From Atopobiaceae bacterium (GTDB taxonomy: Bacteria; Actinomycetota; Coriobacteriia; Coriobacteriales; Atopobiaceae), in contig JAKVOB010000001.1 of assembly GCA_022483015.1 (NCBI GenBank), positions 496,001-560,000 on the forward strand: a stretch of DNA of 64,000 bases, given 5' to 3'. Under the pieces are notes generated by a model. It saw only the letters and a list, made by a program, of their open reading frames with translations, ran no database searches and had not been told where the DNA came from. Of the stretch, positions 1 to 64,000 are shown piece by piece. Position 1 is the stretch's first letter, and every line of letters begins with the position of its first letter. Both the position numbers and the translations under genes were made by a program.

Positions 1-3000
1 GCGGCCGGTGCCCATCACCGTGATGGCACGTACCGACTTGCGCATGGCAGGCGTCGCGTCGGTATCGCCCCAGGAGTGGTCGATCTTGTCGAGAGGGACA
101 TGGAGCGCATCGGCCGTGCGGGTCACGAGGCCCACCAGGCGGCGGTCGGCGCGACGACTCAGCGTGGCACCCTCGCGCGTGAGCACCGCGAGGTCACCCG
201 CCCCCACGCAGTCGAGGTTCACGAGGAAGGCCCCACGGATGTCACGGCGGTGCTCCTCGAGGAATGCCTTCATGCCCGCATGGTCGAGTGCGGAGGCTCC
301 CGTGGCCACGAACCAGATGTCATGGCAGACGAGCTGGTCGTCACCCATGTGCAGGATCTCGTCACGGAGGTCGTCAGGGTCGGGCTCGTCGGCAGTGTCG
401 CGCAGGTCGGCCGAGACGGCCGCCCCGCCCTTCCAGTCGGAGGGATGCCTGCGGGCACCATGCTGCTCGGCATCGTCCTCGGACGCGAGGTTCTCCCACG
501 AGCCGATCTGACGACCGTCCTTCTTGGCGTCATAGTCGTCGCCGACGCCGAGCCAGTCGCCCATCGAGTCGTCATCGCTGGACTTCTTGGCCTTGTGGCC
601 GAAGAGGTGATGCTTGCGCGAGGGCTCCTCCTCGGGTGCCGGCACGGCAGCGGCCCCACGAGACGCAGATGGGCTCACGACGCCGATGTCGTCCGAGACA
701 CGAGGCTCCATGGGCTCGTCGTCGGTCGGGGGGATGGGTGCATAGAGCTGGGTGGAGCCAAGGTCGACCCCGCCGTCGATCCGCTGCGGGGAAGGCATCT
801 GCGAGAGCGTCGGGCGCGTGGGGTCGTCAGCCGTGGAGGCCGAACCCCCGCGCGGCGAGAAGCCCACGACATTGCCGCCGGCAGGCTGGTCACCCTCGTC
901 GGCGTCGATCCTGGGGAGCGGACGGGAGGAGGCCAGGGGGTCCGGGTCGTCCGTCTCGGGGTTCGGAAGGTCGAAGAGGACCGCCCTGCGTGCGACGTTG
1001 GCAGAGGCCGGGTGGAAGCTCGACGTGCCCCAGCTCGGGTCGTCGACAGCCGCGGCCGCCGGCATGTCCTGCACGGGCATGGGCTTGGTAGCCGAGGGGT
1101 CGTCGTGCGGCATCGCATCGAGGCCGCTCGTGTCCTTGTCGAACTCATCGCCGGGGTCCTCGTCCATCGAGAGGGACAAGGCGTCGATCGGAAGCGTCGC
1201 AGAGGAGTCCGTCGGTACGGACACGGCAGGTTCAGCGGGCTCTGCGGCCATGGCGGGCTCACCAAGCTCTGTGTCCTCGGATGGTGGCTCTTCCTCGTCC
1301 GTCTCCTGGGCATCCCCCTCTGGCACAGTCGCAGACGCGGATGGGAGCGGTGCCGCCGACGTGGTGTCATCAGGTGCGGGGGCCGACGAGCCGAAGGCAT
1401 AGGAGTCGACGGAGTCGCGGCCGTCCATGGTGGGGAGCGAGATGAGGCCAGGGATCAGGGGGTCGCCCTGCCCGTCCGCCACGGTCTGTTCGGGAGAGGC
1501 CGCCTCGTCCTGGGCAGAGGTCTCGGGATGCGAGTCGTCATCGTTCAGGACGTCGTCCACGGGAACCCCGCCCTGCCATTGCACCTCATCCTGCCGCGGT
1601 GCGGACGCGCCGCGCTCCGCCTTCTTGGCCTCTGCGGTCTCCTTGGCCTTGCCGGCCGCCACACGCACCTTGCCAGCGAACGAGGACATGAGCGAGCGGC
1701 CCTTGTGGGCGACCATGACGACCTTGTCCTTCGCCTCGCCCGCGACCTCCTTGGCATGTTCGGTATCGAAGCCCCTGCCAGAGTTCTCCTGGGCCAGGGC
1801 ATCGTCATAGGCATTCTCGTAGGAGGCGTCGACCACGTCGTCGTCAGGCCTGCCGATGCGGCCCACGTCGACACGCGGCCTCCTCGAGGGCGAGAGGAAC
1901 GAGGGCATCGGCGGCTCGATGGGCTCAGGCTCGGCAGGCTCGGACTCGACAGGCTCGGCCTGCTCGGGCACGTCCTGTGCCGCAGGAGCCGGCACCACGG
2001 GAGCCGGCGTCCTGAGATAGGAGATCTCACAGTCCGCGGGAAGCATCCCGATCGACTCGATGACGGCACGACCATGACGGACGGACGGTGCCTCGCGATC
2101 GGAGGGCGAGGAGGGAACCGGCTCGCCCACGGCAGACGGCGCGGGCTCATACGAGGAGGGAACCGCTGCGGGAGTCGGAGCCGCCTGCGACACGACCTGC
2201 GGCTGGAGCTCCTGGTAGGGAGCATCGTAATCGTCATAGTCGTCGGTCAGGAGAGCCGAGTCGACCTCGTCCTGCCCGTCAGGATACTGGTCCGTGGGCG
2301 CGGGGGCCATCGGGGCGGGCTCAGGACGGTCCGGCGCCTCCGGCACGTCATCGGCAGCAGGACGGACGACGTTCAGGACGGAGAGGAGCGCTGCGACCGA
2401 GGCCTTGTTGTCGTTGGCACCGTCGGTGCAGGGAAGGATGCGGTTGGCGATCTGCGAGACGCCCACGAGCGCGGGTGGGATCGACGCCACGACGGCGACG
2501 ACCCACGAGACCACATGGACGGCGGTGGGAAGGGCACCGATGGCGGCGACGATGGCGGCGATGCCTGCCACGGGCACGCAGACGGCGCAAGAGCGGCGGA
2601 TGAGGCCTTGGTACGGCGAGAGGACCTTGTTGGACAGCAGGTCCTCGCGAGGGGTGTCATAGTGGGCGACCACCACGATGGGGCGGTTCCCCTTTGCGAC
2701 GAGGTCTCCGGTGGCACGATGCACGGCGATGACGTTCTGGCTCTTCGACGTGCCTCCGATCGAGGAGAGCACGCTATGGCCGAGCCGGTCCATCAGGAGC
2801 AGCACGAAGGAGACGAGGGCAAGGAGAAGTCCCACGAGCCCCACGGCTCCCGAGATGCCCGAGAGGATGGTGCCCACGAGCAGCACGACGCCACAGACCG
2901 CATAGGGAAGACGCCCCAACCTGCCCGCGTCGAACTCCTGTAGCTCGGGCTCGAGACCATGCGCCGCGAAGAGCTCGGAGATCCCCTGCGCGAAGGAAAG

Positions 3001-3075
3001 CTCCTCTTGGCTGGCGGCTGGCGCGATGTCCACCTGCGAGTCGAGGTAGTCCAGATAGTCCACGGTCTTCCCCAT
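1..3075 (-). CDS. M28-like membrane peptidase with giant low-complexity insert (partial, runs off left edge)
   Basis: The leftward frame is open from ATG at 3075 to base 1, so the C-terminus is missing; no stop occurs in the 1025 codons seen. Hydrophobic stretches lie at residues 57-97 and 163-205. M28-type landmarks are the VVVAHYDTP segment (H138, D140), DGANDNKAS (D222), LVNLDCVG (D955) and IDHSWGDTDA (H1000). The usual Glu-Glu pair expected near residue 925 is not visible (VATGASALDH instead), so zinc peptidase activity is uncertain. Residues about 240-905 are a Pro/Ala/Asp/Glu/Ser-rich stretch splitting the peptidase fold. Start choice: GGAGG lies 9 bases upstream of the ATG at 3075; an in-frame ATG at 3084 abuts the GGAGG and is less likely. 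The gene is divergent from the WYL regulator. Family placement is from motifs only. Confidence 0.72.
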   Translation of the reverse strand, partial: MGKTVDYLDYLDSQVDIAPAASQEELSFAQGISELFAAHGLEPELQEFDAGRLGRLPYAVCGVVLLVGTILSGISGAVGLVGLLLALVSFVLLLMDRLGHSVLSSIGGTSKSQNVIAVHRATGDLVAKGNRPIVVVAHYDTPREDLLSNKVLSPYQGLIRRSCAVCVPVAGIAAIVAAIGALPTAVHVVSWVVAVVASIPPALVGVSQIANRILPCTDGANDNKASVAALLSVLNVVRPAADDVPEAPDRPEPAPMAPAPTDQYPDGQDEVDSALLTDDYDDYDAPYQELQPQVVSQAAPTPAAVPSSYEPAPSAVGEPVPSSPSDREAPSVRHGRAVIESIGMLPADCEISYLRTPAPVVPAPAAQDVPEQAEPVESEPAEPEPIEPPMPSFLSPSRRPRVDVGRIGRPDDDVVDASYENAYDDALAQENSGRGFDTEHAKEVAGEAKDKVVMVAHKGRSLMSSFAGKVRVAAGKAKETAEAKKAERGASAPRQDEVQWQGGVPVDDVLNDDDSHPETSAQDEAASPEQTVADGQGDPLIPGLISLPTMDGRDSVDSYAFGSSAPAPDDTTSAAPLPSASATVPEGDAQETDEEEPPSEDTELGEPAMAAEPAEPAVSVPTDSSATLPIDALSLSMDEDPGDEFDKDTSGLDAMPHDDPSATKPMPVQDMPAAAAVDDPSWGTSSFHPASANVARRAVLFDLPNPETDDPDPLASSRPLPRIDADEGDQPAGGNVVGFSPRGGSASTADDPTRPTLSQMPSPQRIDGGVDLGSTQLYAPIPPTDDEPMEPRVSDDIGVVSPSASRGAAAVPAPEEEPSRKHHLFGHKAKKSSDDDSMGDWLGVGDDYDAKKDGRQIGSWENLASEDDAEQHGARRHPSDWKGGAAVSADLRDTADEPDPDDLRDEILHMGDDQLVCHDIWFVATGASALDHAGMKAFLEEHRRDIRGAFLVNLDCVGAGDLAVLTREGATLSRRADRRLVGLVTRTADALHVPLDKIDHSWGDTDATPAMRKSVRAITVMGTGR

Positions 3076-3199
3076 CGATTTCATCCTCCAAGGAACAATG
3101 GCGTCGGCCAAGTCGGTGTTATCTGATGAGTATACGTCTAACATGCGAGAATACGTGCTAGTCACACGATATGGCCTCATGGGGCCAGGACGGAGGGAC
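3076..3199. promoter_or_regulatory. Divergent intergenic region with short direct repeat
   Basis: This gap separates the leftward peptidase and the rightward WYL regulator, so it should carry both promoters. It is more AT-rich than its flanks. The repeat GAGTATACGT (3128-3137) and GAGAATACGT (3147-3156) has 19-base spacing, roughly two helical turns, as an operator for a dimeric regulator might. Function is inferred. Confidence 0.3.
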
Positions 3200-5257
3200 A
3201 TGGCAGGGCACACGGACGCCTTCGACGAGGAGCCTCCCCCACAGCTCAACAGCGACGACGAGCAGGCACGCCGCATCGCAGCGCTGCTCATTGACCTCTC
3301 GAACACGACCGGCCCGGTCTCGACGGCCGAGCTCGCACGGCGCTATCACTCGGACGCCGCACGCTCGTCCTGGGACAAGCTCGTCTCCCGCGACATGGAG
3401 GCCCTTGCACGATGCGGGCTCATCGTTCGACGCTGCGGGCACGACGAGGGTCGAGGAACCCTCTGGAGGGTCGATGACGAGGCCTCATTCGCCGACGTCC
3501 GTGGTTTGGACCAGGCAGATGCCCGCGCGCTCTCCTGTGCGCTCGACACCCTGGTCGGTGACCCTTCGTTCGCCTGGTCCGACGAGCTGCGCATCGCGCT
3601 CGCGAAGCTGAACCGCCACTTCTCGCCGCACGAGGGGATCGCGGGTCCCGAGCCTGCCCATCCCCGACAGGGCCGCGCCGTCTCCACCATGGCCGCGGCG
3701 TTGGCCGACAGCCGTGCGGTGGACCTCAGCTATCGCACGGCCAAGGGAGACGAGATCAGCCGTCGGGTGGCACCCTATGGGTTCTTCGGGCTGCGCGGGC
3801 ACCTCTACTTCGTCGCACCACGCATCGAGGGCGACCGTGTCATCGAGGGCACCTGCAGGGACTATCGGGCCGACCGCATCGTACGGGCGACCGAGGCCAA
3901 GGGAGCGGGCGCGGGCTTCGTGGTCCCTGCAGACTTCGACGTCAGGGACCACCAGCTCCTCCCCTTCCAGATCGGTGACGGAAGGGACGTCGAGGCGGTT
4001 TTCCTCGTACCCGACGAACGGCTCCGGGACGTCCGCCACGACGCCATCGGCAAGGGGAGCTTCTCGACCAGCCGGCCCACGGATGGGACGTCCACCTGGA
4101 AGGTGTCAGCTCGTGACCTCGCGGCAGCGGCAAGCTGGTCGATCCTCGAGGGCATCGTGCCGACGGCACCTGCAGCCCTCGTGCATGAGCGCAGACGGCT
4201 CCTCCAGGGAGCGGCGGCGCTCGTCCCAGGCCACGTCGGGGCTCGAGCGAGCCGACCCGTGCGAGAGGCACCATCCACGGCGCCGCAGCGGGGACGCCGG
4301 GGTGGCACGGAGACGTCACGGCTCATGGCAGCCCTCATAGGGTCCCTCGACGACGCCGGCGACGAGATCAGCGCACCAGTGGTGGCAGCCCGTCTCGACG
4401 TGAGCCTCGCCCAGGCCGAGAAGCTCCTCTACCTCATCGAGACCACCACGACGGATGCCGACGCGACGCTTCCCGTCTACGCCGATGATGCAGGGACCAC
4501 CCTCGGGCTTCTCTCGGACTCCGGCGTGAGGGGCAGGCCCTTGCGCCTCTCGCGGCACGAGGCGAGGGCCCTTCTCGCAGCACTCGACTACCTCGGCATG
4601 CCCGAGGACGACCGGACGCGGCAGGCCATCATGACCTCCCTTGCGCCCCGGCACGCCGATGCCGACGAGCTCGACGCGCTCGTCTCGCCCTGCGGCACCA
4701 CGGGCGTGGCCAGCGTCGTGGAGACCTGCTCGCGCGCGATCGTCGGCCACAGGCTCCTGGGGTTCTCATACCGTGGCTCCGTCGACGTGTCGCCACAGCC
4801 GCGGCGCGTGGAGCCGCGCCTGGTGAGGCAGGCGGACGGGACCTGGTACCTCGAGGCGATTGACCTCGACCGCGCGGCAGTGCGGACGTTTCGCTGCGAC
4901 CGCATGGACAGCCTCGACGATGCGGGGCCGGCAGGCGACGCACCGACGGGGGGCGCTCCTACGGACGAGAGGGAACAACGGCTCGTGACCCTGACCTTCT
5001 CGGACGAGCGATATCTCTCGATGTTCGAATGGCCTGGCCTCGAGCAGGTCGGGACGACCGCCGAGGGGCGCGTCGTGGCGACGATCGCCTGGTACGGGAC
5101 CAGCTGGCTCGTGAGGTCCCTCTGCGCGTGCGGGGGCGACGTCACCGCCGACGATCCAGGCCTCGTGAGCCTCGTCGACGCATGGGCCCTCGAGGCCCTC
5201 GAGGATGCGGGGCCCTCGGACGGCGTCAGCCCTCATGCTCCTGACGCCAGGTCCTGA
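3200..5257 (+). CDS. Fused double HTH-WYL transcriptional regulator (PafB-PafC type)
   Basis: About 685 residues made of two successive modules. The first begins with a helix-turn-helix-like segment (about residues 18-85, VSTAELARRYHSD) followed by a WYL domain (VDLSYRTAKGDE, then VAPYGFFGLRGHLYFVA). The second, from about residue 370, has another HTH (ISAPVVAARLDVSLAQAEKL) and a WYL-like domain (LLGFSYRGSVDV, then DGTWYLEAIDLD). WYL regulators sense ligands such as nucleic acid; PafBC of mycobacteria activates DNA-damage genes independently of LexA. In many actinobacteria pafB and pafC are separate neighbours, so this looks like a fusion. ATG at 3200 follows GGAGGG closely; upstream in-frame ATGs at 3098, 3143 and 3179 are possible. 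The 3' end overlaps the convergent DinG gene by 32 bases. Confidence 0.75.
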   Translation: MAGHTDAFDEEPPPQLNSDDEQARRIAALLIDLSNTTGPVSTAELARRYHSDAARSSWDKLVSRDMEALARCGLIVRRCGHDEGRGTLWRVDDEASFADVRGLDQADARALSCALDTLVGDPSFAWSDELRIALAKLNRHFSPHEGIAGPEPAHPRQGRAVSTMAAALADSRAVDLSYRTAKGDEISRRVAPYGFFGLRGHLYFVAPRIEGDRVIEGTCRDYRADRIVRATEAKGAGAGFVVPADFDVRDHQLLPFQIGDGRDVEAVFLVPDERLRDVRHDAIGKGSFSTSRPTDGTSTWKVSARDLAAAASWSILEGIVPTAPAALVHERRRLLQGAAALVPGHVGARASRPVREAPSTAPQRGRRGGTETSRLMAALIGSLDDAGDEISAPVVAARLDVSLAQAEKLLYLIETTTTDADATLPVYADDAGTTLGLLSDSGVRGRPLRLSRHEARALLAALDYLGMPEDDRTRQAIMTSLAPRHADADELDALVSPCGTTGVASVVETCSRAIVGHRLLGFSYRGSVDVSPQPRRVEPRLVRQADGTWYLEAIDLDRAAVRTFRCDRMDSLDDAGPAGDAPTGGAPTDEREQRLVTLTFSDERYLSMFEWPGLEQVGTTAEGRVVATIAWYGTSWLVRSLCACGGDVTADDPGLVSLVDAWALEALEDAGPSDGVSPHAPDARS

Positions 5258-8150
5258 TGAACTCCCCGACCTCGGAGGCCGGAAGCGTCGACTGGTCATG
5301 CGTCGGCAGCGAGCGCGTGAAGGCGCTCCCGTAGCGCTTGGTGACCAGACGCGAGTCCGCGAGCACCAGCACGCCCGTGTCCGAGGACGTGCGGATGAGG
5401 CGGCCCGCAGCCTGCTTCACCGAGATGACCGACTCAGGCAGGGAGTATCGCCACCAGGCACGGGGCTCGCGGGCGTCCCGCTCCCGTGAGAGCGGGTCGT
5501 TGGGACTCGCGAAGGGAAGCCTCGGTATCACGACGCAGCGAAGCGTGTCCCCTGCGGCATCGAACCCCTCCCAGAACGAGCGTAACGCCATGAGCGACAG
5601 GTGGTCCTCCGAGAGAAACCGCTCGCGCACCTGGCGGACCGATGCCTGACGGTCCTGACAAGCGAGCTCCAGGCCCTTCTCGGCCAGCCGCGGTGCGAGC
5701 TCCCCGTAGGCACGCTCCATGTCGCGACGTGCCGTGAAGAGGGTGAGCACCGAGCCGTCCATGGCCACGTGCACGTCGAAGAGGAGGTCGACGAGCGAGG
5801 AGGCGTAGAGGGGGTCACGCGGATCAGGGAGGTCGCTGCAGACGACCACGCCCATATGGTCGTCGAAGTCATAGCTGGAGTCGAGGCGCACGTCCCGGTG
5901 CATGCCCGGGCCGAGCCTGTCGAGGCCGACGGCATGGTCGAAGTGGGAGAAGTCCTCTCCCACCGCGATCGTGGCCGAGGTGAAGGTGACGCTCCTCATC
6001 TCGGGAAGCCAGCGCTCGGAGAGCTCTGCACCCACGTCGAGCTTCTCCGCCACGAGGCGCTCGGTCCCGATGCGGGCCGTGGAGCGCGAGAGCTGCGCCG
6101 AGAAGACATACGAGTCATCCTCCCCTGACTCCACGAGGCGCAGGGCGCCGAGGAGCTCCCGCAAGGTGCAGGTGGCGTTATCGAGGTCGGCGCTGGGGTT
6201 CTTGACGGCATCGGCCAGGGAGGCCGATGCGGCGTCGAGGGCCGTCACGCATGCGTCGAGGCGGTCCGCGAGAGCATGCGAGGCCTCCGCCACGGCGGCC
6301 CATTCGGGCGTGGCACGCACGTCGGGGCCTATCCAAAGTTGGATGGAGTCATACCCGTTGCTCGAGCCGGCAACAGCCGAGAGGCCACGTATCGCGTCGA
6401 AGAGGTCGGCCGACGAGACCTGGGCGCGCGAGACGAGGCCCGCCGCCTTGGTGAGCAGGCCGCAGACGAGGGTCGACGCCTCGGTGTCGGAGGCCTGGGC
6501 CATGAGCGAGTGGATGGCTCCGGTCCTCACGCCTCCCAGGGCCTCGAAGGCGGCCTTCGCGCGCTCCGCCGAGACCTCGGCGGCCCACTGGCGGCGTGCC
6601 TCGGCCTCGAAGCCGTGGGCCTCGTCGATGACCCAATGGCGGATGGGTGGCAGGATCTTGCCATCGGCCTCGACGTTCCTCAGCAGCAGGGAGTGATTGG
6701 TCACCACGACGTCGGAGGCCGAAGCCCGCCGACGTGCGCCGTGCAGCATGCATCCATCGGGATAGTACGGGCAGCGATGGTGCGTGCATTCGTTCGAGGT
6801 GACCGTGAGCATCCTACGGGGGACGCACCTCCACCTGATGCCGAGGCCGTCAAGGTCCCCGTCGACCACCTGCGCGGCATAGGCATATGTGGTCGCGATG
6901 GCCGTGAGCATCTCGGCCTTGGCCCCACGGGGCGCACGACCCCTCGAGCTCGGGGGGTCAGGCAGGTCGGCCAGGCAGGCACGCTCCAGGCGACGCAGGC
7001 AGGGATAGTGGTCGTATCCCTTGAGGGCGCAGAAGGTGAGGCCGCCGGGCACCTGCGCGGCAAGTGCCGGAAGCTCGTGCGAGACGAGCTGATCGGTGAG
7101 GGCGTTGGTCTTGGTGGCCACGCCAACGGTGATGTCGTTGGCCTTGGCGAACTCGGACAGGGGCAGCAGGTATGCGACCGACTTGCCCACGCCCGTTCCA
7201 GCCTCGATGGCACGGTGGGTACTCGTCGAGAGCGCCATGCGTACCTCCTCCGCCATGGCGACCTGCTCCGGCCGAGGTTCGTAGTCCGCATACATCCTGC
7301 CGACGACCCCGTCGGACGAGAAGCCCGCCGCCACGTCGGCCGCCGACGGTGCCACGAGGTCATGGTGCAGGCCCTCGACGTCCTTATGGGGCGTCATGCC
7401 GATCTGCGCGTCCGTCGCAAGCTGCTTGCGCACGGCCACGAGCGAGAGCGGGGCGCCGGCGCTCTCGAGGGCGAGGTGCGACAGGATCGGCCGATAGGCC
7501 CACTCGACCTCAGGGTGCATGTCGGCGAGGAGGCCGAGCATGCCTTCGGGCAGGTGCACGAGCCCACAGAGGATGATCCGCCACATGCCTGCCAGGGCGT
7601 CGACGTCGTCCATGGCCCGGTGCGACACCGATGCGCATCCGAAGGCCTCGGCCATGGCCGAGAGGCGATGGTTGGCAAGCGCGGGAAGGGCGATCCTCGA
7701 GAGTGCCAGGGTGTCGACCCAAAGGTCGCTCACCTCACGACCTCCGGGGACCTTCTCGACGAAGGTACGGTCGAACGTCGCGTTATGCGCGAGCACCGGG
7801 TCTCCGCCCACGAAGCCCGCCAGGTCACTGACGACCTTCCGGGCGCCTTCTGCCCCGCTGACATCCTCGTTCGTGATGCCGGTGAGTCGCTCGATCTCTG
7901 GGGGTATGGGCGAGCTCGGACGTACGAGCGCATGGAATCGGCCGGTCACCTCACGCCCCGAGAGACGGGCGGCAGCCACCTCGATGAGCTCGCAGTTCGA
8001 GAAGGACAGCCCTGTCGTCTCGGTGTCGAGCACGACGACGTCCTCCTCGAGAAGCCCGAATTCACGGGTACGAGCCTCATCTGCGAGTCCAAGGTAGGTG
8101 TCCCTCACCGATTGCGGGATACCTGGGATCATGAGGTCGTCCACGGTCAT
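5226..8150 (-). CDS. dinG: DnaQ-type 3'-5' exonuclease fused to DinG-family helicase
   Basis: About 974 residues. An N-terminal DEDD exonuclease has VLDTETTGL near residue 40 and SHRAMDDVDAL further on. A superfamily 2 XPD/DinG helicase follows: Walker A GTGVGKS near 320, DEAH near 508, and a C-terminal motif VKQAAGRLIRTSSDTGV. Cysteines between motif I and DEAH (YPCLRRLERAC and NECTHHRCPYYPDGC) fit the 4Fe-4S cluster of this family. DinG unwinds R-loops, D-loops and forked DNA; exonuclease-DinG fusions are known in Gram-positives. The ATG at 8150 gives the conserved start of the exonuclease domain; the frame is open upstream to 8261, so the start is uncertain. The gene is divergent from rlmN across a gap of about 220 bases. 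Confidence 0.88.
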   Translation of the reverse strand: MTVDDLMIPGIPQSVRDTYLGLADEARTREFGLLEEDVVVLDTETTGLSFSNCELIEVAAARLSGREVTGRFHALVRPSSPIPPEIERLTGITNEDVSGAEGARKVVSDLAGFVGGDPVLAHNATFDRTFVEKVPGGREVSDLWVDTLALSRIALPALANHRLSAMAEAFGCASVSHRAMDDVDALAGMWRIILCGLVHLPEGMLGLLADMHPEVEWAYRPILSHLALESAGAPLSLVAVRKQLATDAQIGMTPHKDVEGLHHDLVAPSAADVAAGFSSDGVVGRMYADYEPRPEQVAMAEEVRMALSTSTHRAIEAGTGVGKSVAYLLPLSEFAKANDITVGVATKTNALTDQLVSHELPALAAQVPGGLTFCALKGYDHYPCLRRLERACLADLPDPPSSRGRAPRGAKAEMLTAIATTYAYAAQVVDGDLDGLGIRWRCVPRRMLTVTSNECTHHRCPYYPDGCMLHGARRRASASDVVVTNHSLLLRNVEADGKILPPIRHWVIDEAHGFEAEARRQWAAEVSAERAKAAFEALGGVRTGAIHSLMAQASDTEASTLVCGLLTKAAGLVSRAQVSSADLFDAIRGLSAVAGSSNGYDSIQLWIGPDVRATPEWAAVAEASHALADRLDACVTALDAASASLADAVKNPSADLDNATCTLRELLGALRLVESGEDDSYVFSAQLSRSTARIGTERLVAEKLDVGAELSERWLPEMRSVTFTSATIAVGEDFSHFDHAVGLDRLGPGMHRDVRLDSSYDFDDHMGVVVCSDLPDPRDPLYASSLVDLLFDVHVAMDGSVLTLFTARRDMERAYGELAPRLAEKGLELACQDRQASVRQVRERFLSEDHLSLMALRSFWEGFDAAGDTLRCVVIPRLPFASPNDPLSRERDAREPRAWWRYSLPESVISVKQAAGRLIRTSSDTGVLVLADSRLVTKRYGSAFTRSLPTHDQSTLPASEVGEFIRTWRQEHEG

Positions 8151-8372
8151 GCCCTTGTCTGTTCCCACGTCAGCAGGCACCCCTCTGAAGATGGTCCACC
8201 ATGGCTCGACCGACGTCCTTGCATGGCACGGCCTGCCCGTCGCGACGATTGTGATGGCCAAGGCTCCCGTCCATGTGGCTCATGCGGTACTCCTTACGTG
8301 GGGACGTTCGTGCGCTAGACTCAGGAGTCGAGGATACCCCACGAGCCGTTCGGCTTTCGAGACAGGAACAGC

Positions 8373-9455
8373 ATGCAGACGAACAAGAAGGTCGACGGCA
8401 GCGCTCCCAGCACGTCGACCAGGCACAAGGTCGACCTGAGGGGCCTCTCCCACGAGCAGCTCCAGTCACTCGTGGAGGGGCTCGGGCTACCGTCCTTCCG
8501 CGCCAAGCAGATCGAGGAATGGGTCCTCGTCAAGCATGTGACCTCCTTCGACGAGATGACCAACCTGCCGAAGGCCCTCCGTGAGCAGCTCAGCGCCACG
8601 GCCACCCTCGGTGGGCTCGAGGAGGTCGCACGTCAGGCCTCGGTGGACGGAAGCAAGAAGTACCTCGTTCGCTTCTCGGACGGGACGAGCGTCGAGTGCG
8701 TAGGCATGCCCAACCGCAACCGCCTCGCCGTCTGTGTGTCGACCCAGGCCGGCTGCAGGATGGGATGCGCGTTCTGCGCGACCGGCGCGAGCGGCTTCGA
8801 GCGGTCGCTCTCGGCCGATGAGATCTATGACCAGGTCGCTCATGTGGCCGATGACTTCGGGACCCGCGCCACGAGCGTCGTGCTCATGGGACAGGGCGAG
8901 CCCTTTGCGAACTATGATGCCTCGCTCGCTGCCATGCGCCTGCTCAACTCCCCCGAGGGGGCCGGCATCGGTGCGCGCCACATCACGGTCTCGACCTGCG
9001 GAATCATCCCCATGATCAGGAGGTTTGCCAGGGAGCCCGAGCAGTTCACCCTCGCGGTCTCGCTCCACTCCGCGATTCAGTCGACCCGCGACCAGCTCAT
9101 GCCTGGGGTCAAGAAGTACTCGCTCATGCGCCTCTATGACGCCATGGGCGACTATACCGACCGGACCGGGAGACGCCCAAGCTATGAGTACGCCCTCATC
9201 TCGGGTGTCAACGACACCGAGGACCAGCTTGCCGCGCTCTGTGACTTCTGCCGCGGCACGCTCGCACATGTGAACCTCATCCAGCTCAATGACTGCCCTG
9301 GGTCCAAGCTCAAGCCATCGACCGACGAGCGCGCGGAGCAGTTCGTACAACGCCTCACATCCGTCGGAGTCGAGGCCACGGTCAGGAACTCCCGGGGACA
9401 GGACATCGACGCCGCATGCGGACAGCTCCACCAGAGGGTCATGCGGTCAAGGTAG
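8373..9455 (+). CDS. rlmN: Dual-specificity rRNA/tRNA adenine C2-methyltransferase RlmN
   Basis: A 360-residue radical SAM methyltransferase that methylates C2 of A2503 in 23S rRNA and A37 of some tRNAs. The family CxxxCxxC motif is present as GCRMGCAFCATG near residue 130, and the C-terminal catalytic cysteine is in QDIDAACGQL. VLMGQGEPFANYD and FTLAVSLHSA match conserved blocks. Length is normal. A weak Shine-Dalgarno (AGGAA) precedes the ATG. A strong hairpin terminator follows at 9481. Confidence 0.95.
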   Translation: MQTNKKVDGSAPSTSTRHKVDLRGLSHEQLQSLVEGLGLPSFRAKQIEEWVLVKHVTSFDEMTNLPKALREQLSATATLGGLEEVARQASVDGSKKYLVRFSDGTSVECVGMPNRNRLAVCVSTQAGCRMGCAFCATGASGFERSLSADEIYDQVAHVADDFGTRATSVVLMGQGEPFANYDASLAAMRLLNSPEGAGIGARHITVSTCGIIPMIRRFAREPEQFTLAVSLHSAIQSTRDQLMPGVKKYSLMRLYDAMGDYTDRTGRRPSYEYALISGVNDTEDQLAALCDFCRGTLAHVNLIQLNDCPGSKLKPSTDERAEQFVQRLTSVGVEATVRNSRGQDIDAACGQLHQRVMRSR

Positions 9456-9480
9456 GACCCGGCTCACGTCCTCCATATGC

Positions 9481-9527
9481 AGCAGAACGGCCACCGAAAT
9501 CGCAAGCACCTCGGTGGCCGTTCTGCT
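9481..9527 (+). terminator. 17-bp perfect hairpin after rlmN
   Basis: Arms 9481-9497 and 9511-9527 are perfectly complementary (AGCAGAACGGCCACCGA and its complement) with a 13-base loop. It lies between rlmN and the convergent partition operon, so it may act in both directions; no long T-tract follows. Confidence 0.7.
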
Positions 9528-9543
9528 GTTCATACATCGTGGA

Positions 9544-9559
9544 ACGAACATATGTTCGT
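9544..9559. promoter_or_regulatory. LexA/SOS-box-like perfect palindrome
   Basis: ACGAACATATGTTCGT is a 16-base perfect palindrome. Its core CGAACATATGTTCG matches the Gram-positive/actinobacterial LexA (DinR) box consensus CGAACRNRYGTTYC at all consensus positions except the last (G where the consensus has C). It lies between the 3' ends of rlmN and the small partition-operon gene, not in front of an obvious gene start. Confidence 0.6.
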
Positions 9560-9572
9560 ATCGTCTTGCCAA

Positions 9573-9818
9573 TCAGTACCCGAGCGACTCCCACTGACTT
9601 GCTACCCATGCCTGGTTGCGCTCGGTCTCCTGGGCTGATTCCGAAGAAGGCACGCCTTGGCAGACCTGTGAGGACATCTTCGTGACAAAATCCTTCGTCG
9701 TCGCGCAAAGTGAGGAGACTTGTGATCGCGCACCATCATCAAGCAGATACCTGTATGCGACCACGAAGCCACCGACAATGACTCCTGCCGTGAGGGCAGA
9801 GCGTAGGAACCTAGACAT
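9573..9818 (-). CDS. Small membrane-anchored protein downstream of parB
   Basis: An 81-residue protein with one N-terminal hydrophobic segment (about residues 7-24, TAGVIVGGFVVAYRYLL) followed by a polar tail containing two cysteines. It resembles YtxH-like small membrane proteins only in general layout; no family is recognised. ATG at 9818 is preceded by GGAGGAG, which lies inside the last codons of parB, so it is very likely translated with parB. Conserved placement next to parB would suggest a link to segregation, but that is inference. Confidence 0.6.
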   Translation of the reverse strand: MSRFLRSALTAGVIVGGFVVAYRYLLDDGARSQVSSLCATTKDFVTKMSSQVCQGVPSSESAQETERNQAWVASQWESLGY

Positions 9819-9823
9819 GTGGT

Positions 9824-10690
9824 TCACTCCTCCCCCATAGCCAGGCCAAGGATCGACTGACAAATTCGCTCGAGGTCATCCTCGTCGGTGAACTCTATCT
9901 CAATCTTGTTGTGCCCTCTTGTCTGTCGTACCTTGACGGGCGTATCCAGACTCGTTCGAAGTTGGCGCGCTGCCCGCTTATATGACTGGGGAGCGACGGG
10001 ACGAGGCTTCTTTGGGGCGTCCATGCCAGAGAACAGCGGTGCGAGGTTTTCTGTCTGACGGACCGTCAGATTTTCCTGCACGACCTTCTGTGCGAGCTTG
10101 CTGCGGCCCTCCTCGGAAGAAACTGCAAGGATCGCACGAGCATGGCCTGCTGTGATGCTCCCATCAGCCATCATGTTCTGAACGTCCTCGGGAAGGTCGA
10201 GAAGTCTGAGCGTGTTGGCGACGGCCGAGCGTGACTTCGAGAGAATCTGCGCCAGAGCCTCTTGTGTGAGGTTGTCCCGATCTATGAGCTGTCGGTAACC
10301 CTGAGCCTCTTCTATTGGATTGAGATCACTCCTCTGGAGGTTCTCGATCAGCGCGAGTTTGAATACCTCATCGTCAGAGATTTCCCTGATCACAACTGGA
10401 ATCTCTTTGAGCTTCGCTATCTTGCTTGCCTGATAGCGTCGCTCGCCAGCCACGATCTCATACGTTGATCCCTTCTTGCGCACCAGGATAGGCTGAAGGA
10501 CACCGTTCTTCTCTATCGAGTCTGCGAGTTCTGACAATGCCTCGTCATCGAAGTTCTTGCGAGGCTGGTTGGGGTTTGGTTTGATCTTGGCAATCGGAAG
10601 GGTGGCGTCCGGAGTGATGTCCCCTACCTCTGCCGCCGATTCACCCATGAGAGCGTCAAGACCACGTCCAAGTCCTGCTTTCTTAGCCAC
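9824..10690 (-). CDS. parB: Chromosome partition protein ParB (CTPase/parS-binding)
   Basis: A 288-residue ParB/Spo0J. It has the N-terminal segment LGRGLDALMGE, the CTP-binding domain with NPNQPRKNFD and GERRYQASK (box II), LIENLQRSDLNPIEEAQGY, and a helix-turn-helix LTQEALAQILSKSRSAVANTL that reads parS. A C-terminal dimerisation segment follows. ParB loads at parS, spreads as a sliding clamp and recruits SMC. The start overlaps the end of parA by 8 bases, so the two are translationally coupled. Two parS sites lie just upstream in the same operon region. Confidence 0.96.
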   Translation of the reverse strand: MAKKAGLGRGLDALMGESAAEVGDITPDATLPIAKIKPNPNQPRKNFDDEALSELADSIEKNGVLQPILVRKKGSTYEIVAGERRYQASKIAKLKEIPVVIREISDDEVFKLALIENLQRSDLNPIEEAQGYRQLIDRDNLTQEALAQILSKSRSAVANTLRLLDLPEDVQNMMADGSITAGHARAILAVSSEEGRSKLAQKVVQENLTVRQTENLAPLFSGMDAPKKPRPVAPQSYKRAARQLRTSLDTPVKVRQTRGHNKIEIEFTDEDDLERICQSILGLAMGEE

Positions 10691-11483
10691 GACGTATCAC
10701 TTCCTTGGCGAGTTTCGTATAGGCCGTTGCGCCTTTGTTCATATGCGCGTACATGGTGATCGGAAGGCCATGGCTCGGTGCTTCCGAGAGCTTGACGCTG
10801 CGCGGTATGACCGTCTTGAACATCTGGTTCCCAAAGTACTTCTTGACTTCGGAGACGACGTCATTCGATAGGGTCGTCCTGCTGTCATACATGGTCATGA
10901 GCACACCGAACACCTCGAGCCCAGGGTTAAGACGGGATTTCACCATCTTCATGGACTCGAGGAGCTTCGTTACACCCTCAAGGGCATAATACTCACACTG
11001 GATTGGGATGAGTAGGCTATCTGCTGCAACGAGTGCATTGATGGTGAGGAGGCCCAGTGACGGAGGGCAGTCAATGAAGACATAGTCAAACTCATCCTTC
11101 ACCCGTGCGATGATGCCCTTGAGAATTCCCTCCCGGGCCATGCTCGACACGAGCTCAATCTCCGCTCCTGCGAGCTGTATCGTCGCAGGTATCACGAATA
11201 CATTCGGCTCAGGTGTCTTCTGTATGAGGTCTTCCATGGGATACTCGTGCAGAAGTGCATCGTAGATGTCGTATTCGAGAGACTCTTTGTCGATGCCGTA
11301 GCCGCTTGTCGTATTCCCTTGTGGATCGAAGTCAACGACGAGTACCTTCATCTTGGCCTCGCCGAGGGCCGCTGAGAGGTTAATGGCAGTCGTTGACTTA
11401 CCGACCCCACCCTTTTGGTTGATGATCGCTATCGTCTGTGCGTCTTTGGATGGTTTTCCGCGCTTGACCTTTGAAATGTCCAC
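10683..11483 (-). CDS. parA: Chromosome partition ATPase ParA/Soj
   Basis: About 266 residues, with the deviant Walker A box QKGGVGKSTTAINL, the A' motif VVDFDPQGNTTSGYG and FIDCPPSLGLLT. ParA binds DNA non-specifically as an ATP dimer and moves ParB-parS complexes. GTG at 11483 is chosen because AGGAG precedes it at good spacing and it starts close to the conserved domain; the frame continues to an upstream ATG at 11519. A perfect parS lies 55 bases upstream of the start codon. Confidence 0.95.
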   Translation of the reverse strand: MDISKVKRGKPSKDAQTIAIINQKGGVGKSTTAINLSAALGEAKMKVLVVDFDPQGNTTSGYGIDKESLEYDIYDALLHEYPMEDLIQKTPEPNVFVIPATIQLAGAEIELVSSMAREGILKGIIARVKDEFDYVFIDCPPSLGLLTINALVAADSLLIPIQCEYYALEGVTKLLESMKMVKSRLNPGLEVFGVLMTMYDSRTTLSNDVVSEVKKYFGNQMFKTVIPRSVKLSEAPSHGLPITMYAHMNKGATAYTKLAKEVIRRG

Positions 11484-11537
11484 CGTGTCTCCTGTGTGTT
11501 CTGGTAATCCTAGAGACACTATGACACACTCCTTGAG

Positions 11538-11553
11538 TGTTTCACGTGAAACA
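11538..11553. promoter_or_regulatory. parS site 1 (ParB-binding palindrome)
   Basis: TGTTTCACGTGAAACA is an exact match to the bacterial parS consensus. It lies between rsmG and parA. Confidence 0.95.
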
Positions 11554-11644
11554 CTCTCTATCTCATCTCAGATAGCTCATGGGCAGCACACATTCTCACG
11601 GGAAATATCACCTACCTTGATGAATACCTCACTTTGTAGTGAAT

Positions 11645-12409
11645 CTATTCCCCTAGTGGGTGCTTCTTTGCTTCCCCCACTTGTCTCGGCAGTCGTATCG
11701 ATGGCTTTCGGCACTTCTTGAGCAGAATGATTTCACGGTGGGCATTCGAATCCGGAAGCTCAGATGTTTCACGTGAAACAATCTCAAGTCCGCAAATCGA
11801 TGCCGCCTGTTCCCCTTGTGCCAACTCATCATCAGAGAGCCTCCCCTTGGTGACGAGAAGCGATCCGCCTGCCATAAGAAGGGGAGAGGCGTATTCACAG
11901 AGGATCCCGAGGGGAGCGACTGCACGGGCGACCACGACTCCGAATTCCCCCTTATGGCTGAGGGCATAGTCCTCAGCCCTCTTGGAAGTCACATCTAGTT
12001 GATTGCCGAGTCCAAGCTCAGAGATGAACTCACTACATGCCACGACCTTCTTGTGCACGGAGTCCATAAGGACACCGGGACGCCCCGTCATGATTGCGAG
12101 GGGGATCCCTGGAAACCCTCCACCCGTTCCAATATCAACGAAGCGCCCCCTGGTAATCTGGAAACTCTTCAACATCATGAGCGAGTCTATGACATGAAGG
12201 TTTACGGCCTCCTTGGAATCCTTGATACCAGTGAGGTTCATTACCTTGTTCTTCTCGAGCATCAGAGCGAGATGACCAAGAAGAAGATCACACTCACGAT
12301 CAGTGAGGTCTATCCCTATGGAGGAAGCCTGCTCGACGAGCTCGACCCTACGTTCCTCATGGGGGTCAAAGGATTGCAAAACAGCCTCGACAGTATCGCA
12401 GGTATCCAT
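11645..12409 (-). CDS. rsmG: 16S rRNA (guanine527-N7)-methyltransferase RsmG
   Basis: About 254 residues, a Rossmann methyltransferase acting on G527 of 16S rRNA. The SAM-binding motif DIGTGGGFPGIPLAI is near residue 95, preceded by NLTGI and HVIDSLM typical of the family; RAVAPL and LLVTKG follow. ATG at 12409 has an AAAGGG ribosome-binding site; upstream in-frame starts would add an unconserved leader. A parS site lies within the 3' half of the gene (11765-11780). Confidence 0.93.
   Translation of the reverse strand: MDTCDTVEAVLQSFDPHEERRVELVEQASSIGIDLTDRECDLLLGHLALMLEKNKVMNLTGIKDSKEAVNLHVIDSLMMLKSFQITRGRFVDIGTGGGFPGIPLAIMTGRPGVLMDSVHKKVVACSEFISELGLGNQLDVTSKRAEDYALSHKGEFGVVVARAVAPLGILCEYASPLLMAGGSLLVTKGRLSDDELAQGEQAASICGLEIVSRETSELPDSNAHREIILLKKCRKPSIRLPRQVGEAKKHPLGE
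11765..11780. promoter_or_regulatory. parS site 2, inside rsmG
   Basis: TGTTTCACGTGAAACA is a second exact parS consensus, located within the rsmG coding sequence and 227 bases from site 1. Confidence 0.94.
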
Positions 12410-12473
12410 GGTTCCCTTTCCCACTACACTTAATGCTCTGCCAAAAAGTCTTGTGTCGTGAACTCTTGTCATG

Positions 12474-12498
12474 AAAAAGGGGAGCCCACGGCTCCCCA
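12474..12498 (-). terminator. Intrinsic terminator after jag (leftward)
   Basis: On the minus strand GGGGAGCC and GGCTCCCC (12498-12491 and 12487-12480) form a short GC-rich stem with a 3-base loop followed by five T. It would end the rpmH-rnpA-yidD-yidC-jag transcript upstream of rsmG. Confidence 0.75.
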
Positions 12499-12523
12499 AT
12501 GGTATTACCTTATGACAGATGAG

Positions 12524-13144
12524 TTAGCCATCATGCCTGACTGAGGTGATGATGACATGGCGATCGGCATCCTCACCCTCAGAATGAGTGGTAACATCCC
12601 CATCCTCACGAAGCGCGATATGTACGAGACGACGCTCATAGGCATTCATAGGAGAAAGGCTGACAGACCCACCTTGCTTCTTGGCACGGTCTGCAGCGGA
12701 GCGTGCAATCCCTTGGACCTTCTCGCGACGACGGCTCTTATAGCCCTCGATGTCTACCACCACAGGATAATGGAAGCCCAGCTGCTTGCTCATGAGCGAA
12801 CTCACGATCTGCTGCAGGGCATCGAGCGTGCGACCATGCCTTCCAATGAGAATGGCAAGGTCCCCACCGTTGATGTCGAGGATGAGCTCGCCCTCGTCAC
12901 CATCATACTCATCAATGCTCGAATCGTTTTCACCGAAGCACGAGAGAAGGGACTCTACGATCGTCACACCTGCATCAGCAATCGCGTCGAGCTCGTCATC
13001 CGTGAGGTCGGTACCAGCCTCATACTTCTCACGAATGGATGAGAAGTCCGGGGAGGCAGCTGCCTCGACCTCCTCGGGACCATCCTCGCTAGGGACAGGG
13101 GCATCTGTCTCCGTACCCTCTAGATCATCTTCGTTCTCAACCAT
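12524..13144 (-). CDS. jag: RNA-binding protein Jag/KhpB (KH and R3H domains)
   Basis: 206 residues. The N-terminal third is acidic and does not show the usual Jag-N domain. A KH domain follows (LILDINGGDLAILIGRHGRT, about 88-107), then an R3H domain (LSPMNAYERRLVHIAL, RHVIITS) near the C-terminus. Jag/KhpB binds RNA with KhpA and affects cell elongation and division in streptococci. The position after yidC in the rnpA operon is typical. GGTATCCC-like sequence near the start contains no strong Shine-Dalgarno, but the ATG directly opens the conserved length. Confidence 0.9.
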   Translation of the reverse strand: MVENEDDLEGTETDAPVPSEDGPEEVEAAASPDFSSIREKYEAGTDLTDDELDAIADAGVTIVESLLSCFGENDSSIDEYDGDEGELILDINGGDLAILIGRHGRTLDALQQIVSSLMSKQLGFHYPVVVDIEGYKSRRREKVQGIARSAADRAKKQGGSVSLSPMNAYERRLVHIALREDGDVTTHSEGEDADRHVIITSVRHDG

Positions 13145-13192
13145 GGGATACCTCCTCGGAGCCCTACAGGACCTTTGGCTCTCGCGCTCGTG

Positions 13193-13948
13193 CTAGTTCT
13201 TCTTGTGCGGGCGGTTCTTCTTCTCCTTGCGGACGACGTCGACCTGCACAGGCTGCTCTGCAAGCCGCTTGGCCTCGTCCTCCTTGACCTTGTCCATGAC
13301 CCGGCGAGTGATGAAGAGCTGCTGTACCGCTCCCCAGGCCGCGGACGTGTCGTAATACAGCACGACACCGACAGGGACGCTCCAGCCGAACCACATCATC
13401 ATGGCTGCCATGACGATGCCCATGATGCGGGTCTGTTGGGCCTGCTCGGGCGAGGTCTGGTTCATGAGCATGGGGATGAGCGTGAGGACACCGAAGAGGA
13501 CGTCCAGGAGGATGTAGACCCAGGCACCCGTCCACCCCATGGATGAGATGGCTCCCGAGACCGAGTTGCTCAGGGAGTCAAGGATGTTGAAGAAGCATGC
13601 CTCGGCAGGAATCTTGTTCTGAAGCACCTGGAACAGTGCAAAGAAGATAGGCATCTGGAGCAGCATGGGGAGACAACCACCGAGCGGGTTGAACTTGTTC
13701 TCGGAGTAGAACTTACGCATCTCCTCGGACTGCTTCGTGGGATCGTCAGCATAACGCTCCTGGATCTCCATCATCTTGGGCTGCAGAGCCTGCATCTTGG
13801 CCGACGACCTCGTCGACTTGACCGTGAGAGGCGTCAAGGCGAGACGAATGATGAAGGTGAGGAGGATGATGGCAAGTCCCCAGTCACCGACGAAGTTCGC
13901 GATCCATTGCAGGATCATCGTCAGGAAGTCAATGAACCAGTCCCACAT
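13193..13948 (-). CDS. yidC: Membrane protein insertase YidC
   Basis: 251 residues, the short Gram-positive-type YidC/Oxa1 fold. It begins with a membrane segment, has the conserved amphipathic block LTPLTVKSTRSSAKMQALQPKM (read in two parts, about 37-58), PMLLQMPIFFALFQVL, and further hydrophobic segments, and ends in a basic tail (EKKNRPHKKN) that can contact ribosomes. It inserts membrane proteins alone or with SecYEG. No lipoprotein signal peptide is visible at the N-terminus. It lies between yidD and jag in the classical order. Confidence 0.95.
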   Translation of the reverse strand: MWDWFIDFLTMILQWIANFVGDWGLAIILLTFIIRLALTPLTVKSTRSSAKMQALQPKMMEIQERYADDPTKQSEEMRKFYSENKFNPLGGCLPMLLQMPIFFALFQVLQNKIPAEACFFNILDSLSNSVSGAISSMGWTGAWVYILLDVLFGVLTLIPMLMNQTSPEQAQQTRIMGIVMAAMMMWFGWSVPVGVVLYYDTSAAWGAVQQLFITRRVMDKVKEDEAKRLAEQPVQVDVVRKEKKNRPHKKN

Positions 13949-13975
13949 AGCTATTCCTCCGCGATCTCCCGTACG

Positions 13976-14197
13976 CTAGGGCACGGGATCGTAGCCTCCC
14001 TTATGGAATGGGTTGCACCGGAGTATCCTCCGGAAGGCAAGCCATCCACCTCTCATCGCACCGTACTTCGAGACAGCCTCGATCGCGTATTGCGAACAGG
14101 TGGGATAGTAGATACAGCTGTCTGGGAGCAACGGTGAGATGAAACGCTGATATCCCCTCACCATGAACACGAAGGTCTTAGAGACAAGACCTGCCAT
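13976..14197 (-). CDS. yidD: Membrane protein insertion efficiency factor YidD
   Basis: 73 residues with the family signature: an N-terminal amphipathic stretch ([20 protein letters not shown]), TCSQYAIEA, and the C-terminal [17 protein letters not shown]. YidD assists YidC-dependent insertion. The full-length ORF matches the usual size of 70-90 residues. Confidence 0.95.
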
Positions 14198-14223
14198 GCT
14201 TCCTCCTCAACGGCTGCCGCTCC

Positions 14224-14553
14224 CTATTCCATATGACGCCTTGCGCGACAAAGAAGCTTGTCGAGCTCCTGGGCGACCTCGTGGGGATGGGCCCCGTTCG
14301 TCGACCGGGTGGAGAAGAGAATGACATCCATCTCATCCAATGATGGTGCGACCTCGTGGAATGCCTCGCGCATGACCCGCTTGCAACGGTTTCTATAGAC
14401 CGCGTTCCCAAAACGCTTAGCTGCGACGAAGGCGACCTTTCCCTGGTCGCCTTCGTCGCAGGCCTTATAGACCAACCGCACAAGATGGCCATTCTCGCGA
14501 CGTCCTTGGGAGAACACCCTCTCGAACTCAAGCTTGGATTTGATGGTTCTCAT
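14224..14553 (-). CDS. rnpA: Ribonuclease P protein component
   Basis: About 109 residues. It shows the family motifs FERVFSQGRR, the basic RNR helix YRNRCKRVMREAF and DVILFSTR. It binds the RNase P RNA and helps mature tRNA 5' ends. ATG at 14553 lies six bases after the rpmH stop codon; a GTG directly in front is an alternative. Confidence 0.94.
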   Translation of the reverse strand: MRTIKSKLEFERVFSQGRRENGHLVRLVYKACDEGDQGKVAFVAAKRFGNAVYRNRCKRVMREAFHEVAPSLDEMDVILFSTRSTNGAHPHEVAQELDKLLCRARRHME

Positions 14554-14559
14554 CACATG

Positions 14560-14694
14560 CTAGACGGTGAGCTGCTTGCGGCCCTTGGCACGACGACGAG
14601 CGAGGACGTTGCGCCCTCCCTTGGTGGCCATGCGTGAACGAAAGCCATGGCACTTCGCGCGCTTGCGCTTGTTGGGCTGATACGTACGCTTCAT
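14560..14694 (-). CDS. rpmH: 50S ribosomal protein L34
   Basis: A 44-residue, very basic protein: begins [19 protein letters not shown] and ends [10 protein letters not shown], with the expected [16 protein letters not shown] core. It is preceded on the minus strand by GGAGG at good distance. It is the first gene of the leftward rnpA operon and is short enough to be missed by size filters. Confidence 0.97.
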
Positions 14695-14734
14695 ATCAAA
14701 ACCTCCGATAAGGCGGAATAATTACCGCGGATGC

Positions 14735-14763
14735 TGCTAAAGCCCTCAAAGTGTAGGGGTCAA
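14735..14763 (-). promoter_or_regulatory. Promoter for rpmH operon
   Basis: Reading leftward, TTGACC (14763-14758) and TTAGCA (14740-14735) are separated by 17 bases and lie about 40 bases before the rpmH start. Confidence 0.5.
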
Positions 14764-15061
14764 GGCCATGATTTGTCAATTGTGAGCTAGCAACCTCCTG
14801 CGTTCAGGGGCCTTGGACCTACAGAACGCACAAACTTCCCCTATGAAATTATCTGTGACGAGCGGCCGCAACGTTTCACATATGCGCAAGTTCTTCTCTC
14901 TGTATGAGACGTCACTGCGTGATGCTATTCTATCTTCGCTTGGGAATCTGCTGCTATTCCACTTTTCGACACGTTTCTATCTCCTGTTGAAAACTTTCAT
15001 GACCTTGCTCATTCCTCCGCAAGTTTTCTTCAATGGTTCACAACATGGTGAAAGAGGGGTC
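14764..15061. other. AT-rich gap between rpmH promoter and the ATPase gene (candidate origin segment)
   Basis: This non-coding stretch is clearly more AT-rich than its surroundings and sits where gene orientation flips. It contains TGTTGAAAAC (14985-14994), the related TTTTCGACA (14963-14971), and an inverted repeat TGCGTTC/GAACGCA (14799-14805 and 14824-14830). The open frame running from 14813 into the downstream gene has no convincing start or conserved sequence here. It is one of two candidate places for oriC. Confidence 0.4.
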
Positions 15062-15895
15062 ATGGCGACCACGTTCTATCCGTTCGTCGAGAACAACGAC
15101 GGAGCACCTTCCTCGCAGGATCCGACAGACCTCGAGGTCCGCTACCCCGCGCGGATAGCCGTCTATGACGACCCCATGGCGGCGCCACGAGTGGTGATCG
15201 TCGCGCCGACCGACGTGCATTCCTTCCTCGAGGAGATCACGAAGCAGGTGACGCAGCTCTCGCACGAGCAAGGAGGGACCATCCCCTTCATGGTCATCAG
15301 GGAGGTCGCAGAGAACTACATCCACGCCTACTTCATCGAACCGACGATCAACATCCTCACCGGTGGCAATACCATTCGCTTCTCTGACCAAGGACCTGGA
15401 ATCCAGGAGAAGTCACGAGCGTTGGAGTTCGGCACCACGAGTGCCACGGAGGAGATGAAACGCTATATACGAGGGGTGGGATCAGGTCTGCCATATGTGC
15501 AGCAATACCTCCTGGACAAGGGCGGTTCCCTCTCCATCGAGGACAACATCCACTCCGGGACCATCGTGACACTCTCGATGGAGGCATCACCTCATCCACG
15601 ACCAGAGGTACAACCAAGCGAAAACCAGACCATCCCCATGGCACCACCCACTCATGAGGTCATCGGTGATGACAACACGACGACACCGATACTCTCGGCA
15701 CATGAGCGTGACGCGATGACCTATCTCAGGACGCATGAGTCAGTCGGTCCGTCGGACCTCGTGAGGACCTACGGCCTCTCACAGGGAACCTGGTCGAGGA
15801 CCCTCTCCTCGCTCGAGGAGACCGGCCTCATGATCAAGGTCCGACAGAAGCGCTACCTCTCGGATGCCGGAAAGGCGTATCTCACCAGAGTTTGA
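15062..15895 (+). CDS. GHKL ATPase-winged helix fusion protein encoded upstream of dnaA
   Basis: 277 residues from the ATG preceded by GAAAGAGGGG. A HATPase domain has an N box EVAENYIHA (81-89), G1 SDQGPGI (108-114) and G2 GVGSGLPY (138-145). No phospho-acceptor histidine domain or membrane segment is present, so it is not a standard histidine kinase; it is more like RsbW/SpoIIAB-type ATPases in layout. After a Pro/Thr-rich linker (175-208) a winged-helix domain (211-277, SDLVRTYGLSQGTWSRTLSSL) resembles MarR-type DNA binders. It lies directly upstream of dnaA in the same direction. A role in ATP-dependent control of the dnaA region is inference. Confidence 0.72.
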   Translation: MATTFYPFVENNDGAPSSQDPTDLEVRYPARIAVYDDPMAAPRVVIVAPTDVHSFLEEITKQVTQLSHEQGGTIPFMVIREVAENYIHAYFIEPTINILTGGNTIRFSDQGPGIQEKSRALEFGTTSATEEMKRYIRGVGSGLPYVQQYLLDKGGSLSIEDNIHSGTIVTLSMEASPHPRPEVQPSENQTIPMAPPTHEVIGDDNTTTPILSAHERDAMTYLRTHESVGPSDLVRTYGLSQGTWSRTLSSLEETGLMIKVRQKRYLSDAGKAYLTRV

Positions 15896-15929
15896 GCCCT
15901 CTGCGTGGCCGCCACCTCATGACATCCCA

Positions 15930-15945
15930 TATACTGTTTTCAACA
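15930..15945 (+). promoter_or_regulatory. Candidate dnaA -10 element with overlapping GTTTTCAACA box
   Basis: TATACT-like sequence (ATATACTG around 15930-15936) is followed immediately by GTTTTCAACA (15936-15945), the reverse complement of the 10-mer also found at 14985 and 35450. A DnaA-like box overlapping the dnaA promoter would fit autoregulation. Confidence 0.45.
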
Positions 15946-15973
15946 TCACGAAGACACGTAGGTGGGAATTCGA

Positions 15974-17248
15974 ATGAGCAACGAGAAGAGCGAGGGGCTC
16001 TCAGAGGCGAGAGACCTCTGGGATGACGTCTGCACGCTGATGCAGGGGAGCGTCTCCAACGCATCAGTCACAGCCATGCTCAAGAGCTGCGACGTCATAG
16101 GGATGGATGACCAGACACTTACCATCTCGACTGATGCCAAGTTCGTGAAGAGGACGCTCGACAAGTACCTCCCGGACATCTGCCGATGCCTCGAGTCTGC
16201 CGCATTCCGCCCTATGGATGTCAACATCGAGCTCGGACAGCCAAGACTTCGAAAGATCGACGCGAGCCCCACCATCTCGGAGGAGGACCTCGCGCGGTCC
16301 CAGAGGCAGAGAAAACCGCAGAAAGATGTAGGGCAGCCACATGAGGAGCCAATCAAGGAGAAGGTCGAGAACCCCCTCGTCTCGGTTCCATCCGACAATG
16401 ACTCGAAGCTCACCTTCGACACCTTCGTCGAAGGTGAGGAGAACCAGTTCGCACTCCAGGCAGCCAAGGGTGTCGCGAACGGGACCAAGGACTTTAACCC
16501 ACTCTTCATCTTCGGAAGGAGCGGGCTTGGGAAGACGCATCTCCTGAAGGCCATCCAGAACTATATATATGCCAATGACCCGACAAGGAGCTGCGTCTAC
16601 AAGACCGCGAGCGACTTCATATCCGACTATACGGATGCGATGGTCAACACCGAGAAGACAATCAGGGACTCGTTCTCGAAGAACTACCAGAACATCGACG
16701 TACTCATCATCGACGACATCCAGAACCTGAGAAGTGCCACGAGGACGGTCGACTTCTTCTTCGACACCTTCAACTACCTCATAGACCATGGCAAGCAGAT
16801 CGTCCTGGCGGCAGACGTCCCACCGATCGAGCTCGGCATGGACGAGAGGGTCTCGAGCAGGATCGCAAGCGGCATGTCGGTGCCCATCCAACCACCGAAC
16901 TACGAGCTGAAACTTGCCCTCATCAAGAGCTTCTACTCGAACATGAAGGAAGAGGGACTCTCTGAGTACCAAGGGACCATCGAGCAGGGGAGCCTCGAGC
17001 TCATGGCAGAACGGTCCGGCTCGAACATCAGGTTGATAAAGAGCTTCTGCCAGAACTGCCTCTTCGAGGCCACCACCTGGGAGAAGAAGGGCCGTACCTT
17101 CACGCGTGAGGACGTAATCAGGCTTGCGAGGATCAACTGGGGTGCCAACAAGCGAATCGTGAGCGTCGAGGAGATACAGAAGGCAGTCGAGAACCAGTTC
17201 TCGATCTCACATACCGACCTCATCGGAAACAAGCGTAACAAGAGCTGA
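15974..17248 (+). CDS. dnaA: Chromosomal replication initiator DnaA, domains I-III (frame ends before domain IV)
   Basis: About 424 residues from the ATG preceded by AGGTGGG. Domain I and a charged linker are followed by the AAA+ domain with Walker A GRSGLGKTHLL, Walker B LIIDDIQNL, sensor I VLAADVPP, the Arg-finger block DERVSSRIASG and sensor II SGSNIRLIKSF. The frame ends in TGA (17246-17248) just after DLIGNKRNKS, where intact DnaA proteins continue into domain IV. The missing domain is in the -1 frame and begins at an ATG overlapping this stop. A single base missing in AAGAG at about 17242 (AAGGAG would restore KELMEPRH) explains the split. It could be a sequence error, a mutation or a true two-part gene. 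Confidence 0.88.
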   Translation: MSNEKSEGLSEARDLWDDVCTLMQGSVSNASVTAMLKSCDVIGMDDQTLTISTDAKFVKRTLDKYLPDICRCLESAAFRPMDVNIELGQPRLRKIDASPTISEEDLARSQRQRKPQKDVGQPHEEPIKEKVENPLVSVPSDNDSKLTFDTFVEGEENQFALQAAKGVANGTKDFNPLFIFGRSGLGKTHLLKAIQNYIYANDPTRSCVYKTASDFISDYTDAMVNTEKTIRDSFSKNYQNIDVLIIDDIQNLRSATRTVDFFFDTFNYLIDHGKQIVLAADVPPIELGMDERVSSRIASGMSVPIQPPNYELKLALIKSFYSNMKEEGLSEYQGTIEQGSLELMAERSGSNIRLIKSFCQNCLFEATTWEKKGRTFTREDVIRLARINWGANKRIVSVEEIQKAVENQFSISHTDLIGNKRNKS

Positions 17249-17448
17249 TGGAGCCACGGCACATCGCGATCTGGCTCACGAGGAACCTCACCGACGAGAC
17301 CCTTGCGGAGATCGGACGCCACTTCGGTGGGAGGACCCATGCGACCGTGAAGCACAGCATAGGATGGGTTGACGCCGAGATGAAGCAGAGGAAGGTGTTC
17401 TATGACCTCGTCGACCATCTCAAGGAGCAACTCGTAGAGGACGTATGA
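17248..17448 (+). CDS. dnaA: DnaA domain IV (DNA-binding) as separate overlapping frame
   Basis: A 66-residue frame beginning at the ATG that overlaps the previous stop (ATGA). It contains the whole DnaA DNA-binding domain: EPRHIAIWLTRNLTDETLAE, then the signature GGRTHATVKHS. Typical DnaA has GGRDHTTVLHA there; the Asp, Thr and Leu positions that face DNA bases are changed to Thr, Ala and Lys. If read through from the upstream frame the product would be a normal-length DnaA of about 490 residues. No good independent Shine-Dalgarno is visible, only AAGAG, so expression would need coupling or frameshifting. Confidence 0.75.
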   Translation: MEPRHIAIWLTRNLTDETLAEIGRHFGGRTHATVKHSIGWVDAEMKQRKVFYDLVDHLKEQLVEDV

Positions 17449-17694
17449 GGTTTCGCTCTTGGAATATGATTGTCAACAACGTTAGGAAAGGACGTTGAAG
17501 AAGGAAGAGAACCCACCTCTCACTGTTTAAAACCTACCTCATACAATAGAGGTGTTTAAAAGTACCCTTAGTTCTCGACAACGACGAGAAGCCTCGTTTA
17601 ACGGGTATGAGCAGCACATCGTGCGAGTTATCACCATCTCTACACCACTTATTACTTCTACCAGTCTCTCTTTTCTCAAAGAAAGGAACTAAAG
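17449..17694. other. AT-rich dnaA-dnaN intergenic region (candidate origin)
   Basis: A 246-base AT-rich stretch without a gene. It contains TGTTTAAAAC (17524-17533) and TGTTTAAAAG (17553-17562), a CAACGT/ACGTTG inverted repeat (17477-17482 and 17492-17497) and TTCTCG/CGAGAA (17572-17577 and 17585-17590). The dnaA-dnaN spacer is the common location of oriC. No exact TTATCCACA box was seen. The dnaN ribosome-binding site AAAGGAAC lies at its end. Confidence 0.5.
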
Positions 17695-18798
17695 ATGAGG
17701 TTCACCGTCAGTCAGTCGGCACTCGCCCGTACCCTCGCTGTGGTCATGAAGGGATCGGCATCCAACTCGACGCTTCCCATCCTCTCTGGTGTCTATATCC
17801 ATACTGCTGAGGGAACGCTCGAGTTTCAGACGACGGACCTCAACATCTCGATCCGTCATCGCATCCCTGCCAACGTCGAGGAGCCGGGTGAGGTCGTCAT
17901 CTCAGGGAAGATGATCTCAAACATCGTCAAGACCCTCCCCGATGCCGCCGTCACCTTCGAGAGTGGGGATCATCAGCTCTCCATCACCTCCGGCAAGAGC
18001 TCATTCCACCTCAATACCCTCGATGTGGCCGACTTCCCCGAGTTCCCAACCTTTGCCATGGAGAGTTCGATAGAGCTCCCGGCGTCCATCCTCTCCTCTA
18101 TGGTCGACCGTGTCTATAAGGTCGCCTCGAAGGACAACTCCCGTCCCATCCTCAAGGGCATCCTCATGACGGTCGAGGATAACCTCATCCGTCTGGTCGC
18201 CACTGACTCCTATCGTCTCGTGGTCTGTGACACCAACATCGAGACATCCTCACTCGAGGGTGCCTTCCAGATGATCATCCCAAGCGACGTCTTCCATGAC
18301 GTCCTCTCCCTGCCCTCTGACTCCTCCTCGATCCTCATCGGCTCGACAGAGAGTCAGGTCGTGTTCGTGTTCGGCAATACCACCTACATCTCCCGCAGGA
18401 TCGAGGGGAACTTCCCGAACTATCACCAGCTCCTCCCTGCCTCCTGCGAGACGAGCGCGAAGATCAAGCTCGATGACTTCTCAGCAGCCATGAAGCGTGT
18501 CTCGGTCATCGCCCTCTCAAACCCCTCCGTGCGGTTTGAGGTCGACTCCGAGCAAGGTGCCCTCACGCTCTCCACCACGAGTACCGACCAGGGTGATGCA
18601 CGTGAGTCCCTCTCGATCGAGGCTGCCGGCCCGTCCCTGACCATCGCCCTCAACTACCACTACGTCTTTGACTGTGTGAATGCCCTCTCCTCCGAGGATG
18701 AGGTCACCCTCGAGCTCCAAGGGCCGACACAACCCGGCATCTTCAAGTCATATTCGAAGATCAACTACCTCTATCTCCTCATGCCGGTTCGGATGTAG
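17695..18798 (+). CDS. dnaN: DNA polymerase III beta sliding clamp
   Basis: 367 residues with the expected three-domain clamp. Recognisable parts are the start MRFTVSQSALARTLAVV, the segment ATDSYRLVVC in domain 2, RRIEGNFPNYHQLLP, and the C-terminal YLLMPVRM. It forms the ring that tethers polymerase III and other clamp-binding proteins. Strong AAAGGAAC precedes the ATG. The stop is directly followed by the GTG start of recF. Confidence 0.97.
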   Translation: MRFTVSQSALARTLAVVMKGSASNSTLPILSGVYIHTAEGTLEFQTTDLNISIRHRIPANVEEPGEVVISGKMISNIVKTLPDAAVTFESGDHQLSITSGKSSFHLNTLDVADFPEFPTFAMESSIELPASILSSMVDRVYKVASKDNSRPILKGILMTVEDNLIRLVATDSYRLVVCDTNIETSSLEGAFQMIIPSDVFHDVLSLPSDSSSILIGSTESQVVFVFGNTTYISRRIEGNFPNYHQLLPASCETSAKIKLDDFSAAMKRVSVIALSNPSVRFEVDSEQGALTLSTTSTDQGDARESLSIEAAGPSLTIALNYHYVFDCVNALSSEDEVTLELQGPTQPGIFKSYSKINYLYLLMPVRM

Positions 18799-18799
18799 G

Positions 18800-19900
18800 G
18801 TGTCCCTCTCGCTTGACACGCTCTCGCTCGCGAGGTGGAGGTCTGCCGGGGAGGTGGACGTCACCTTCTCATCAGGAATGACGATCCTCGTCGGCGAGAA
18901 CGCGACCGGTAAGACCAACATGCTCGAGGCCATACAGCTCCTCACCTCCGGGAGGTCCTTCAGACATCCTCGCCCCTCCGAGCTCGTCAGGGATGGTCAG
19001 GGTCAGGGTAGGGCCACCCTCCGTGCCACCGGGGACGGAGGGTCATCGACGTGAGATGTGACGTGACCCCAGAGCGGCGCCAGCTCTTCCTTAACGAGAA
19101 GGGTGCAAGGCCTCGGGACTTCTCGGGACTTCTGGTATCCATCCTGTTCACCCCCTGATGACCTCTCGCTCGTGAAGGGTTCCGCATCTGTCAGGAGGGA
19201 GAGCCTCGATACCTTTGGTAGGCAGGTCAACGCCGGTTATGACAGGGTGGTCACCACCTATGCCCGGGCCATCGAGCAGCGCAATCGCCTCCTCAAGGAA
19301 GATCCCGTCGACCTGTCGTTGCTCGATGCCTGGGATGAGTCGGTCTCATACGGTGCCGCTTCCCTGCTCTTCCATCGCCTTGCCCTCTTCCGTAGGGTGG
19401 CCGAGGCGTTGGTCCCCCTCTATCGTGAGCTCGGTGGAGGGGAGGAGGTGCGATGCCGCTACTCCTCGACCCTCGGTGATGATATAGGTGACCTCAGCCA
19501 GGAGGAGCTCCGCGGGCACATGATGCAGGAGCTCAGGGCCTCACGTGCGGCCGACCTACAACGTGGAATCACACTCGTGGGACCCCAGAGGGATGACATC
19601 ACCTTCTCGCTCGCAGGCCGTGACGCGCGGTCGTTCGCCTCGCAGGGACAGCAGCGGAGCCTTGCCATCGCCTGGAAGATGGCGGAGGTCAGGGTCTGTG
19701 AGGACATCCTCTCCTTCCCGCCCGTCCTTCTCCTCGATGACGTGATGAGCGAGCTCGACCAGCGTCGTCGGGATGCTCTCTGTAACCTTGTCCTTGGTGG
19801 GGTCCAGACCATGGTTACCACGACGGACCTTGGGTATTTCTCTGATGAGGTCCTTGGGCCAGCAGAGGTGGTGAGGTTCCATGACGGAACGGTCGAATAG
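18800..19900 (+). pseudogene. recF: RecF, interrupted by two compensating frameshifts as sequenced
   Basis: RecF loads RecA at single-strand gaps. The GTG at 18800 opens SLSLDTLSLARWRSAG, and Walker A GENATGKTNMLEA follows. The frame ends at TGA 19052-19054. The homologous continuation (VIDVRCDVTPERRQLFLNEK, DFSGLLVSILFTP) is in the -1 frame between about 19042 and 19155. From the C-run 19151-19155 the original frame resumes (DDLSLVKGS) and runs to TAG at 19900, including the signature LLLDDVMSELDQ. One G missing at 19040-19042 and one extra C at 19151-19155 would restore a normal protein of about 366 residues. Both sites are homopolymers, so sequence error is plausible; otherwise the gene is broken. 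Confidence 0.85.
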
Positions 19901-20426
19901 TCGCGGGCAGGGCCCTGAACCGCTGTCCTCGCTCATGGGCTCGATCGTCTCGTGTCAGCGACGTCCCCAGTTCACCGTGCAGCAGCAGGCCCGTCTCACC
20001 TGGCTTGAGTGTAATGGTGCCCTCGAGCGACGTCATACCTGTGGTGTCTATCTCGCCGAGGGCAAGCGGCAGGGTGAACTGCCGACGCTGGTCGTCTACA
20101 TCGACTCGTCAGCACTCATGCAAGACTTCACTACGGATCATCTGCTCTATGTGGGGAGGGTCTCCCATGCGGGTCTTGAGGTCGCTGACGTACGGTTCAA
20201 GCTCTCGCATAAGCGTCCGAGCGAGCCCACCTACCCAAAGGGTGGTGTGACGGCGGCTGCCTCGAGCTGCGAGGCCACATCTCTTCCCCCGCTCACCCCC
20301 GAGCAGGAGGAGCAGGTGACGCAAGAGGTAGCGGACCTCCCTGATGGTCTTCGCGACACGGCCGCCGACGCGATGAGGGCTTCCCTCAAATGGGAGATGG
20401 CCCAAAGGCCGAAAACAGGAGAATGA
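19881..20426 (+). CDS. DUF721/DciA-like protein
   Basis: 181 residues, starting at an ATG inside the 3' end of recF (20-base overlap), the standard position of the DUF721 gene between recF and gyrB in actinobacteria. The DUF721-type core (LVVYIDSSALMQDFTTDHLLY, VADVRFKLSHK) occupies about residues 60-115. The tail is polar. DciA proteins with this fold load or activate the DnaB helicase in bacteria without DnaC/DnaI, and no dnaC-like gene is visible here. Assignment to DciA is by context. Confidence 0.72.
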   Translation: MTERSNSRGQGPEPLSSLMGSIVSCQRRPQFTVQQQARLTWLECNGALERRHTCGVYLAEGKRQGELPTLVVYIDSSALMQDFTTDHLLYVGRVSHAGLEVADVRFKLSHKRPSEPTYPKGGVTAAASSCEATSLPPLTPEQEEQVTQEVADLPDGLRDTAADAMRASLKWEMAQRPKTGE

Positions 20427-20475
20427 CGCCTCAGACGGCCTCTCATGGCCTCTCAGACTCAATCTGATGTCGTAA

Positions 20476-22518
<2,043 letters not shown>

Positions 22519-22572
22519 ACCCCGCCGACCTGCTCGGCATGAACCGCGACAGACAACAGAGAGGCAACATCC

Positions 22573-25386
22573 GTGGCTGATGACAACAACACGCACTTCC
22601 CCGGAGATGACGACGACGAGGGCCGTGATGACAACCTTCTCGGCGACATGGACGATGACGACGAGGTAGACGACGCATCCGACGATGAGTCCGATGATGA
22701 TGTTGACGATGAGGAGCCCGATGGGGAGGATGACTCCGAGGGTGACGCATCCGAGTTCTATGGCTCGGGTGACGACCGCTATGCGGCGATAGCCGAGGGC
22801 GGCCAGCGCCTCGACCTCTCTGACATCCACGGCGGCACGCTCAAGCCGGCCGACATGGCCTCCGAGATGCGTACCTCCTTCATCGAGTACTCGATGTCCG
22901 TCATCGTCGCCCGTGCCCTGCCGGACGTCCGTGACGGCCTGAAGCCGGTCCACCGTCGCATCCTCTACGCCATGAACGAGGCCGGCATCACTCCCAATCG
23001 TCCGCACAAGAAGAGTGCCTGGACGGTCGGAGAGGTCATCGGCAAGTACCACCCCCACGGGGATTCCGCGGTCTATGACACGATGGTTCGTCTCGCCCAG
23101 GACTTCTCGATGAGGTTACCCCTGGTCGACGGTCACGGTAACTTCGGCTCCATCGACGGTGATCCCCCAGCAGCCATGCGTTACACGGAGAGCCGTCTCA
23201 CGCGTGCGGCCATGGAGATGCTCCGCGACCTCGACAAGGACACGGTCGACTGGCAGCCCAACTACGACGAGTCGCTCCAGGAGCCCGCCGTCCTGCCTGC
23301 ACGCTTCCCGAACCTGCTGGTCAACGGTTCCTCAGGCATCGCCGTCGGCATGGCCACGAACATCCCTCCCCATAACCTCGGTGAGGTCATCGAGGCCACC
23401 AAGATGCTCATCGACAACCCCGATGCCACCACCGAGGAGCTCATGACCGTGCTTCCCGGTCCTGACTTCCCCACGGGCGGTACCATCATGGGTTCCGATG
23501 GCATCAAGGACGCCTACGAGACAGGCCGCGGTTCCATCACGGTCCGTGCGAAGGCCCACGTCGAGCAGATGAAGGGCAACCGTCAGCGCATCGTCGTGAC
23601 GGAGGTCCCCTACCAGGTCAACAAGGGCCTCCTGCAGGAGAAGATCGCCGAGCTGGTCAACGAGAAGCGCCTCGAGGGCATCTCCGACATGCGCGACGAG
23701 ACGAACCGCAAGGGAATGCGCCTGGTCTTCGACCTGAAGCAGGGTGCCATCCCGCAGGTCGTCCTCAACAACCTCTACAAGCACTCGCAGCTCCAGACCA
23801 ACTTCGGCGTGATCGACCTCGCGCTGGTCGATGGCGTGCCGCGCACGCTCTCGCTGCGCGAGATGCTGCAGTACTACATCAACCACCAGGTCGACGTCGT
23901 CACCCGCCGGACCCGTTATGAGCTCAAGAAGGCCAAGGAGCGTGCCCATATCCTCGAGGGCCTGCTCATCGCCGTCGACAACATCGACGAGGTCGTTCAC
24001 ATCATCAGGAGCTCCGAGTCCGACAAGGACGCGAAGGCCCGCCTCGAGGAGCGCTTCGGGCTCGATGACGTCCAGACCGAGGCCATCCTCCAGATGCGCC
24101 TGCGCCGCCTCACGGGCCTCGAGCGCCAGAAGATCGTAGACGAGCTGGATGCCCTCAAGGAGAAGATCGCCTACTACGAGGACCTTCTCGCCCACGAGGA
24201 CAAGATCCTGGCCCTCATCAAGGACGAGCTCACCGAGATATCGACCCGCTTCGCCGACAAGCGTCGGTCGGTCATCTCTGACGCGCCGATAGACCTCGAC
24301 GTCGAGGACCTCATCGCTGACGAGGACATGGTCATCACGATGACCCACTCCGGCTACGTGAAGCGCCTGCCGGTCGCCACCTATCGCTCGCAGAAGCGCG
24401 GCGGCAAGGGGATCCAGGGCGTCAACCTCAAGGACTCCGACTTCGTGGAGGACCTCTTCATAGCCTCCACCCATGACTATGTGCTGTTCTTCACCAACTT
24501 CGGCAAGGTCTACCGCCTCAAGGTCCACGAGCTGCCCATCGGCAGTCGTCAGGCTCGCGGATCGGCCGTGGTGAACTTCCTGCCGCTCGCAGAGGGTGAG
24601 CACGTGGCTGCCGTCATCACCTGCCGCGACTTTCCGGCAGACGAGTTCCTCATGTTCGCCACCAAGCGCGGCATCGTGAAGAAGACGTCCATGAGCGCCT
24701 ATGACCGCACCCGTCGCGACGGCATCATCGCCATCAACCTCAAGGGCGATGACGAGCTCGTGAACGTGCGTCGCGTCCGTACCGGCGACAAGATCATGCT
24801 GGGCTCGACCGACGGCAAGGTCATGCTCTTCGACGAGGCCGACGTGCGCCCCATGGGCCGCGACACCACCGGCGTCCGTGGAATCACCCTGAAGGATGAC
24901 GCCACCATGCTCGGTATGGAGATCACCAACGGCAAGGGCGACCTGTTCGTCATCACCGAGAACGGCTACGGCAAGCGCACGCCTGTGGCCGAGTATCCCG
25001 AGCACAAGCGTGGTGGCCAGGGTGTCTTCACCATCACCATGACCAAGCGCAAGGGTGCCCTCGTGGGCATGCGCGTGATCGGGCCGCAGCATGAGCTCAT
25101 GATCGTCTCGGCGGAAGGCGTGGTCATCCGCGTCAAGGCCAAGGACATCTCCAAGCTCGGCCGCTCCACGCAGGGTGTCAAGGTCATGAACGTGGCCGGT
25201 GGCGACTCCGTGAAGTCCTTGGCCCGCATGGTAGTGAAGAAGGCCGTGCCCAAGCCCAAGGACGAGAACCAGGGTGCGCTCGACCTGGCTGCTGCCGGTG
25301 CGGCAGATGCTGACGACGAGGAGCCCGTCGACATCGGAGGGGACGAGGACCTCGACGACACGCTGATCGATGACGAGGATGAGTAG
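22573..25386 (+). CDS. gyrA: DNA gyrase subunit A with acidic N-terminal extension
   Basis: 937 residues from GTG at 22573, 54 bases after gyrB. The conserved protein begins only near residue 88 ([20 protein letters not shown]); residues 10-60 are about half Asp/Glu. The breakage-reunion domain has [17 protein letters not shown], with the quinolone-sensitive Ser and Asp, and the active-site Tyr in [10 protein letters not shown]. The C-terminal beta-pinwheel has the GyrA box [11 protein letters not shown]. The protein ends in another acidic tail ([16 protein letters not shown]). Normal GyrA proteins have almost no leader, so the extension is unusual. Confidence 0.96.
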
Positions 25387-25413
25387 GTAGCCCGCAACCT
25401 CGCTGAACAAGGG

Positions 25414-25495
25414 GAGCCTCCCTCCTTCCCCCCTCGCACGTCCTCGCCGCATACTACGCGGCCGTGGATTGTGCGTGGGGGAAGGAGGGAGGCTC
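25414..25495 (+). terminator. 19-bp perfect inverted repeat after gyrA
   Basis: Arms 25414-25432 and 25477-25495 (GAGCCTCCCTCCTTCCCCC and its complement) are perfectly complementary, with a 44-base loop that itself contains a short CGCCGC/GCGGC pairing. The following bases TTCTC are only weakly T-rich. It probably ends the gyrB-gyrA transcript; its size is larger than a standard terminator. Confidence 0.65.
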
Positions 25496-25599
25496 TTCTC
25501 ATCGATGTCGGGCGAACAGGGCGGCATAAGGCATAAGGGCAAGGACGACGCCCGGCATGGGGTGTCTATGGCTGGGTGGTGCGATGTGTGGGGGAGCGA

Positions 25600-26229
25600 C
25601 TAGTCGAAGTCCTCGGGGGAGAGGTGCTCGACGAAGTCGTGGAAGCCGGCCATCTCACGTGCCTGCTCGTCCTTCTTGACGGCACCGAAGTCAGGGCAGC
25701 CCGCCGTGCGAATGACCGCGCTCGAGGCGTAGATGGGTGACCCCGTGCGCACAGCGATGGCAAGTGCGTCGGAGGGCCGTGCATCGACCGAGGTCATGGC
25801 ACCCGTCGAGGACTCGACGTCGACATGCGCATAGAACACGGTACCCTCCACGCGCTCGATCTCGACGCTCCTCACGGTCCCACCGAGGCTTGCGACCAAG
25901 GAGAGCAGCAGGTCGTGCGTCATGGGGCGCTGCCTGTGGCCGACCTCGTTCACGCCCATGCCGATCGCCGTGGCCTCGACGGCACCCATCCTGATGGGAA
26001 GTGCGTCGAGTGGCAGGGGAGAGGGGCTCTCCGTCGCAGGGGCACCTTCGCCCGCGGATGGCTGGCCGGGGACGGTGGCATCGACACGTGACTCGATAGC
26101 GGCCTTCTGTATGCGGGGTGCAGCCTCGGGGACGTGCCCCGCATGTGGCTTCAGCACCACGAGGGAGGCGATGGGGCCCTGCCCGACGATGATGGACGAG
26201 ATGTCCATGGGAACACGTTCTGCATCCAT
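25600..26229 (-). CDS. Bifunctional nuclease (BFN/DUF151) family protein
   Basis: 209 residues. The DUF151 core covers about residues 75-185: LPIRMGAVEATAIGMGVN, RPMTHDLLLSLVASLGGTV, VEGTVFYAHVDVE and the signature VDARPSDALAIAVRTGSPIY. Residues about 30-70 form an Ala/Pro/Glu-rich insert not usual in short family members. Plant BFN proteins have RNase and DNase activity; bacterial roles are poorly known. GAGGAGG precedes the ATG. Confidence 0.88.
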   Translation of the reverse strand: MDAERVPMDISSIIVGQGPIASLVVLKPHAGHVPEAAPRIQKAAIESRVDATVPGQPSAGEGAPATESPSPLPLDALPIRMGAVEATAIGMGVNEVGHRQRPMTHDLLLSLVASLGGTVRSVEIERVEGTVFYAHVDVESSTGAMTSVDARPSDALAIAVRTGSPIYASSAVIRTAGCPDFGAVKKDEQAREMAGFHDFVEHLSPEDFD

Positions 26230-26489
26230 ATGCCTAGCCTCCTCGGTCGCATGTCCTCTTGCGCCCTATCGTACCCAACGCCGCCTGCCATACAACCCCG
26301 ATCGTAGTGGTATTCATGCGACCGTGCCACGAGCGATTCCCAGCGGTTCCCCATGGGCGCCATGGGGGAGGAAACCTTAGCACAGGGACCGGACGACAGG
26401 GCCTTCGACCTCACGAAACCATCATGGTCATCGGCCCATTCGGACTCCTGTCGCCCACGAAGAGTCCACATGGAGGTGCATCTTTGGTG
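26230..26489. other. Intergenic region without recognised gene
   Basis: Between the divergent DUF151 gene and the tRNA-Ile promoter. It should carry the DUF151 promoter. No conserved reading frame, repeat or RNA was recognised. Confidence 0.5.
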
Positions 26490-26518
26490 TTGACCTGGCT
26501 TTGGGCGTGCGCTACCAT
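26490..26518 (+). promoter_or_regulatory. Promoter of tRNA-Ile
   Basis: TTGACC (26490-26495) and TACCAT (26513-26518) are separated by exactly 17 bases, with the -10 ending 13 bases before the tRNA. Confidence 0.6.
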
Positions 26519-26531
26519 CATCTAGCGCGTC

Positions 26532-26608
26532 GGGCCCGTAGCTCAGTTGGTTAGAGCGTCCGGCTGATAACCGGGAGGTCACAAGTTCGAACCTTGTCGG
26601 GCCCACCA
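26532..26608 (+). tRNA. tRNA-Ile (GAT)
   Basis: A 77-base cloverleaf with acceptor GGGCCCG/CGGGCCC, D-arm AGCTCAGTTGGTTAGAGC, anticodon loop CTGATAA (GAU), T-arm with GTTCGAA and an encoded CCA. Confidence 0.97.
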
Positions 26609-26617
26609 CCTTTTGAC

Positions 26618-26662
26618 AATAATCGCCCCAGCGTGAGCCGAGTCGCCGCTGGGGCGATTATT
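26618..26662 (+). terminator. 16-bp perfect hairpin between tRNA-Ile and tRNA-Ala
   Basis: Arms 26618-26633 and 26647-26662 (AATAATCGCCCCAGCG and its complement) pair perfectly with a 13-base loop. The descending arm ends in ATTATT. It may end or attenuate the tRNA-Ile transcript. Confidence 0.65.
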
Positions 26663-26712
26663 ACTTTCTAAGGTAGCCGTCACCTCGTATTCCTTAGTGG
26701 CGACGCACGTTC

Positions 26713-26788
26713 GGGGACGTAGCTCAGTTGGGAGAGCGCGGGCTTTGCAAGCCTGAGGTCGAGGGTTCGATCCCCTTCGTCTCCACCA
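26713..26788 (+). tRNA. tRNA-Ala (TGC)
   Basis: A 76-base cloverleaf with acceptor GGGGACG/CGTCTCC (one G-T), anticodon loop TTTGCAA (UGC), T-loop GTTCGATCC and an encoded CCA. Confidence 0.97.
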
Positions 26789-26797
26789 CACGCCAGA

Positions 26798-26827
26798 GGC
26801 GGGCCGGGCACACCGGTCCGCCTTTTT
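26798..26827 (+). terminator. Intrinsic terminator after tRNA-Ala
   Basis: GGCGGGCCGGG and ACCGGTCCGCC form a GC-rich stem with G-T pairs, followed by TTTTT (26823-26827). Confidence 0.85.
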
Positions 26828-26922
26828 CTATCATGTGAGTGATTGGCAGTCGGATGCATCCACCTGCCGAGAGGGACGAGCGTTCGTCCTGTCATCCGCC
26901 GACAACGTCTCGAGGGAGCGCC

Positions 26923-27378
26923 ATGGGAACACGACCGTCCGACGGGGGCATCTCGCCCGAGCTCGACCAGCTGGGGCAGGAGCTTCTCGGCCTTGCGCTC
27001 GACCGCCTTGCCGGCGGGGGAGAGGTCCTCGCCGTCGCCGAGGCCATGGATGCCGGTGGTACGCGTGTGACCTGCGAGTTCGAGGACGATGGCCCCGAGG
27101 CGTGCATTGCGGCTGCTCGTGAGTGGGTCCGACGGCTCGACCGGACGGGAGGCGACGAGGCCTCTGGCGTCGGCACGCCTCGCTGCTATGCCATCGTCTA
27201 CGAGGGCGCCGTGGCCGACGAGAGGGACGCCTATCAGGATGCCCTCATCCTCGAGTTCGGCGAGAAGGGGGCCCTATCTGGCTACTCTGCGTTCGTCCTC
27301 GTGAACGGCGTCGGTCTCGGCGAGGGCTTCTCGTGGAGTGATCCAGAGCCAGCTGGTGAGGTACCGCTCCTGTTATAG
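26923..27378 (+). CDS. Conserved-looking hypothetical protein
   Basis: 151 residues from the ATG preceded by GAGGGAG. The sequence is soluble, acidic and without signal peptide. An alpha-beta pattern is suggested by CYAIVYEGAVADERDAYQDA and ALILEFGEKGALSGYSAFVL, and it ends in a hydrophobic LLL. No family is recognised. The -10-like sequence for typA overlaps its stop codon. Confidence 0.55.
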   Translation: MGTRPSDGGISPELDQLGQELLGLALDRLAGGGEVLAVAEAMDAGGTRVTCEFEDDGPEACIAAAREWVRRLDRTGGDEASGVGTPRCYAIVYEGAVADERDAYQDALILEFGEKGALSGYSAFVLVNGVGLGEGFSWSDPEPAGEVPLLL

Positions 27379-27485
27379 AATGTTGAAGGTTGCGCCGTCT
27401 TCGTGCGGCACGGCACGGACGGCATGCCGTCTGCCATAGGTAGGTAGCGCCGCATGATGCGGCAGTACGACAGTGAGGAAGACAT

Positions 27486-29324
<1,839 letters not shown>

Positions 29325-29404
29325 GCCAGGATGGCAACGTGTCGATGGGACGCGGTGGGCCCTCGGGCCTGCCGCGTCCCTCCTTTTGTTGGGATGACGA
29401 AGCG

Positions 29405-30196
29405 CTAGCGTCCCTTGCGCGCGGGGTCCTTCTCGTCGGCAGGGGAGTGGGCACCGTTGTGGGGACCGCCCATATGCCAGCTGACCGTGTCGGAGTGGAG
29501 GGTCTCCCGGGCCTTCCGGACCGGCTCGACCACCTTGGGCGTGAGGTCGATGCCGGCGGGTGACTTGATGTCACAGCGCAGCGACCATGTCCGGAGCGCG
29601 ACGGTGACGATGACGCACGCCGCCACGGCCCAAGGCTTGCTGAGGTGTCCGACGACGACCGCCGCGTAATAGACCGCGGAGCCGGACACGGCACAGAGGG
29701 CATAGAGGTGGCTCGGCCTGAAGATGTGGGGGATGTCACCGAGGAAGATGTCGCGGAGCATGCCACCGCCCACGCCGGTGAGGGTGCCCATGAGGACGGC
29801 ATTCACGGGAAGCAGGTCGTACATCACGGCCTTGTCGGTACCGAGCGCCGCGAACAGGCCCACCGATATGATGTCCACCCATGCGATGGCATGGTCGATG
29901 TGCGAGAACGCCCCGTGGAAGTAGAAGACGACGATGCCGCAGATGACAGCTACCACGATGGCATAGGGAGACTCGAGCATATAGACATGGCCCGTCTGCA
30001 TGGTGATGTCGCGGATGAGACCGCCGCCAAGGCCACACACGATGGAGAGGCCGACGGCCCCGACGAGGTCGAGCTTGCGGTCGCAGGCGGTGAGCACGCC
30101 GTTGATCCCGCCGACGACGACGGCGGCGAGGTCGAGCCAGACCGGGATGGCAAGGGCGCTGACCTCGGGCGCGAGGGTGGTGAAGAAGGAGAGCAC
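29405..30196 (-). CDS. TRIC-type/UPF0126 cation channel family membrane protein
   Basis: About 263 residues. It shows the duplicated UPF0126 unit: GGINGVLTACDRKLDLVGAV with GLGGGLIRDI, then the second repeat SVGLFAALGTDKAVMYDLLP with GVGGGMLRDIFLG. Six or seven hydrophobic segments cover residues about 10-200; the C-terminus is a charged tail of about 60 residues. Bacterial TRIC homologues form trimeric potassium-permeable channels. GTG at 30196 is chosen because AGGAG precedes it and it starts at the membrane domain; the frame continues upstream to 30379 without conserved sequence. Confidence 0.85.
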   Translation of the reverse strand: MLSFFTTLAPEVSALAIPVWLDLAAVVVGGINGVLTACDRKLDLVGAVGLSIVCGLGGGLIRDITMQTGHVYMLESPYAIVVAVICGIVVFYFHGAFSHIDHAIAWVDIISVGLFAALGTDKAVMYDLLPVNAVLMGTLTGVGGGMLRDIFLGDIPHIFRPSHLYALCAVSGSAVYYAAVVVGHLSKPWAVAACVIVTVALRTWSLRCDIKSPAGIDLTPKVVEPVRKARETLHSDTVSWHMGGPHNGAHSPADEKDPARKGR

Positions 30197-30349
30197 GGCC
30201 GCTCCTGATGGACGACGGGCTTGGACGACGCCTGTAGTATGACGGTACGTCCCGTCGGGGATGTCGTGAATGTGCGCGAGCGGTAGGCGACTGGCGGATT
30301 GCCCGTGCGATATGGCCGAGGTTAGTGTAAACTGGCCTACGCACAACTT

Positions 30350-30440
30350 GGAGAGTTGTCCGAGCGGCTTAAGGAGCACGATTGGAAATCGTGTAGGCGT
30401 CTAAAGCGTCTCCGGGGTTCAAATCCCCGACTCTCCGCCA
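30350..30440 (+). tRNA. tRNA-Ser (GGA)
   Basis: A 91-base class II tRNA with acceptor GGAGAGT/ACTCTCC, anticodon loop TTGGAAA (GGA), a long variable arm, GTTCAAATC T-loop and encoded CCA. Confidence 0.96.
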
Positions 30441-30477
30441 GCACATCCCGCGGCGCGCCAGCGTCGCTACACCTCAC

Positions 30478-30568
30478 GGAGAGGTGGCAGAGCGGTTGAA
30501 TGCGGCGGTCTCGAAAACCGTTTAGCCACACTGTGGCTACGAGAGTTCGAATCTCTCCCTCTCCGCCA
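30478..30568 (+). tRNA. tRNA-Ser (CGA)
   Basis: A 91-base class II tRNA with acceptor GGAGAGG/CCTCTCC, anticodon loop TCTCGAAAA (CGA), a long variable arm (TAGCCACACTGTGGCTA) and encoded CCA. It lies 37 bases after tRNA-Ser(GGA), so they are likely one transcript. Confidence 0.96.
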
Positions 30569-30577
30569 GAACGTCCA

Positions 30578-30611
30578 GGGCCGGCCCCACAAGGGGTCGG
30601 CCCTTCTTCTT
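30578..30611 (+). terminator. Terminator after tRNA-Ser pair
   Basis: GGGCCGGCCCC (30578-30588) and GGGGTCGGCCC (30593-30603) form a strong stem with a 4-base loop, followed by TTCTTCTT. Confidence 0.85.
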
Positions 30612-30732
30612 GGCGCACCTCGTGGCATGCGGCTGTCGGCTTGTGATGCTGTCAGGTGTTGTAGGTATACTTGCCTCAGCTTCACCGGCGCGCACCGCTT
30701 CTGGTGGCTGCGCATGACATGAGGGAGAGACC

Positions 30733-31989
30733 ATGCAGAGTTCCGGCTTCCAGAACGACAGGTACTTCTCACGCTCGTGGGCGATGCTCACGCGCGACAA
30801 GGGATGGGTGAAGCCCGTGCTCGTGCTGGCCGTCGCCTGGCTCGTACCGGTGGTGGGTCCGCTCGCCCTGCTGGGCTACTGCCTCGAATGGGTGCGACTC
30901 ACCGCGTGGAACGTGGACTCCGCTCCCAAGCAGCATGACGTGCGCGTGGGAGAGCTCATCAAGTCAGGGTGGCGCGGCTTCGTGGTGGCCCTTGGCTGGG
31001 GCGTCATGATATGGCTCGTGGGCACGGTGCTCGGCTACCTCTTCTCGTGGAACGACGGGGTACAGAGCTTCGTGCGCTTCTGCTGGTCGATCTGCACCAT
31101 CTTCATTGCCATCGTGGAGGTGGTGGCTCAGATCCGTGCCACCATCTATCAGGACTTCAAGGCCGGCTTCCGCCTGGACAGGATCTGGCAGATGGTGAGC
31201 CATGACTTCGGTGGCATCGCCCGCATCGCCGGCATCGCCGTCCTGGGCGGGTTGGCCGTCTGCGCGATCCTGCTCGTCATGGTCGTCTGCTTCTTCATCT
31301 CCTGGGTTCCCACGCTGATCACCTATGGCTCGCAGCTTAGCTATCTCTCGTATTACTCCGGCTCTGCCATGACGGCCGGCATCATCCAGATGGTGCTCTC
31401 CATGCTGGCAGGCATGGCGCCTGTCCTCGTCATCGGCATCTTCGCCTGCGCCTTCGTGGGTATCCTCTTCGAGCTCGTCGTCGTGAACGCCTGCGGCTTG
31501 TGGCTCCGTCAGTTCGACGTCCCGGCATGGGGCAACTCCGACGCCGAGCTTCCTCAAGGGACGCTCGACGTGCCAGCCACGGCGGCTACGGCACCTGTGC
31601 CCCCCGAGGCACCGATGGCCCCCGTCGCCCCTGAGCAACCTGTGGAGCCGGAGAGGCCCATGCCTGTGGATGCATCCATGGTCCCTGAGCAGACCGCGGT
31701 GCCCGTTTCCCCGACGCCGACCTCCGGGTCTCAGCCCACACCCGCCGCTGAATCCGTTGCCCCCGCGCCCGAGGCACCTGCGCAGCCGACCACACCTGCG
31801 CCCGAGGCCCACGCAGACGAGCAGGTGACCCCGATCATCGTCCCGCCCGTCCCCGAGCAGGACGCGACCGACGAGCCAGGGAAGTCTGCAGCATCCGTGG
31901 ACGAGTCCGACACGTCCCCGTCTGATGCCGTGGCAGGTACCGAGGGCGAGAGGCCAGGAGAGTCGGCGGACGCGCCGGACGAGGGCTAG
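30733..31989 (+). CDS. DUF4013-type membrane protein with Pro-rich tail
   Basis: 418 residues. The N-terminal 255 residues hold about five or six membrane segments and match the DUF4013 pattern (YFSRSWAMLTRDKGWVKPVL, VGPLALLGYCLEWVR, GWRGFVVALGWGVMIW). Residues about 275-418 are a Pro/Ala/Glu-rich low-complexity cytoplasmic or extracellular tail. GAGGGAG precedes the ATG, and TATACT at 30666-30671 is a likely -10. Function unknown. Confidence 0.75.
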   Translation: MQSSGFQNDRYFSRSWAMLTRDKGWVKPVLVLAVAWLVPVVGPLALLGYCLEWVRLTAWNVDSAPKQHDVRVGELIKSGWRGFVVALGWGVMIWLVGTVLGYLFSWNDGVQSFVRFCWSICTIFIAIVEVVAQIRATIYQDFKAGFRLDRIWQMVSHDFGGIARIAGIAVLGGLAVCAILLVMVVCFFISWVPTLITYGSQLSYLSYYSGSAMTAGIIQMVLSMLAGMAPVLVIGIFACAFVGILFELVVVNACGLWLRQFDVPAWGNSDAELPQGTLDVPATAATAPVPPEAPMAPVAPEQPVEPERPMPVDASMVPEQTAVPVSPTPTSGSQPTPAAESVAPAPEAPAQPTTPAPEAHADEQVTPIIVPPVPEQDATDEPGKSAASVDESDTSPSDAVAGTEGERPGESADAPDEG

Positions 31990-32012
31990 AACCCGAGGCA
32001 GCTTGGATGGTG

Positions 32013-32045
32013 GGGGGCGTCGGACCATGCGTGTCCGGCGCCCCC
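32013..32045 (+). terminator. Terminator after DUF4013 gene
   Basis: GGGGGCGTCGGAC (32013-32025) pairs with GTCCGGCGCCCCC (32033-32045), one T-G pair, then TCTTCT. Confidence 0.8.
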
Positions 32046-32338
32046 TCTTCTGTGCATCTCATGGGGGCTCGCCTGGCCGGTCGGTGGTCGATAGGCGCCG
32101 AAACGTCCACTGAGCAGGCGGGTGTCGGCATCCTGTCAGGTCGTTGGCAGTCGGGTCCGAATTGGTGTCAGGAGCGCCCGCTACCATGGCATCAGCGAAC
32201 TTCGTGGGATGGCGGGAGAGGACGAGTGTGTTCAGTTGCTGGAGCAGCCTCTGTCTGTGGTAGTATCGAACACCGAACCTTTCCTGCCCCGGGCGTGCCT
32301 TCATGTCCCGGAGCCATCAGCCCAGAGGAGGTGACCAC
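32046..32338 (+). promoter_or_regulatory. Leader and promoter region of rpsF operon
   Basis: 293 bases without a gene. TTGCTG (32236-32241) and an extended -10 TGGTAGTAT (32258-32266) make a plausible promoter about 75 bases before rpsF. AGAGGAGGTGA just before the ATG is a very strong ribosome-binding site. No known r-protein leader structure was recognised. Confidence 0.5.
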
Positions 32339-32632
32339 ATGAAGGCTTATGAACTGCTGTTCTTTGTCGATCCCTCTATCAATGAGGAAGCGCGCGCCGG
32401 CGTCATGAAGCGCATCGACGTCGCAATCACCGACAACGGTGGCCAGGTCGACAACGTCGACAACTGGGGCAAGCGCAAGCTCGCCTACGAGATCGACAAC
32501 CTCGCTGAGGGTGACTACACCCTTATCGACTTCCACGCAGATCCCACGCAGATTCAGGAGCTCGACCGCGTCCTGCGCATCAACGACGCCGTCAAGCGCC
32601 ACATGATTACTGCCCGTCCGGATCGTCAGTAG
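32339..32632 (+). CDS. rpsF: 30S ribosomal protein S6
   Basis: 97 residues beginning MKAYELLFFVDPS, with the S6 core VDNVDNWGKRKLAYEI and the C-terminal DRVLRINDAVKRHMI. The ATG at 32339 has an almost perfect Shine-Dalgarno. First gene of rpsF-ssb-rpsR-DUF2232-rplI. Confidence 0.97.
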   Translation: MKAYELLFFVDPSINEEARAGVMKRIDVAITDNGGQVDNVDNWGKRKLAYEIDNLAEGDYTLIDFHADPTQIQELDRVLRINDAVKRHMITARPDRQ

Positions 32633-32677
32633 ACTGGAAGCGTGGGCTTGCGAGCCCGCAAGAGAGGTGTGAGAGAC

Positions 32678-33166
32678 ATGAGCATCAACAGGGTGAACAT
32701 TTCTGGAAACCTGACCCGCGACAGCGAGCTCAGGCAGACACAGTCAGGCACGGCAATCCTTCGCTTCGGTGTCGCCGTGAACGACCGTCGCAAGAACAAC
32801 CAGACTGGTGAATGGGAAGACTATCCCAACTTTATTGACTGCGTCATGTGGGGCAACCGCGCCAATGCCCTTGCCAACTATCTCAAGCGTGGGACCAAGG
32901 TGGCCCTCGAGGGCCGTCTTCACTGGTCCTCTTGGGAGAAGGACGGCGTCAAGCGCAGCAAGGTCGAGGTCTACGTCGACGAGGTCGAGTTCCTGAGCTC
33001 ACGTAACGCTCAGCAGCAGTCATCGCAGCAGACCTATGCCCCGCAGCAGCCCTCCTACTCCGCACCGGCCCCGGCACCCGCCGGCGCTCCTGAGCCCCAA
33101 CAGGCTCCCGCACCTGTCAGCGCTCCTCCGACGGACAACGTCTACGACGAGGACATCCCGTTCTAA
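32678..33166 (+). CDS. ssb: Single-stranded DNA-binding protein
   Basis: 162 residues. The OB fold covers residues 1-110 (INRVNISGNLTRDSELRQTQ, then NFIDCVMWGNRANALANYL). A Gln/Pro/Ala-rich linker leads to the conserved acidic tip DEDIPF that recruits replication and repair partners. Placement between rpsF and rpsR is classical. ATG at 32678 follows GAGAGGTGTGAGAG. Confidence 0.97.
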   Translation: MSINRVNISGNLTRDSELRQTQSGTAILRFGVAVNDRRKNNQTGEWEDYPNFIDCVMWGNRANALANYLKRGTKVALEGRLHWSSWEKDGVKRSKVEVYVDEVEFLSSRNAQQQSSQQTYAPQQPSYSAPAPAPAGAPEPQQAPAPVSAPPTDNVYDEDIPF

Positions 33167-33211
33167 GTATGTAAGCGGCGGACTTGTCCGCCAGAAGAAA
33201 GGTAATGAGAC

Positions 33212-33487
33212 ATGGCTACTGAGTACCAGCGTCAGCCGCGTCGCAAGTATTGCCAGTTCTGCAAGGAAGACACTGAGTTCATCGATTACAAGGACACTCA
33301 GCTCCTTCGCAAGTACATGACCGACCGTGGCAAAATCAAGCCCCGTCGTGTCACTGGCGCCTGCACGCAGCACCAGCACAAAGTCGCGGTCGCCATCAAG
33401 CGCGCCCGCGAGATGGCTCTCCTGCCCTATACCGTCCCCGTGGTCTCCAGCCGCGGTGGCCGTGGGCGCGACCGCGACCGTTCCTAA
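33212..33487 (+). CDS. rpsR: 30S ribosomal protein S18, zinc-binding type
   Basis: 91 residues with the S18 core [18 protein letters not shown] and [20 protein letters not shown]. The CxxC pair in KYCQFCKED plus C50 and nearby His suggest the C+ zinc-ribbon form, usual in actinobacteria. The C-terminal tail [11 protein letters not shown] is an unusual Arg/Gly extension. AAAGG precedes the ATG. Confidence 0.96.
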
Positions 33488-33511
33488 GAGACCGAACGGG
33501 AAGCAGGGCAC

Positions 33512-34543
33512 GTGTCACAGGAGACCGACACAGACAACGTCGCGAACGGGTCGAATGACCCGGGCATGGGGCTCGCACGGACGGACGGCGGAAACGTCGA
33601 CCGCTCGCCATGGCTCCCTGTCGTCGTCGGCATCACGTGGTGCGTGCTGGGTGGTCTGCTCTGCGGGTATGCGCTCGTCCTGGCCGGCATCTGCATGGGA
33701 TACGGGCTCATCGTCCTCACGAAGGGGCGTTCCCGTGCGTGGTGGGCGGCGGGCGTCGTCGCCTGCGTCGCGTCGGCCGTCGTGGCGTGCGTGTTCTTCT
33801 CGCCGAACGACCTGATCTCCGGCCTCGTCTCGTGTGTCGTGGCGTGCCTGGTGGCGGCGTTGGCATCGAGGGGTCGCATGACCCTCACGCTTGGCGCGGT
33901 CCTGGTCGGAGCCGTCATGGCGGTGCTCCTTGGCATCGACATCGCGGTGCCGCTCATGGAGGGCACGGACGTCCTCGCCGTGGCATCCCAGGCATCCAGC
34001 GAGCTTGCCAGTACGTTGGTGAGCCAGATGGGTGTCGGGTACCAGTCCATGGCCAGCCAGATCGCGCAGGTCATGTCGGTCATCTGGCCGGTGTCGTACT
34101 ACCTCATGGCACTCGCCTTCGTGGCCGGCTCCTACCTTGGGGCGTGGCTGGCAGGGAGGCGTGGCACCACCGAGGCGTCCACGCCCGCGCCCGTCGCGAC
34201 CTTCGACATGCCGCGCTGGCCCGTCATCGGTCTGGGCGTCGGCATCGCGTTGGTAGGGGCCTCGAAGGTCCTGACCGACCAGGCCGACGTGCTCCTGCTC
34301 CTGGGCGTCAACCTCCTGCTCGCGCTGCGGCCGCTCTTTGCCGTGCAAGGGCTCGGGGTGCTCTCCAGCCTCATGGGGCGATGGCATCTCGGCTGCTTCC
34401 TGCAGGTGCTTCTCTTGTTCGTCGCGGTGGACCTTGAGATCTCGTTCATGGTCCTGAGCGTTTTCGGTCTGGTGGACTTCTGGGCCAACTTCCGTCATCT
34501 CGATCGCGGGAGCGGTCCAGGACCCAAGCAGATCGCAGAGTAA
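33512..34543 (+). CDS. DUF2232/YybS-like membrane protein
   Basis: 343 residues from GTG at 33512. After a polar N-terminus of about 30 residues there are about eight hydrophobic segments in two blocks (about 33-165 and 195-335). Position between rpsR and rplI and the layout match YybS/DUF2232 proteins, which are found there in many Gram-positives. Function unknown; no transporter motif is visible. Confidence 0.75.
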   Translation: MSQETDTDNVANGSNDPGMGLARTDGGNVDRSPWLPVVVGITWCVLGGLLCGYALVLAGICMGYGLIVLTKGRSRAWWAAGVVACVASAVVACVFFSPNDLISGLVSCVVACLVAALASRGRMTLTLGAVLVGAVMAVLLGIDIAVPLMEGTDVLAVASQASSELASTLVSQMGVGYQSMASQIAQVMSVIWPVSYYLMALAFVAGSYLGAWLAGRRGTTEASTPAPVATFDMPRWPVIGLGVGIALVGASKVLTDQADVLLLLGVNLLLALRPLFAVQGLGVLSSLMGRWHLGCFLQVLLLFVAVDLEISFMVLSVFGLVDFWANFRHLDRGSGPGPKQIAE

Positions 34544-34586
34544 TATCTAGCCGGCGCATCCGTGCCGGCCAACCAAAGGAGTGTCC

Positions 34587-35162
34587 ATGAAAGTCATCCT
34601 TCTGGGTGAGCTCAGGGGCAAGGGTGGAGAGGGAGACGTCGTCGACGTCGCCCAGGGCTATGCGGAGAACTGCCTGTTCCCCAAGCGCCTCGCCCTCCCC
34701 GCGACCCCCGGCAACATCAAGCAGCTCGACGAGCGTCGTCACAACATCGTCAAGCGCGAGGACAAGCGCATCTCCACAGCCAACGAGATGAAGGCCGCCC
34801 TCGACGGCAAGACCGTCACGATCGACGCGAAGATCGGCGAGGAAGGCCAGCTCTTCGGGTCTGTCACCTCGACCATGATCGCCGAGGCCGTCCACGAGCA
34901 GCTCGGCGTCGACGTCGACCGCAAGCGCATCGGTCTCAACCATGCCATCAAGACGGCAGGGCGCCACGAGGTCATGGTGAACTTCTACCGTGACATCGAG
35001 GCCAAGGTCACGCTCCAGGTCGGTAAGCCCGAGGCAGAGGCCCCTGAGGTCGAGCCTGAGGCTTCCGATGCCGAGGCAGAGGCCCCTGAGGTCGAGCCTG
35101 AGGCTGCGACCGACGAGGCTGCGGCTCCCGAGGCCGACCAGTCTACCGAGGCCGCCGAGTAA
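34587..35162 (+). CDS. rplI: 50S ribosomal protein L9 with acidic repeat tail
   Basis: 191 residues. The standard L9 is residues 1-150: MKVILLGELRGKGGEGDVVD, GYAENCLFPKRLALPAT, and the C-domain ending VMVNFYRDIEAKVTLQV. Residues about 150-191 are an added Glu/Ala/Pro tail built from a duplicated 14-residue unit (EAEAPEVEPEASDA). Family length is usually near 150. AAAGGA precedes the ATG; an in-frame GTG six bases upstream is less likely. Confidence 0.95.
   Translation: MKVILLGELRGKGGEGDVVDVAQGYAENCLFPKRLALPATPGNIKQLDERRHNIVKREDKRISTANEMKAALDGKTVTIDAKIGEEGQLFGSVTSTMIAEAVHEQLGVDVDRKRIGLNHAIKTAGRHEVMVNFYRDIEAKVTLQVGKPEAEAPEVEPEASDAEAEAPEVEPEAATDEAAAPEADQSTEAAE
35031..35105 (+). repeat. 42-base tandem repeat in rplI 3' end
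   Basis: A 33-base segment at 35031-35063 recurs exactly at 35073-35105 (period 42). It encodes the EAEAPEVEPEA unit twice in the acidic L9 tail. Confidence 0.9.
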
Positions 35163-35254
35163 TTCTCGTCGCATATTCTTCTATCAGGGATTTCGACAAA
35201 TGGCATCGCGATGGTGTCTGCAGGAATGCCTGGTAGCCGACGAAGGGCGACACC

Positions 35255-35292
35255 CATGCACCCTCCCTGGCACATGCCAGGGAGGGTGCATG
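35255..35292 (+). terminator. Long perfect hairpin after rplI
   Basis: Arms beginning CATGCACCCTCCCTGG (35255-35270) and ending CCAGGGAGGGTGCATG (35277-35292) pair perfectly around CACATG. A weakly pyrimidine-rich tail (CACTTCTC) follows. It likely ends the rpsF-rplI operon. Confidence 0.75.
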
Positions 35293-35626
35293 CACTTCTC
35301 GGGTGAATACGATAGAACAGCTACCTGGGGTTATATGGGCATTGGTTTGTATGGGTGGTAATTTACCCGGAGTCTGATGAAAATGGGTGCATAAGGGGTG
35401 GGGCACTGCCGTATGACCCGGGCTGCCGTTTACAAAGTCACTCAGAAAATGTTGAAAACTGTGAAAAGCAGCATCGTGCGGGATGGATGGGTGAAGCTTT
35501 AGACAGGCGCCTGGTCTGGTATGTCCCGGGCCTCCGCCTGCGCGCCCGAGGACGCCGGAATGCGTTAGGATGCTCAAGCGCTCCGTGTGCGACGGATGCG
35601 ACCAAGGGATGCCGAGGGGAGGACGA
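35293..35626 (+). other. Non-coding region upstream of dnaB with TGTTGAAAAC
   Basis: 334 bases, AT-rich in its first half. It contains TGTTGAAAAC at 35450-35459, immediately followed by TGTGAAAAG. This 10-mer also occurs at the dnaA promoter (reverse complement) and upstream of the ATPase gene. The rest holds the dnaB promoter; no clear -35/-10 pair was chosen. An open frame reaching back to 35570 belongs to dnaB but lacks a good start. Confidence 0.4.
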
Positions 35627-37084
35627 ATGGCTCAGGGTTCGTATGGCGTAGGTGCCAAGGGCGCCCATATGCGCTCGGACGAGCCGTGGGACGAGCCTCC
35701 CGTGGACCTCGCGCCCGTGACGTCCGCCTCCGAGCGCAGCATGCCGCAGGACGTCGCAGCCGAGCGCTCGGTGCTCTCGGCCATGATCCTCTCGCAGGAC
35801 GTCCTCCAGGATGCCCTTGTCGAGCTTGACGAGAAGGACTTCTACCTCCCGTCCAACCGTGCCATCTATGCGGCCCTCCGTGAGATGTTCGACCGCAACC
35901 AGCCGGTCGACCCCGTCTCGCTGGCCGACTACCTTAACTCCCAGGGCCAGCTCGAGCGCGTCGGCGGCAGGGCCTACCTGCTCGACCTCAGCAACGACAC
36001 CTTCTCCCTCGCCGGCTGGCGGCACCATGCCGAGATGCTGCGTCGCGACTCGCTCCTGCGCAACATCATCGAGGCCTCCGCCGAGGTCTGCGCCGTCGCC
36101 TTCGATGCCCCCGAGGACACCAAGGAGGTCGTCGACAAGGCCGAGAAGCTCATCCTCGACGTGACCGACCGCGAGGTGGCCAACTCCTACTCCACGATCG
36201 ACCAGGTCATGGACGAGCTCTACACCGACCTCTCGAAGATGTGCGAGGACCAGTCGCACACCTTCGGAGTGAACACCGGGTTCAAGGGGATCGACGACAA
36301 GCTCCTCGGCCTGCGCCCTGGCCAGATGGTCGTCATCGGTGCCCGTCCTGGCGTCGGCAAGACCTCGTTCGCGCTCAACCTCGTCACGCAGGCGGCGGCG
36401 GCTGGGGCCTCCGTGGCGTTCTTCTCGCTCGAGATGAGCAAGGTCGAGATCGCGCAGCGCCTGCTGTCCTCGTATGCCAAGATCGACCTGCAGCAGATCC
36501 GAGCGGCCAACATCCACGCCGAGGACTGGACGCGGATTCTCGATGCCACCCGTGACCTCGCTCAACTCGACATCATGATCGATGACACGCCGGGTATCAC
36601 GGTGACCGAGATTCGTGCCAAGGCCCGCCGGATGCTCCATGAGAAGGAGCATGGCATCGTGGTCGTCGACTACCTGCAGCTCCTGAGCCCTCCTCCGGGA
36701 AGGCGCTCCGACAGCCGCGCCACGGAGGTCTCGGAGATGAGCCGTGGCATCAAGATCATGGCCAAGGACCTCGGCGTTCCCGTCGTCGCGCTCTCGCAGC
36801 TCAATCGTGGCGTCGAGAATCGTACCAGCCGTGGCGGCATGAGCAAGCGCCCCCAACTCTCAGACCTGCGCGAGTCGGGCTCCATCGAACAGGACGCCGA
36901 CATCGTCATCCTCCTCGACCGCTCCATGACCGACGAGGAGGCCGAGCGTGACGACCGTCCCGATGCGGGCGTGACCGAGTTCATCATCGCCAAGAACCGT
37001 TCGGGTCCGCTCGGCATCGTCGAACTGACCTTCCTTCCCAACTCCACCAAGTTCGTCGAGGTCGAGAAGCACTTCGACGAGTAG
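35627..37084 (+). CDS. dnaB: Replicative DNA helicase DnaB
   Basis: About 485 residues from the ATG preceded by AGGGGAGGA. N-terminal domain: PQDVAAERSVLSAMILSQDV. RecA-type motor: Walker A GARPGVGKTSFALNL (about residue 240), FFSLEMSK, the B motif IVVVDYLQLL, SQLNRGVENR, and FIIAKNRSGPLG. No intein. It unwinds DNA ahead of the fork; with no DnaC-like gene nearby, loading may depend on the DUF721 protein encoded after recF. Confidence 0.96.
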   Translation: MAQGSYGVGAKGAHMRSDEPWDEPPVDLAPVTSASERSMPQDVAAERSVLSAMILSQDVLQDALVELDEKDFYLPSNRAIYAALREMFDRNQPVDPVSLADYLNSQGQLERVGGRAYLLDLSNDTFSLAGWRHHAEMLRRDSLLRNIIEASAEVCAVAFDAPEDTKEVVDKAEKLILDVTDREVANSYSTIDQVMDELYTDLSKMCEDQSHTFGVNTGFKGIDDKLLGLRPGQMVVIGARPGVGKTSFALNLVTQAAAAGASVAFFSLEMSKVEIAQRLLSSYAKIDLQQIRAANIHAEDWTRILDATRDLAQLDIMIDDTPGITVTEIRAKARRMLHEKEHGIVVVDYLQLLSPPPGRRSDSRATEVSEMSRGIKIMAKDLGVPVVALSQLNRGVENRTSRGGMSKRPQLSDLRESGSIEQDADIVILLDRSMTDEEAERDDRPDAGVTEFIIAKNRSGPLGIVELTFLPNSTKFVEVEKHFDE

Positions 37085-37157
37085 GTGCCGCGCGCGGCCT
37101 GTCAAGGGCGGTTGTGAGGGACTCACGGCTGTGGCTGGATGTGCCTGCCGCATGCCG

Positions 37158-37163
37158 TATACT
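37158..37163 (+). promoter_or_regulatory. -10 element of purA
   Basis: TATACT lies 63 bases before the purA start in the dnaB-purA gap; no strong -35 is visible. Confidence 0.4.
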
Positions 37164-37226
37164 CAAGGCTGTGCGCCTCGGCGAGGCCGATGCGCCCTGC
37201 ATCCACGTCCACGATGGGAGTAATCC

Positions 37227-38513
37227 ATGCCTGCAACGGTTCTGGTCGGTACTCAGTGGGGCGACGAGGGCAAGGGCAAGGTGACTGACCTCATCTCCGG
37301 TGACTTCGATTGCGTCTGCCGCTACCAGGGCGGTGCCAATGCCGGGCACACGGTCATCGCGAACGGGCATAAGTTCGGCCTCCACCAGGTCCCCTCGGGC
37401 GTCATGTATGAGGGCGTCACGCCGGTCATCGGCAACGGCTGCATCGTCGACCCCAAGGTCCTTCTCGACGAGATGGACATGCTCGAGTCCCAGGACGTCT
37501 CGTGCGAGCTCCTCAAGATCTCGGGCAACGCGCACATCGTGATGCCCTATCACATGGACCTCGACGGGGCCAACGAGCGTCGCCTCGGCAAGAACCTCAT
37601 CGGCACCACGCACCGCGGCGTCGGTCCCTGCTATCAGGACAAGATGGGTCGCACCGGCCTCCGCATCCAGGACATGCTCGACGAGAAGATCTTCCGCCAG
37701 AAGCTCGAGGCCGCGCTTGTCGAGAAGAACGCCATTCTCGAGAAGGTCTATGGCATGCCCACCTACACGGTGGACCAGATCTGTGAGACCTATCTGCCCT
37801 ATGCCGAGCGTCTGAAGCCGCACATCGTCGAGAGCTCCAAGCTCCTGAACGACATGCTTGCCGAGGGTGACAACATCCTGTTCGAGGGCGCCCAGGCCAC
37901 CATGCTCGACATCGACCATGGAACCTACCCGTTCGTCACGAGCTCGAACTGCACCGCGGGCGGTGCCGTGACGGGCTCGGGCGTGGGACCCACCAACATC
38001 GGGCGCGTCCTCGGCATCGCCAAGGCCTACCTCACGCGCGTCGGCTCGGGTCCGTTCCCCACGGAGCTCCCGCAGGGAGACCCCATCGGCGACAAGCTCG
38101 GCGAGGTCGGCCATGAGTATGGCGTGACCACCGGGCGCAAGCGCCGCTGCGGCTGGTACGACGCCGTCGTCGTGAACTATGCCGCCCGCGTGAACGGTCT
38201 CACCGACCTCGCGGTCACCAAGCTCGACGTGCTCGGCTGCCTCGACACCATCAAGGTCTGCACCGCCTACGAGTGCGACGGCGTCCGCTACACCACCGTG
38301 CCCGAGCACCAGTCCGTCTTCTACCATGCCAAGCCCGTCTACGTCGAGATGCCTGGCTGGAAGTGCGACATCTCCGACTGCCGCAACTACTACGACCTGC
38401 CGCGCGAGGCCAAGGACTACCTCGACCTCATCGAGCAGCTCTCCGACGTGCGCGTCTCCATCGTCGCCGTGGGCCCCGACCGCGAGCAGACCATCAACCG
38501 CCACTGGAAGTAG
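37227..38513 (+). CDS. purA: Adenylosuccinate synthetase
   Basis: 428 residues, GTP-dependent ligation of aspartate to IMP, first step to AMP. GTP-binding loop QWGDEGKGKVTD, NAGHTV, HRGVGPCYQDKMGR, and C-terminal TTGRKRRCGWYDAV are all present. Length is normal. It opens a cluster rich in purine genes. Confidence 0.97.
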   Translation: MPATVLVGTQWGDEGKGKVTDLISGDFDCVCRYQGGANAGHTVIANGHKFGLHQVPSGVMYEGVTPVIGNGCIVDPKVLLDEMDMLESQDVSCELLKISGNAHIVMPYHMDLDGANERRLGKNLIGTTHRGVGPCYQDKMGRTGLRIQDMLDEKIFRQKLEAALVEKNAILEKVYGMPTYTVDQICETYLPYAERLKPHIVESSKLLNDMLAEGDNILFEGAQATMLDIDHGTYPFVTSSNCTAGGAVTGSGVGPTNIGRVLGIAKAYLTRVGSGPFPTELPQGDPIGDKLGEVGHEYGVTTGRKRRCGWYDAVVVNYAARVNGLTDLAVTKLDVLGCLDTIKVCTAYECDGVRYTTVPEHQSVFYHAKPVYVEMPGWKCDISDCRNYYDLPREAKDYLDLIEQLSDVRVSIVAVGPDREQTINRHWK

Positions 38514-38514
38514 C

Positions 38515-39435
38515 ATGACCGAGCAGGGGTGCCAGCCGGAGCGTCGGTTTGATATCGTGACCGATGCGGCGAGCGACCTGTCGCTCGCCTACCTCGCCGC
38601 GCATGACGTGGCCGTGGTCCCCATGCGCATCCGATTGGGCGGTCAGGACCTTGCCGACGACGCCGACCTGTTCCCTGCCGAGTTCTATGAGCGGGTCGCA
38701 TCCGGGAAGGTGCAACCCACGACCTCCCAGCCGTCCCCTGCCGACGTCTCGCGCGTCTATGACAAGGTGATCGCACGGGGCGCGAAGGCCATTCTGAGCG
38801 TGCATGTGTCGGGTGGGCTCTCCGAGACCGTCTCGTCGGCCACCACTGCAGCCCGCGATGCCAACAAGCGGGTCCCGTGCCGCGTGTTCGACACGGCGAC
38901 CGCGAGCGCGGCCGAGGGCCTCGTGGTCCGGGCGGTCGTCATGGAGCGCGACCGCGGTGCGTCCCTCGAGGAGGCCCTCGAACGTGCCGACGAGGTCGCC
39001 AGTCATGCCTCGCTCTACTTCGTGGCGCCATCCACCAGCATGTATGCGGCTGGTCGTGGTTTTGGTCTGCTGGCGCGCCTCTCGGGGTCGCTTCCGATGC
39101 TCCATGTCTCGAAGGAAGGCACGGTCGTCCGGGATGCCCTGTCGCCCGACCTCACCGACCTTACCGGGCGCATCGCCCGCATCATGAGCAAGACGGCGGC
39201 CCAGGAGGGCCCCCTCATGTATGTCGAGGTCGCGGCTGGCATCCCACATCTGTTGGAGCATCTCGAGAAGCCCCTCGACACCAACGAGTTCGAGAGCCGA
39301 TGCGTGGCGGTCGAGACGGCGAGCCCCTCCGTGGCGACGCATGCTGGCATAGGGGCCGTCGGCATCGCCTTCGCGCCCGTCCGCCACCTACCTGTCCCGA
39401 ACGACGCCGCATCCAAGGGAGAGACCCATGTCTAG
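38515..39435 (+). CDS. DegV family fatty-acid-binding protein (first of pair)
   Basis: 306 residues. The DegV fold is shown by FDIVTDAASDLSLAYLAAHD, TTSQPSPADVSRVY, ILSVHVSGGLSETVSSA and RVFDTATASAAEGLV. DegV/FakB proteins bind a fatty acid and present it to the kinase FakA; no fakA is in this window. The ATG lies two bases after the purA stop, and the end overlaps the second degV by 8 bases. Confidence 0.9.
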   Translation: MTEQGCQPERRFDIVTDAASDLSLAYLAAHDVAVVPMRIRLGGQDLADDADLFPAEFYERVASGKVQPTTSQPSPADVSRVYDKVIARGAKAILSVHVSGGLSETVSSATTAARDANKRVPCRVFDTATASAAEGLVVRAVVMERDRGASLEEALERADEVASHASLYFVAPSTSMYAAGRGFGLLARLSGSLPMLHVSKEGTVVRDALSPDLTDLTGRIARIMSKTAAQEGPLMYVEVAAGIPHLLEHLEKPLDTNEFESRCVAVETASPSVATHAGIGAVGIAFAPVRHLPVPNDAASKGETHV

Positions 39436-40351
39436 TCCCCACGACTTCGAGATCGTCACCGACAGCACCTGTGACATACCCCTTGCCGAGCTCGACGGGA
39501 TGGGGGTGGCGATGGTGCCGCTCACCGTCTTCGTCGGTGAGCGCGCGCTTCTCGACGAGGTCGAGGTCAAGCCCGAGGAGTTCTACGACCTCATGGCGGC
39601 CTCCCCCGAACTGCCGCACAGCTCGCAGCCGTCCCCCGACATGTTCGGGAAGGCGTATGCAGACCTGGAGGCCTCGGGCGCCAGGCGCATCCTCGTCCTC
39701 ACCATCTCGCAGGCCCTCTCGGGGACCTATAACTCGGCGAGCCTTGCCGCCGAGGGCTCCTCTGCCGATGTCAGGGTCGTGGACACCCATCTGGCCTCGA
39801 TGGGGCACGGCATGGCGCTCAAGGAGGCCGTCAGGATGCGTGATGCCGGTGAGTCGCTCGAGGCGACGATCGACCACGTGAGGTCCTTCTCGGCGGGACT
39901 CTCGTCGCTGTTCGTCCCCGACACCCTCGACAACCTGGTGAAGAACGGTCGCTGCACCAAGCTGGCCGGCTTTGCGACCTCGCTCTTCGACATCAAGGTC
40001 AACCTGACGCTCGACGATGCCGGTGCCATCATCCCCATCCACAAGGCCCGTGGCGCCCGAGGGGCCTACCAGTGGATAGCCCACCGTCTGGTGAGGCTGA
40101 TGGGGGAGGGCGCCCATGTGGTCGTCACCTTCATCCAGGTGAGGAACAGGGCGGGTGCCGACCAGCTCCTCGGGGCCATGCGATCGGCCGGCCTCGAGGT
40201 CGACGTGCAGGGGACCTATGACTGTGACCCGGTCATCGCGACGCACACCGGTGTCGGTCTGGTGTCGGTGGGGGTCGTGGCCGCGGACGCGGTCTATCAT
40301 GCGAACGTGAAGGAAGATGCCGGCGAGACCTCGCCGGCCGGAGGGGAGTGA
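39428..40351 (+). CDS. DegV family fatty-acid-binding protein (second of pair)
   Basis: 307 residues with the same fold: FEIVTDSTCDIPLAELDGMG, SQPSPDMFGKAYADL, ILVLTISQALSGTYNSA, VVDTHLASMGHG, and a more conserved C-terminal half (LVKNGRCTKLAG). It is closer to canonical DegV than its neighbour. GGGAGAG precedes the ATG, which overlaps the upstream gene. Confidence 0.92.
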   Translation: MSSPHDFEIVTDSTCDIPLAELDGMGVAMVPLTVFVGERALLDEVEVKPEEFYDLMAASPELPHSSQPSPDMFGKAYADLEASGARRILVLTISQALSGTYNSASLAAEGSSADVRVVDTHLASMGHGMALKEAVRMRDAGESLEATIDHVRSFSAGLSSLFVPDTLDNLVKNGRCTKLAGFATSLFDIKVNLTLDDAGAIIPIHKARGARGAYQWIAHRLVRLMGEGAHVVVTFIQVRNRAGADQLLGAMRSAGLEVDVQGTYDCDPVIATHTGVGLVSVGVVAADAVYHANVKEDAGETSPAGGE

Positions 40352-40353
40352 CC

Positions 40354-41655
40354 ATGTCAGACAGCGTCATCGACATCCTCGTGCTCGGAGCTGGCGGCCG
40401 CGAGCATGCCCTGCTCAAGAAGCTCGCCGAGAGCCCTCGTGCTGGCAGGCTCTGGGTCGCGCCCGGAAACGGAGGGATGCTCTCCATGGCGGAGGCGGCT
40501 CCCGTCGACCAGGACGACCCTGCTGCCGTGGCGGACTTCGCCACGCGCGAGCACATCGGCCTCGTGGTGATCGGTCCCGAGGTGCCCCTCGTCGACGGCG
40601 TCGGCGACGCGGTGCGCGCGGCGGGGATCCCGGTCTTCGGACCCAACGCCGACGCGGCTCAGATGGAGGGCTCGAAGGTCTTCGCCAAGCAGGTCATGGA
40701 GGCGGCTGGCGTCCCCACCGCGCGCTATCGCTCCTTCACCGAGGAGAGCCCGGCCGCAGACTATGTTCGCGAGCTGGGGTGTGCCTGCGTCGTCAAGGCC
40801 GACGGGCTGGCTGCCGGCAAGGGCGTGATCGTGGCGGCAAACACCGACGAGGCCTTGGCCGGGGTCCACGAGTGCTTCTCGGGACAGTTCGGCGCGGCTG
40901 GCTCGACCGTCGTGGTCGAGGAGTTCCTCAAGGGTCCTGAGGTGAGCCTCCTGGCCCTCACCGACGGCACGACGCTCGTACCCCTCGCGAGCTCGCAGGA
41001 CCATAAGCGTGCCCTCGAGGGGGACCGAGGACCCAACACGGGCGGCATGGGCGTCTATTCGCCCGTCCCCTTCGTGACGGACGCCGAGCTTGCCGAGATG
41101 ACGAACATCGAGGAGCGTGTCCTGGCCGAGCTCACCCATGAGGGCATCCGCTACTCGGGGTGCCTCTACGGCGGCTTCATGCTCACCAAGGACGGTCCCA
41201 AGGTCCTCGAGTTCAACGCCCGCTTCGGCGACCCCGAGACCCAGGTCGTGCTGCCGCGCATGCGCGGGGACCTGGTCGAGGCCTTCCTCGCCTGCGATGC
41301 CGGCACGCTCGACGCTGCCGACATCTCATGGGCAGACGACTGGGCGGTCTCCGTGGTGCTCACGAGCGCGGGCTATCCCGGTCCCTACGAGAAGGGCAAG
41401 CCCATCAAGGGCATAACGGATGCCGAGAGGAACCCCGGCGTGACCGTGTACCACGCGGGCACCGCGCTTGCGGCTGATGGCACGCTTGTGACGGCTGGGG
41501 GACGCGTGCTCGATGTCACCTGCGTCGCTGACACGTTCGAGGCCGCTCGCGACGGGGCCTATGCCGCCTGCGACCTCATTGACTTCGAGGGCAAGACGCT
41601 TCGTCGTGACATCGGGCTCCGCGCCCTGCGCGGACGCGACGCCTGGGAGGTGTAG
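40354..41655 (+). CDS. purD: Phosphoribosylamine-glycine ligase
   Basis: 433 residues, ATP-grasp ligase making GAR. Motifs: VLGAGGREHALLKKL, PGNGGM, GPEVPLVDG, KADGLAAGKGVIVA, DHKRALEGDRGPNTGGMG and FNARFGDPETQVVLPRM. Its ATG is two bases past the degV stop with GGAGGGGAG upstream, so it belongs to the purA-degV-degV operon. Confidence 0.97.
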   Translation: MSDSVIDILVLGAGGREHALLKKLAESPRAGRLWVAPGNGGMLSMAEAAPVDQDDPAAVADFATREHIGLVVIGPEVPLVDGVGDAVRAAGIPVFGPNADAAQMEGSKVFAKQVMEAAGVPTARYRSFTEESPAADYVRELGCACVVKADGLAAGKGVIVAANTDEALAGVHECFSGQFGAAGSTVVVEEFLKGPEVSLLALTDGTTLVPLASSQDHKRALEGDRGPNTGGMGVYSPVPFVTDAELAEMTNIEERVLAELTHEGIRYSGCLYGGFMLTKDGPKVLEFNARFGDPETQVVLPRMRGDLVEAFLACDAGTLDAADISWADDWAVSVVLTSAGYPGPYEKGKPIKGITDAERNPGVTVYHAGTALAADGTLVTAGGRVLDVTCVADTFEAARDGAYAACDLIDFEGKTLRRDIGLRALRGRDAWEV

Positions 41656-41657
41656 GC

Positions 41658-42434
41658 ATGACGGCACCACGGAAGGTCGGTTCCGAGCACGACTCCCTTG
41701 TGGTCCCTGGCGATGCCGACGCCCTGGGGAAGGCCCGTGACGCGGCCCTCGACGGCATCAGGGAGCAGGCCGAGGCCTTCACGTTCGATGGCGACCGCTC
41801 GTCCCAGGACCACGCCTCGGGCATGCCCGAGCGTCGTCGGCTCGTGCTGGGTGACGACGACCCGCGCGACGATGCGCTGGCCGAGCACGTGCTCGACGAG
41901 CAGGCCGCCTGGAAGGGCCGCATCTTCACGGTCGACAGGCTCGACGTGGCGCTTCCCGATGGCCGGAAGGCCGTGCGAGACGTCGTCCGGCACTGTGGTG
42001 CCGTCGCCATCGTGGCACTGACGGAGGACGGTCGCATCTGCCTGGTCCGTCAGTACCGCACGGCCCTCGGTCGCGTGACGGTCGAGATTCCGGCTGGCAA
42101 GCTCGACCCGGGCGAGGACCCGCTCGACTGTGCCCACCGCGAGCTTGCGGAGGAGACGGGCCTCCGGGCGGGGAAGATGGCCTTCCTCACCACGATCGCG
42201 AGCTCGGCGGGCTTCTCGGACGAGCTCATCCATCTCTACATGGCGACCGAGCTCACGCAGGACGAGTCGAGCCCTGACGCCGACGAGTTCATCAACGTCG
42301 ACCTCGTCGACCTTCCTGAGCTCATCGATGCCGTCCTCGACGGTCGCATCGAGGATGCCAAGACCGTGGTCGGCGCGCTCGTCTGCGATGCCGTGGCGCA
42401 TCGCCTGAGTCCGGAGGACCCCTCGCAAGGCTAG
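41658..42434 (+). CDS. Nudix hydrolase, ADP-ribose pyrophosphatase type
   Basis: 258 residues. The Nudix box GX5EX7REUXEEXGU appears as GEDPLDCAHRELAEETGL within GKLDPGED, near residues 150-175. RICLVRQYRTALGRVTVEIP upstream of the box is typical of ADP-ribose pyrophosphatases. An N-terminal extension of about 80 polar residues precedes the domain. The ATG follows the purD stop by two bases, suggesting co-transcription. Confidence 0.88.
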   Translation: MTAPRKVGSEHDSLVVPGDADALGKARDAALDGIREQAEAFTFDGDRSSQDHASGMPERRRLVLGDDDPRDDALAEHVLDEQAAWKGRIFTVDRLDVALPDGRKAVRDVVRHCGAVAIVALTEDGRICLVRQYRTALGRVTVEIPAGKLDPGEDPLDCAHRELAEETGLRAGKMAFLTTIASSAGFSDELIHLYMATELTQDESSPDADEFINVDLVDLPELIDAVLDGRIEDAKTVVGALVCDAVAHRLSPEDPSQG

Positions 42435-42489
42435 GGCGAAGGGACCGTGAAGGTAGGCGTGCGAGCCCTCTGCCGAGGTGCCTCGCGCG

Positions 42490-42495
42490 TATAAT
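42490..42495 (+). promoter_or_regulatory. -10 element TATAAT before the 42552 gene
   Basis: A perfect TATAAT lies 57 bases before the ATG of the downstream membrane protein gene. Confidence 0.5.
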
Positions 42496-42551
42496 CCACT
42501 TGTTTGGTCGATGAGGCCGGCCCTTCGGGGCCGTGCGCGACGGGAGACGTG

Positions 42552-43442
42552 ATGGCAAAGAAGCAGAAGGCCCTCGCGCCTGACTCCGAGCAGGTCGAGG
42601 AGCTCTTTGGCGAGGTAGACGAGTCGGGGCATAGTAACGCCTCGAATGCCGCCAAGCAGCATCGCCATCGCAAGGAGAAGGGCAACGGCATCGACGTCGA
42701 CCCGCTGTCCGAGGACGACCCGTCCGGTTCCAACGTGGGCAAGATCATCGCTCGCACCGCCGTGATCTTCGTGGTGCTCGTCCTCGCAGTGGTGGTGCTC
42801 GCACAGGTGTCGTGCGGCGTCGCCCGTCGTGCCAACACCGCCGACCTCTCGAGCGACGTCAGCGTGCGCACCGTGACGTCGGCGCTCAAGGGGGGCGTCG
42901 AGTGGGGCAATGGCTTCACCCAGTTCCCCGAGGACTTCTCCGTGCAGGAAGCCGACGAGAACACCGGCCGTATCGAGGTCTCGGTTGTCGACACCTCCTC
43001 CAAGGATGAGATGGAGTGCCTCTCGGGCTCCCAGATCCAGGCGACGGCGTTCGCCGTGAACGCCCTGCTCAACCCTAATATCGATACGGTCGTCTATCAC
43101 GTCAGCGTTCACGTGGACGACGACGGCGACATCGAGCAGTCGCAGGCCTTCGGGTTCCTCAAGCCCACCGGGCGCACCAAGACCTTCATGACCTTCGTGT
43201 GGACCAAGACGACCACGACCAACAACGCGTTCAACCTCAACTGCAACATCACCGGGATGGACTCGACCACAGCCGCGAACCTCAAGGACAAGGTCACGTC
43301 GTTCACAGACAACCCGCTCCTCTCGGCATTCGGCTCGTCCACCACGTCGTCTGCCACGACCGTGTCGGTCACGACCGACGATGCCACGACCGCGGACACG
43401 GCGGCCTCTGCCGACGCGTCGGCGACGGCAAGCGCTTCCTGA
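42552..43442 (+). CDS. Single-pass membrane protein of unknown function
   Basis: 296 residues. A charged N-terminus of about 60 residues is followed by a membrane segment (about 64-84, TAVIFVVLVLAVVVLAQV) and a predicted external domain with ECLSGSQIQATAFAVNALLN and SVHVDDDGDIEQ. The C-terminus is Ser/Thr/Ala-rich and low complexity. No family is recognised and no LPxTG sorting signal is present. A terminator follows. Confidence 0.7.
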   Translation: MAKKQKALAPDSEQVEELFGEVDESGHSNASNAAKQHRHRKEKGNGIDVDPLSEDDPSGSNVGKIIARTAVIFVVLVLAVVVLAQVSCGVARRANTADLSSDVSVRTVTSALKGGVEWGNGFTQFPEDFSVQEADENTGRIEVSVVDTSSKDEMECLSGSQIQATAFAVNALLNPNIDTVVYHVSVHVDDDGDIEQSQAFGFLKPTGRTKTFMTFVWTKTTTTNNAFNLNCNITGMDSTTAANLKDKVTSFTDNPLLSAFGSSTTSSATTVSVTTDDATTADTAASADASATASAS

Positions 43443-43506
43443 TCCCAAGGTCCGCGATGCAAGGCTGGCGTTCGGCCGTCACCATGCGCCTCATCGCATA
43501 TGGGCA

Positions 43507-43540
43507 AGAAGGACGGCCGGCGTACACCGGCCGTCCTTCT
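43507..43540 (+). terminator. Intrinsic terminator after the 42552 gene
   Basis: AGAAGGACGGCCGG (43507-43520) and its complement (43527-43540) form a perfect 14-bp stem with a 6-base loop, followed by CGATTCTCTT. As a near-symmetric hairpin it may also serve the convergent kinase gene. Confidence 0.85.
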
Positions 43541-43695
43541 CGATTCTCTTGCCTTCCTGTGACCACGGGGCGCCTCGGCCGCGAGCGCGCTGATGCCGGC
43601 GACCTCCGGCGCTGCCGCCCTGACGGGTGTGTGGTCGCCTTCGCGTCATCGGTTCCCCTCGGCAGGGACGGACGTCCCACATGCCATCTCGGTCG

Positions 43696-44598
43696 TCAGC
43701 GAAGCAGGTCGGTGACGTCGCCGAGGACGGACTCGAAGCTCACGCCGCGCACTTCGTAGTCAGGCTGCTCGCGCGTGACCTTCATGGCGTCGATGACGAG
43801 GCGGCCGGCGAACTCGGTGGCGTCCTGGATGCTCCTGCCTGCCATGATGGCGGCGAGGAGTCCGGAGCAGTAGAGGTCGCCGGTGCCGTGGAGCATGTAG
43901 GGCAGGACGTCCTCGTCGATCTCGACGATGCCGGTGCCGTTGACGCCATAGCCGTTGTCAAGGGCCTCGGTGCAGGCGAGGTAGTTCCGTATCTTGCCGT
44001 CACCGCGGACGATGCCCTTGAGGACGACGTTCTTGGCACCCATGCCCAGGAGCTTGTCGATCATGGTGTGGATGTAGGCGTTGTCGACGTCCTGGCCGGC
44101 GTAGTCGGTTCCCGTGAGAATCGAGGCCTCGGTGAGGTTGGGGGTGAGCACGTCGGCACCGTCGACCAGCTCGCTCATGGCCTGGCAGAGCTCGGGGGTG
44201 TAGGTGGGATACATCTGGCCGGCATCGCCCATGACGGGGTCGACCACGCGGAGCGCCTTGGGATGCTCGCGGTAGAGACGCGTGATGCAGGCGACCTGGT
44301 CAGCGGCACCGAGGAAGCCGGAGTAGATGGCGTCGAGCTCGATACCCTCCTTCACCCAGGCGTCGAGGTAGTCGGACAGCATGGACGTGGTGTCGTGCAT
44401 GTAGAACTCAGGGAACTTGGTGTGTGCCGAGAAGAGGGACGTGGGCACGGGGCAGACGTCGCATCCTGCTGCCGAGAGCACGGGGATGGCGACGCCGAGC
44501 GAGCACTTCCCATAGCCGCACAGGTCATGAACCGCGGCGACGCGAGGAATGTACGAGCCATTTCGCTTGTAGAGGTAGAGGTTGCTTGCATGGGTCAT
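43696..44598 (-). CDS. Pyridoxamine/pyridoxal kinase-like PfkB-family kinase
   Basis: 300 residues. It fits the vitamin B6 kinase/ThiD-like group: RVAAVHDLCGYGKCSLGVA near the start, VVDPVMGDAGQMY, LTPNLTEASILTG and the anion-hole segment HGTGDLYCSGLLAAIMAG (usual GTGD motif). This would phosphorylate pyridoxal or pyridoxamine for PLP salvage; the exact substrate cannot be read. GGAGGGAA precedes the ATG at 44598. It is divergent from purE. Confidence 0.85.
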   Translation of the reverse strand: MTHASNLYLYKRNGSYIPRVAAVHDLCGYGKCSLGVAIPVLSAAGCDVCPVPTSLFSAHTKFPEFYMHDTTSMLSDYLDAWVKEGIELDAIYSGFLGAADQVACITRLYREHPKALRVVDPVMGDAGQMYPTYTPELCQAMSELVDGADVLTPNLTEASILTGTDYAGQDVDNAYIHTMIDKLLGMGAKNVVLKGIVRGDGKIRNYLACTEALDNGYGVNGTGIVEIDEDVLPYMLHGTGDLYCSGLLAAIMAGRSIQDATEFAGRLVIDAMKVTREQPDYEVRGVSFESVLGDVTDLLR

Positions 44599-44757
44599 TG
44601 GTGGTTCCCTCCGACGCGGACTGAAAGACCGGCGTGCGGCACATAGGATAGCCGTTATCGGCCGACCTCGCCTTCCCCACCTCCCTTGCCTGACCCGTTC
44701 AGGAGGGGTGCTGGCATCTAAGCCGCCCTGCCGGAACCCGCAAGCCCCGGGGCCGTC

Positions 44758-44763
44758 TATACT
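44758..44763 (+). promoter_or_regulatory. -10 element of purE
   Basis: TATACT lies 44 bases before the purE ATG. No purine riboswitch was recognised in the leader. Confidence 0.45.
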
Positions 44764-44807
44764 GGTGACCAGAGTCAATATGTGGGTCCATCACCAAGGG
44801 AGAAGCA

Positions 44808-45266
44808 ATGGCAGAGCCCGTCGTAGGCATCATCATGGGATCGAAGTCCGACATGCCGGCCATGGAGGCGTGCACGAAGGAGCTTGACGAGCTGGGCGTC
44901 CCCTATGAGCTCGTGGTCGCATCGGCGCACCGTGCCCCCGACAAGGTCCGTGAGTGGGCCTCCACCGCTGCCGATCGTGGCCTCAAGGTCATCATCGCCG
45001 CGGCGGGCAAGGCGGCGCACCTCGGCGGTGTCGTGGCGGCCTTCACGCCCCTGCCCATCGTGGGTGTGCCCATGAAGACGAGTGACCTCGGTGGGATGGA
45101 CTCGCTGCTCTCGATGGTGCAGATGCCCTCTGGCGTTCCGGTGGCCTGCGTGGCCATCGGCGGCGCCAAGAACGCGGCCATCTATGCCACGCAGATCATC
45201 GGCGCGACGGATCCCGAGTACCGCGAGAAGATCATCGAGCTCAAGCGCCAGATGGCAGAGGCCTAG
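44808..45266 (+). CDS. purE: N5-carboxyaminoimidazole ribonucleotide mutase
   Basis: 152 residues, class I PurE. GIIMGSKSDMPAMEACT, the SAHRAPDKVREW motif with the catalytic His and AAGKAAHLGGVVAA are present. GGGAGAAGC precedes the ATG. purK is not in the window. Confidence 0.96.
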   Translation: MAEPVVGIIMGSKSDMPAMEACTKELDELGVPYELVVASAHRAPDKVREWASTAADRGLKVIIAAAGKAAHLGGVVAAFTPLPIVGVPMKTSDLGGMDSLLSMVQMPSGVPVACVAIGGAKNAAIYATQIIGATDPEYREKIIELKRQMAEA

Positions 45267-45364
45267 CAGGCACCATTCCGGGTCGGGCGCGTCCGCGCGT
45301 CGGCCCAACCACACGAGACCACCTCGCCGGGCCCGTCCCGGCGACAAGGAGGGAGCATCGCAGG

Positions 45365-45814
45365 ATGCAGAAGGCAGAGCTGCTCGACCAGATCAAGGAG
45401 GCCATGAAGGCCCACGACAAGGTGCGCCTCTCCATCCTGCGCCAGGTCAACCAGGCCGTGAAGCAGATCGAGGTCGACGAACGCCGCGACGTCACCGAGG
45501 CCGACATCACGGCCGCGGTGAAGAAGCTGCAGAAGGTCACCGGCGAGGAGCTCGACGCCCTCCACAAGGCAGGCGACGATGCCCATGCCGATCGCATCGC
45601 GGAGCTCTCGAGCCAGGCCCAGATCCTCGACGGGCTCCTTCCGGCGCAGCTCGACGGTGCCATGCTCGAGACCGAGGTCGACCATGTGATCGATGAGCTC
45701 GGCCTTTCCGGCCGTCGTGACATGGGCCGTCTCATGGGTGAGCTCGCCACGCGTACGAACGGCAACTTCGACAAGCCGGCCGCCGCGGCCTATGCCGGCA
45801 AGAAGCTCGGCTAG
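45365..45814 (+). CDS. GatB/YqeY domain protein
   Basis: 149 residues with the YqeY pattern: LDQIKEAMKAHDKVRLSILR, DAEDITA-like TEADITAAVKKL, QILDGLLPAQLDGAMLETEV and the C-terminal MGRLMGELATRTNGNFDKPA. Members may act in tRNA-dependent amidation or have other roles; function is not settled. AAGGAGGGAG lies upstream of the ATG. Confidence 0.9.
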   Translation: MQKAELLDQIKEAMKAHDKVRLSILRQVNQAVKQIEVDERRDVTEADITAAVKKLQKVTGEELDALHKAGDDAHADRIAELSSQAQILDGLLPAQLDGAMLETEVDHVIDELGLSGRRDMGRLMGELATRTNGNFDKPAAAAYAGKKLG

Positions 45815-45823
45815 GAGACTCCC

Positions 45824-46723
45824 ATGGCCTCTCACCTCAAGAATGTGTCCCGGGCCCCCGATCCTGCGGGACCTACGTCCGTCCAGTCGCCGTTGCCGGC
45901 CTACGCCGATGCCTCATCGGCCGCCAGTCCGTCACCGAAGCCCGACAAGCCCAAGAGGTCGAAGTCCCGCATCATCTCGAACATACTCATCGCGCTCGGC
46001 ATCATCCTGCTCCTGGTGGCTGCCGGCATGTGGGGCTATGCACAGTGGCAGTACGGTCAGCAGGACCAGGAGAACGAGAAGCTTGCCGAGTATGCCACCG
46101 TCTCCGACGATGCCTCGACGGCCCCGGTCATCGACTGGGCCACGTTGAAGGCGACCTACCCGGACGTCGTCGGCTGGATCTACGTACCTGGCACCGTCAT
46201 CAACTATCCCGTGTTCCAATCGTCCGACAACGACCACTACCTCAACACCAACGCCGACGGCATCTACGGCGTGGGTGGCCAGATCTTCATGGACTATCAG
46301 AACACCGCTCCTGGCATGGTCGACCAGCAGACCATCATCTATGGGCACCACCTCAAGAACGGGTCGATGTTCAAGCAGGTCGCCGACATGGCCGACCAAG
46401 GCTTCTTCGATTCGATCACCACGGTCTGGTACTGCACGGAGGCCCAGAACTACGAGCTCGAGCCCCTGCTCGTCTACTACACCAATCCTGACGACCAGAA
46501 CGTGCGCAGGTTCTCGTTCACCTCGCAGGAGGAGTTCCGGACCTACCTCGATGGCCTGCTGGGATCCTCGGTGGCACATGTGGGATCGGCCGATTCCATC
46601 ATCGGGGGCGCCTCTCACGCCCTCACGCTCTCGACCTGCAACTACATCGATGGCTATGGGCGCACCATCCTGGTGTGCGTCCCGAAGTCAGAGGCGAACG
46701 CCGCGCTCAACGCGACGAGCTAG
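45824..46723 (+). CDS. srtB: Class B sortase
   Basis: 299 residues. A proline-rich cytoplasmic leader (1-45) is followed by a membrane anchor (about 50-72, SNILIALGIILLLVAAGMWG) and the extracellular sortase domain: VGWIYVPGTVINYPVFQS, TIIYGHHLKNGSMF with the catalytic His, LTLSTCNY with the catalytic Cys, and GYGRTILVC with the Arg. Class B sortases anchor surface proteins or pilins. No sorting-signal substrate or pilin gene lies nearby; it sits between yqeY and purF. Confidence 0.92.
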   Translation: MASHLKNVSRAPDPAGPTSVQSPLPAYADASSAASPSPKPDKPKRSKSRIISNILIALGIILLLVAAGMWGYAQWQYGQQDQENEKLAEYATVSDDASTAPVIDWATLKATYPDVVGWIYVPGTVINYPVFQSSDNDHYLNTNADGIYGVGGQIFMDYQNTAPGMVDQQTIIYGHHLKNGSMFKQVADMADQGFFDSITTVWYCTEAQNYELEPLLVYYTNPDDQNVRRFSFTSQEEFRTYLDGLLGSSVAHVGSADSIIGGASHALTLSTCNYIDGYGRTILVCVPKSEANAALNATS

Positions 46724-46737
46724 GAGGACCTCACAGC

Positions 46738-48327
46738 ATGGTGCAGAACGACGATCGTGCGGCGTCCCGCATGACACCGACCAGCCGTCCCGCCTCGACG
46801 GGTGCCTATGACGACGAGAGGGACCAGCTCCATGAGGAGTGTGGCGTCTTCGGAATCTGGGCCCCCGGTCACGACGTTGCCCGCATGACCTACTTCGCCC
46901 TTCGTGCCCTGCAGCACCGGGGCCAGGAGTCGGCTGGCATCGCCGTGGGGGATGGGCACACCGTCCTGGTGAGGAAGGACCTGGGCCTCGTGAGCCAGGT
47001 CTTCACCGACTCCGACCTGGCGGCCATGCCAGGCCATGTCGCGGTGGGCCACGTGCGCTACGGTACGTCGGGAGCCAAGAGCTGGGAGGCGGCTCAGCCG
47101 CACCTCTCGGCCATCAACGACGTCATCATCGCGCTCGCGCACAATGGCACCCTCGTGAACTCCGACGAGCTCAGGCGCGAGCTGGTGAACCTGGGCATAC
47201 CCTTCAGGTCTAACACCGACAGCGAGGTCGCGGCCAAGCTCGTGGGGTACTTCACCGAGCAGACCCACCACATCACGCAGGGCATCGCCAGGATGATGTC
47301 CATGGTGGAGGGGGGCTATGCCATGGCCCTCGTACGCGAGGACGCGCTCTATGCCTTCCGTGACCCCCATGGCATCAGGCCCCTCGTCCTCGGACGGCTC
47401 GCTGCCGATGCTGGTTGGGTCGTCGCGAGCGAGACCTGTGCCCTCGACATCCTCGGTGCCGAGTACGTGCGTGACGTCGTGCCGGGCGAGATCATCCGTA
47501 TCTCGGGCGACGGCCTCTCCTCGCTGCAGGGGGTCTCGCGTGAGATTCCGGCCAACTGCATCTTCGAGGACGTGTACTTCTCGCGTCCCGATTCCATCGC
47601 GGGCGGTCGCTCCATCTACTCGATGCGCTATGCGATGGGCGCCGAGCTCGCCCGTGAGTCCCCGGCCGACGCCGACCTCGTGATAGGCGTGCCTGACTCC
47701 GGCCTGCCGCCTGCTGAGGGCTTCGCCCACGAGCTGGGACTCCCCTTCGGCGAGGGGCTCATCAAGAACCGCTACGTCGCGCGGACCTTCATCCAACCCA
47801 CCCAGGAGCTCCGCGAGCTCGGCGTCCGTCTCAAGCTCAACGCCCTCCGCGACAACGTGGCCGGAAAGCGCCTCGTCATGATCGACGACTCCATCGTGCG
47901 CGGCACCACGTCCAAGCAGATCGTGCGCATGCTCAAGGATGCCGGTGCGCTCGAGGTCCACGTGCGCATCAACTCCCCCGAGGTCATCTGGCCCTGCTTC
48001 TATGGCATCGACACCGACACGCAGGACCAGCTCATCTCGGCGAACAAGTCCGTCGACGAGATATGCGACTACATCGGGGCGGACTCCCTCGCCTTCCTCT
48101 CGGTTCCCGGCCTCCTGAAGTCGGTGCCCATGAGCGGCTACTGCCAGGCTTGCTTCACGGGGGAGTATCCCGTCGAGATTCCCGAGAGCTTCTCTGCGGG
48201 CAAGTTCCTCGAGGGCTACGAGCCCAACAACCTCTCACACGCCTCTCGGACCTCGCAGATGAGGATCGAGGACCTTGTTCCAGACGGACCAGGAGATTCC
48301 ACCACCGAGAAGGGAAGCACCAGATGA
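46738..48327 (+). CDS. purF: Amidophosphoribosyltransferase
   Basis: 529 residues, committing step of purine synthesis. The mature N-terminal catalytic Cys is C35 in EECGVFGIWAP, so a propeptide of 34 residues must be removed. RYGTSGAKSWEAAQPH, NGTLVNSDEL, the PRPP loop VMIDDSIVRGTTSKQI, and cysteines (NCIFEDVYF, YCQACFTGEYP) typical of the Fe-S form are visible. TAGGAGGA precedes the ATG by 12 bases. The stop overlaps the purM start (ATGA). Confidence 0.96.
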   Translation: MVQNDDRAASRMTPTSRPASTGAYDDERDQLHEECGVFGIWAPGHDVARMTYFALRALQHRGQESAGIAVGDGHTVLVRKDLGLVSQVFTDSDLAAMPGHVAVGHVRYGTSGAKSWEAAQPHLSAINDVIIALAHNGTLVNSDELRRELVNLGIPFRSNTDSEVAAKLVGYFTEQTHHITQGIARMMSMVEGGYAMALVREDALYAFRDPHGIRPLVLGRLAADAGWVVASETCALDILGAEYVRDVVPGEIIRISGDGLSSLQGVSREIPANCIFEDVYFSRPDSIAGGRSIYSMRYAMGAELARESPADADLVIGVPDSGLPPAEGFAHELGLPFGEGLIKNRYVARTFIQPTQELRELGVRLKLNALRDNVAGKRLVMIDDSIVRGTTSKQIVRMLKDAGALEVHVRINSPEVIWPCFYGIDTDTQDQLISANKSVDEICDYIGADSLAFLSVPGLLKSVPMSGYCQACFTGEYPVEIPESFSAGKFLEGYEPNNLSHASRTSQMRIEDLVPDGPGDSTTEKGSTR

Positions 48328-49415
48328 GCGAGACCCCCACGCACGTGAGCTATGCGGATGCAGGCGTCGACGTCGACGAGGGCGCCCGCGCCGTCGACGC
48401 CATCAAGGATGCCGTGGCACGCACGGACCGGCCCGAGTGCCTGGGAGGCCTCGGCGGCTTCGGCTGCCTCTTCTCGGCTGCCGGCCTCAAGGCGATGGAC
48501 GACCCCGTGCTCGTCTCGGGCACGGACGGCGTCGGCACCAAGCTCGCCATCGCCCAGATGCTCGGCCGCAACGACACCGTGGGTGAGGATCTCGTGGCCA
48601 TGTGCGTCGACGACGTGGTCGTGACAGGTGCCGAGCCCCTGTTCTTCCTGGATTACGTCGCTATCGGCCGCATCGAGGCAGAGAGCATGTCGCACATCGT
48701 GGCCGGTATCGCGCGCGGTTGCGAGAAGTCGGGCTGTGCCCTCATCGGCGGCGAGATGGCCGAGCACCCAGGCGTGATGCGTGCGGATGACTATGACCTC
48801 GCGGGCTTCTGCGTCGGCGCGGTCGACCGCCCCAAGATGCTCGGGGCCGACCGCGTGCACGTCGGGGACGTCATCATCGGGCTTCCCAGCTCGGGAATCC
48901 ACTCGAACGGCTACTCACTCGTCCGCAAGGTCGCCATCGAGGGCAAGACCGTCGAGCAGCTCGATGAGCCGCAGGCGGACCTCGGAGGCAAGAGCCTGGC
49001 CGATGCCGTGCTGGCCCCGACGACCATCTACTCGGGTGCGCTGGTGGCGGCCCTCGCCGCAGGTGCCCCGATCCATGCCATGGCCCACATCACCGGCGGC
49101 GGCATCACCGAGAACCTCAACCGCGCCCTTCCGGCGGACGTGGACGCCGTGGTCGACCGTGGTGCCGATGGCCGCGGTGGCGTGGCAGGCGACGACCCCG
49201 CGTGGTCCGTCCCGCCGGTCATCTCGTACATGGTCCGCGCGGCGGGCCTCACGCCCGACGAGGCCTACAAGACCTTCAACATGGGCGTGGGCATGAGCGT
49301 CCTGTGCGACCCCGATGACGTGGACGAGGTCTGCGAGGCCCTCGTGGCCCAGGGACAGGAGCCCTTCGTGATGGGCGAGTGCGTCGCTGGCACGGGCACG
49401 GTGACCTACCGATGA
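48324..49415 (+). CDS. purM: Phosphoribosylformylglycinamidine cyclo-ligase
   Basis: 363 residues, AIR synthetase. VSYADAGVDVDEGARAV, PVLVSGTDGVGTKL, DDVVVTGAEPLFFLDY, ALIGGEMAEHPG and GLPSSGIHSNGYSLVR are diagnostic. Its ATG overlaps the purF stop and its stop overlaps the purN start, so the three are translationally coupled. Confidence 0.97.
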   Translation: MSETPTHVSYADAGVDVDEGARAVDAIKDAVARTDRPECLGGLGGFGCLFSAAGLKAMDDPVLVSGTDGVGTKLAIAQMLGRNDTVGEDLVAMCVDDVVVTGAEPLFFLDYVAIGRIEAESMSHIVAGIARGCEKSGCALIGGEMAEHPGVMRADDYDLAGFCVGAVDRPKMLGADRVHVGDVIIGLPSSGIHSNGYSLVRKVAIEGKTVEQLDEPQADLGGKSLADAVLAPTTIYSGALVAALAAGAPIHAMAHITGGGITENLNRALPADVDAVVDRGADGRGGVAGDDPAWSVPPVISYMVRAAGLTPDEAYKTFNMGVGMSVLCDPDDVDEVCEALVAQGQEPFVMGECVAGTGTVTYR

Positions 49416-50155
49416 GCGCAAAGAGGGACCCTGCCCTCGACACCTCGACGCTCGATGCGGCCGAGGGCTCCGACGCCTTCGAGTCGGAGCTGTGCTCGGT
49501 CGTGGGGACCGCGGCCGAGGGGGACGGCTTCACGCCGCACAGCCCGCTGCGCCTGGGGGTCCTCATCTCGGGCAACGGGACCAACCTGCAGGCCATCATC
49601 GACGCGATCGCCGCCGGTGCGCTCGATGCCGAGGTCGCGCTCGTGGTCTCGAGCAGGCCGTCGGCCTTCGGCCTCAAGCGTGCCGAGGAGGCCGGCATCC
49701 AGACGCTCACGCTCTCGAAGGAGACCTATGCCGACCCCGTCGTGGCCGACGAGGTCATCGCGGGCGAGCTCTATCGTGCGGGCGTGGACTACGTCATCAT
49801 GGCTGGCTACATGCGCAAGGTGGGTGCGCCGCTACTGGCGACCTTCCCCAACCGCATCGTGAACCTGCATCCCGCGCTGCTCCCGAGCTTCCCGGGGGCG
49901 CATGCCATCGCCGAGGCCTATGCGCGCGGGGTCAAGGTGACCGGCGTGACGGTCCACTTCGCCAACGCCGACTATGATGCGGGCCCCATCATCGCCCAGC
50001 GGGCGCTGTCCGTGCGCGAGGGGTGGGACGTCGACGAGCTCGAGTCCCACATCCATGACATCGAGCACGAGCTCTACCCGGCCACCATCCAGCTGCTGGC
50101 CCAGGGGCGCGTCCACGTACGTGCCGACGGCACCGTGGAGGTCGCGTCGGCGTAG
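49412..50155 (+). CDS. purN: Phosphoribosylglycinamide formyltransferase (PurN type)
   Basis: 247 residues. After an extension of about 45 residues the N10-formyl-THF-dependent domain begins (RLGVLISGNGTNLQAIIDA), with HPALLPSFPGAHAIAEAY holding the catalytic His and VHFANADYDAGPIIAQ. ATGA overlap with purM couples translation. The N-terminal extension is absent from most PurN. Confidence 0.95.
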   Translation: MSAKRDPALDTSTLDAAEGSDAFESELCSVVGTAAEGDGFTPHSPLRLGVLISGNGTNLQAIIDAIAAGALDAEVALVVSSRPSAFGLKRAEEAGIQTLTLSKETYADPVVADEVIAGELYRAGVDYVIMAGYMRKVGAPLLATFPNRIVNLHPALLPSFPGAHAIAEAYARGVKVTGVTVHFANADYDAGPIIAQRALSVREGWDVDELESHIHDIEHELYPATIQLLAQGRVHVRADGTVEVASA

Positions 50156-50298
50156 CCCCCCATCGATGCGACGGCAGGTCGTGTGGGTAACAGAATAGCG
50201 TGCTGCCTGGCATTTCTGCAGACACGTGCATGCTCCTCGTTCGGCAGTCCTAAGGCGTCAGGGATGACGCAGGAAGCGACGAAATGGGAGGTAGGTAC

Positions 50299-51054
50299 AT
50301 GGCAACAGGGAAGTATGACGGCTACAAGGTGATGATCGCCGGGTCGACCTCGGGAATCGGGCTCTCCATCACGGAGATGTTCCTCCGCGAGGGTGCCACG
50401 GTGCTCGGCCTCGGCCGTAACTTCGAGAACGTGCAGCACCTGGGCGACAGGTACATCCCGTTCAAGTGTGACGTCACGGACCTCGACCAGATCAGGGCCG
50501 CATGCGACAAGGTCAGGGAGCTCTTCGACGGCCACCTCGACGTGTTCATCAACTCCGCGGGCGTCGGCGTCCACTACTCCGTCAAGGAGGTCACGTCCGA
50601 GAAGTTCGACTTCGCGGTGGACCTGCTGCTGAAGTCCTCGGTCATGTTCACCAGGTACTGCTACGAGTACCTCGAGCAGGCCGAGCATGGAAGTCCTGTC
50701 ATCATCCACGTGTCGAGCATCGGCGCCCGCACGATCGAGCCGGGCGACATCCTCTATGGCATCTGCAAGACGGGCATGAACCTCTATAGCAAGCAGTCAG
50801 CCGGGGGGCTTCCGGGGGTTCGTGTCATGAGCCTCTCTCCAGGGCCCTTCATCACCCCGATCTTCGCCAAGAGCCGCACGCCCGAGGAGACCGAGCAAGT
50901 CATCAAGTACATGGGCACGCTCATCCCGAGTGGCAGGATGGCCGAGCCGGACGAGATAGGCGACCTCGTGAGCTTCCTCTGCTCAGACGAGGCCTCCTAT
51001 ATCAACGGTTGTGACATCTCCATCGACGGCGGGACGCTCACGCGTCTCAGCTAG
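50299..51054 (+). CDS. Short-chain dehydrogenase/reductase (canonical member of pair)
   Basis: 251 residues. NAD(P)-binding motif AGSTSGIGLS, NSAGV, catalytic Ser in HVSSIGA and the YGICK motif (YxxxK) are intact; SLSPGPFITPI and the C-terminal YINGCDISIDGG are classical. Substrate unknown; layout resembles bacterial hydroxysteroid or 3-oxoacyl reductases. GGGAGGTAGGTAC precedes the ATG. It is followed after 40 bases by a degenerate paralogue. Confidence 0.9.
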   Translation: MATGKYDGYKVMIAGSTSGIGLSITEMFLREGATVLGLGRNFENVQHLGDRYIPFKCDVTDLDQIRAACDKVRELFDGHLDVFINSAGVGVHYSVKEVTSEKFDFAVDLLLKSSVMFTRYCYEYLEQAEHGSPVIIHVSSIGARTIEPGDILYGICKTGMNLYSKQSAGGLPGVRVMSLSPGPFITPIFAKSRTPEETEQVIKYMGTLIPSGRMAEPDEIGDLVSFLCSDEASYINGCDISIDGGTLTRLS

Positions 51055-51094
51055 GCCGTCGAAACCACTCATTCACACGGAAGGGATGAAGACC

Positions 51095-51841
51095 ATGCTG
51101 AACAACAAGGTGGCGCTCGTCACGGGCATCTCCACCGGTATAGGGCTTGCCACTGCCACGCGGTATCTCAAGGAAGGCGCCAGGGTCATCGGCGTCGGTG
51201 ACCTCACCGACGAGGTCAAGGGCCTGGGCGACGGTCTCGACCATGTCGTCTGCGACGTCACCAAGGAGTCCGACGTCGCGTCGCTCTCCGACCTGATAGG
51301 CGAGCGCTATGGCGTCCTGGACATCCTCACGACGGTCTGCGACCGCGAGTACGACGGCAGGATCGGGGAGGTCGACGAGGCCGAGATGGAGCAGGCCTCC
51401 AAGCACATCCTCTATGCCCCGATGCTGCTCACCAAGCACCTCACGGACCTCCTCGGCAAGTCCGAGCTGGCCAGCGTCATCTATGACCTGCCCATATCGG
51501 CGTTCATGATCGAGAAGGACTATCTCACCTCGACGCTCAACGTGTCGCTGGCAAACTATGTGCGCCAGGCCACGGCCCAGATACGCCCCATCCGCGTCAA
51601 CGGGGTGATGTTCGGCCTCATCAAGGGCCATATGCTCTCAGCCGAGAAGGAGGCCAGGTTCGAGGCTGCCGATCCTCCTGAGTCCATGATCCCGTCGAGG
51701 AGGCTCGGGACGCCCGAGGACGTCGCCAACCTGAACAACTTCCTGGCCGACGAGGTCTCGAAGTTCTTCAACAGCGCGCTGATTCCTGTCGACGGTGGCT
51801 ACTACACGATGAACGCGCGCACGTTCGGCAACTCGTTCTAG
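51095..51841 (+). CDS. Atypical SDR lacking the usual catalytic residues
   Basis: 248 residues. Glycine motif VTGISTGIGLA and the C-terminal VDGGYYTMNAR place it in the SDR family, but the NAG motif is replaced by TTVCD, no YxxxK is present (FMIEKDYLTST instead), and the Ser position is not clear. It may be a partner subunit or bind a cofactor without catalysis. GGAAGGG lies nine bases before this ATG; an in-frame ATG at 51086 directly abuts the site. Confidence 0.85.
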   Translation: MLNNKVALVTGISTGIGLATATRYLKEGARVIGVGDLTDEVKGLGDGLDHVVCDVTKESDVASLSDLIGERYGVLDILTTVCDREYDGRIGEVDEAEMEQASKHILYAPMLLTKHLTDLLGKSELASVIYDLPISAFMIEKDYLTSTLNVSLANYVRQATAQIRPIRVNGVMFGLIKGHMLSAEKEARFEAADPPESMIPSRRLGTPEDVANLNNFLADEVSKFFNSALIPVDGGYYTMNARTFGNSF

Positions 51842-51871
51842 GGCCGTCCGCCTTGGGCGGGCGAACCATGT

Positions 51872-51904
51872 GAGGCCGTCTGGGACCTAGTCGCAGACGG
51901 CCTC
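51872..51904 (+). terminator. Intrinsic terminator after SDR pair
   Basis: GAGGCCGTCTG (51872-51882) and CAGACGGCCTC (51894-51904) form a perfect 11-bp stem, then TTCTTC. Confidence 0.85.
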
Positions 51905-52233
51905 TTCTTCGGTAGATTCTGGCGGAATGATATACCGTAAATGGTGTGGAACCGATATAACCAGTAGATAGCTGGAAGAACGGGCGTGTGGCGCCCTTCA
52001 TGTCTGAAAAGATGCTTAACACAAGGTGAGTCAAGGTATATGTTGAACCACATCACATATGTGGTGAGCTCATAGAGACAATATAGGGCGGTCGAGAACG
52101 ACTACCGATACACCACTTGGTAGGATATCCTGAATGTGTCATGGCTCCGCACGAATAGGGTTCCATGATCCACGGCCCGCGCGATACCCTCACCGCGTCA
52201 CATGTCGACGCAGGGGACGCGCGGGCCTTCTTT
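51905..52233 (+). other. AT-rich intergenic region ending in its own hairpin (possible small RNA)
   Basis: About 270 bases of distinctly lower GC than the neighbours, without a convincing gene, ending in a GC-rich inverted repeat GGCCCGCGCG (52174-52183) / CGCGCGGGCC (52218-52227) followed by TTCTTT. An ACCACAT/ATGTGGT inverted repeat lies near 52047-52065. Genes on both sides end here, so a rightward terminator with no preceding gene hints at a small transcript. No known RNA family was recognised. Confidence 0.35.
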
Positions 52234-52266
52234 CCCCCAGTGTGTCACGGACCAGCCTTGGAGCGC

Positions 52267-53511
52267 CTATGCGCGCGAGAGCGCGGCGACGGTCTCCACG
52301 TGCGAGGTGTGGGGGAACATGTCCACGCACGTGAGTGCATCGAGGTGCCAGCCGAGCTTGAGCAGCACGTCGCAGTCGCGACGCTGGGTCTCGGGGTTGC
52401 ATGAGACATAGACGATCCGCTCTGGTGCCAGTGCCGATGCCCCCTCGAGGAACGATGTCGTGGATCCCGCCCGTGGCGGGTCGAGGACGATGACGTCGAA
52501 GTGCTCGTGGCCGGCACGGGCGTCACGCATGTAGGCCGTGGCGTCGGCATGCACGAAGCGGCAGCGGTCTGCCAGGCCGTTCTCGGCGGCGTTCTTCCTG
52601 GCACACGCCACGGCTCCCTCGACGTTCTCTACGCCCACGACCTTGAGGCCCGGGACGCGATGTGCGGCGGCGAGGCCTATCGTACCGATGCCGCAGTAGG
52701 CGTCGAGCAGGCGTACCCCGCGCACGCCGTCCGACGAGAGTCCCGCCGCATCGAGCGCGCAGGCATAGAGGCGCTCGGTCTGGAAGGGGTTGGTCTGGTA
52801 GAAGCTCGTTGGCCCGATCTCGAAAGAGACGCCGAGGAGCTCGTCGTGCATGATGCCGCCACCCACGAGGGCCATCGAGTCGTGCCCGAGCATTGCGTTG
52901 GTACGGCGCTGGTTCACGTTCTGTGCCACGGCCGTGACGCTCGGCGCGAGGGCGCGGACCCGATCGACGAACTCGCGCCCGTGCGAGACCTTCTCGCCGT
53001 TGGTGACGATGGTGAGGAGCAGGTCGTCCGTGGCCCAGCCAGCGCGAACGATGGCATGGCGGAGGAGCCCGCGGCCGCGGTCCTCGTCATAGGCCGGGAT
53101 GCGAAACTCCTCGGCGGCGCGCGCCACGGCGTTCAGGACCTGGCGGCAGCGGGGGTCCTCCACGAGGCAGGACGAGCATGGGACGATCGTATGGGTGCCA
53201 CGCGCGTAGAAGCCGCAGCGGACGCTGCCGTTGGCACCGGGGGTGTAGGGTGAGGCCGCCTTGTGGCGGTAGCCGACCGGTTCGAGGCCGGGGATGCCCG
53301 AGGACTCGTCCATGCCGAGCATGGGGATGCGGGGAAGGGTGCCGTCGGCGTGAGGGCCATGGGGCAGCCGTGGGTCGTCGGGGAGGATGTCCGCGAAGAG
53401 GCGCTCGACGGACTCGCGCTTGCGGCGCAGCTGTATGGCGTACGGGACCGCGAGCCATTCGCAGCCTCCGCACGAGCGGGCGATCGGGCAGGTGTACGTC
53501 TTGAATCCCAT
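52267..53511 (-). CDS. rlmD: 23S rRNA (uracil-5-)-methyltransferase, RlmD/RumA type
   Basis: About 414 residues from ATG at 53511. An N-terminal Fe-S-type Cys pattern (CPIARSCGGCEW) with a further CSSC is present; the SAM domain has LLDAYCGIGTIGLAA, VIVLDPPRAG and the catalytic VSCNPETQRRD. Homologues methylate U1939 or U747 of 23S rRNA; site specificity cannot be read. The usual N-terminal TRAM domain is not evident. Confidence 0.88.
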   Translation of the reverse strand: MGFKTYTCPIARSCGGCEWLAVPYAIQLRRKRESVERLFADILPDDPRLPHGPHADGTLPRIPMLGMDESSGIPGLEPVGYRHKAASPYTPGANGSVRCGFYARGTHTIVPCSSCLVEDPRCRQVLNAVARAAEEFRIPAYDEDRGRGLLRHAIVRAGWATDDLLLTIVTNGEKVSHGREFVDRVRALAPSVTAVAQNVNQRRTNAMLGHDSMALVGGGIMHDELLGVSFEIGPTSFYQTNPFQTERLYACALDAAGLSSDGVRGVRLLDAYCGIGTIGLAAAHRVPGLKVVGVENVEGAVACARKNAAENGLADRCRFVHADATAYMRDARAGHEHFDVIVLDPPRAGSTTSFLEGASALAPERIVYVSCNPETQRRDCDVLLKLGWHLDALTCVDMFPHTSHVETVAALSRA

Positions 53512-53628
53512 GCGTACAGTGTAGCTGTGTGAGGGGCGAGGCGGTGCGCTGGGGCCCAGGTGCCCCATATGCGTCCCGCGGGCGGACGGCCTCTTTCAGA
53601 TTGTGCCTGCGCCGATCGTTCAGGCTGC

Positions 53629-53634
53629 TAGAAT
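53629..53634 (+). promoter_or_regulatory. -10 element before the hydroxyacid dehydrogenase gene
   Basis: TAGAAT lies 53 bases before the ATG at 53687; no -35 at ideal spacing is clear. Confidence 0.35.
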
Positions 53635-53686
53635 GTCGTGCAACCGATGCCGCGTCAGGGGCGTCGCCACAAGAGGGGGAGCTCGT

Positions 53687-54655
53687 ATGGGAACCATCCG
53701 CAAGGTCGGCATTCTGGGACAGGGTCACGTCGGAGCGCATGTGGCCAACAGCATGGTGCTCCAGGGGGTGGCCGACGAGCTCTACCTCTGCGACCTCGAC
53801 CAGAAGAAGCTCGACTCCGAGGTCCAGGACCTTCGCGACGGACTGGCCTTCTGCCCCCATAACGTGAGGATAGAGGCCTGCGGCACGGACTACGAGGCCC
53901 TGGCCGACTGCGATGTCATCGTGAACGCCGCGGGCAAGGTCGCCCTTGCCGCGACAGACCGTGATGGCGAGCTCTTCTGGACCACCGACACCGCCCGCAC
54001 CTTCGCCGCCCGCATCGCGAAGGCCGGCTTCGACGGCATCTGGGTCACCATCGCCAACCCGTGCGACGTCGTGGCCACCGAGATCTGGCACCTCACCGGC
54101 TGTGACCCCGCGCGCGTGGTGGGGTCTGGCACGGCCCTCGACTCCTCCCGTCTGCGCAACGTCCTCTCGCAGGCCACGGGCTACGACCAGAAGTCCATCG
54201 GCTGCTACATGCTCGGCGAGCACGGCGCCTCGCAGTTCGCCTGCTGGAGCCAGGTCAACTTCGGCGGCAAGCCGCTCGCGCAGCTCGAGGAGGAGGACCC
54301 CGAGCATTTCGAATTCGACAGGCCCAAGCTCGAGGACCTCGCGCGCCAGGGCGGTTACGTGACCTATGCCGGCAAGGGATGCACCGAGTACGCGGTCGCC
54401 GATGCGGCCACGCGCCTGGTCAAGGCCGTGGTCTCGAACGAGCACTACATCACGGCCTGCTCCACGCTGCTCACCGGCCAGTACGGCGAGGAGGGGCACT
54501 TCACGTCCATCCCCTGCTCGGTGGGGGCTGGCGGCGTGGAGCGCGTCTTCATGCCCGACCTCGACTCGACCGAGCAGGAGGCCTTCCATAAGTCCTGCGC
54601 CCACATCAAGGAGAACATCTCCCGCCTCGAGTGGTGGGACTCCGACCGGGCATAG
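53687..54655 (+). CDS. L-2-hydroxyisocaproate/lactate dehydrogenase-like NAD enzyme
   Basis: 322 residues of the LDH/MDH family. NAD motif GILGQGHVGAHVAN, NPCDVVATEIWHLTG, VVGSGTALDSSRLR with the substrate-binding Arg, and GEHGASQFACWSQV with the catalytic His. The SQF after GEHG and the shape fit L-2-hydroxyisocaproate dehydrogenases rather than classical lactate dehydrogenases (GEHGDTE). The mobile loop reads AAGKVALAATDRDGELFW, without the usual Gln/Arg specificity signature. GGGGGAGCTCGT precedes the ATG. Confidence 0.82.
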   Translation: MGTIRKVGILGQGHVGAHVANSMVLQGVADELYLCDLDQKKLDSEVQDLRDGLAFCPHNVRIEACGTDYEALADCDVIVNAAGKVALAATDRDGELFWTTDTARTFAARIAKAGFDGIWVTIANPCDVVATEIWHLTGCDPARVVGSGTALDSSRLRNVLSQATGYDQKSIGCYMLGEHGASQFACWSQVNFGGKPLAQLEEEDPEHFEFDRPKLEDLARQGGYVTYAGKGCTEYAVADAATRLVKAVVSNEHYITACSTLLTGQYGEEGHFTSIPCSVGAGGVERVFMPDLDSTEQEAFHKSCAHIKENISRLEWWDSDRA

Positions 54656-54850
54656 GCGTCGAGCGGAGGAGGCCCTCCCCGGAGCCTGGTGCGCCGCGGG
54701 TGGGACGTTCCTCTCGATGCCCCTTCCCGACCGAAGGACAAAACACGAATTCCCCCATGTCCCGCGCATTGTGCCGCGGAAAGGGATATCATCACATTCG
54801 AGAATTTGAATTCGGGTCAAAAAGGCCCAGACCGTCAGAAGGGGTATGCA

Positions 54851-56317
54851 ATGCAGTCCAAGATAGCCCATGCGGCAGAGCGCAAGGCCTTTGGCGCGGT
54901 GCTCGACAAGATCATCGACACCGCCAGCTCGGATGACCGCGACCAGAACATCGGCAAGCTCGTCGACATGGCGTCCAAGCTCCTGAAGGACACCGCCCCC
55001 GGAGCCGCCCGCGGCCTCAAGGCCGGTCTCTACCCGGGGAGCAAGTGGGAGCAGTTCCTGTTCGACGTCATCGACAACACCGACCGCACCGTCCTCAAGA
55101 CGGCCATCCTGAACGGTGCCTACGAGTCCGCCTTCCGCGGCCTCCGCACCACGACGCAGAACGCCGAGAAGTACCAGTGCAACGTCCCCTGGATCATCCT
55201 GTTCGATCCCACGAGCGCCTGCAACAAGCACTGCAACGGCTGCTGGGCCGCCGAGTACGGCAACAAGTACAACCTCTCCCTCGAGGACATGGACAAGCTC
55301 GTGACCGAGGGCTCCGAGCTGGGCTGCCACCTCTACATGCTGACCGGTGGCGAGCCGCTCGTGCGCAAGCATGACATCATCAAGCTTGCCGAGAAGCACC
55401 AGGACTGCATCTTCAACATCTTCACCAACGCCAGCCTCATCGACGACGACTTCTGCGACGACGTGCGCCGCGTGGCCAACATCGTCTTCTCGATCTCGGT
55501 CGAGGGCTTCGAGGAGTCCAACGACGGCCGTCGTGGCGACGGCAGCTTCAACGAGGCCATGGCTGCCATGGACAAGCTGCGTGCGCACAAGCTCCTCTTC
55601 GGCACCTCCACCGCCTACACCAAGCTCAACTACAAGGACGTCACGTCCGACGAGTACTACGACCTGCTCATCTCGAAGGGCTGCCGCTTCGCGTGGTACT
55701 TCCACCTCATGCCCGTGGGCAAGGGTGCCGCCCCCGACCTCATGTGCACGCCCGAGCAGCGCGAGTACATGTTCCACCGCATCCGCGAGGTCCGTGGCAT
55801 CACCGGTGGCAAGCAGATTTTCGCCATGGACTTCCAGAACGACGGCGAGTACGTGGGTGGCTGCATCGCCGGCGGCCGTGTCTACTGCCACATCAACGCC
55901 CGTGGCGACGTGGAGCCCTGCGTCTTCATCCACTACTCCAACGCCAACATCCACGACAAGTCCCTCATCGAGTGCTTCCAGCAGCCGATCTTCCAGGCCT
56001 ACCGCAAGCACTGGCCCTGGACGGACAACCTCCTCGAGCCCTGCCCCATGCTCGAGAACCCCGAGATCCTGCCCCAGATCGTCCACGAGGCCGATGCCCC
56101 CAACACGGACTATGCCGCGCCTGAGAGCGTCGAGGAGCTGTGCGACAAGACCACGCCGTACGCCAAGGCCTGGAAGCCCGTCGCCGACCAGCTCTGGCTC
56201 GACGAGCACCCCACCGGCAAGAAGATCTATGCCGACGAGATGAGCCAGATGGACGTCAACGTCAAGGCCAAGAAGCTGGCCGAGGACGACGCCGAGCAGG
56301 ACGCCGTGACCGACTAG
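54851..56317 (+). CDS. Radical SAM protein with C-terminal cysteine region
   Basis: 488 residues from the ATG preceded by GAAGGGG. Cluster motif CNKHCNGCW at C124, C128, C131; MLTGGEPLVRKHDI and NIFTNASLI fit the radical SAM barrel. A later region (VGGCIAGGRVYCHINARGDV then EPCVFIHYS and LEPCPML) could hold an extra Fe-S cluster, as in SPASM-like domains. A helical N-terminal part of about 100 residues precedes the barrel. Substrate unknown; placement after the hydroxyacid dehydrogenase may or may not be functional, since a 195-base gap separates them. Confidence 0.85.
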   Translation: MQSKIAHAAERKAFGAVLDKIIDTASSDDRDQNIGKLVDMASKLLKDTAPGAARGLKAGLYPGSKWEQFLFDVIDNTDRTVLKTAILNGAYESAFRGLRTTTQNAEKYQCNVPWIILFDPTSACNKHCNGCWAAEYGNKYNLSLEDMDKLVTEGSELGCHLYMLTGGEPLVRKHDIIKLAEKHQDCIFNIFTNASLIDDDFCDDVRRVANIVFSISVEGFEESNDGRRGDGSFNEAMAAMDKLRAHKLLFGTSTAYTKLNYKDVTSDEYYDLLISKGCRFAWYFHLMPVGKGAAPDLMCTPEQREYMFHRIREVRGITGGKQIFAMDFQNDGEYVGGCIAGGRVYCHINARGDVEPCVFIHYSNANIHDKSLIECFQQPIFQAYRKHWPWTDNLLEPCPMLENPEILPQIVHEADAPNTDYAAPESVEELCDKTTPYAKAWKPVADQLWLDEHPTGKKIYADEMSQMDVNVKAKKLAEDDAEQDAVTD

Positions 56318-56346
56318 CTCCTGCGTCTTCGTACCGCATCTCTGAC

Positions 56347-56382
56347 GAGGGACCCTGCATCCGACCGGATGTGGGGTCCCTC
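56347..56382 (+). terminator. Terminator after radical SAM gene
   Basis: GAGGGACCCTGCATCC (56347-56362) and GGATGTGGGGTCCCTC (56367-56382) pair over 16 positions (two non-Watson-Crick positions), then TTTCT. Confidence 0.85.
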
Positions 56383-56441
56383 TTTCTGCGGGCCCGTCAT
56401 GGGGCGACGTGCATCAGGCGTCGGCGTGCGCATACATGAGA

Positions 56442-56473
56442 GAGGACCCACATCCATAGGGACGTGGGTCCTC
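56442..56473 (-). terminator. Hairpin downstream of tRNA-Ser(GCT)
   Basis: GAGGACCCACATCC (56442-56455) and GGACGTGGGTCCTC (56460-56473) form a 14-position stem with one mismatch, lying just downstream of the leftward tRNA. Confidence 0.65.
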
Positions 56474-56482
56474 GAAACGTTC

Positions 56483-56574
56483 TGGCGGAGAGCTGGGGAT
56501 TCGAACCCCAGAAGGGACTTGCGTCCCTTACTCGCTTAGCAGGCGAGCACCTTCGGCCTCTCGGTCAGCTCTCC
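56483..56574 (-). tRNA. tRNA-Ser (GCT)
   Basis: Read leftward: acceptor GGAGAGC/GCTCTCC, anticodon loop CTGCTAA (GCU), long variable arm, GTTCGAATC T-loop and encoded CCA. 92 bases. Confidence 0.96.
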
Positions 56575-56648
56575 AAACATGGTGCTAGAGCATCATAGCG
56601 CACTTGTCATGCGGCGGCCAGCGGGGGCGGCACATGCATCGGTCCCAC

Positions 56649-57647
56649 TCATCGGACCTCATGCCGCAGGCTCGTGCGGGCGGTACCCGACAGGTCCGCG
56701 AGCGGACGGTCCTCCTCGGGGGCGAGCGCGCGCCCGTTGTGGTTGCGGTGGTGCGTCACGCGAACGAGGGGCTCACCGGCCACGGAGAGCTCGGCTGCGT
56801 CACCCCAGCGGCGGAGTGCCTCGTCGAAGAGGTCGGTGAAGCTCGCCTTCGAGGTGCGCCCGGTGAAGGGGTCGCGCCAGGGGAGGTGGTCCGGGTTGTC
56901 CGAGGGGCAGGTGTCCTGGCGCATGACCGGATGTGCCATGGCCTGGGCCTGCGAGTGCGACCTGAAGGCGCGCTCGCAGGTGCCGACGGCCCTTGCCTTG
57001 AGCGAGCCGGCGGGTTCGATGTGCCGGTAGCACCATCGCATGTCCTCGAGCGAGGAGCGGTAGACGTCATCGGGAAGGGTGACCCCATAGACGTCCCCGG
57101 CGACCATGCCCATCACGAGGTCGGCCACCTCGAGGACCCGCGTGGGAACCTCGGGGAGGAGCCCGTCGGGGTAGTCGGCCACGGTCTTGCCGCGCTCACG
57201 CCAGAGCATCATCGAGTCGAGCTCGGCCTCGATCACGGCGTGCGTCTCGCTCTGGGCGTCCTCGAGGCCGTCCGCGGCATCGATGAGGGACGCCTCCTGC
57301 GCGTAGACGAAGGGATGGGTGGTGGAGTCGAGCACATAGTGTGCGAGGAGCCCCAACGCGAACGCGCGTGCCACGGGGCCTGCACCCGGCTCGGCCTCGT
57401 CGGCGTCATCCTCGGCCGCTCGGGCGGTCTCGAGCTCGGTGGTGGGGAGGGTGCGGTGGCAGGCACGTGCGAGGGAGTGCGCGACGCGGGCGTCCGCCCT
57501 GCTGCCGCGCCACCTGAAGAAGAGGGGGTCCGGACCCTGGTTTCCCAGCGTGAAGGCATAGGACTCGTCGAGCGAGGCGAGCGTGCGAGGTGGCAGCAGG
57601 GCGATCGCATGCTCTGCGAAGAAGTGGTGGGCATAGACGGCGGGCAT
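56649..57647 (-). CDS. Zinc-dependent phospholipase C-like protein
   Basis: 332 residues from MPAVYAHHFFAEHAI, the typical N-terminus of the Zn_dep_PLPC family, with the ATG preceded by GGAGG. GNQGPDPLFF (an Asp-containing ligand site), FALGLLAHYVLDSTTHPFVY (His and Asp ligands) and further histidines fit a zinc hydrolase. No signal peptide is visible. Substrate unknown. Confidence 0.82.
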   Translation of the reverse strand: MPAVYAHHFFAEHAIALLPPRTLASLDESYAFTLGNQGPDPLFFRWRGSRADARVAHSLARACHRTLPTTELETARAAEDDADEAEPGAGPVARAFALGLLAHYVLDSTTHPFVYAQEASLIDAADGLEDAQSETHAVIEAELDSMMLWRERGKTVADYPDGLLPEVPTRVLEVADLVMGMVAGDVYGVTLPDDVYRSSLEDMRWCYRHIEPAGSLKARAVGTCERAFRSHSQAQAMAHPVMRQDTCPSDNPDHLPWRDPFTGRTSKASFTDLFDEALRRWGDAAELSVAGEPLVRVTHHRNHNGRALAPEEDRPLADLSGTARTSLRHEVR

Positions 57648-57720
57648 ACGTGCCTCCAATCGGAATCCCGGAGGGATGGCCTCCTCTTTCCCGTACAGAT
57701 GCATAGCGTATCACCTGGGG

Positions 57721-57726
57721 TAGAAT
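57721..57726 (+). promoter_or_regulatory. -10 element of the queT operon
   Basis: TAGAAT lies 117 bases before queT. The leader of more than 100 bases was inspected for a preQ1 riboswitch; none could be recognised. Confidence 0.35.
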
Positions 57727-57842
57727 GAGTGTATCGACGTCGGTCACATCATCCGACGTAGGGGCCTCGCAACCATGCGGGCCGATCGCGTGCGTCAAGA
57801 CGGGGGATTGCTTTGGGACGAGGAAGGCAGGAAGGGGTGCGC

Positions 57843-58490
57843 ATGGGAGGAAACGCCCGTGCGGACCGCATCGCACGTATAGGGATGATCGCGGCGGTCT
57901 ATGCCGCCACCACGCTCGTGGCCATCCTCTTCATGGGAGGCCTCGCCTGGGGGCCCGTCCAGTTCCGCCTCTCCGAGGCCCTCGTGGTCCTGGCGCTCTT
58001 CACGCCTGATGCCGTCCCTGGGCTGGCATTGGGCTGTGCCGTGGCGAACGCCGCCAACATCGTGCTGGGGGGTACCGGCACGCTCGGCCTTCTCGACGTC
58101 GTCTTCGGGTCTGCGGCCACCGCCCTGGGCGCGGCCATCACCTGGAGGCTCCGGCGCCATCCGGCACTCGCGCTCATGGGACCGGTCCTGGCCAACGCCC
58201 TCATCGTGTCCGCCTACCTGCCCGTGATGCTTGCGGGCCTCGGCTTCTACACCATCCCCTTCACGAGCATCTCCCTCGAGGGATCCTATCCGCTCATGTA
58301 CCTCTTCGGCTTCGTGACCACCGGCCTCGGCGAGGCCGTGGTGATCTATGCGCTCGGCATGCCGCTCTCGCGTGCGCTCAGGAGGACGGCGCTTCCAGCG
58401 CAGCTCTCGGCCGGCCTCGCGGGTGCATCGTCGGCCCCTGCGCCCAAGGAGGCCGCCGGCCAGGTGGACACGGGCGGTGAGGTGCGATGA
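57843..58490 (+). CDS. queT: QueT-family queuosine precursor transporter
   Basis: 215 residues. About five membrane segments and the QueT pattern: MIAAVYAATTLVAIL, VQFRLSEALVVLALFTPDAV, GLALGCAVANAANIV and GLGEAVVIYALG. QueT is the S component of an ECF transporter for preQ0/preQ1. The C-terminal tail of about 35 residues is Ala/Pro-rich. GGAAGGGG precedes the ATG. Its stop overlaps the next start (ATGA). Confidence 0.85.
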   Translation: MGGNARADRIARIGMIAAVYAATTLVAILFMGGLAWGPVQFRLSEALVVLALFTPDAVPGLALGCAVANAANIVLGGTGTLGLLDVVFGSAATALGAAITWRLRRHPALALMGPVLANALIVSAYLPVMLAGLGFYTIPFTSISLEGSYPLMYLFGFVTTGLGEAVVIYALGMPLSRALRRTALPAQLSAGLAGASSAPAPKEAAGQVDTGGEVR

Positions 58491-59830
58491 ACCCGCTCGT
58501 CGTCGTTCCCACCTACTGGTCCAACAGCGAGGGGCAGGAGGGGACCTACGACCATGCCACGCCGCTCTCGAGGCCCCAGCCGGAGCTCGAGGGCTGCCTT
58601 GCCTCGCTCGAGAAGGTCCGCGGGGTCCTGAGGGTCGCGGTGCTGCTGGTGGCTCCCCCTGTGGCCGAGGAGGGCGCTCGTGCACGCGTGAACGCCATCT
58701 GCGCCTCGCACCCGAACCTGAACCCCCTCGTGATAGGGCATCCCGAGGCCCAGGTCGTGCGAGGATGCGTCTCGGCCATGTCGCCTGGCATGGTGGGCGA
58801 GACGGTCTCCCTGCGTGGCTACGGCGCCATCAGGAACATGGGGCTTGCCGTAGGCGCAGCCCTCGGCCATGACGTGGTCGTGTTCATCGACGACGACGAG
58901 GTCGCGCTCGACCCCGACTTCCTGGTGCAGGCCTGCTACGGGCTGGGCTCGCTCACGCGTCAGAACCTCCCCATCTATGCCAAGAGCGGCTACTTCATCG
59001 ACCGCAACGGGGCGGCCCTTGCCGACGAGAAGAAGAATCGTTGGTACGACCACTGGTGGCCCAAGCGGCAGGAGTTCAACGCCTGGATGGCCCCGGCACT
59101 CCAGGGCGTCCGCATCTCGCGCTCGAACGTCTGTTGCGGCGGCTGCATGGCCGTGCATGCCGAGGCGTTCTCGCGGGTGCCCTTCGACCCTTGGATCACG
59201 CGAGGCGAGGACCTCGACTACCTCTTCGACCTGCGTCTCAACGGCATGGACGTCTGGTTTGACAACGAGTGGCACATCCGGCACCTGCCACCTCCCTCGG
59301 CGAGGCCGGTCGGCCGTTTCCAGCAGGACGTCTACCGCTGGGTCTACGAGACCCACAAGTTCGAGGTCGCAGCCAAGCGCGAGGAGCTCCGTCGCGTCAC
59401 GGCGTCCTCGCTCGAGCCTTACCCGGGCGAGTGGATCGGGCCCGACCTCAGGCACCGGATCCGTAGGACCGCGCTCGCCCGTGCCATCGGATGCGAGGGC
59501 CATGGTGACTACCTCCGCATCTTCAGGAGGGGCATTCCCGAGGCGGAGCGCTACGTCCAGGAGACCTCTGGTAACTACCTGGCCTTCCTCACCTATTGGC
59601 AGCGTCTCATCGAGGGCCTCTGGGACGATGCCGGGCTCGCCCGCCAGCTCCTCTCGATGGGAAGCCCCCGACGGGTCGTTCCCGTCGACGTCGAGAAGCC
59701 CGTCCGCATGTCCACCGACATGCGGCTGCCCAAGCTCGGGATGGATGTCCCGCAGGTCTGGCCGGGCCCCGTCACCGAGGCGCCGACTGACCCCTCGGCT
59801 GCCGGTCAGGCGGGGGAGGGTGTGCGATGA
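58487..59830 (+). CDS. Family 2-like glycosyltransferase
   Basis: 447 residues. PLVVVPTYWSNSEGQ opens the domain, DVVVFIDDDEVALDPDFL provides the DxD nucleotide-sugar/metal site near 135, and WITRGEDLDYLFDLRLNGMD is the ED acceptor motif. The last 120 residues are helical and unassigned. No membrane segment. It is coupled by ATGA overlap to queT upstream and the histidine kinase downstream; donor and acceptor are unknown. Confidence 0.82.
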   Translation: MNPLVVVPTYWSNSEGQEGTYDHATPLSRPQPELEGCLASLEKVRGVLRVAVLLVAPPVAEEGARARVNAICASHPNLNPLVIGHPEAQVVRGCVSAMSPGMVGETVSLRGYGAIRNMGLAVGAALGHDVVVFIDDDEVALDPDFLVQACYGLGSLTRQNLPIYAKSGYFIDRNGAALADEKKNRWYDHWWPKRQEFNAWMAPALQGVRISRSNVCCGGCMAVHAEAFSRVPFDPWITRGEDLDYLFDLRLNGMDVWFDNEWHIRHLPPPSARPVGRFQQDVYRWVYETHKFEVAAKREELRRVTASSLEPYPGEWIGPDLRHRIRRTALARAIGCEGHGDYLRIFRRGIPEAERYVQETSGNYLAFLTYWQRLIEGLWDDAGLARQLLSMGSPRRVVPVDVEKPVRMSTDMRLPKLGMDVPQVWPGPVTEAPTDPSAAGQAGEGVR

Positions 59831-60996
59831 GCCTCCTCACGCGGTCTGACACGCTGCGCTCGCAGGCGACCGAGCGTACGCTCCGCACGGCCTCCAACAC
59901 CTTCGCGCACATGCGCGACGGGCTCGTCCCCGACGCCTGTCACGCGGTCTGCGAGCTCCTCCTGCCCGAGACCAAGGCCATCGCCGTGGCCATGACCAAC
60001 ACCGAGGTGGTCCTTGCCTACGTGGGTGACTTCGCTGACGAGTTCCCGGTGGGCAGCCCCATCCACACGCCCGCCACGCGCGAGGTGCTCCAGAAGGGCA
60101 GGCTCGAGACCTTCGACATGATCGTCTCGACCGACACGGGCGACGAGACCATACATGGCCGTCATCCCAAGCGCGACGTGGTGCCGGCTGGCATCGTGGC
60201 GCCCCTCGTGGTGTCGGACAAGACGGTCGGGACGATCAAGTTCTACTACTCGAGCCACATCGCCATCGACCGCACGCAGCTCGCCATCGCCCGCGGCTTC
60301 GCCGAGCTCCTCTCCACGCAGCTCTCGGCCTATGCCCTGGACCAGCAGGCCGAGCTCACGGCCAAGGCCGAGGTCAAGGCCCTCCAGGCCCAGATCAACC
60401 CGCACTTCCTGTTCAACACGTTGAACACCATCGCCGCCCTCACGCGCACCGACCCATCGCGCGCCCGTGACCTGCTGCGCGAGTTCTCCACGTTCTATAG
60501 GCAGACCCTCGAGAACTCCGAGAGCCGCATCCCGCTCTCGCGGGAGCTCGCCCAGACGAAGCGCTACCTCGACCTCGAGCATGCCCGCTTCGGTGACGAG
60601 CGCATCCAGGAGCACGAGGTCGTGGCCGAGGGCTGCGAGGACGTGCTCGTCCCCGCCTTCGTGGTGCAGCCCATCGTCGAGAACTCCGTGCGCCATGCCA
60701 TGCGCGAGGAGGGGACGCTCCACATAGACGTGCACGTCGCCGAGGACGCGGGCGACATCCTCATCGCCGTCACCGACGATGGCCTCGGCATGGACGAGAG
60801 GACCGCGCGGTCGCTGCTCGACGGTACGGCGCGCCCGGCCTCGGGCGCTGACAAGGGCACGGGGATCGCCCTCAGGAACGTCGCGGAGCGCCTCGAGCGG
60901 TTCTACGGTCCTGGCTCGGGCGTCGACATCGTGTCGAAGCCAGGCGAGGGAACGAGCGTGACCCTCAGGCTCGCTGGTGCAGCCCTTGACGAGTGA
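59827..60996 (+). CDS. LytS-type sensor histidine kinase without membrane segments
   Basis: 389 residues. A GAF-like sensor region (about 30-175, VSDKTVGTIKFYYSSH) is followed by the His_kinase module with phospho-acceptor QINPHFLFNTLNT (H near 197) and the ATPase motifs PAFVVQPIVENSVRHAM, DDGLGMD and GTGIALRNVAERL. No transmembrane helix is visible, unlike most LytS/BtsS kinases. The cognate LytTR regulator follows 96 bases later. Confidence 0.93.
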   Translation: MSLLTRSDTLRSQATERTLRTASNTFAHMRDGLVPDACHAVCELLLPETKAIAVAMTNTEVVLAYVGDFADEFPVGSPIHTPATREVLQKGRLETFDMIVSTDTGDETIHGRHPKRDVVPAGIVAPLVVSDKTVGTIKFYYSSHIAIDRTQLAIARGFAELLSTQLSAYALDQQAELTAKAEVKALQAQINPHFLFNTLNTIAALTRTDPSRARDLLREFSTFYRQTLENSESRIPLSRELAQTKRYLDLEHARFGDERIQEHEVVAEGCEDVLVPAFVVQPIVENSVRHAMREEGTLHIDVHVAEDAGDILIAVTDDGLGMDERTARSLLDGTARPASGADKGTGIALRNVAERLERFYGPGSGVDIVSKPGEGTSVTLRLAGAALDE

Positions 60997-61092
60997 GGTA
61001 TCATCACAGGAGCGACCTTCGCATGCCAGGCGCGCCTTCCGAGGCGGATGGCCTGGCATCGCGTCAGCAGGGGACAAATGGAAGGTGTTTGT

Positions 61093-61815
61093 ATGCTGCA
61101 TGCCATGATCGTCGACGACGAGGCCCCCGCGCGCTCGGAGCTGCGCTACCTCCTGGAGGAGACGGGCAGGGTCGACGGCGCGATCACCGAGGCCTCGAGT
61201 GCGCGTGAGGCTGTCGAGAAGCTCATGGACGCCCGTCCTGACGTGCTCTTCCTCGACGTCTCCATGCCCAAGACGAGCGGCATGCAGCTGGCAGAGGCCC
61301 TCCACAAGCTCAAGAACCCCCCGGCCGTGGTCTTCGTGACCGCCTATAGCGAGTACGCCCTCGAGGCGTTCAACGTGGACGCGGTCGACTACCTCATGAA
61401 GCCGGTCGAGACGGACCGCCTCAACACCTGCCTCGACAAGGTCCAGGCCAGGACGGCACCGACCTCCCAGCCCAGCTCCTCGGTCGAGCGCATTCCGGTC
61501 GAGAAGAGCGGCCGCAAGGTGCTCGTCCCCATAGACCAGATCCGCTACATCGAGGCCAAGGACGACTACTCCTGCATCTATACCGACACGGACCGGTACC
61601 TCTCGACGATCTCGCTCGCCCAGCTCGAGAGCAAGCTCTCGCCGCACGGCTTCTTCCGCGTGCATCGTGGCTACATCGTGAACCTCCAGTATGTCGAGGA
61701 GGCCGAGGTCATCTCGAGCGGGATCCTGCAACTGGGCCTGAATGGCATCGAGGGCAAGAAGATCTCGGTCTCGAGGCGCCGTGTGGTGCAGCTCAAGCGG
61801 GCGCTGGGACTCTAG
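61093..61815 (+). CDS. LytTR-family response regulator
   Basis: 240 residues from the ATG preceded by GGAAGGTG. Receiver: MIVDDEAPARSELRYLL, phospho-acceptor Asp in LFLDVSMPKTSG, VFVTAYSEYALEAF, and LMKPVE. The DNA-binding LytTR domain starts near 140 (VPIDQIRYIEAKDDYSCIY, FFRVHRGYIVNL). It pairs with the upstream kinase; targets cannot be read from the window. Confidence 0.94.
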   Translation: MLHAMIVDDEAPARSELRYLLEETGRVDGAITEASSAREAVEKLMDARPDVLFLDVSMPKTSGMQLAEALHKLKNPPAVVFVTAYSEYALEAFNVDAVDYLMKPVETDRLNTCLDKVQARTAPTSQPSSSVERIPVEKSGRKVLVPIDQIRYIEAKDDYSCIYTDTDRYLSTISLAQLESKLSPHGFFRVHRGYIVNLQYVEEAEVISSGILQLGLNGIEGKKISVSRRRVVQLKRALGL

Positions 61816-62331
61816 ATGGCCGCGGATGCCAGCCCTCGCATGACGCGGGTCGACGTCATCTCGGACACCCATGGCAACCTCTCGAAGGAGCTGCTCGCGC
61901 AGCTTGCCGGTGCCGACGTCATCGTGCACGCCGGTGACATCACGAGCCGTGCCGACTACGAGACGCTCCGTGGCATCGCCCCGACCCACCTGTGCCTCGG
62001 CAACAACGACTGGGGTTACGACTACGGCCCGGAGGTCAAGAAGGTCGTACGCTTCTACGTGGACGACCTGCTGTTCTGCGTCGCCCATTACCATGAGTCG
62101 ATTGTCGGGCAGGAGTTCGACGTGGGGGTGTGCGGCCACACCCATGACCCGTTCGTGCGCAGGCATCGCGGCGGCACCTATGTCATGAACCCGGGGAGCA
62201 CGACCTTCCCACGTGGCGAGATGGGCCCCACCATGGGACGCATCATCATCGTGGGCGGCAAGGTCAGGACGGCAACGATCGTCCCTCTCGACCCAGACTG
62301 GGCCACCAGGGAGCGCCACGGCTGGTTCTAG
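61816..62331 (+). CDS. YfcE/MJ0936-type metallophosphoesterase
   Basis: 171 residues. VISDTHGNL, IVHAGDIT, CLGNNDWG, VCGHTHDP and VMNPGSTTFPR are the five metal-binding blocks of this calcineurin-like family; the second Asp-box and GNND are intact, so catalysis is plausible. The ATG directly follows the regulator stop. Confidence 0.92.
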   Translation: MAADASPRMTRVDVISDTHGNLSKELLAQLAGADVIVHAGDITSRADYETLRGIAPTHLCLGNNDWGYDYGPEVKKVVRFYVDDLLFCVAHYHESIVGQEFDVGVCGHTHDPFVRRHRGGTYVMNPGSTTFPRGEMGPTMGRIIIVGGKVRTATIVPLDPDWATRERHGWF

Positions 62332-62362
62332 GGGCCTATGAGAGGCCCGGTGGGCCCTGGCA

Positions 62363-62388
62363 CCAGAGCCTTGCGCGCAAGGCTCTGG
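62363..62388. repeat. 26-base perfect palindrome
   Basis: CCAGAGCCTTGCG followed by CGCAAGGCTCTGG, a continuous palindrome; as RNA it would form a stem of up to 11 bp. It lies 32 bases after the phosphoesterase gene. It could be a transcription stop or a protein-binding site. Confidence 0.7.
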
Positions 62389-62464
62389 GGGGCCGGTGAG
62401 ATACGCCCATGCACCCGCGCCGACCGAGCCTCCCGTGCGTAGGGGGAGAGGGACGAGAAAAGCA

Positions 62465-62490
62465 GAGGGCCCCGGTTTCCCGGGGCCCTC
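62465..62490 (+). terminator. GC-rich hairpin after the phosphoesterase operon
   Basis: GAGGGCCCCGG (62465-62475) and CCGGGGCCCTC (62480-62490), perfect 11-bp stem with TTTC loop. It lies between the operon and the convergent tRNA-Asp and may serve both. Confidence 0.75.
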
Positions 62491-62500
62491 GAACATGCTA

Positions 62501-62577
<77 letters not shown>

Positions 62578-62712
62578 GAACGTTTGGTGCGGGAGCTATC
62601 GTACCTGAGAAGTGGGTCTCCTGTCTAGATGGCAGCCAAAAAAAGTCCTGCCAACCCATGCGAGCTGCATATGATGGGCGGAATCTCGACGATGACGTCC
62701 TTCCCGTCGCGC

Positions 62713-63738
62713 CTAGTCGAGGTTGATCGTGGTGACCTTGCCCTCGGAGTCGGTGAGCGCCAGCCTCGAGCCGTCGAGCGTGCAGGAGGCGAGCGAGCCG
62801 GAGCCACCCACCGGATTGTTGTCAGATCCCACGAGCTGGGAGGCGACCGACCCGTCACCCATCACGTAGCAGATGACGTCCCATGACCCGTCGAGGTTCT
62901 CGCCGATGTAGAAGGTGCCGTTATAGAGGACGAGCGAGACGGGTGTGCCCGTCAGCTGCACGAGCGACACGCTCGTGCCCGATGACTGGCCGGTCGTGGG
63001 CGCGGCCGTGGCGGCTGCGGCGGTCTCGGAGGACGAGCCGCTGCGCACCAGGGCCCATGTGCTGCCGTCGGGCTGGGCGAGCGAGAAGGTGTAGTCGCCA
63101 TAGTTGACCGAGCTGCCCACGGTGACGGCCGCCTGCTGGTCATAGGATCCCTGCGTGATGCCCGTGGTCGACTCTGCGGCATTGCGGACGAGCATGACGA
63201 GAGCGATGACCACCACGAGGGCCGCCAGGCCGAGGGCAGCGATGATGCGCTTGTCCTTGGGGGAGGACTCCTTGGGGCGATCGATCACCGGCCTGCGACG
63301 GCTCGAGAGCCTGACGGAGTCAGAGGACGTGCCGCGGAGGCTCTCGCGTGCGGCGTCAGCTGCCGCGGATGCGGTGTCGCGTGTGGGGATGACCGCCCCC
63401 TCGTCGGCAGAGAGCTTGGTGAAGGCGCCTGTCTCGGCAGGGTCGACGCCGATGGGACGCGGGGCCTCCTCGACCGGGTCGGGACCCACGGCGGAGCGCA
63501 CCTGGCCTGAGCCGAACCCCACGGCCGAGTGTCCCTCGCCGGCCGCGGAGAAGGGCGTGAGCGGGGTGGCAGCGGCACCAGGCTTCCTGGCCGCGGGGGT
63601 CCCTCCCTGCTGGGGGATCCTCGTGACCGGGCGCGGGCGTGCGCTGGGGGAGGAGAAGTGGCCCGCAGGGCGTGCATGCGGCTTGCGTGCGCGTACCTTG
63701 GCGTCCTTGTCGTCTGCGCCCTTGCCTTGCTCGACCAT
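62713..63738 (-). CDS. Single-pass membrane protein of unknown function
   Basis: 341 residues from the ATG preceded by GAGGAG. The first 160 residues are basic, Pro/Ala-rich and low complexity; a membrane segment lies at about 165-184 (IIAALGLAALVVVIALVMLV). The external part (about 190-341) contains repeated beta-like stretches with GSSVNYGDYTFSLAQPDGS and TPVSLVLYNGTFYIGENLDG. No family is recognised. Confidence 0.7.
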   Translation of the reverse strand: MVEQGKGADDKDAKVRARKPHARPAGHFSSPSARPRPVTRIPQQGGTPAARKPGAAATPLTPFSAAGEGHSAVGFGSGQVRSAVGPDPVEEAPRPIGVDPAETGAFTKLSADEGAVIPTRDTASAAADAARESLRGTSSDSVRLSSRRRPVIDRPKESSPKDKRIIAALGLAALVVVIALVMLVRNAAESTTGITQGSYDQQAAVTVGSSVNYGDYTFSLAQPDGSTWALVRSGSSSETAAAATAAPTTGQSSGTSVSLVQLTGTPVSLVLYNGTFYIGENLDGSWDVICYVMGDGSVASQLVGSDNNPVGGSGSLASCTLDGSRLALTDSEGKVTTINLD

Positions 63739-63838
63739 GCATGCTCCTCGTCGTGCCACGGATGGTGGTGCCCTCTTGTCTCACGTCATCTTAGCGCAGG
63801 GGAATGGAGGCCCGGGTGAGGGAGGGCGACGCATGGGG

Positions 63839-63873
63839 AAGGCCCCCGGCGCATGGTGGCGACCGGGGGCCTT
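63839..63873 (-). terminator. Hairpin between the membrane protein genes
   Basis: AAGGCCCCCGG (63839-63849) and CCGGGGGCCTT (63863-63873) are perfectly complementary, loop 13 bases. On the minus strand it follows the partial gene at 63903 and precedes the gene starting at 63738. Confidence 0.75.
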
Positions 63874-63902
63874 GGGGGCGTTCCTGATGGGATGTCGTGG
63901 TC

Positions 63903-64000
63903 CTAGCGTCCTGCCGCGCAGGCCGTGGCGACCCCACGCACGCACTGTCGGCAGGTGATGAGGTAGTAGGCGCCCATCACGGCGACGGTCAGCAGGACCA
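63903..64000 (-). CDS. C-terminus of a small membrane protein (partial at right edge)
   Basis: A leftward frame enters from the right edge and ends in TAG at 63903-63905. The 31 residues seen contain a hydrophobic segment (LLTVAVMGAYYLITC) and a Cys-containing end (RQCVRGVATACAAGR). The hairpin 30 bases downstream supports a real 3' end. Too little is visible to name it. Confidence 0.45.
   Translation of the reverse strand, partial: VLLTVAVMGAYYLITCRQCVRGVATACAAGR

Follow-up and report, generated by a model that had tools for sequence, protein, structure and literature searches.

Most of what is known about the control of dnaA and of the start of replication comes from E. coli, Bacillus and Caulobacter; the regulators of initiation include Soj, YabA, SirA and Hda. 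Transcription of dnaA is known to be regulated by DnaA itself, SeqA, Fis and ArgP (PMC8203912). In Bacillus subtilis and Clostridioides difficile, the origin is bipartite, with oriC1 located upstream of dnaA and unwinding taking place at oriC2 (PMC7561715). Within the window (the whole 64-kb stretch of DNA analysed here), a gene encoding a GHKL ATPase domain joined to a winged helix (GHKL-wHTH) sits between the halves of a putative bipartite origin, with oriC1 upstream and oriC2 between dnaA and dnaN, an assignment made on the basis of gene order, DnaA boxes and DnaA-trios (Table 1).

The SpoIIAB/RsbW anti-sigma serine kinases are small stand-alone GHKL domains whose catalytic position is occupied by Glu. 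Another GHKL protein, DIP2311 of Corynebacterium diphtheriae (PDB 3lmm), we take to be an AlbA_2/HATPase_c_4 protein of the COG2865 type with a C-terminal winged helix. According to a 2021 paper, DIP2311 is a structural genomics target whose function is unknown (PMC8780604). The limited set of open-access papers that was searched contained no description of the gene presented here.

Table 1. Features of the rpmH–dnaN locus, numbered by position in the window.
Feature	Position	Strand	Remarks
rpmH, divergent upstream neighbour	14560..14694	-	
oriC1-like region, rpmH–GHKL intergenic (I1), with DnaA box and palindrome	14695..15061	.	DnaA-box enrichment in relatives
DnaA box TTTTCAACA overlapping palindrome	14985..14993	-	
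Palindrome TGAAAACTTTCA (TGAAANNTTTCA), candidate GHKL operator	14988..14999	.	only copy in the 2,276,002-bp genome
GHKL-wHTH gene, 277 a.a.	15062..15895	+	first gene of presumed GHKL–dnaA operon; conserved in class and phylum
GHKL ATP-binding domain, a.a. 24–175	15131..15586	+	PF02518; model pLDDT 85.5; invariant residues
C-terminal winged-helix domain, a.a. 210–277	15689..15892	+	weak HTH matches; PDB profile matches; model pLDDT
Possible -10 element TATACT of dnaA promoter	15930..15935	+	weak; similar arrangement in 18/113 family loci
DnaA box TTTTCAACA ahead of dnaA	15937..15945	+	+ strand box in 81/113 family loci
dnaA, domains I–III and start of IV	15962..17248	+	frame lost by one missing G in assembly
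Rest of dnaA domain IV helix-turn-helix, shifted frame	17248..17448	+	PF08299 positions 30–66
DnaA box TTTTAAACA, dnaA–dnaN (oriC2)	17524..17532	-	
DnaA box TTTTAAACA, dnaA–dnaN (oriC2)	17553..17561	-	
Degenerate DnaA-trio-like repeat TTATTACTTCTA	17649..17660	+	clearer in relatives
dnaN	17695..18798	+	

Domain architecture and ATP site of the GHKL protein

The GHKL ORF runs from an ATG at 15062 to a stop codon ending at 15895, with GAAAGAGGGG just ahead of the start, and is intact, unlike the dnaA and recF ORFs of the window. In the 277-a.a. protein, a disordered linker joins the GHKL ATP-binding domain to a winged helix at the C-terminus. The HATPase_c model (PF02518) matches a.a. 77–174 with 33.2 bits, above its curated Pfam cut-off of 26.4 bits, and the GHKL domain folded alone reached a pLDDT of 85.5. 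No NCBIfam family reached its cut-off for the protein, and neither HisKA nor any other sensor-kinase domain was present among the Pfam matches. These results agree with the preliminary description, made from the sequence of this ORF, which reported intact ATP-binding N, G1 and G2 boxes and the lack of a kinase His domain.

Its further claim of a MarR-like DNA-binding domain holds in part. AlphaFold2, run as that description had suggested, gives confident folds for both the GHKL domain and the winged helix (pLDDT mostly >94 from residue 211 onwards), with the linker at a.a. 178–202 disordered; the MarR family assignment itself, however, stays below threshold, as winged-helix models including MarR-type ones match a.a. 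205–274 with scores that are all below their own Pfam cut-offs (17.3 bits for the MarR model PF01047, cut-off 24.6). Profile matches of the winged helix in the PDB were to regulators of the MntR, Csa3 and MarR types. The linker between the two domains varies from ~25 to >200 residues between species and is rich in Gln/Pro/Tyr/Gly in many of them (e.g., loci L067, L068 and L065). The protein is predicted to bind ATP and DNA.

The N box (E81-x3-N85-x2-H88) is intact, as are G1 (D109-x-G-P-G113) and G2 (G138-x-G-x-G142), with the lid lying between the latter two. Residues E81, N85, H88, D109, G111, G113, G138, G142, G155 and G166 do not vary in any of the 108 aligned homologues. The three boxes and a Bergerat fold place the protein in the GHKL ATPase superfamily. 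In a profile alignment, IREVAEN of the N box pairs with VKELVEN of MutL, and the catalytic-type Glu of GHL ATPases (GyrB/Hsp90/MutL) and their Mg-binding Asn are, by this alignment, present as E81 and N85. The GHL transducer (S5) domain with its catalytic Lys is absent, the GHKL domain being followed by the linker and winged helix. Histidine kinases carry an Asn at the N-box position held here by Glu, and with E81 in this place, ATP hydrolysis or Ser/Thr phosphorylation fits the protein better than His phosphorylation; ATP is probably bound and, given the catalytic-type Glu, hydrolysed. The possibility of a histidine kinase was ruled out by the missing HisKA/DHp domain, with its phospho-accepting His, and by the Glu in an N box that is not of the kinase type.

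Place beside dnaA and inheritance

The order rpmH(−), GHKL(+), dnaA(+), dnaN(+) was found in every locus with enough contig. By a mechanical tally, dnaA lies immediately 3′ of the GHKL gene in 177 of 187 gene-positive loci, a total in which some genomes occur in both locus sets, such that the independent genomes number fewer than 187. Seven of the remaining ten lie at a contig end, and the other three (L073, L130 and L140) we interpret as truncated or frameshifted sequences, not as counter-examples: a similarity search had put dnaA after GHKL in L130 and L140, and L073 stops ~400 bases past the GHKL ORF. No copy of the gene relocated away from dnaA was seen among the loci of the class and phylum, a scatter that had been named beforehand as the finding that would speak against a role at dnaA.

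In most groups outside the window's family, GHKL and dnaA are only ~10–25 bp apart; measured between the GHKL stop and the first DnaA residue that is conserved, the median is 7–22 bp in most groups and ~45–75 bp in two. This short gap fits a single operon with the GHKL gene first. Loci of the window's family have a wider spacing, with a median of 126 bp. The place between oriC1 and dnaA is constant across lineages, as befits a component of the dnaA operon. The gene had been described as lying directly upstream of dnaA in a slot that is normally empty, and both points were borne out: dnaA is next on its 3′ side with rpmH divergent on the 5′ side, and none of 20 phylum genomes without the gene has a GHKL protein ahead of dnaA, the rpmH–dnaA gap of gene-less genomes being mostly 270–530 bp (where rpmH was found).

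The dnaA frame of the window is lost in domain IV (17232–17262), which is one G short compared with aligned relatives. Since the genome holds no second match to the DnaA domain IV model, an assembly error is the most likely cause of the break. A programmed frameshift or a dnaA split as a matter of biology was rejected in favour of the missing G, as the aligned relatives read through in frame. In recF (18800–19260), the frame passes from 0 to 2 and back within a short stretch, which fits erroneous single-base indels in the assembly.

Among near relatives, 49 of 61 genomes carry the gene, or 42 of 46 if only good genomes are counted. By profile search, 209 of the 223 good genomes in the class have a homologue, as do 93 of 215 good genomes of the phylum sample (E 1e-12), the carriers in the latter presumably including Rubrobacter-like genomes. 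Relatives identified by name are Atopobiaceae, Olsenella, Atopobium, Thermophilibacter, Parafannyhessea and others. Both the gene and its place, whose conservation across Coriobacteriia had been proposed as a check, are kept in the class. Thirteen of 20 tested genomes lacking a GHKL match also lack a dnaA match; these apparent absences are assembly gaps. Three loci (L273–L275) are true absences, having rpmH and dnaA with no GHKL gene between them; as it was lost in a few lineages, the gene is not indispensable everywhere. In L271 and L272 (genomes G203 and G263, of one genus), dnaA has no GHKL gene in the ~0.8 kb upstream and rpmH is not in view; here, the origin locus has lost the gene or was rearranged.

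The mean identity of the GHKL protein is 43%, compared to 38–41% for DnaN, DnaA and YidC, and its distances track those of DnaN (r 0.87) and YidC (r 0.85), as expected for a vertically inherited core gene. A mobile or phage gene was considered and rejected, with no tblastn match among 72,556 plasmid and 50,697 phage records; PHROGs and PADLOC gave nothing beyond marginal winged-helix or kinase matches.

As the exact place is retained across several deep actinobacterial branches, the protein is probably an undescribed control acting on dnaA and the start of replication. We give little credence to the alternative that the protein is a growth, energy or stress sensor regulating other genes, with its seat in the dnaA operon serving only a replication-linked dose and dnaA not among its targets. 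It would be unusual for a general regulator to keep one position across classes without a single relocated copy, and the candidate operator described below has no second exact copy in its own genome; on the other side, winged-helix regulators often control distant genes, and a few lineages lost the gene while keeping dnaA.

GHKL–DnaA co-divergence beyond that shared with DnaN and YidC was not seen (partial r 0.18). This counts against a further alternative, in which the protein would act on DnaA or the orisome directly, as a remodeller or a Ser/Thr-type kinase, with the winged helix docking at oriC1 and any effects on dnaA transcription being secondary. Such action is suggested by the location of the gene within the origin and adjoining dnaA, by the invariant E81/N85 where MutL has its catalytic Glu/Asn, and by a fold that resembles both PDK-type protein kinases and histidine kinases. 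We nevertheless hold it to be distinctly unlikely, as no kinase partner gene was seen in the locus and the palindrome lies at the promoter, not in the unwinding half of the origin, oriC2.

DnaA boxes and a candidate operator

The pattern TTWTHMACA has five matches in the 64 kb, four of which fall inside the three origin intergenic regions. DnaA boxes are located in front of both genes, as the first reading of the sequence had it, at 14985 (−) before GHKL and at 15937 (+) before dnaA. In relatives, TTATCCACA (≤1 mismatch) occurs 209 times in the rpmH–GHKL regions (12 in shuffles) and 174 times in the dnaA–dnaN regions (6 in shuffles). DnaA-trio-like runs ([CT]TA, four or more) were present between dnaA and dnaN in 29 of 95 loci, against 0.3 expected, and never upstream of GHKL in the same survey. 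A simple promoter scan returned no more sites than in shuffles.

A convergent pair of DnaA boxes, TCCACA-N2/3-TGTGGA, is frequent in the rpmH–GHKL or rpmH–dnaA regions across the phylum (9/9 in f40 and 11/11 in the f46 group), and it has the look of an element general to oriC1. Since it also occurs in genomes lacking the gene (7/18 with a gap of 2), it was rejected as the operator of the GHKL protein.

In the window's family, the exact palindrome TGAAANNTTTCA occurs at 53 sites in the rpmH–GHKL regions of 44 of 110 loci (0.1 expected), these being the same regions whose dyad search had yielded it, and with ≤1 mismatch it is present in 92 of 110 loci. Exact copies number zero in the GHKL–dnaA (I2) and dnaA–dnaN (I3) regions of family loci and two in the other 616 kb of the loci, and 21 family genomes contain 13 copies, nine of which lie shortly before the GHKL gene. 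The window's own copy lies 62 bp ahead of the GHKL start, compared to a median of 63 bp over family sites. Being single in the genome and placed directly ahead of the GHKL gene, the palindrome speaks for local control of the GHKL promoter, and we regard TGAAANNTTTCA as a candidate autoregulatory operator of the GHKL protein.

The half-sites of TGAAANNTTTCA (TTTCA/TGAAA) form part of TTTTCAACA boxes and 20 of the 53 sites overlap a DnaA box, so the palindrome could itself be a DnaA arrangement. If so, palindrome and box arrays would be DnaA's alone, for dnaA autorepression and oriC1, while the GHKL protein would bind elsewhere or work via partners; the occurrence of convergent DnaA-box pairs both with and without the gene favours this as well. 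However, 33 of the 53 sites are free of box overlap, and the palindrome is missing from I2 and I3 despite the abundant DnaA boxes there, and we find the explanation rather unlikely.

The related family f10, which also has the PTWSR recognition helix, shows TGAAANNTTTCA in 1 of 23 loci. Its loci contain a non-coding array, CTTTTCAACANNTTNNGAAAA(G/C)TTGTNGAAA, ~80–200 bp upstream of the GHKL start (L065–L067, L278–L297), with TTTTC-N10-GAAAA in 23 of 23 loci and box-like units spaced ~11 bp. A single phylum-wide operator was not found, TGAAANNTTTCA being restricted to the window's family, and the other groups yielded no established palindrome.

Proposed function and comparison with known systems

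Reading the sequence evidence together, we propose, with confidence that is evenly balanced, that the GHKL protein is a nucleotide-dependent autoregulator of the GHKL–dnaA promoter and oriC1. The protein would probably act as a dimer, in which ATP binding by the GHKL domain would switch how the C-terminal winged helices are spaced or how strongly they bind. The winged helices would bind the oriC1 palindrome (TGAAANNTTTCA in the window's family), beside or over DnaA boxes and ~60 bp before the GHKL start, such that GHKL–dnaA transcription and/or access of DnaA to oriC1 would be set by nucleotide state or a partner signal. At oriC1, the protein may compete or cooperate with DnaA. The preliminary description had suggested an ATP-dependent regulator beside dnaA: the link to dnaA and the origin, the ATP motifs, the winged helix and the boxes stand, while control of initiation or of dnaA expression is what we infer from them, along with binding of the palindrome by the GHKL protein, its ATP dependence, the sign of the regulation and the effect on initiation.

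More tentatively, the protein may be an ancient dedicated GHKL ATPase of origin control in early-branching actinobacteria, sensing nucleotide state through its MutL-like ATP site and competing or cooperating with DnaA at oriC1. Our main explanation and the alternatives overlap in part, and the confidence placed in each need not sum to one. If control by the GHKL protein is true, the initiator is under a separate, ATP-linked control encoded inside the origin in whole actinobacterial classes (the gut Coriobacteriia, and Rubrobacter with its relatives), and the uncharacterised GHKL-plus-winged-helix architecture gains a lead to its function. The candidate operator and the invariant ATP-site residues make the regulator reading directly testable. 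To our knowledge, ATP-sensing GHKL-type control of initiation at oriC1 has not been described in any bacterium.

Both domains are of known kinds and their order is known from DIP2311; what is new is that the protein stands alone and keeps to the dnaA operon. DIP2311 is the best fold match of both the whole model and the GHKL domain alone (TM 0.71–0.75 over the domain, rmsd 3.5–3.8 Å) and has the same GHKL-to-winged-helix order, with an identity of ~15% in the fold alignment. It is expected to differ in having an N-terminal AlbA_2 domain, for which the window protein has no match and only ~24 residues before the GHKL domain; in addition, the window protein matches PF02518 rather than HATPase_c_4 (a DIP2311-like C-terminal model reached E 0.16), and nothing links DIP2311 to dnaA, unlike the window gene.

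The CA domains of sensor histidine kinases (PhoQ, HK853 and CpxA) share the HATPase_c fold and the G1 and G2 boxes with the window protein, but superpose more poorly (TM ~0.4–0.5, compared to 0.7 for DIP2311), and the window protein lacks the HisKA/DHp and sensor domains of these kinases and has E81 in place of their N-box Asn. MutL-type GHL ATPases have in common with it an N box with a catalytic-type Glu and Mg-binding Asn; where they carry a transducer domain, the window protein has a winged helix. With respect to SpoIIAB/RsbW, no PF13581 (HATPase_c_2) match was found in the window protein at E up to 1, a winged helix is added, and the neighbours are dnaA, dnaN and rpmH, with no partner gene. 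Membership of the MarR family would require N- and C-terminal dimerisation helices and a match above cut-off, whereas the window protein has the winged helix only.

We know of no GHKL protein, and no first gene of a dnaA operon, among DnaA, SeqA, Fis, ArgP, Soj, YabA, SirA and Hda; like these regulators, the GHKL protein would target either the dnaA promoter or the initiation step at oriC. The origin itself resembles those of B. subtilis and C. difficile in its rpmH-side cluster of DnaA boxes (oriC1) and its dnaA–dnaN region with a DnaA-trio (oriC2), and differs from them in the extra GHKL-wHTH gene placed between oriC1 and dnaA.
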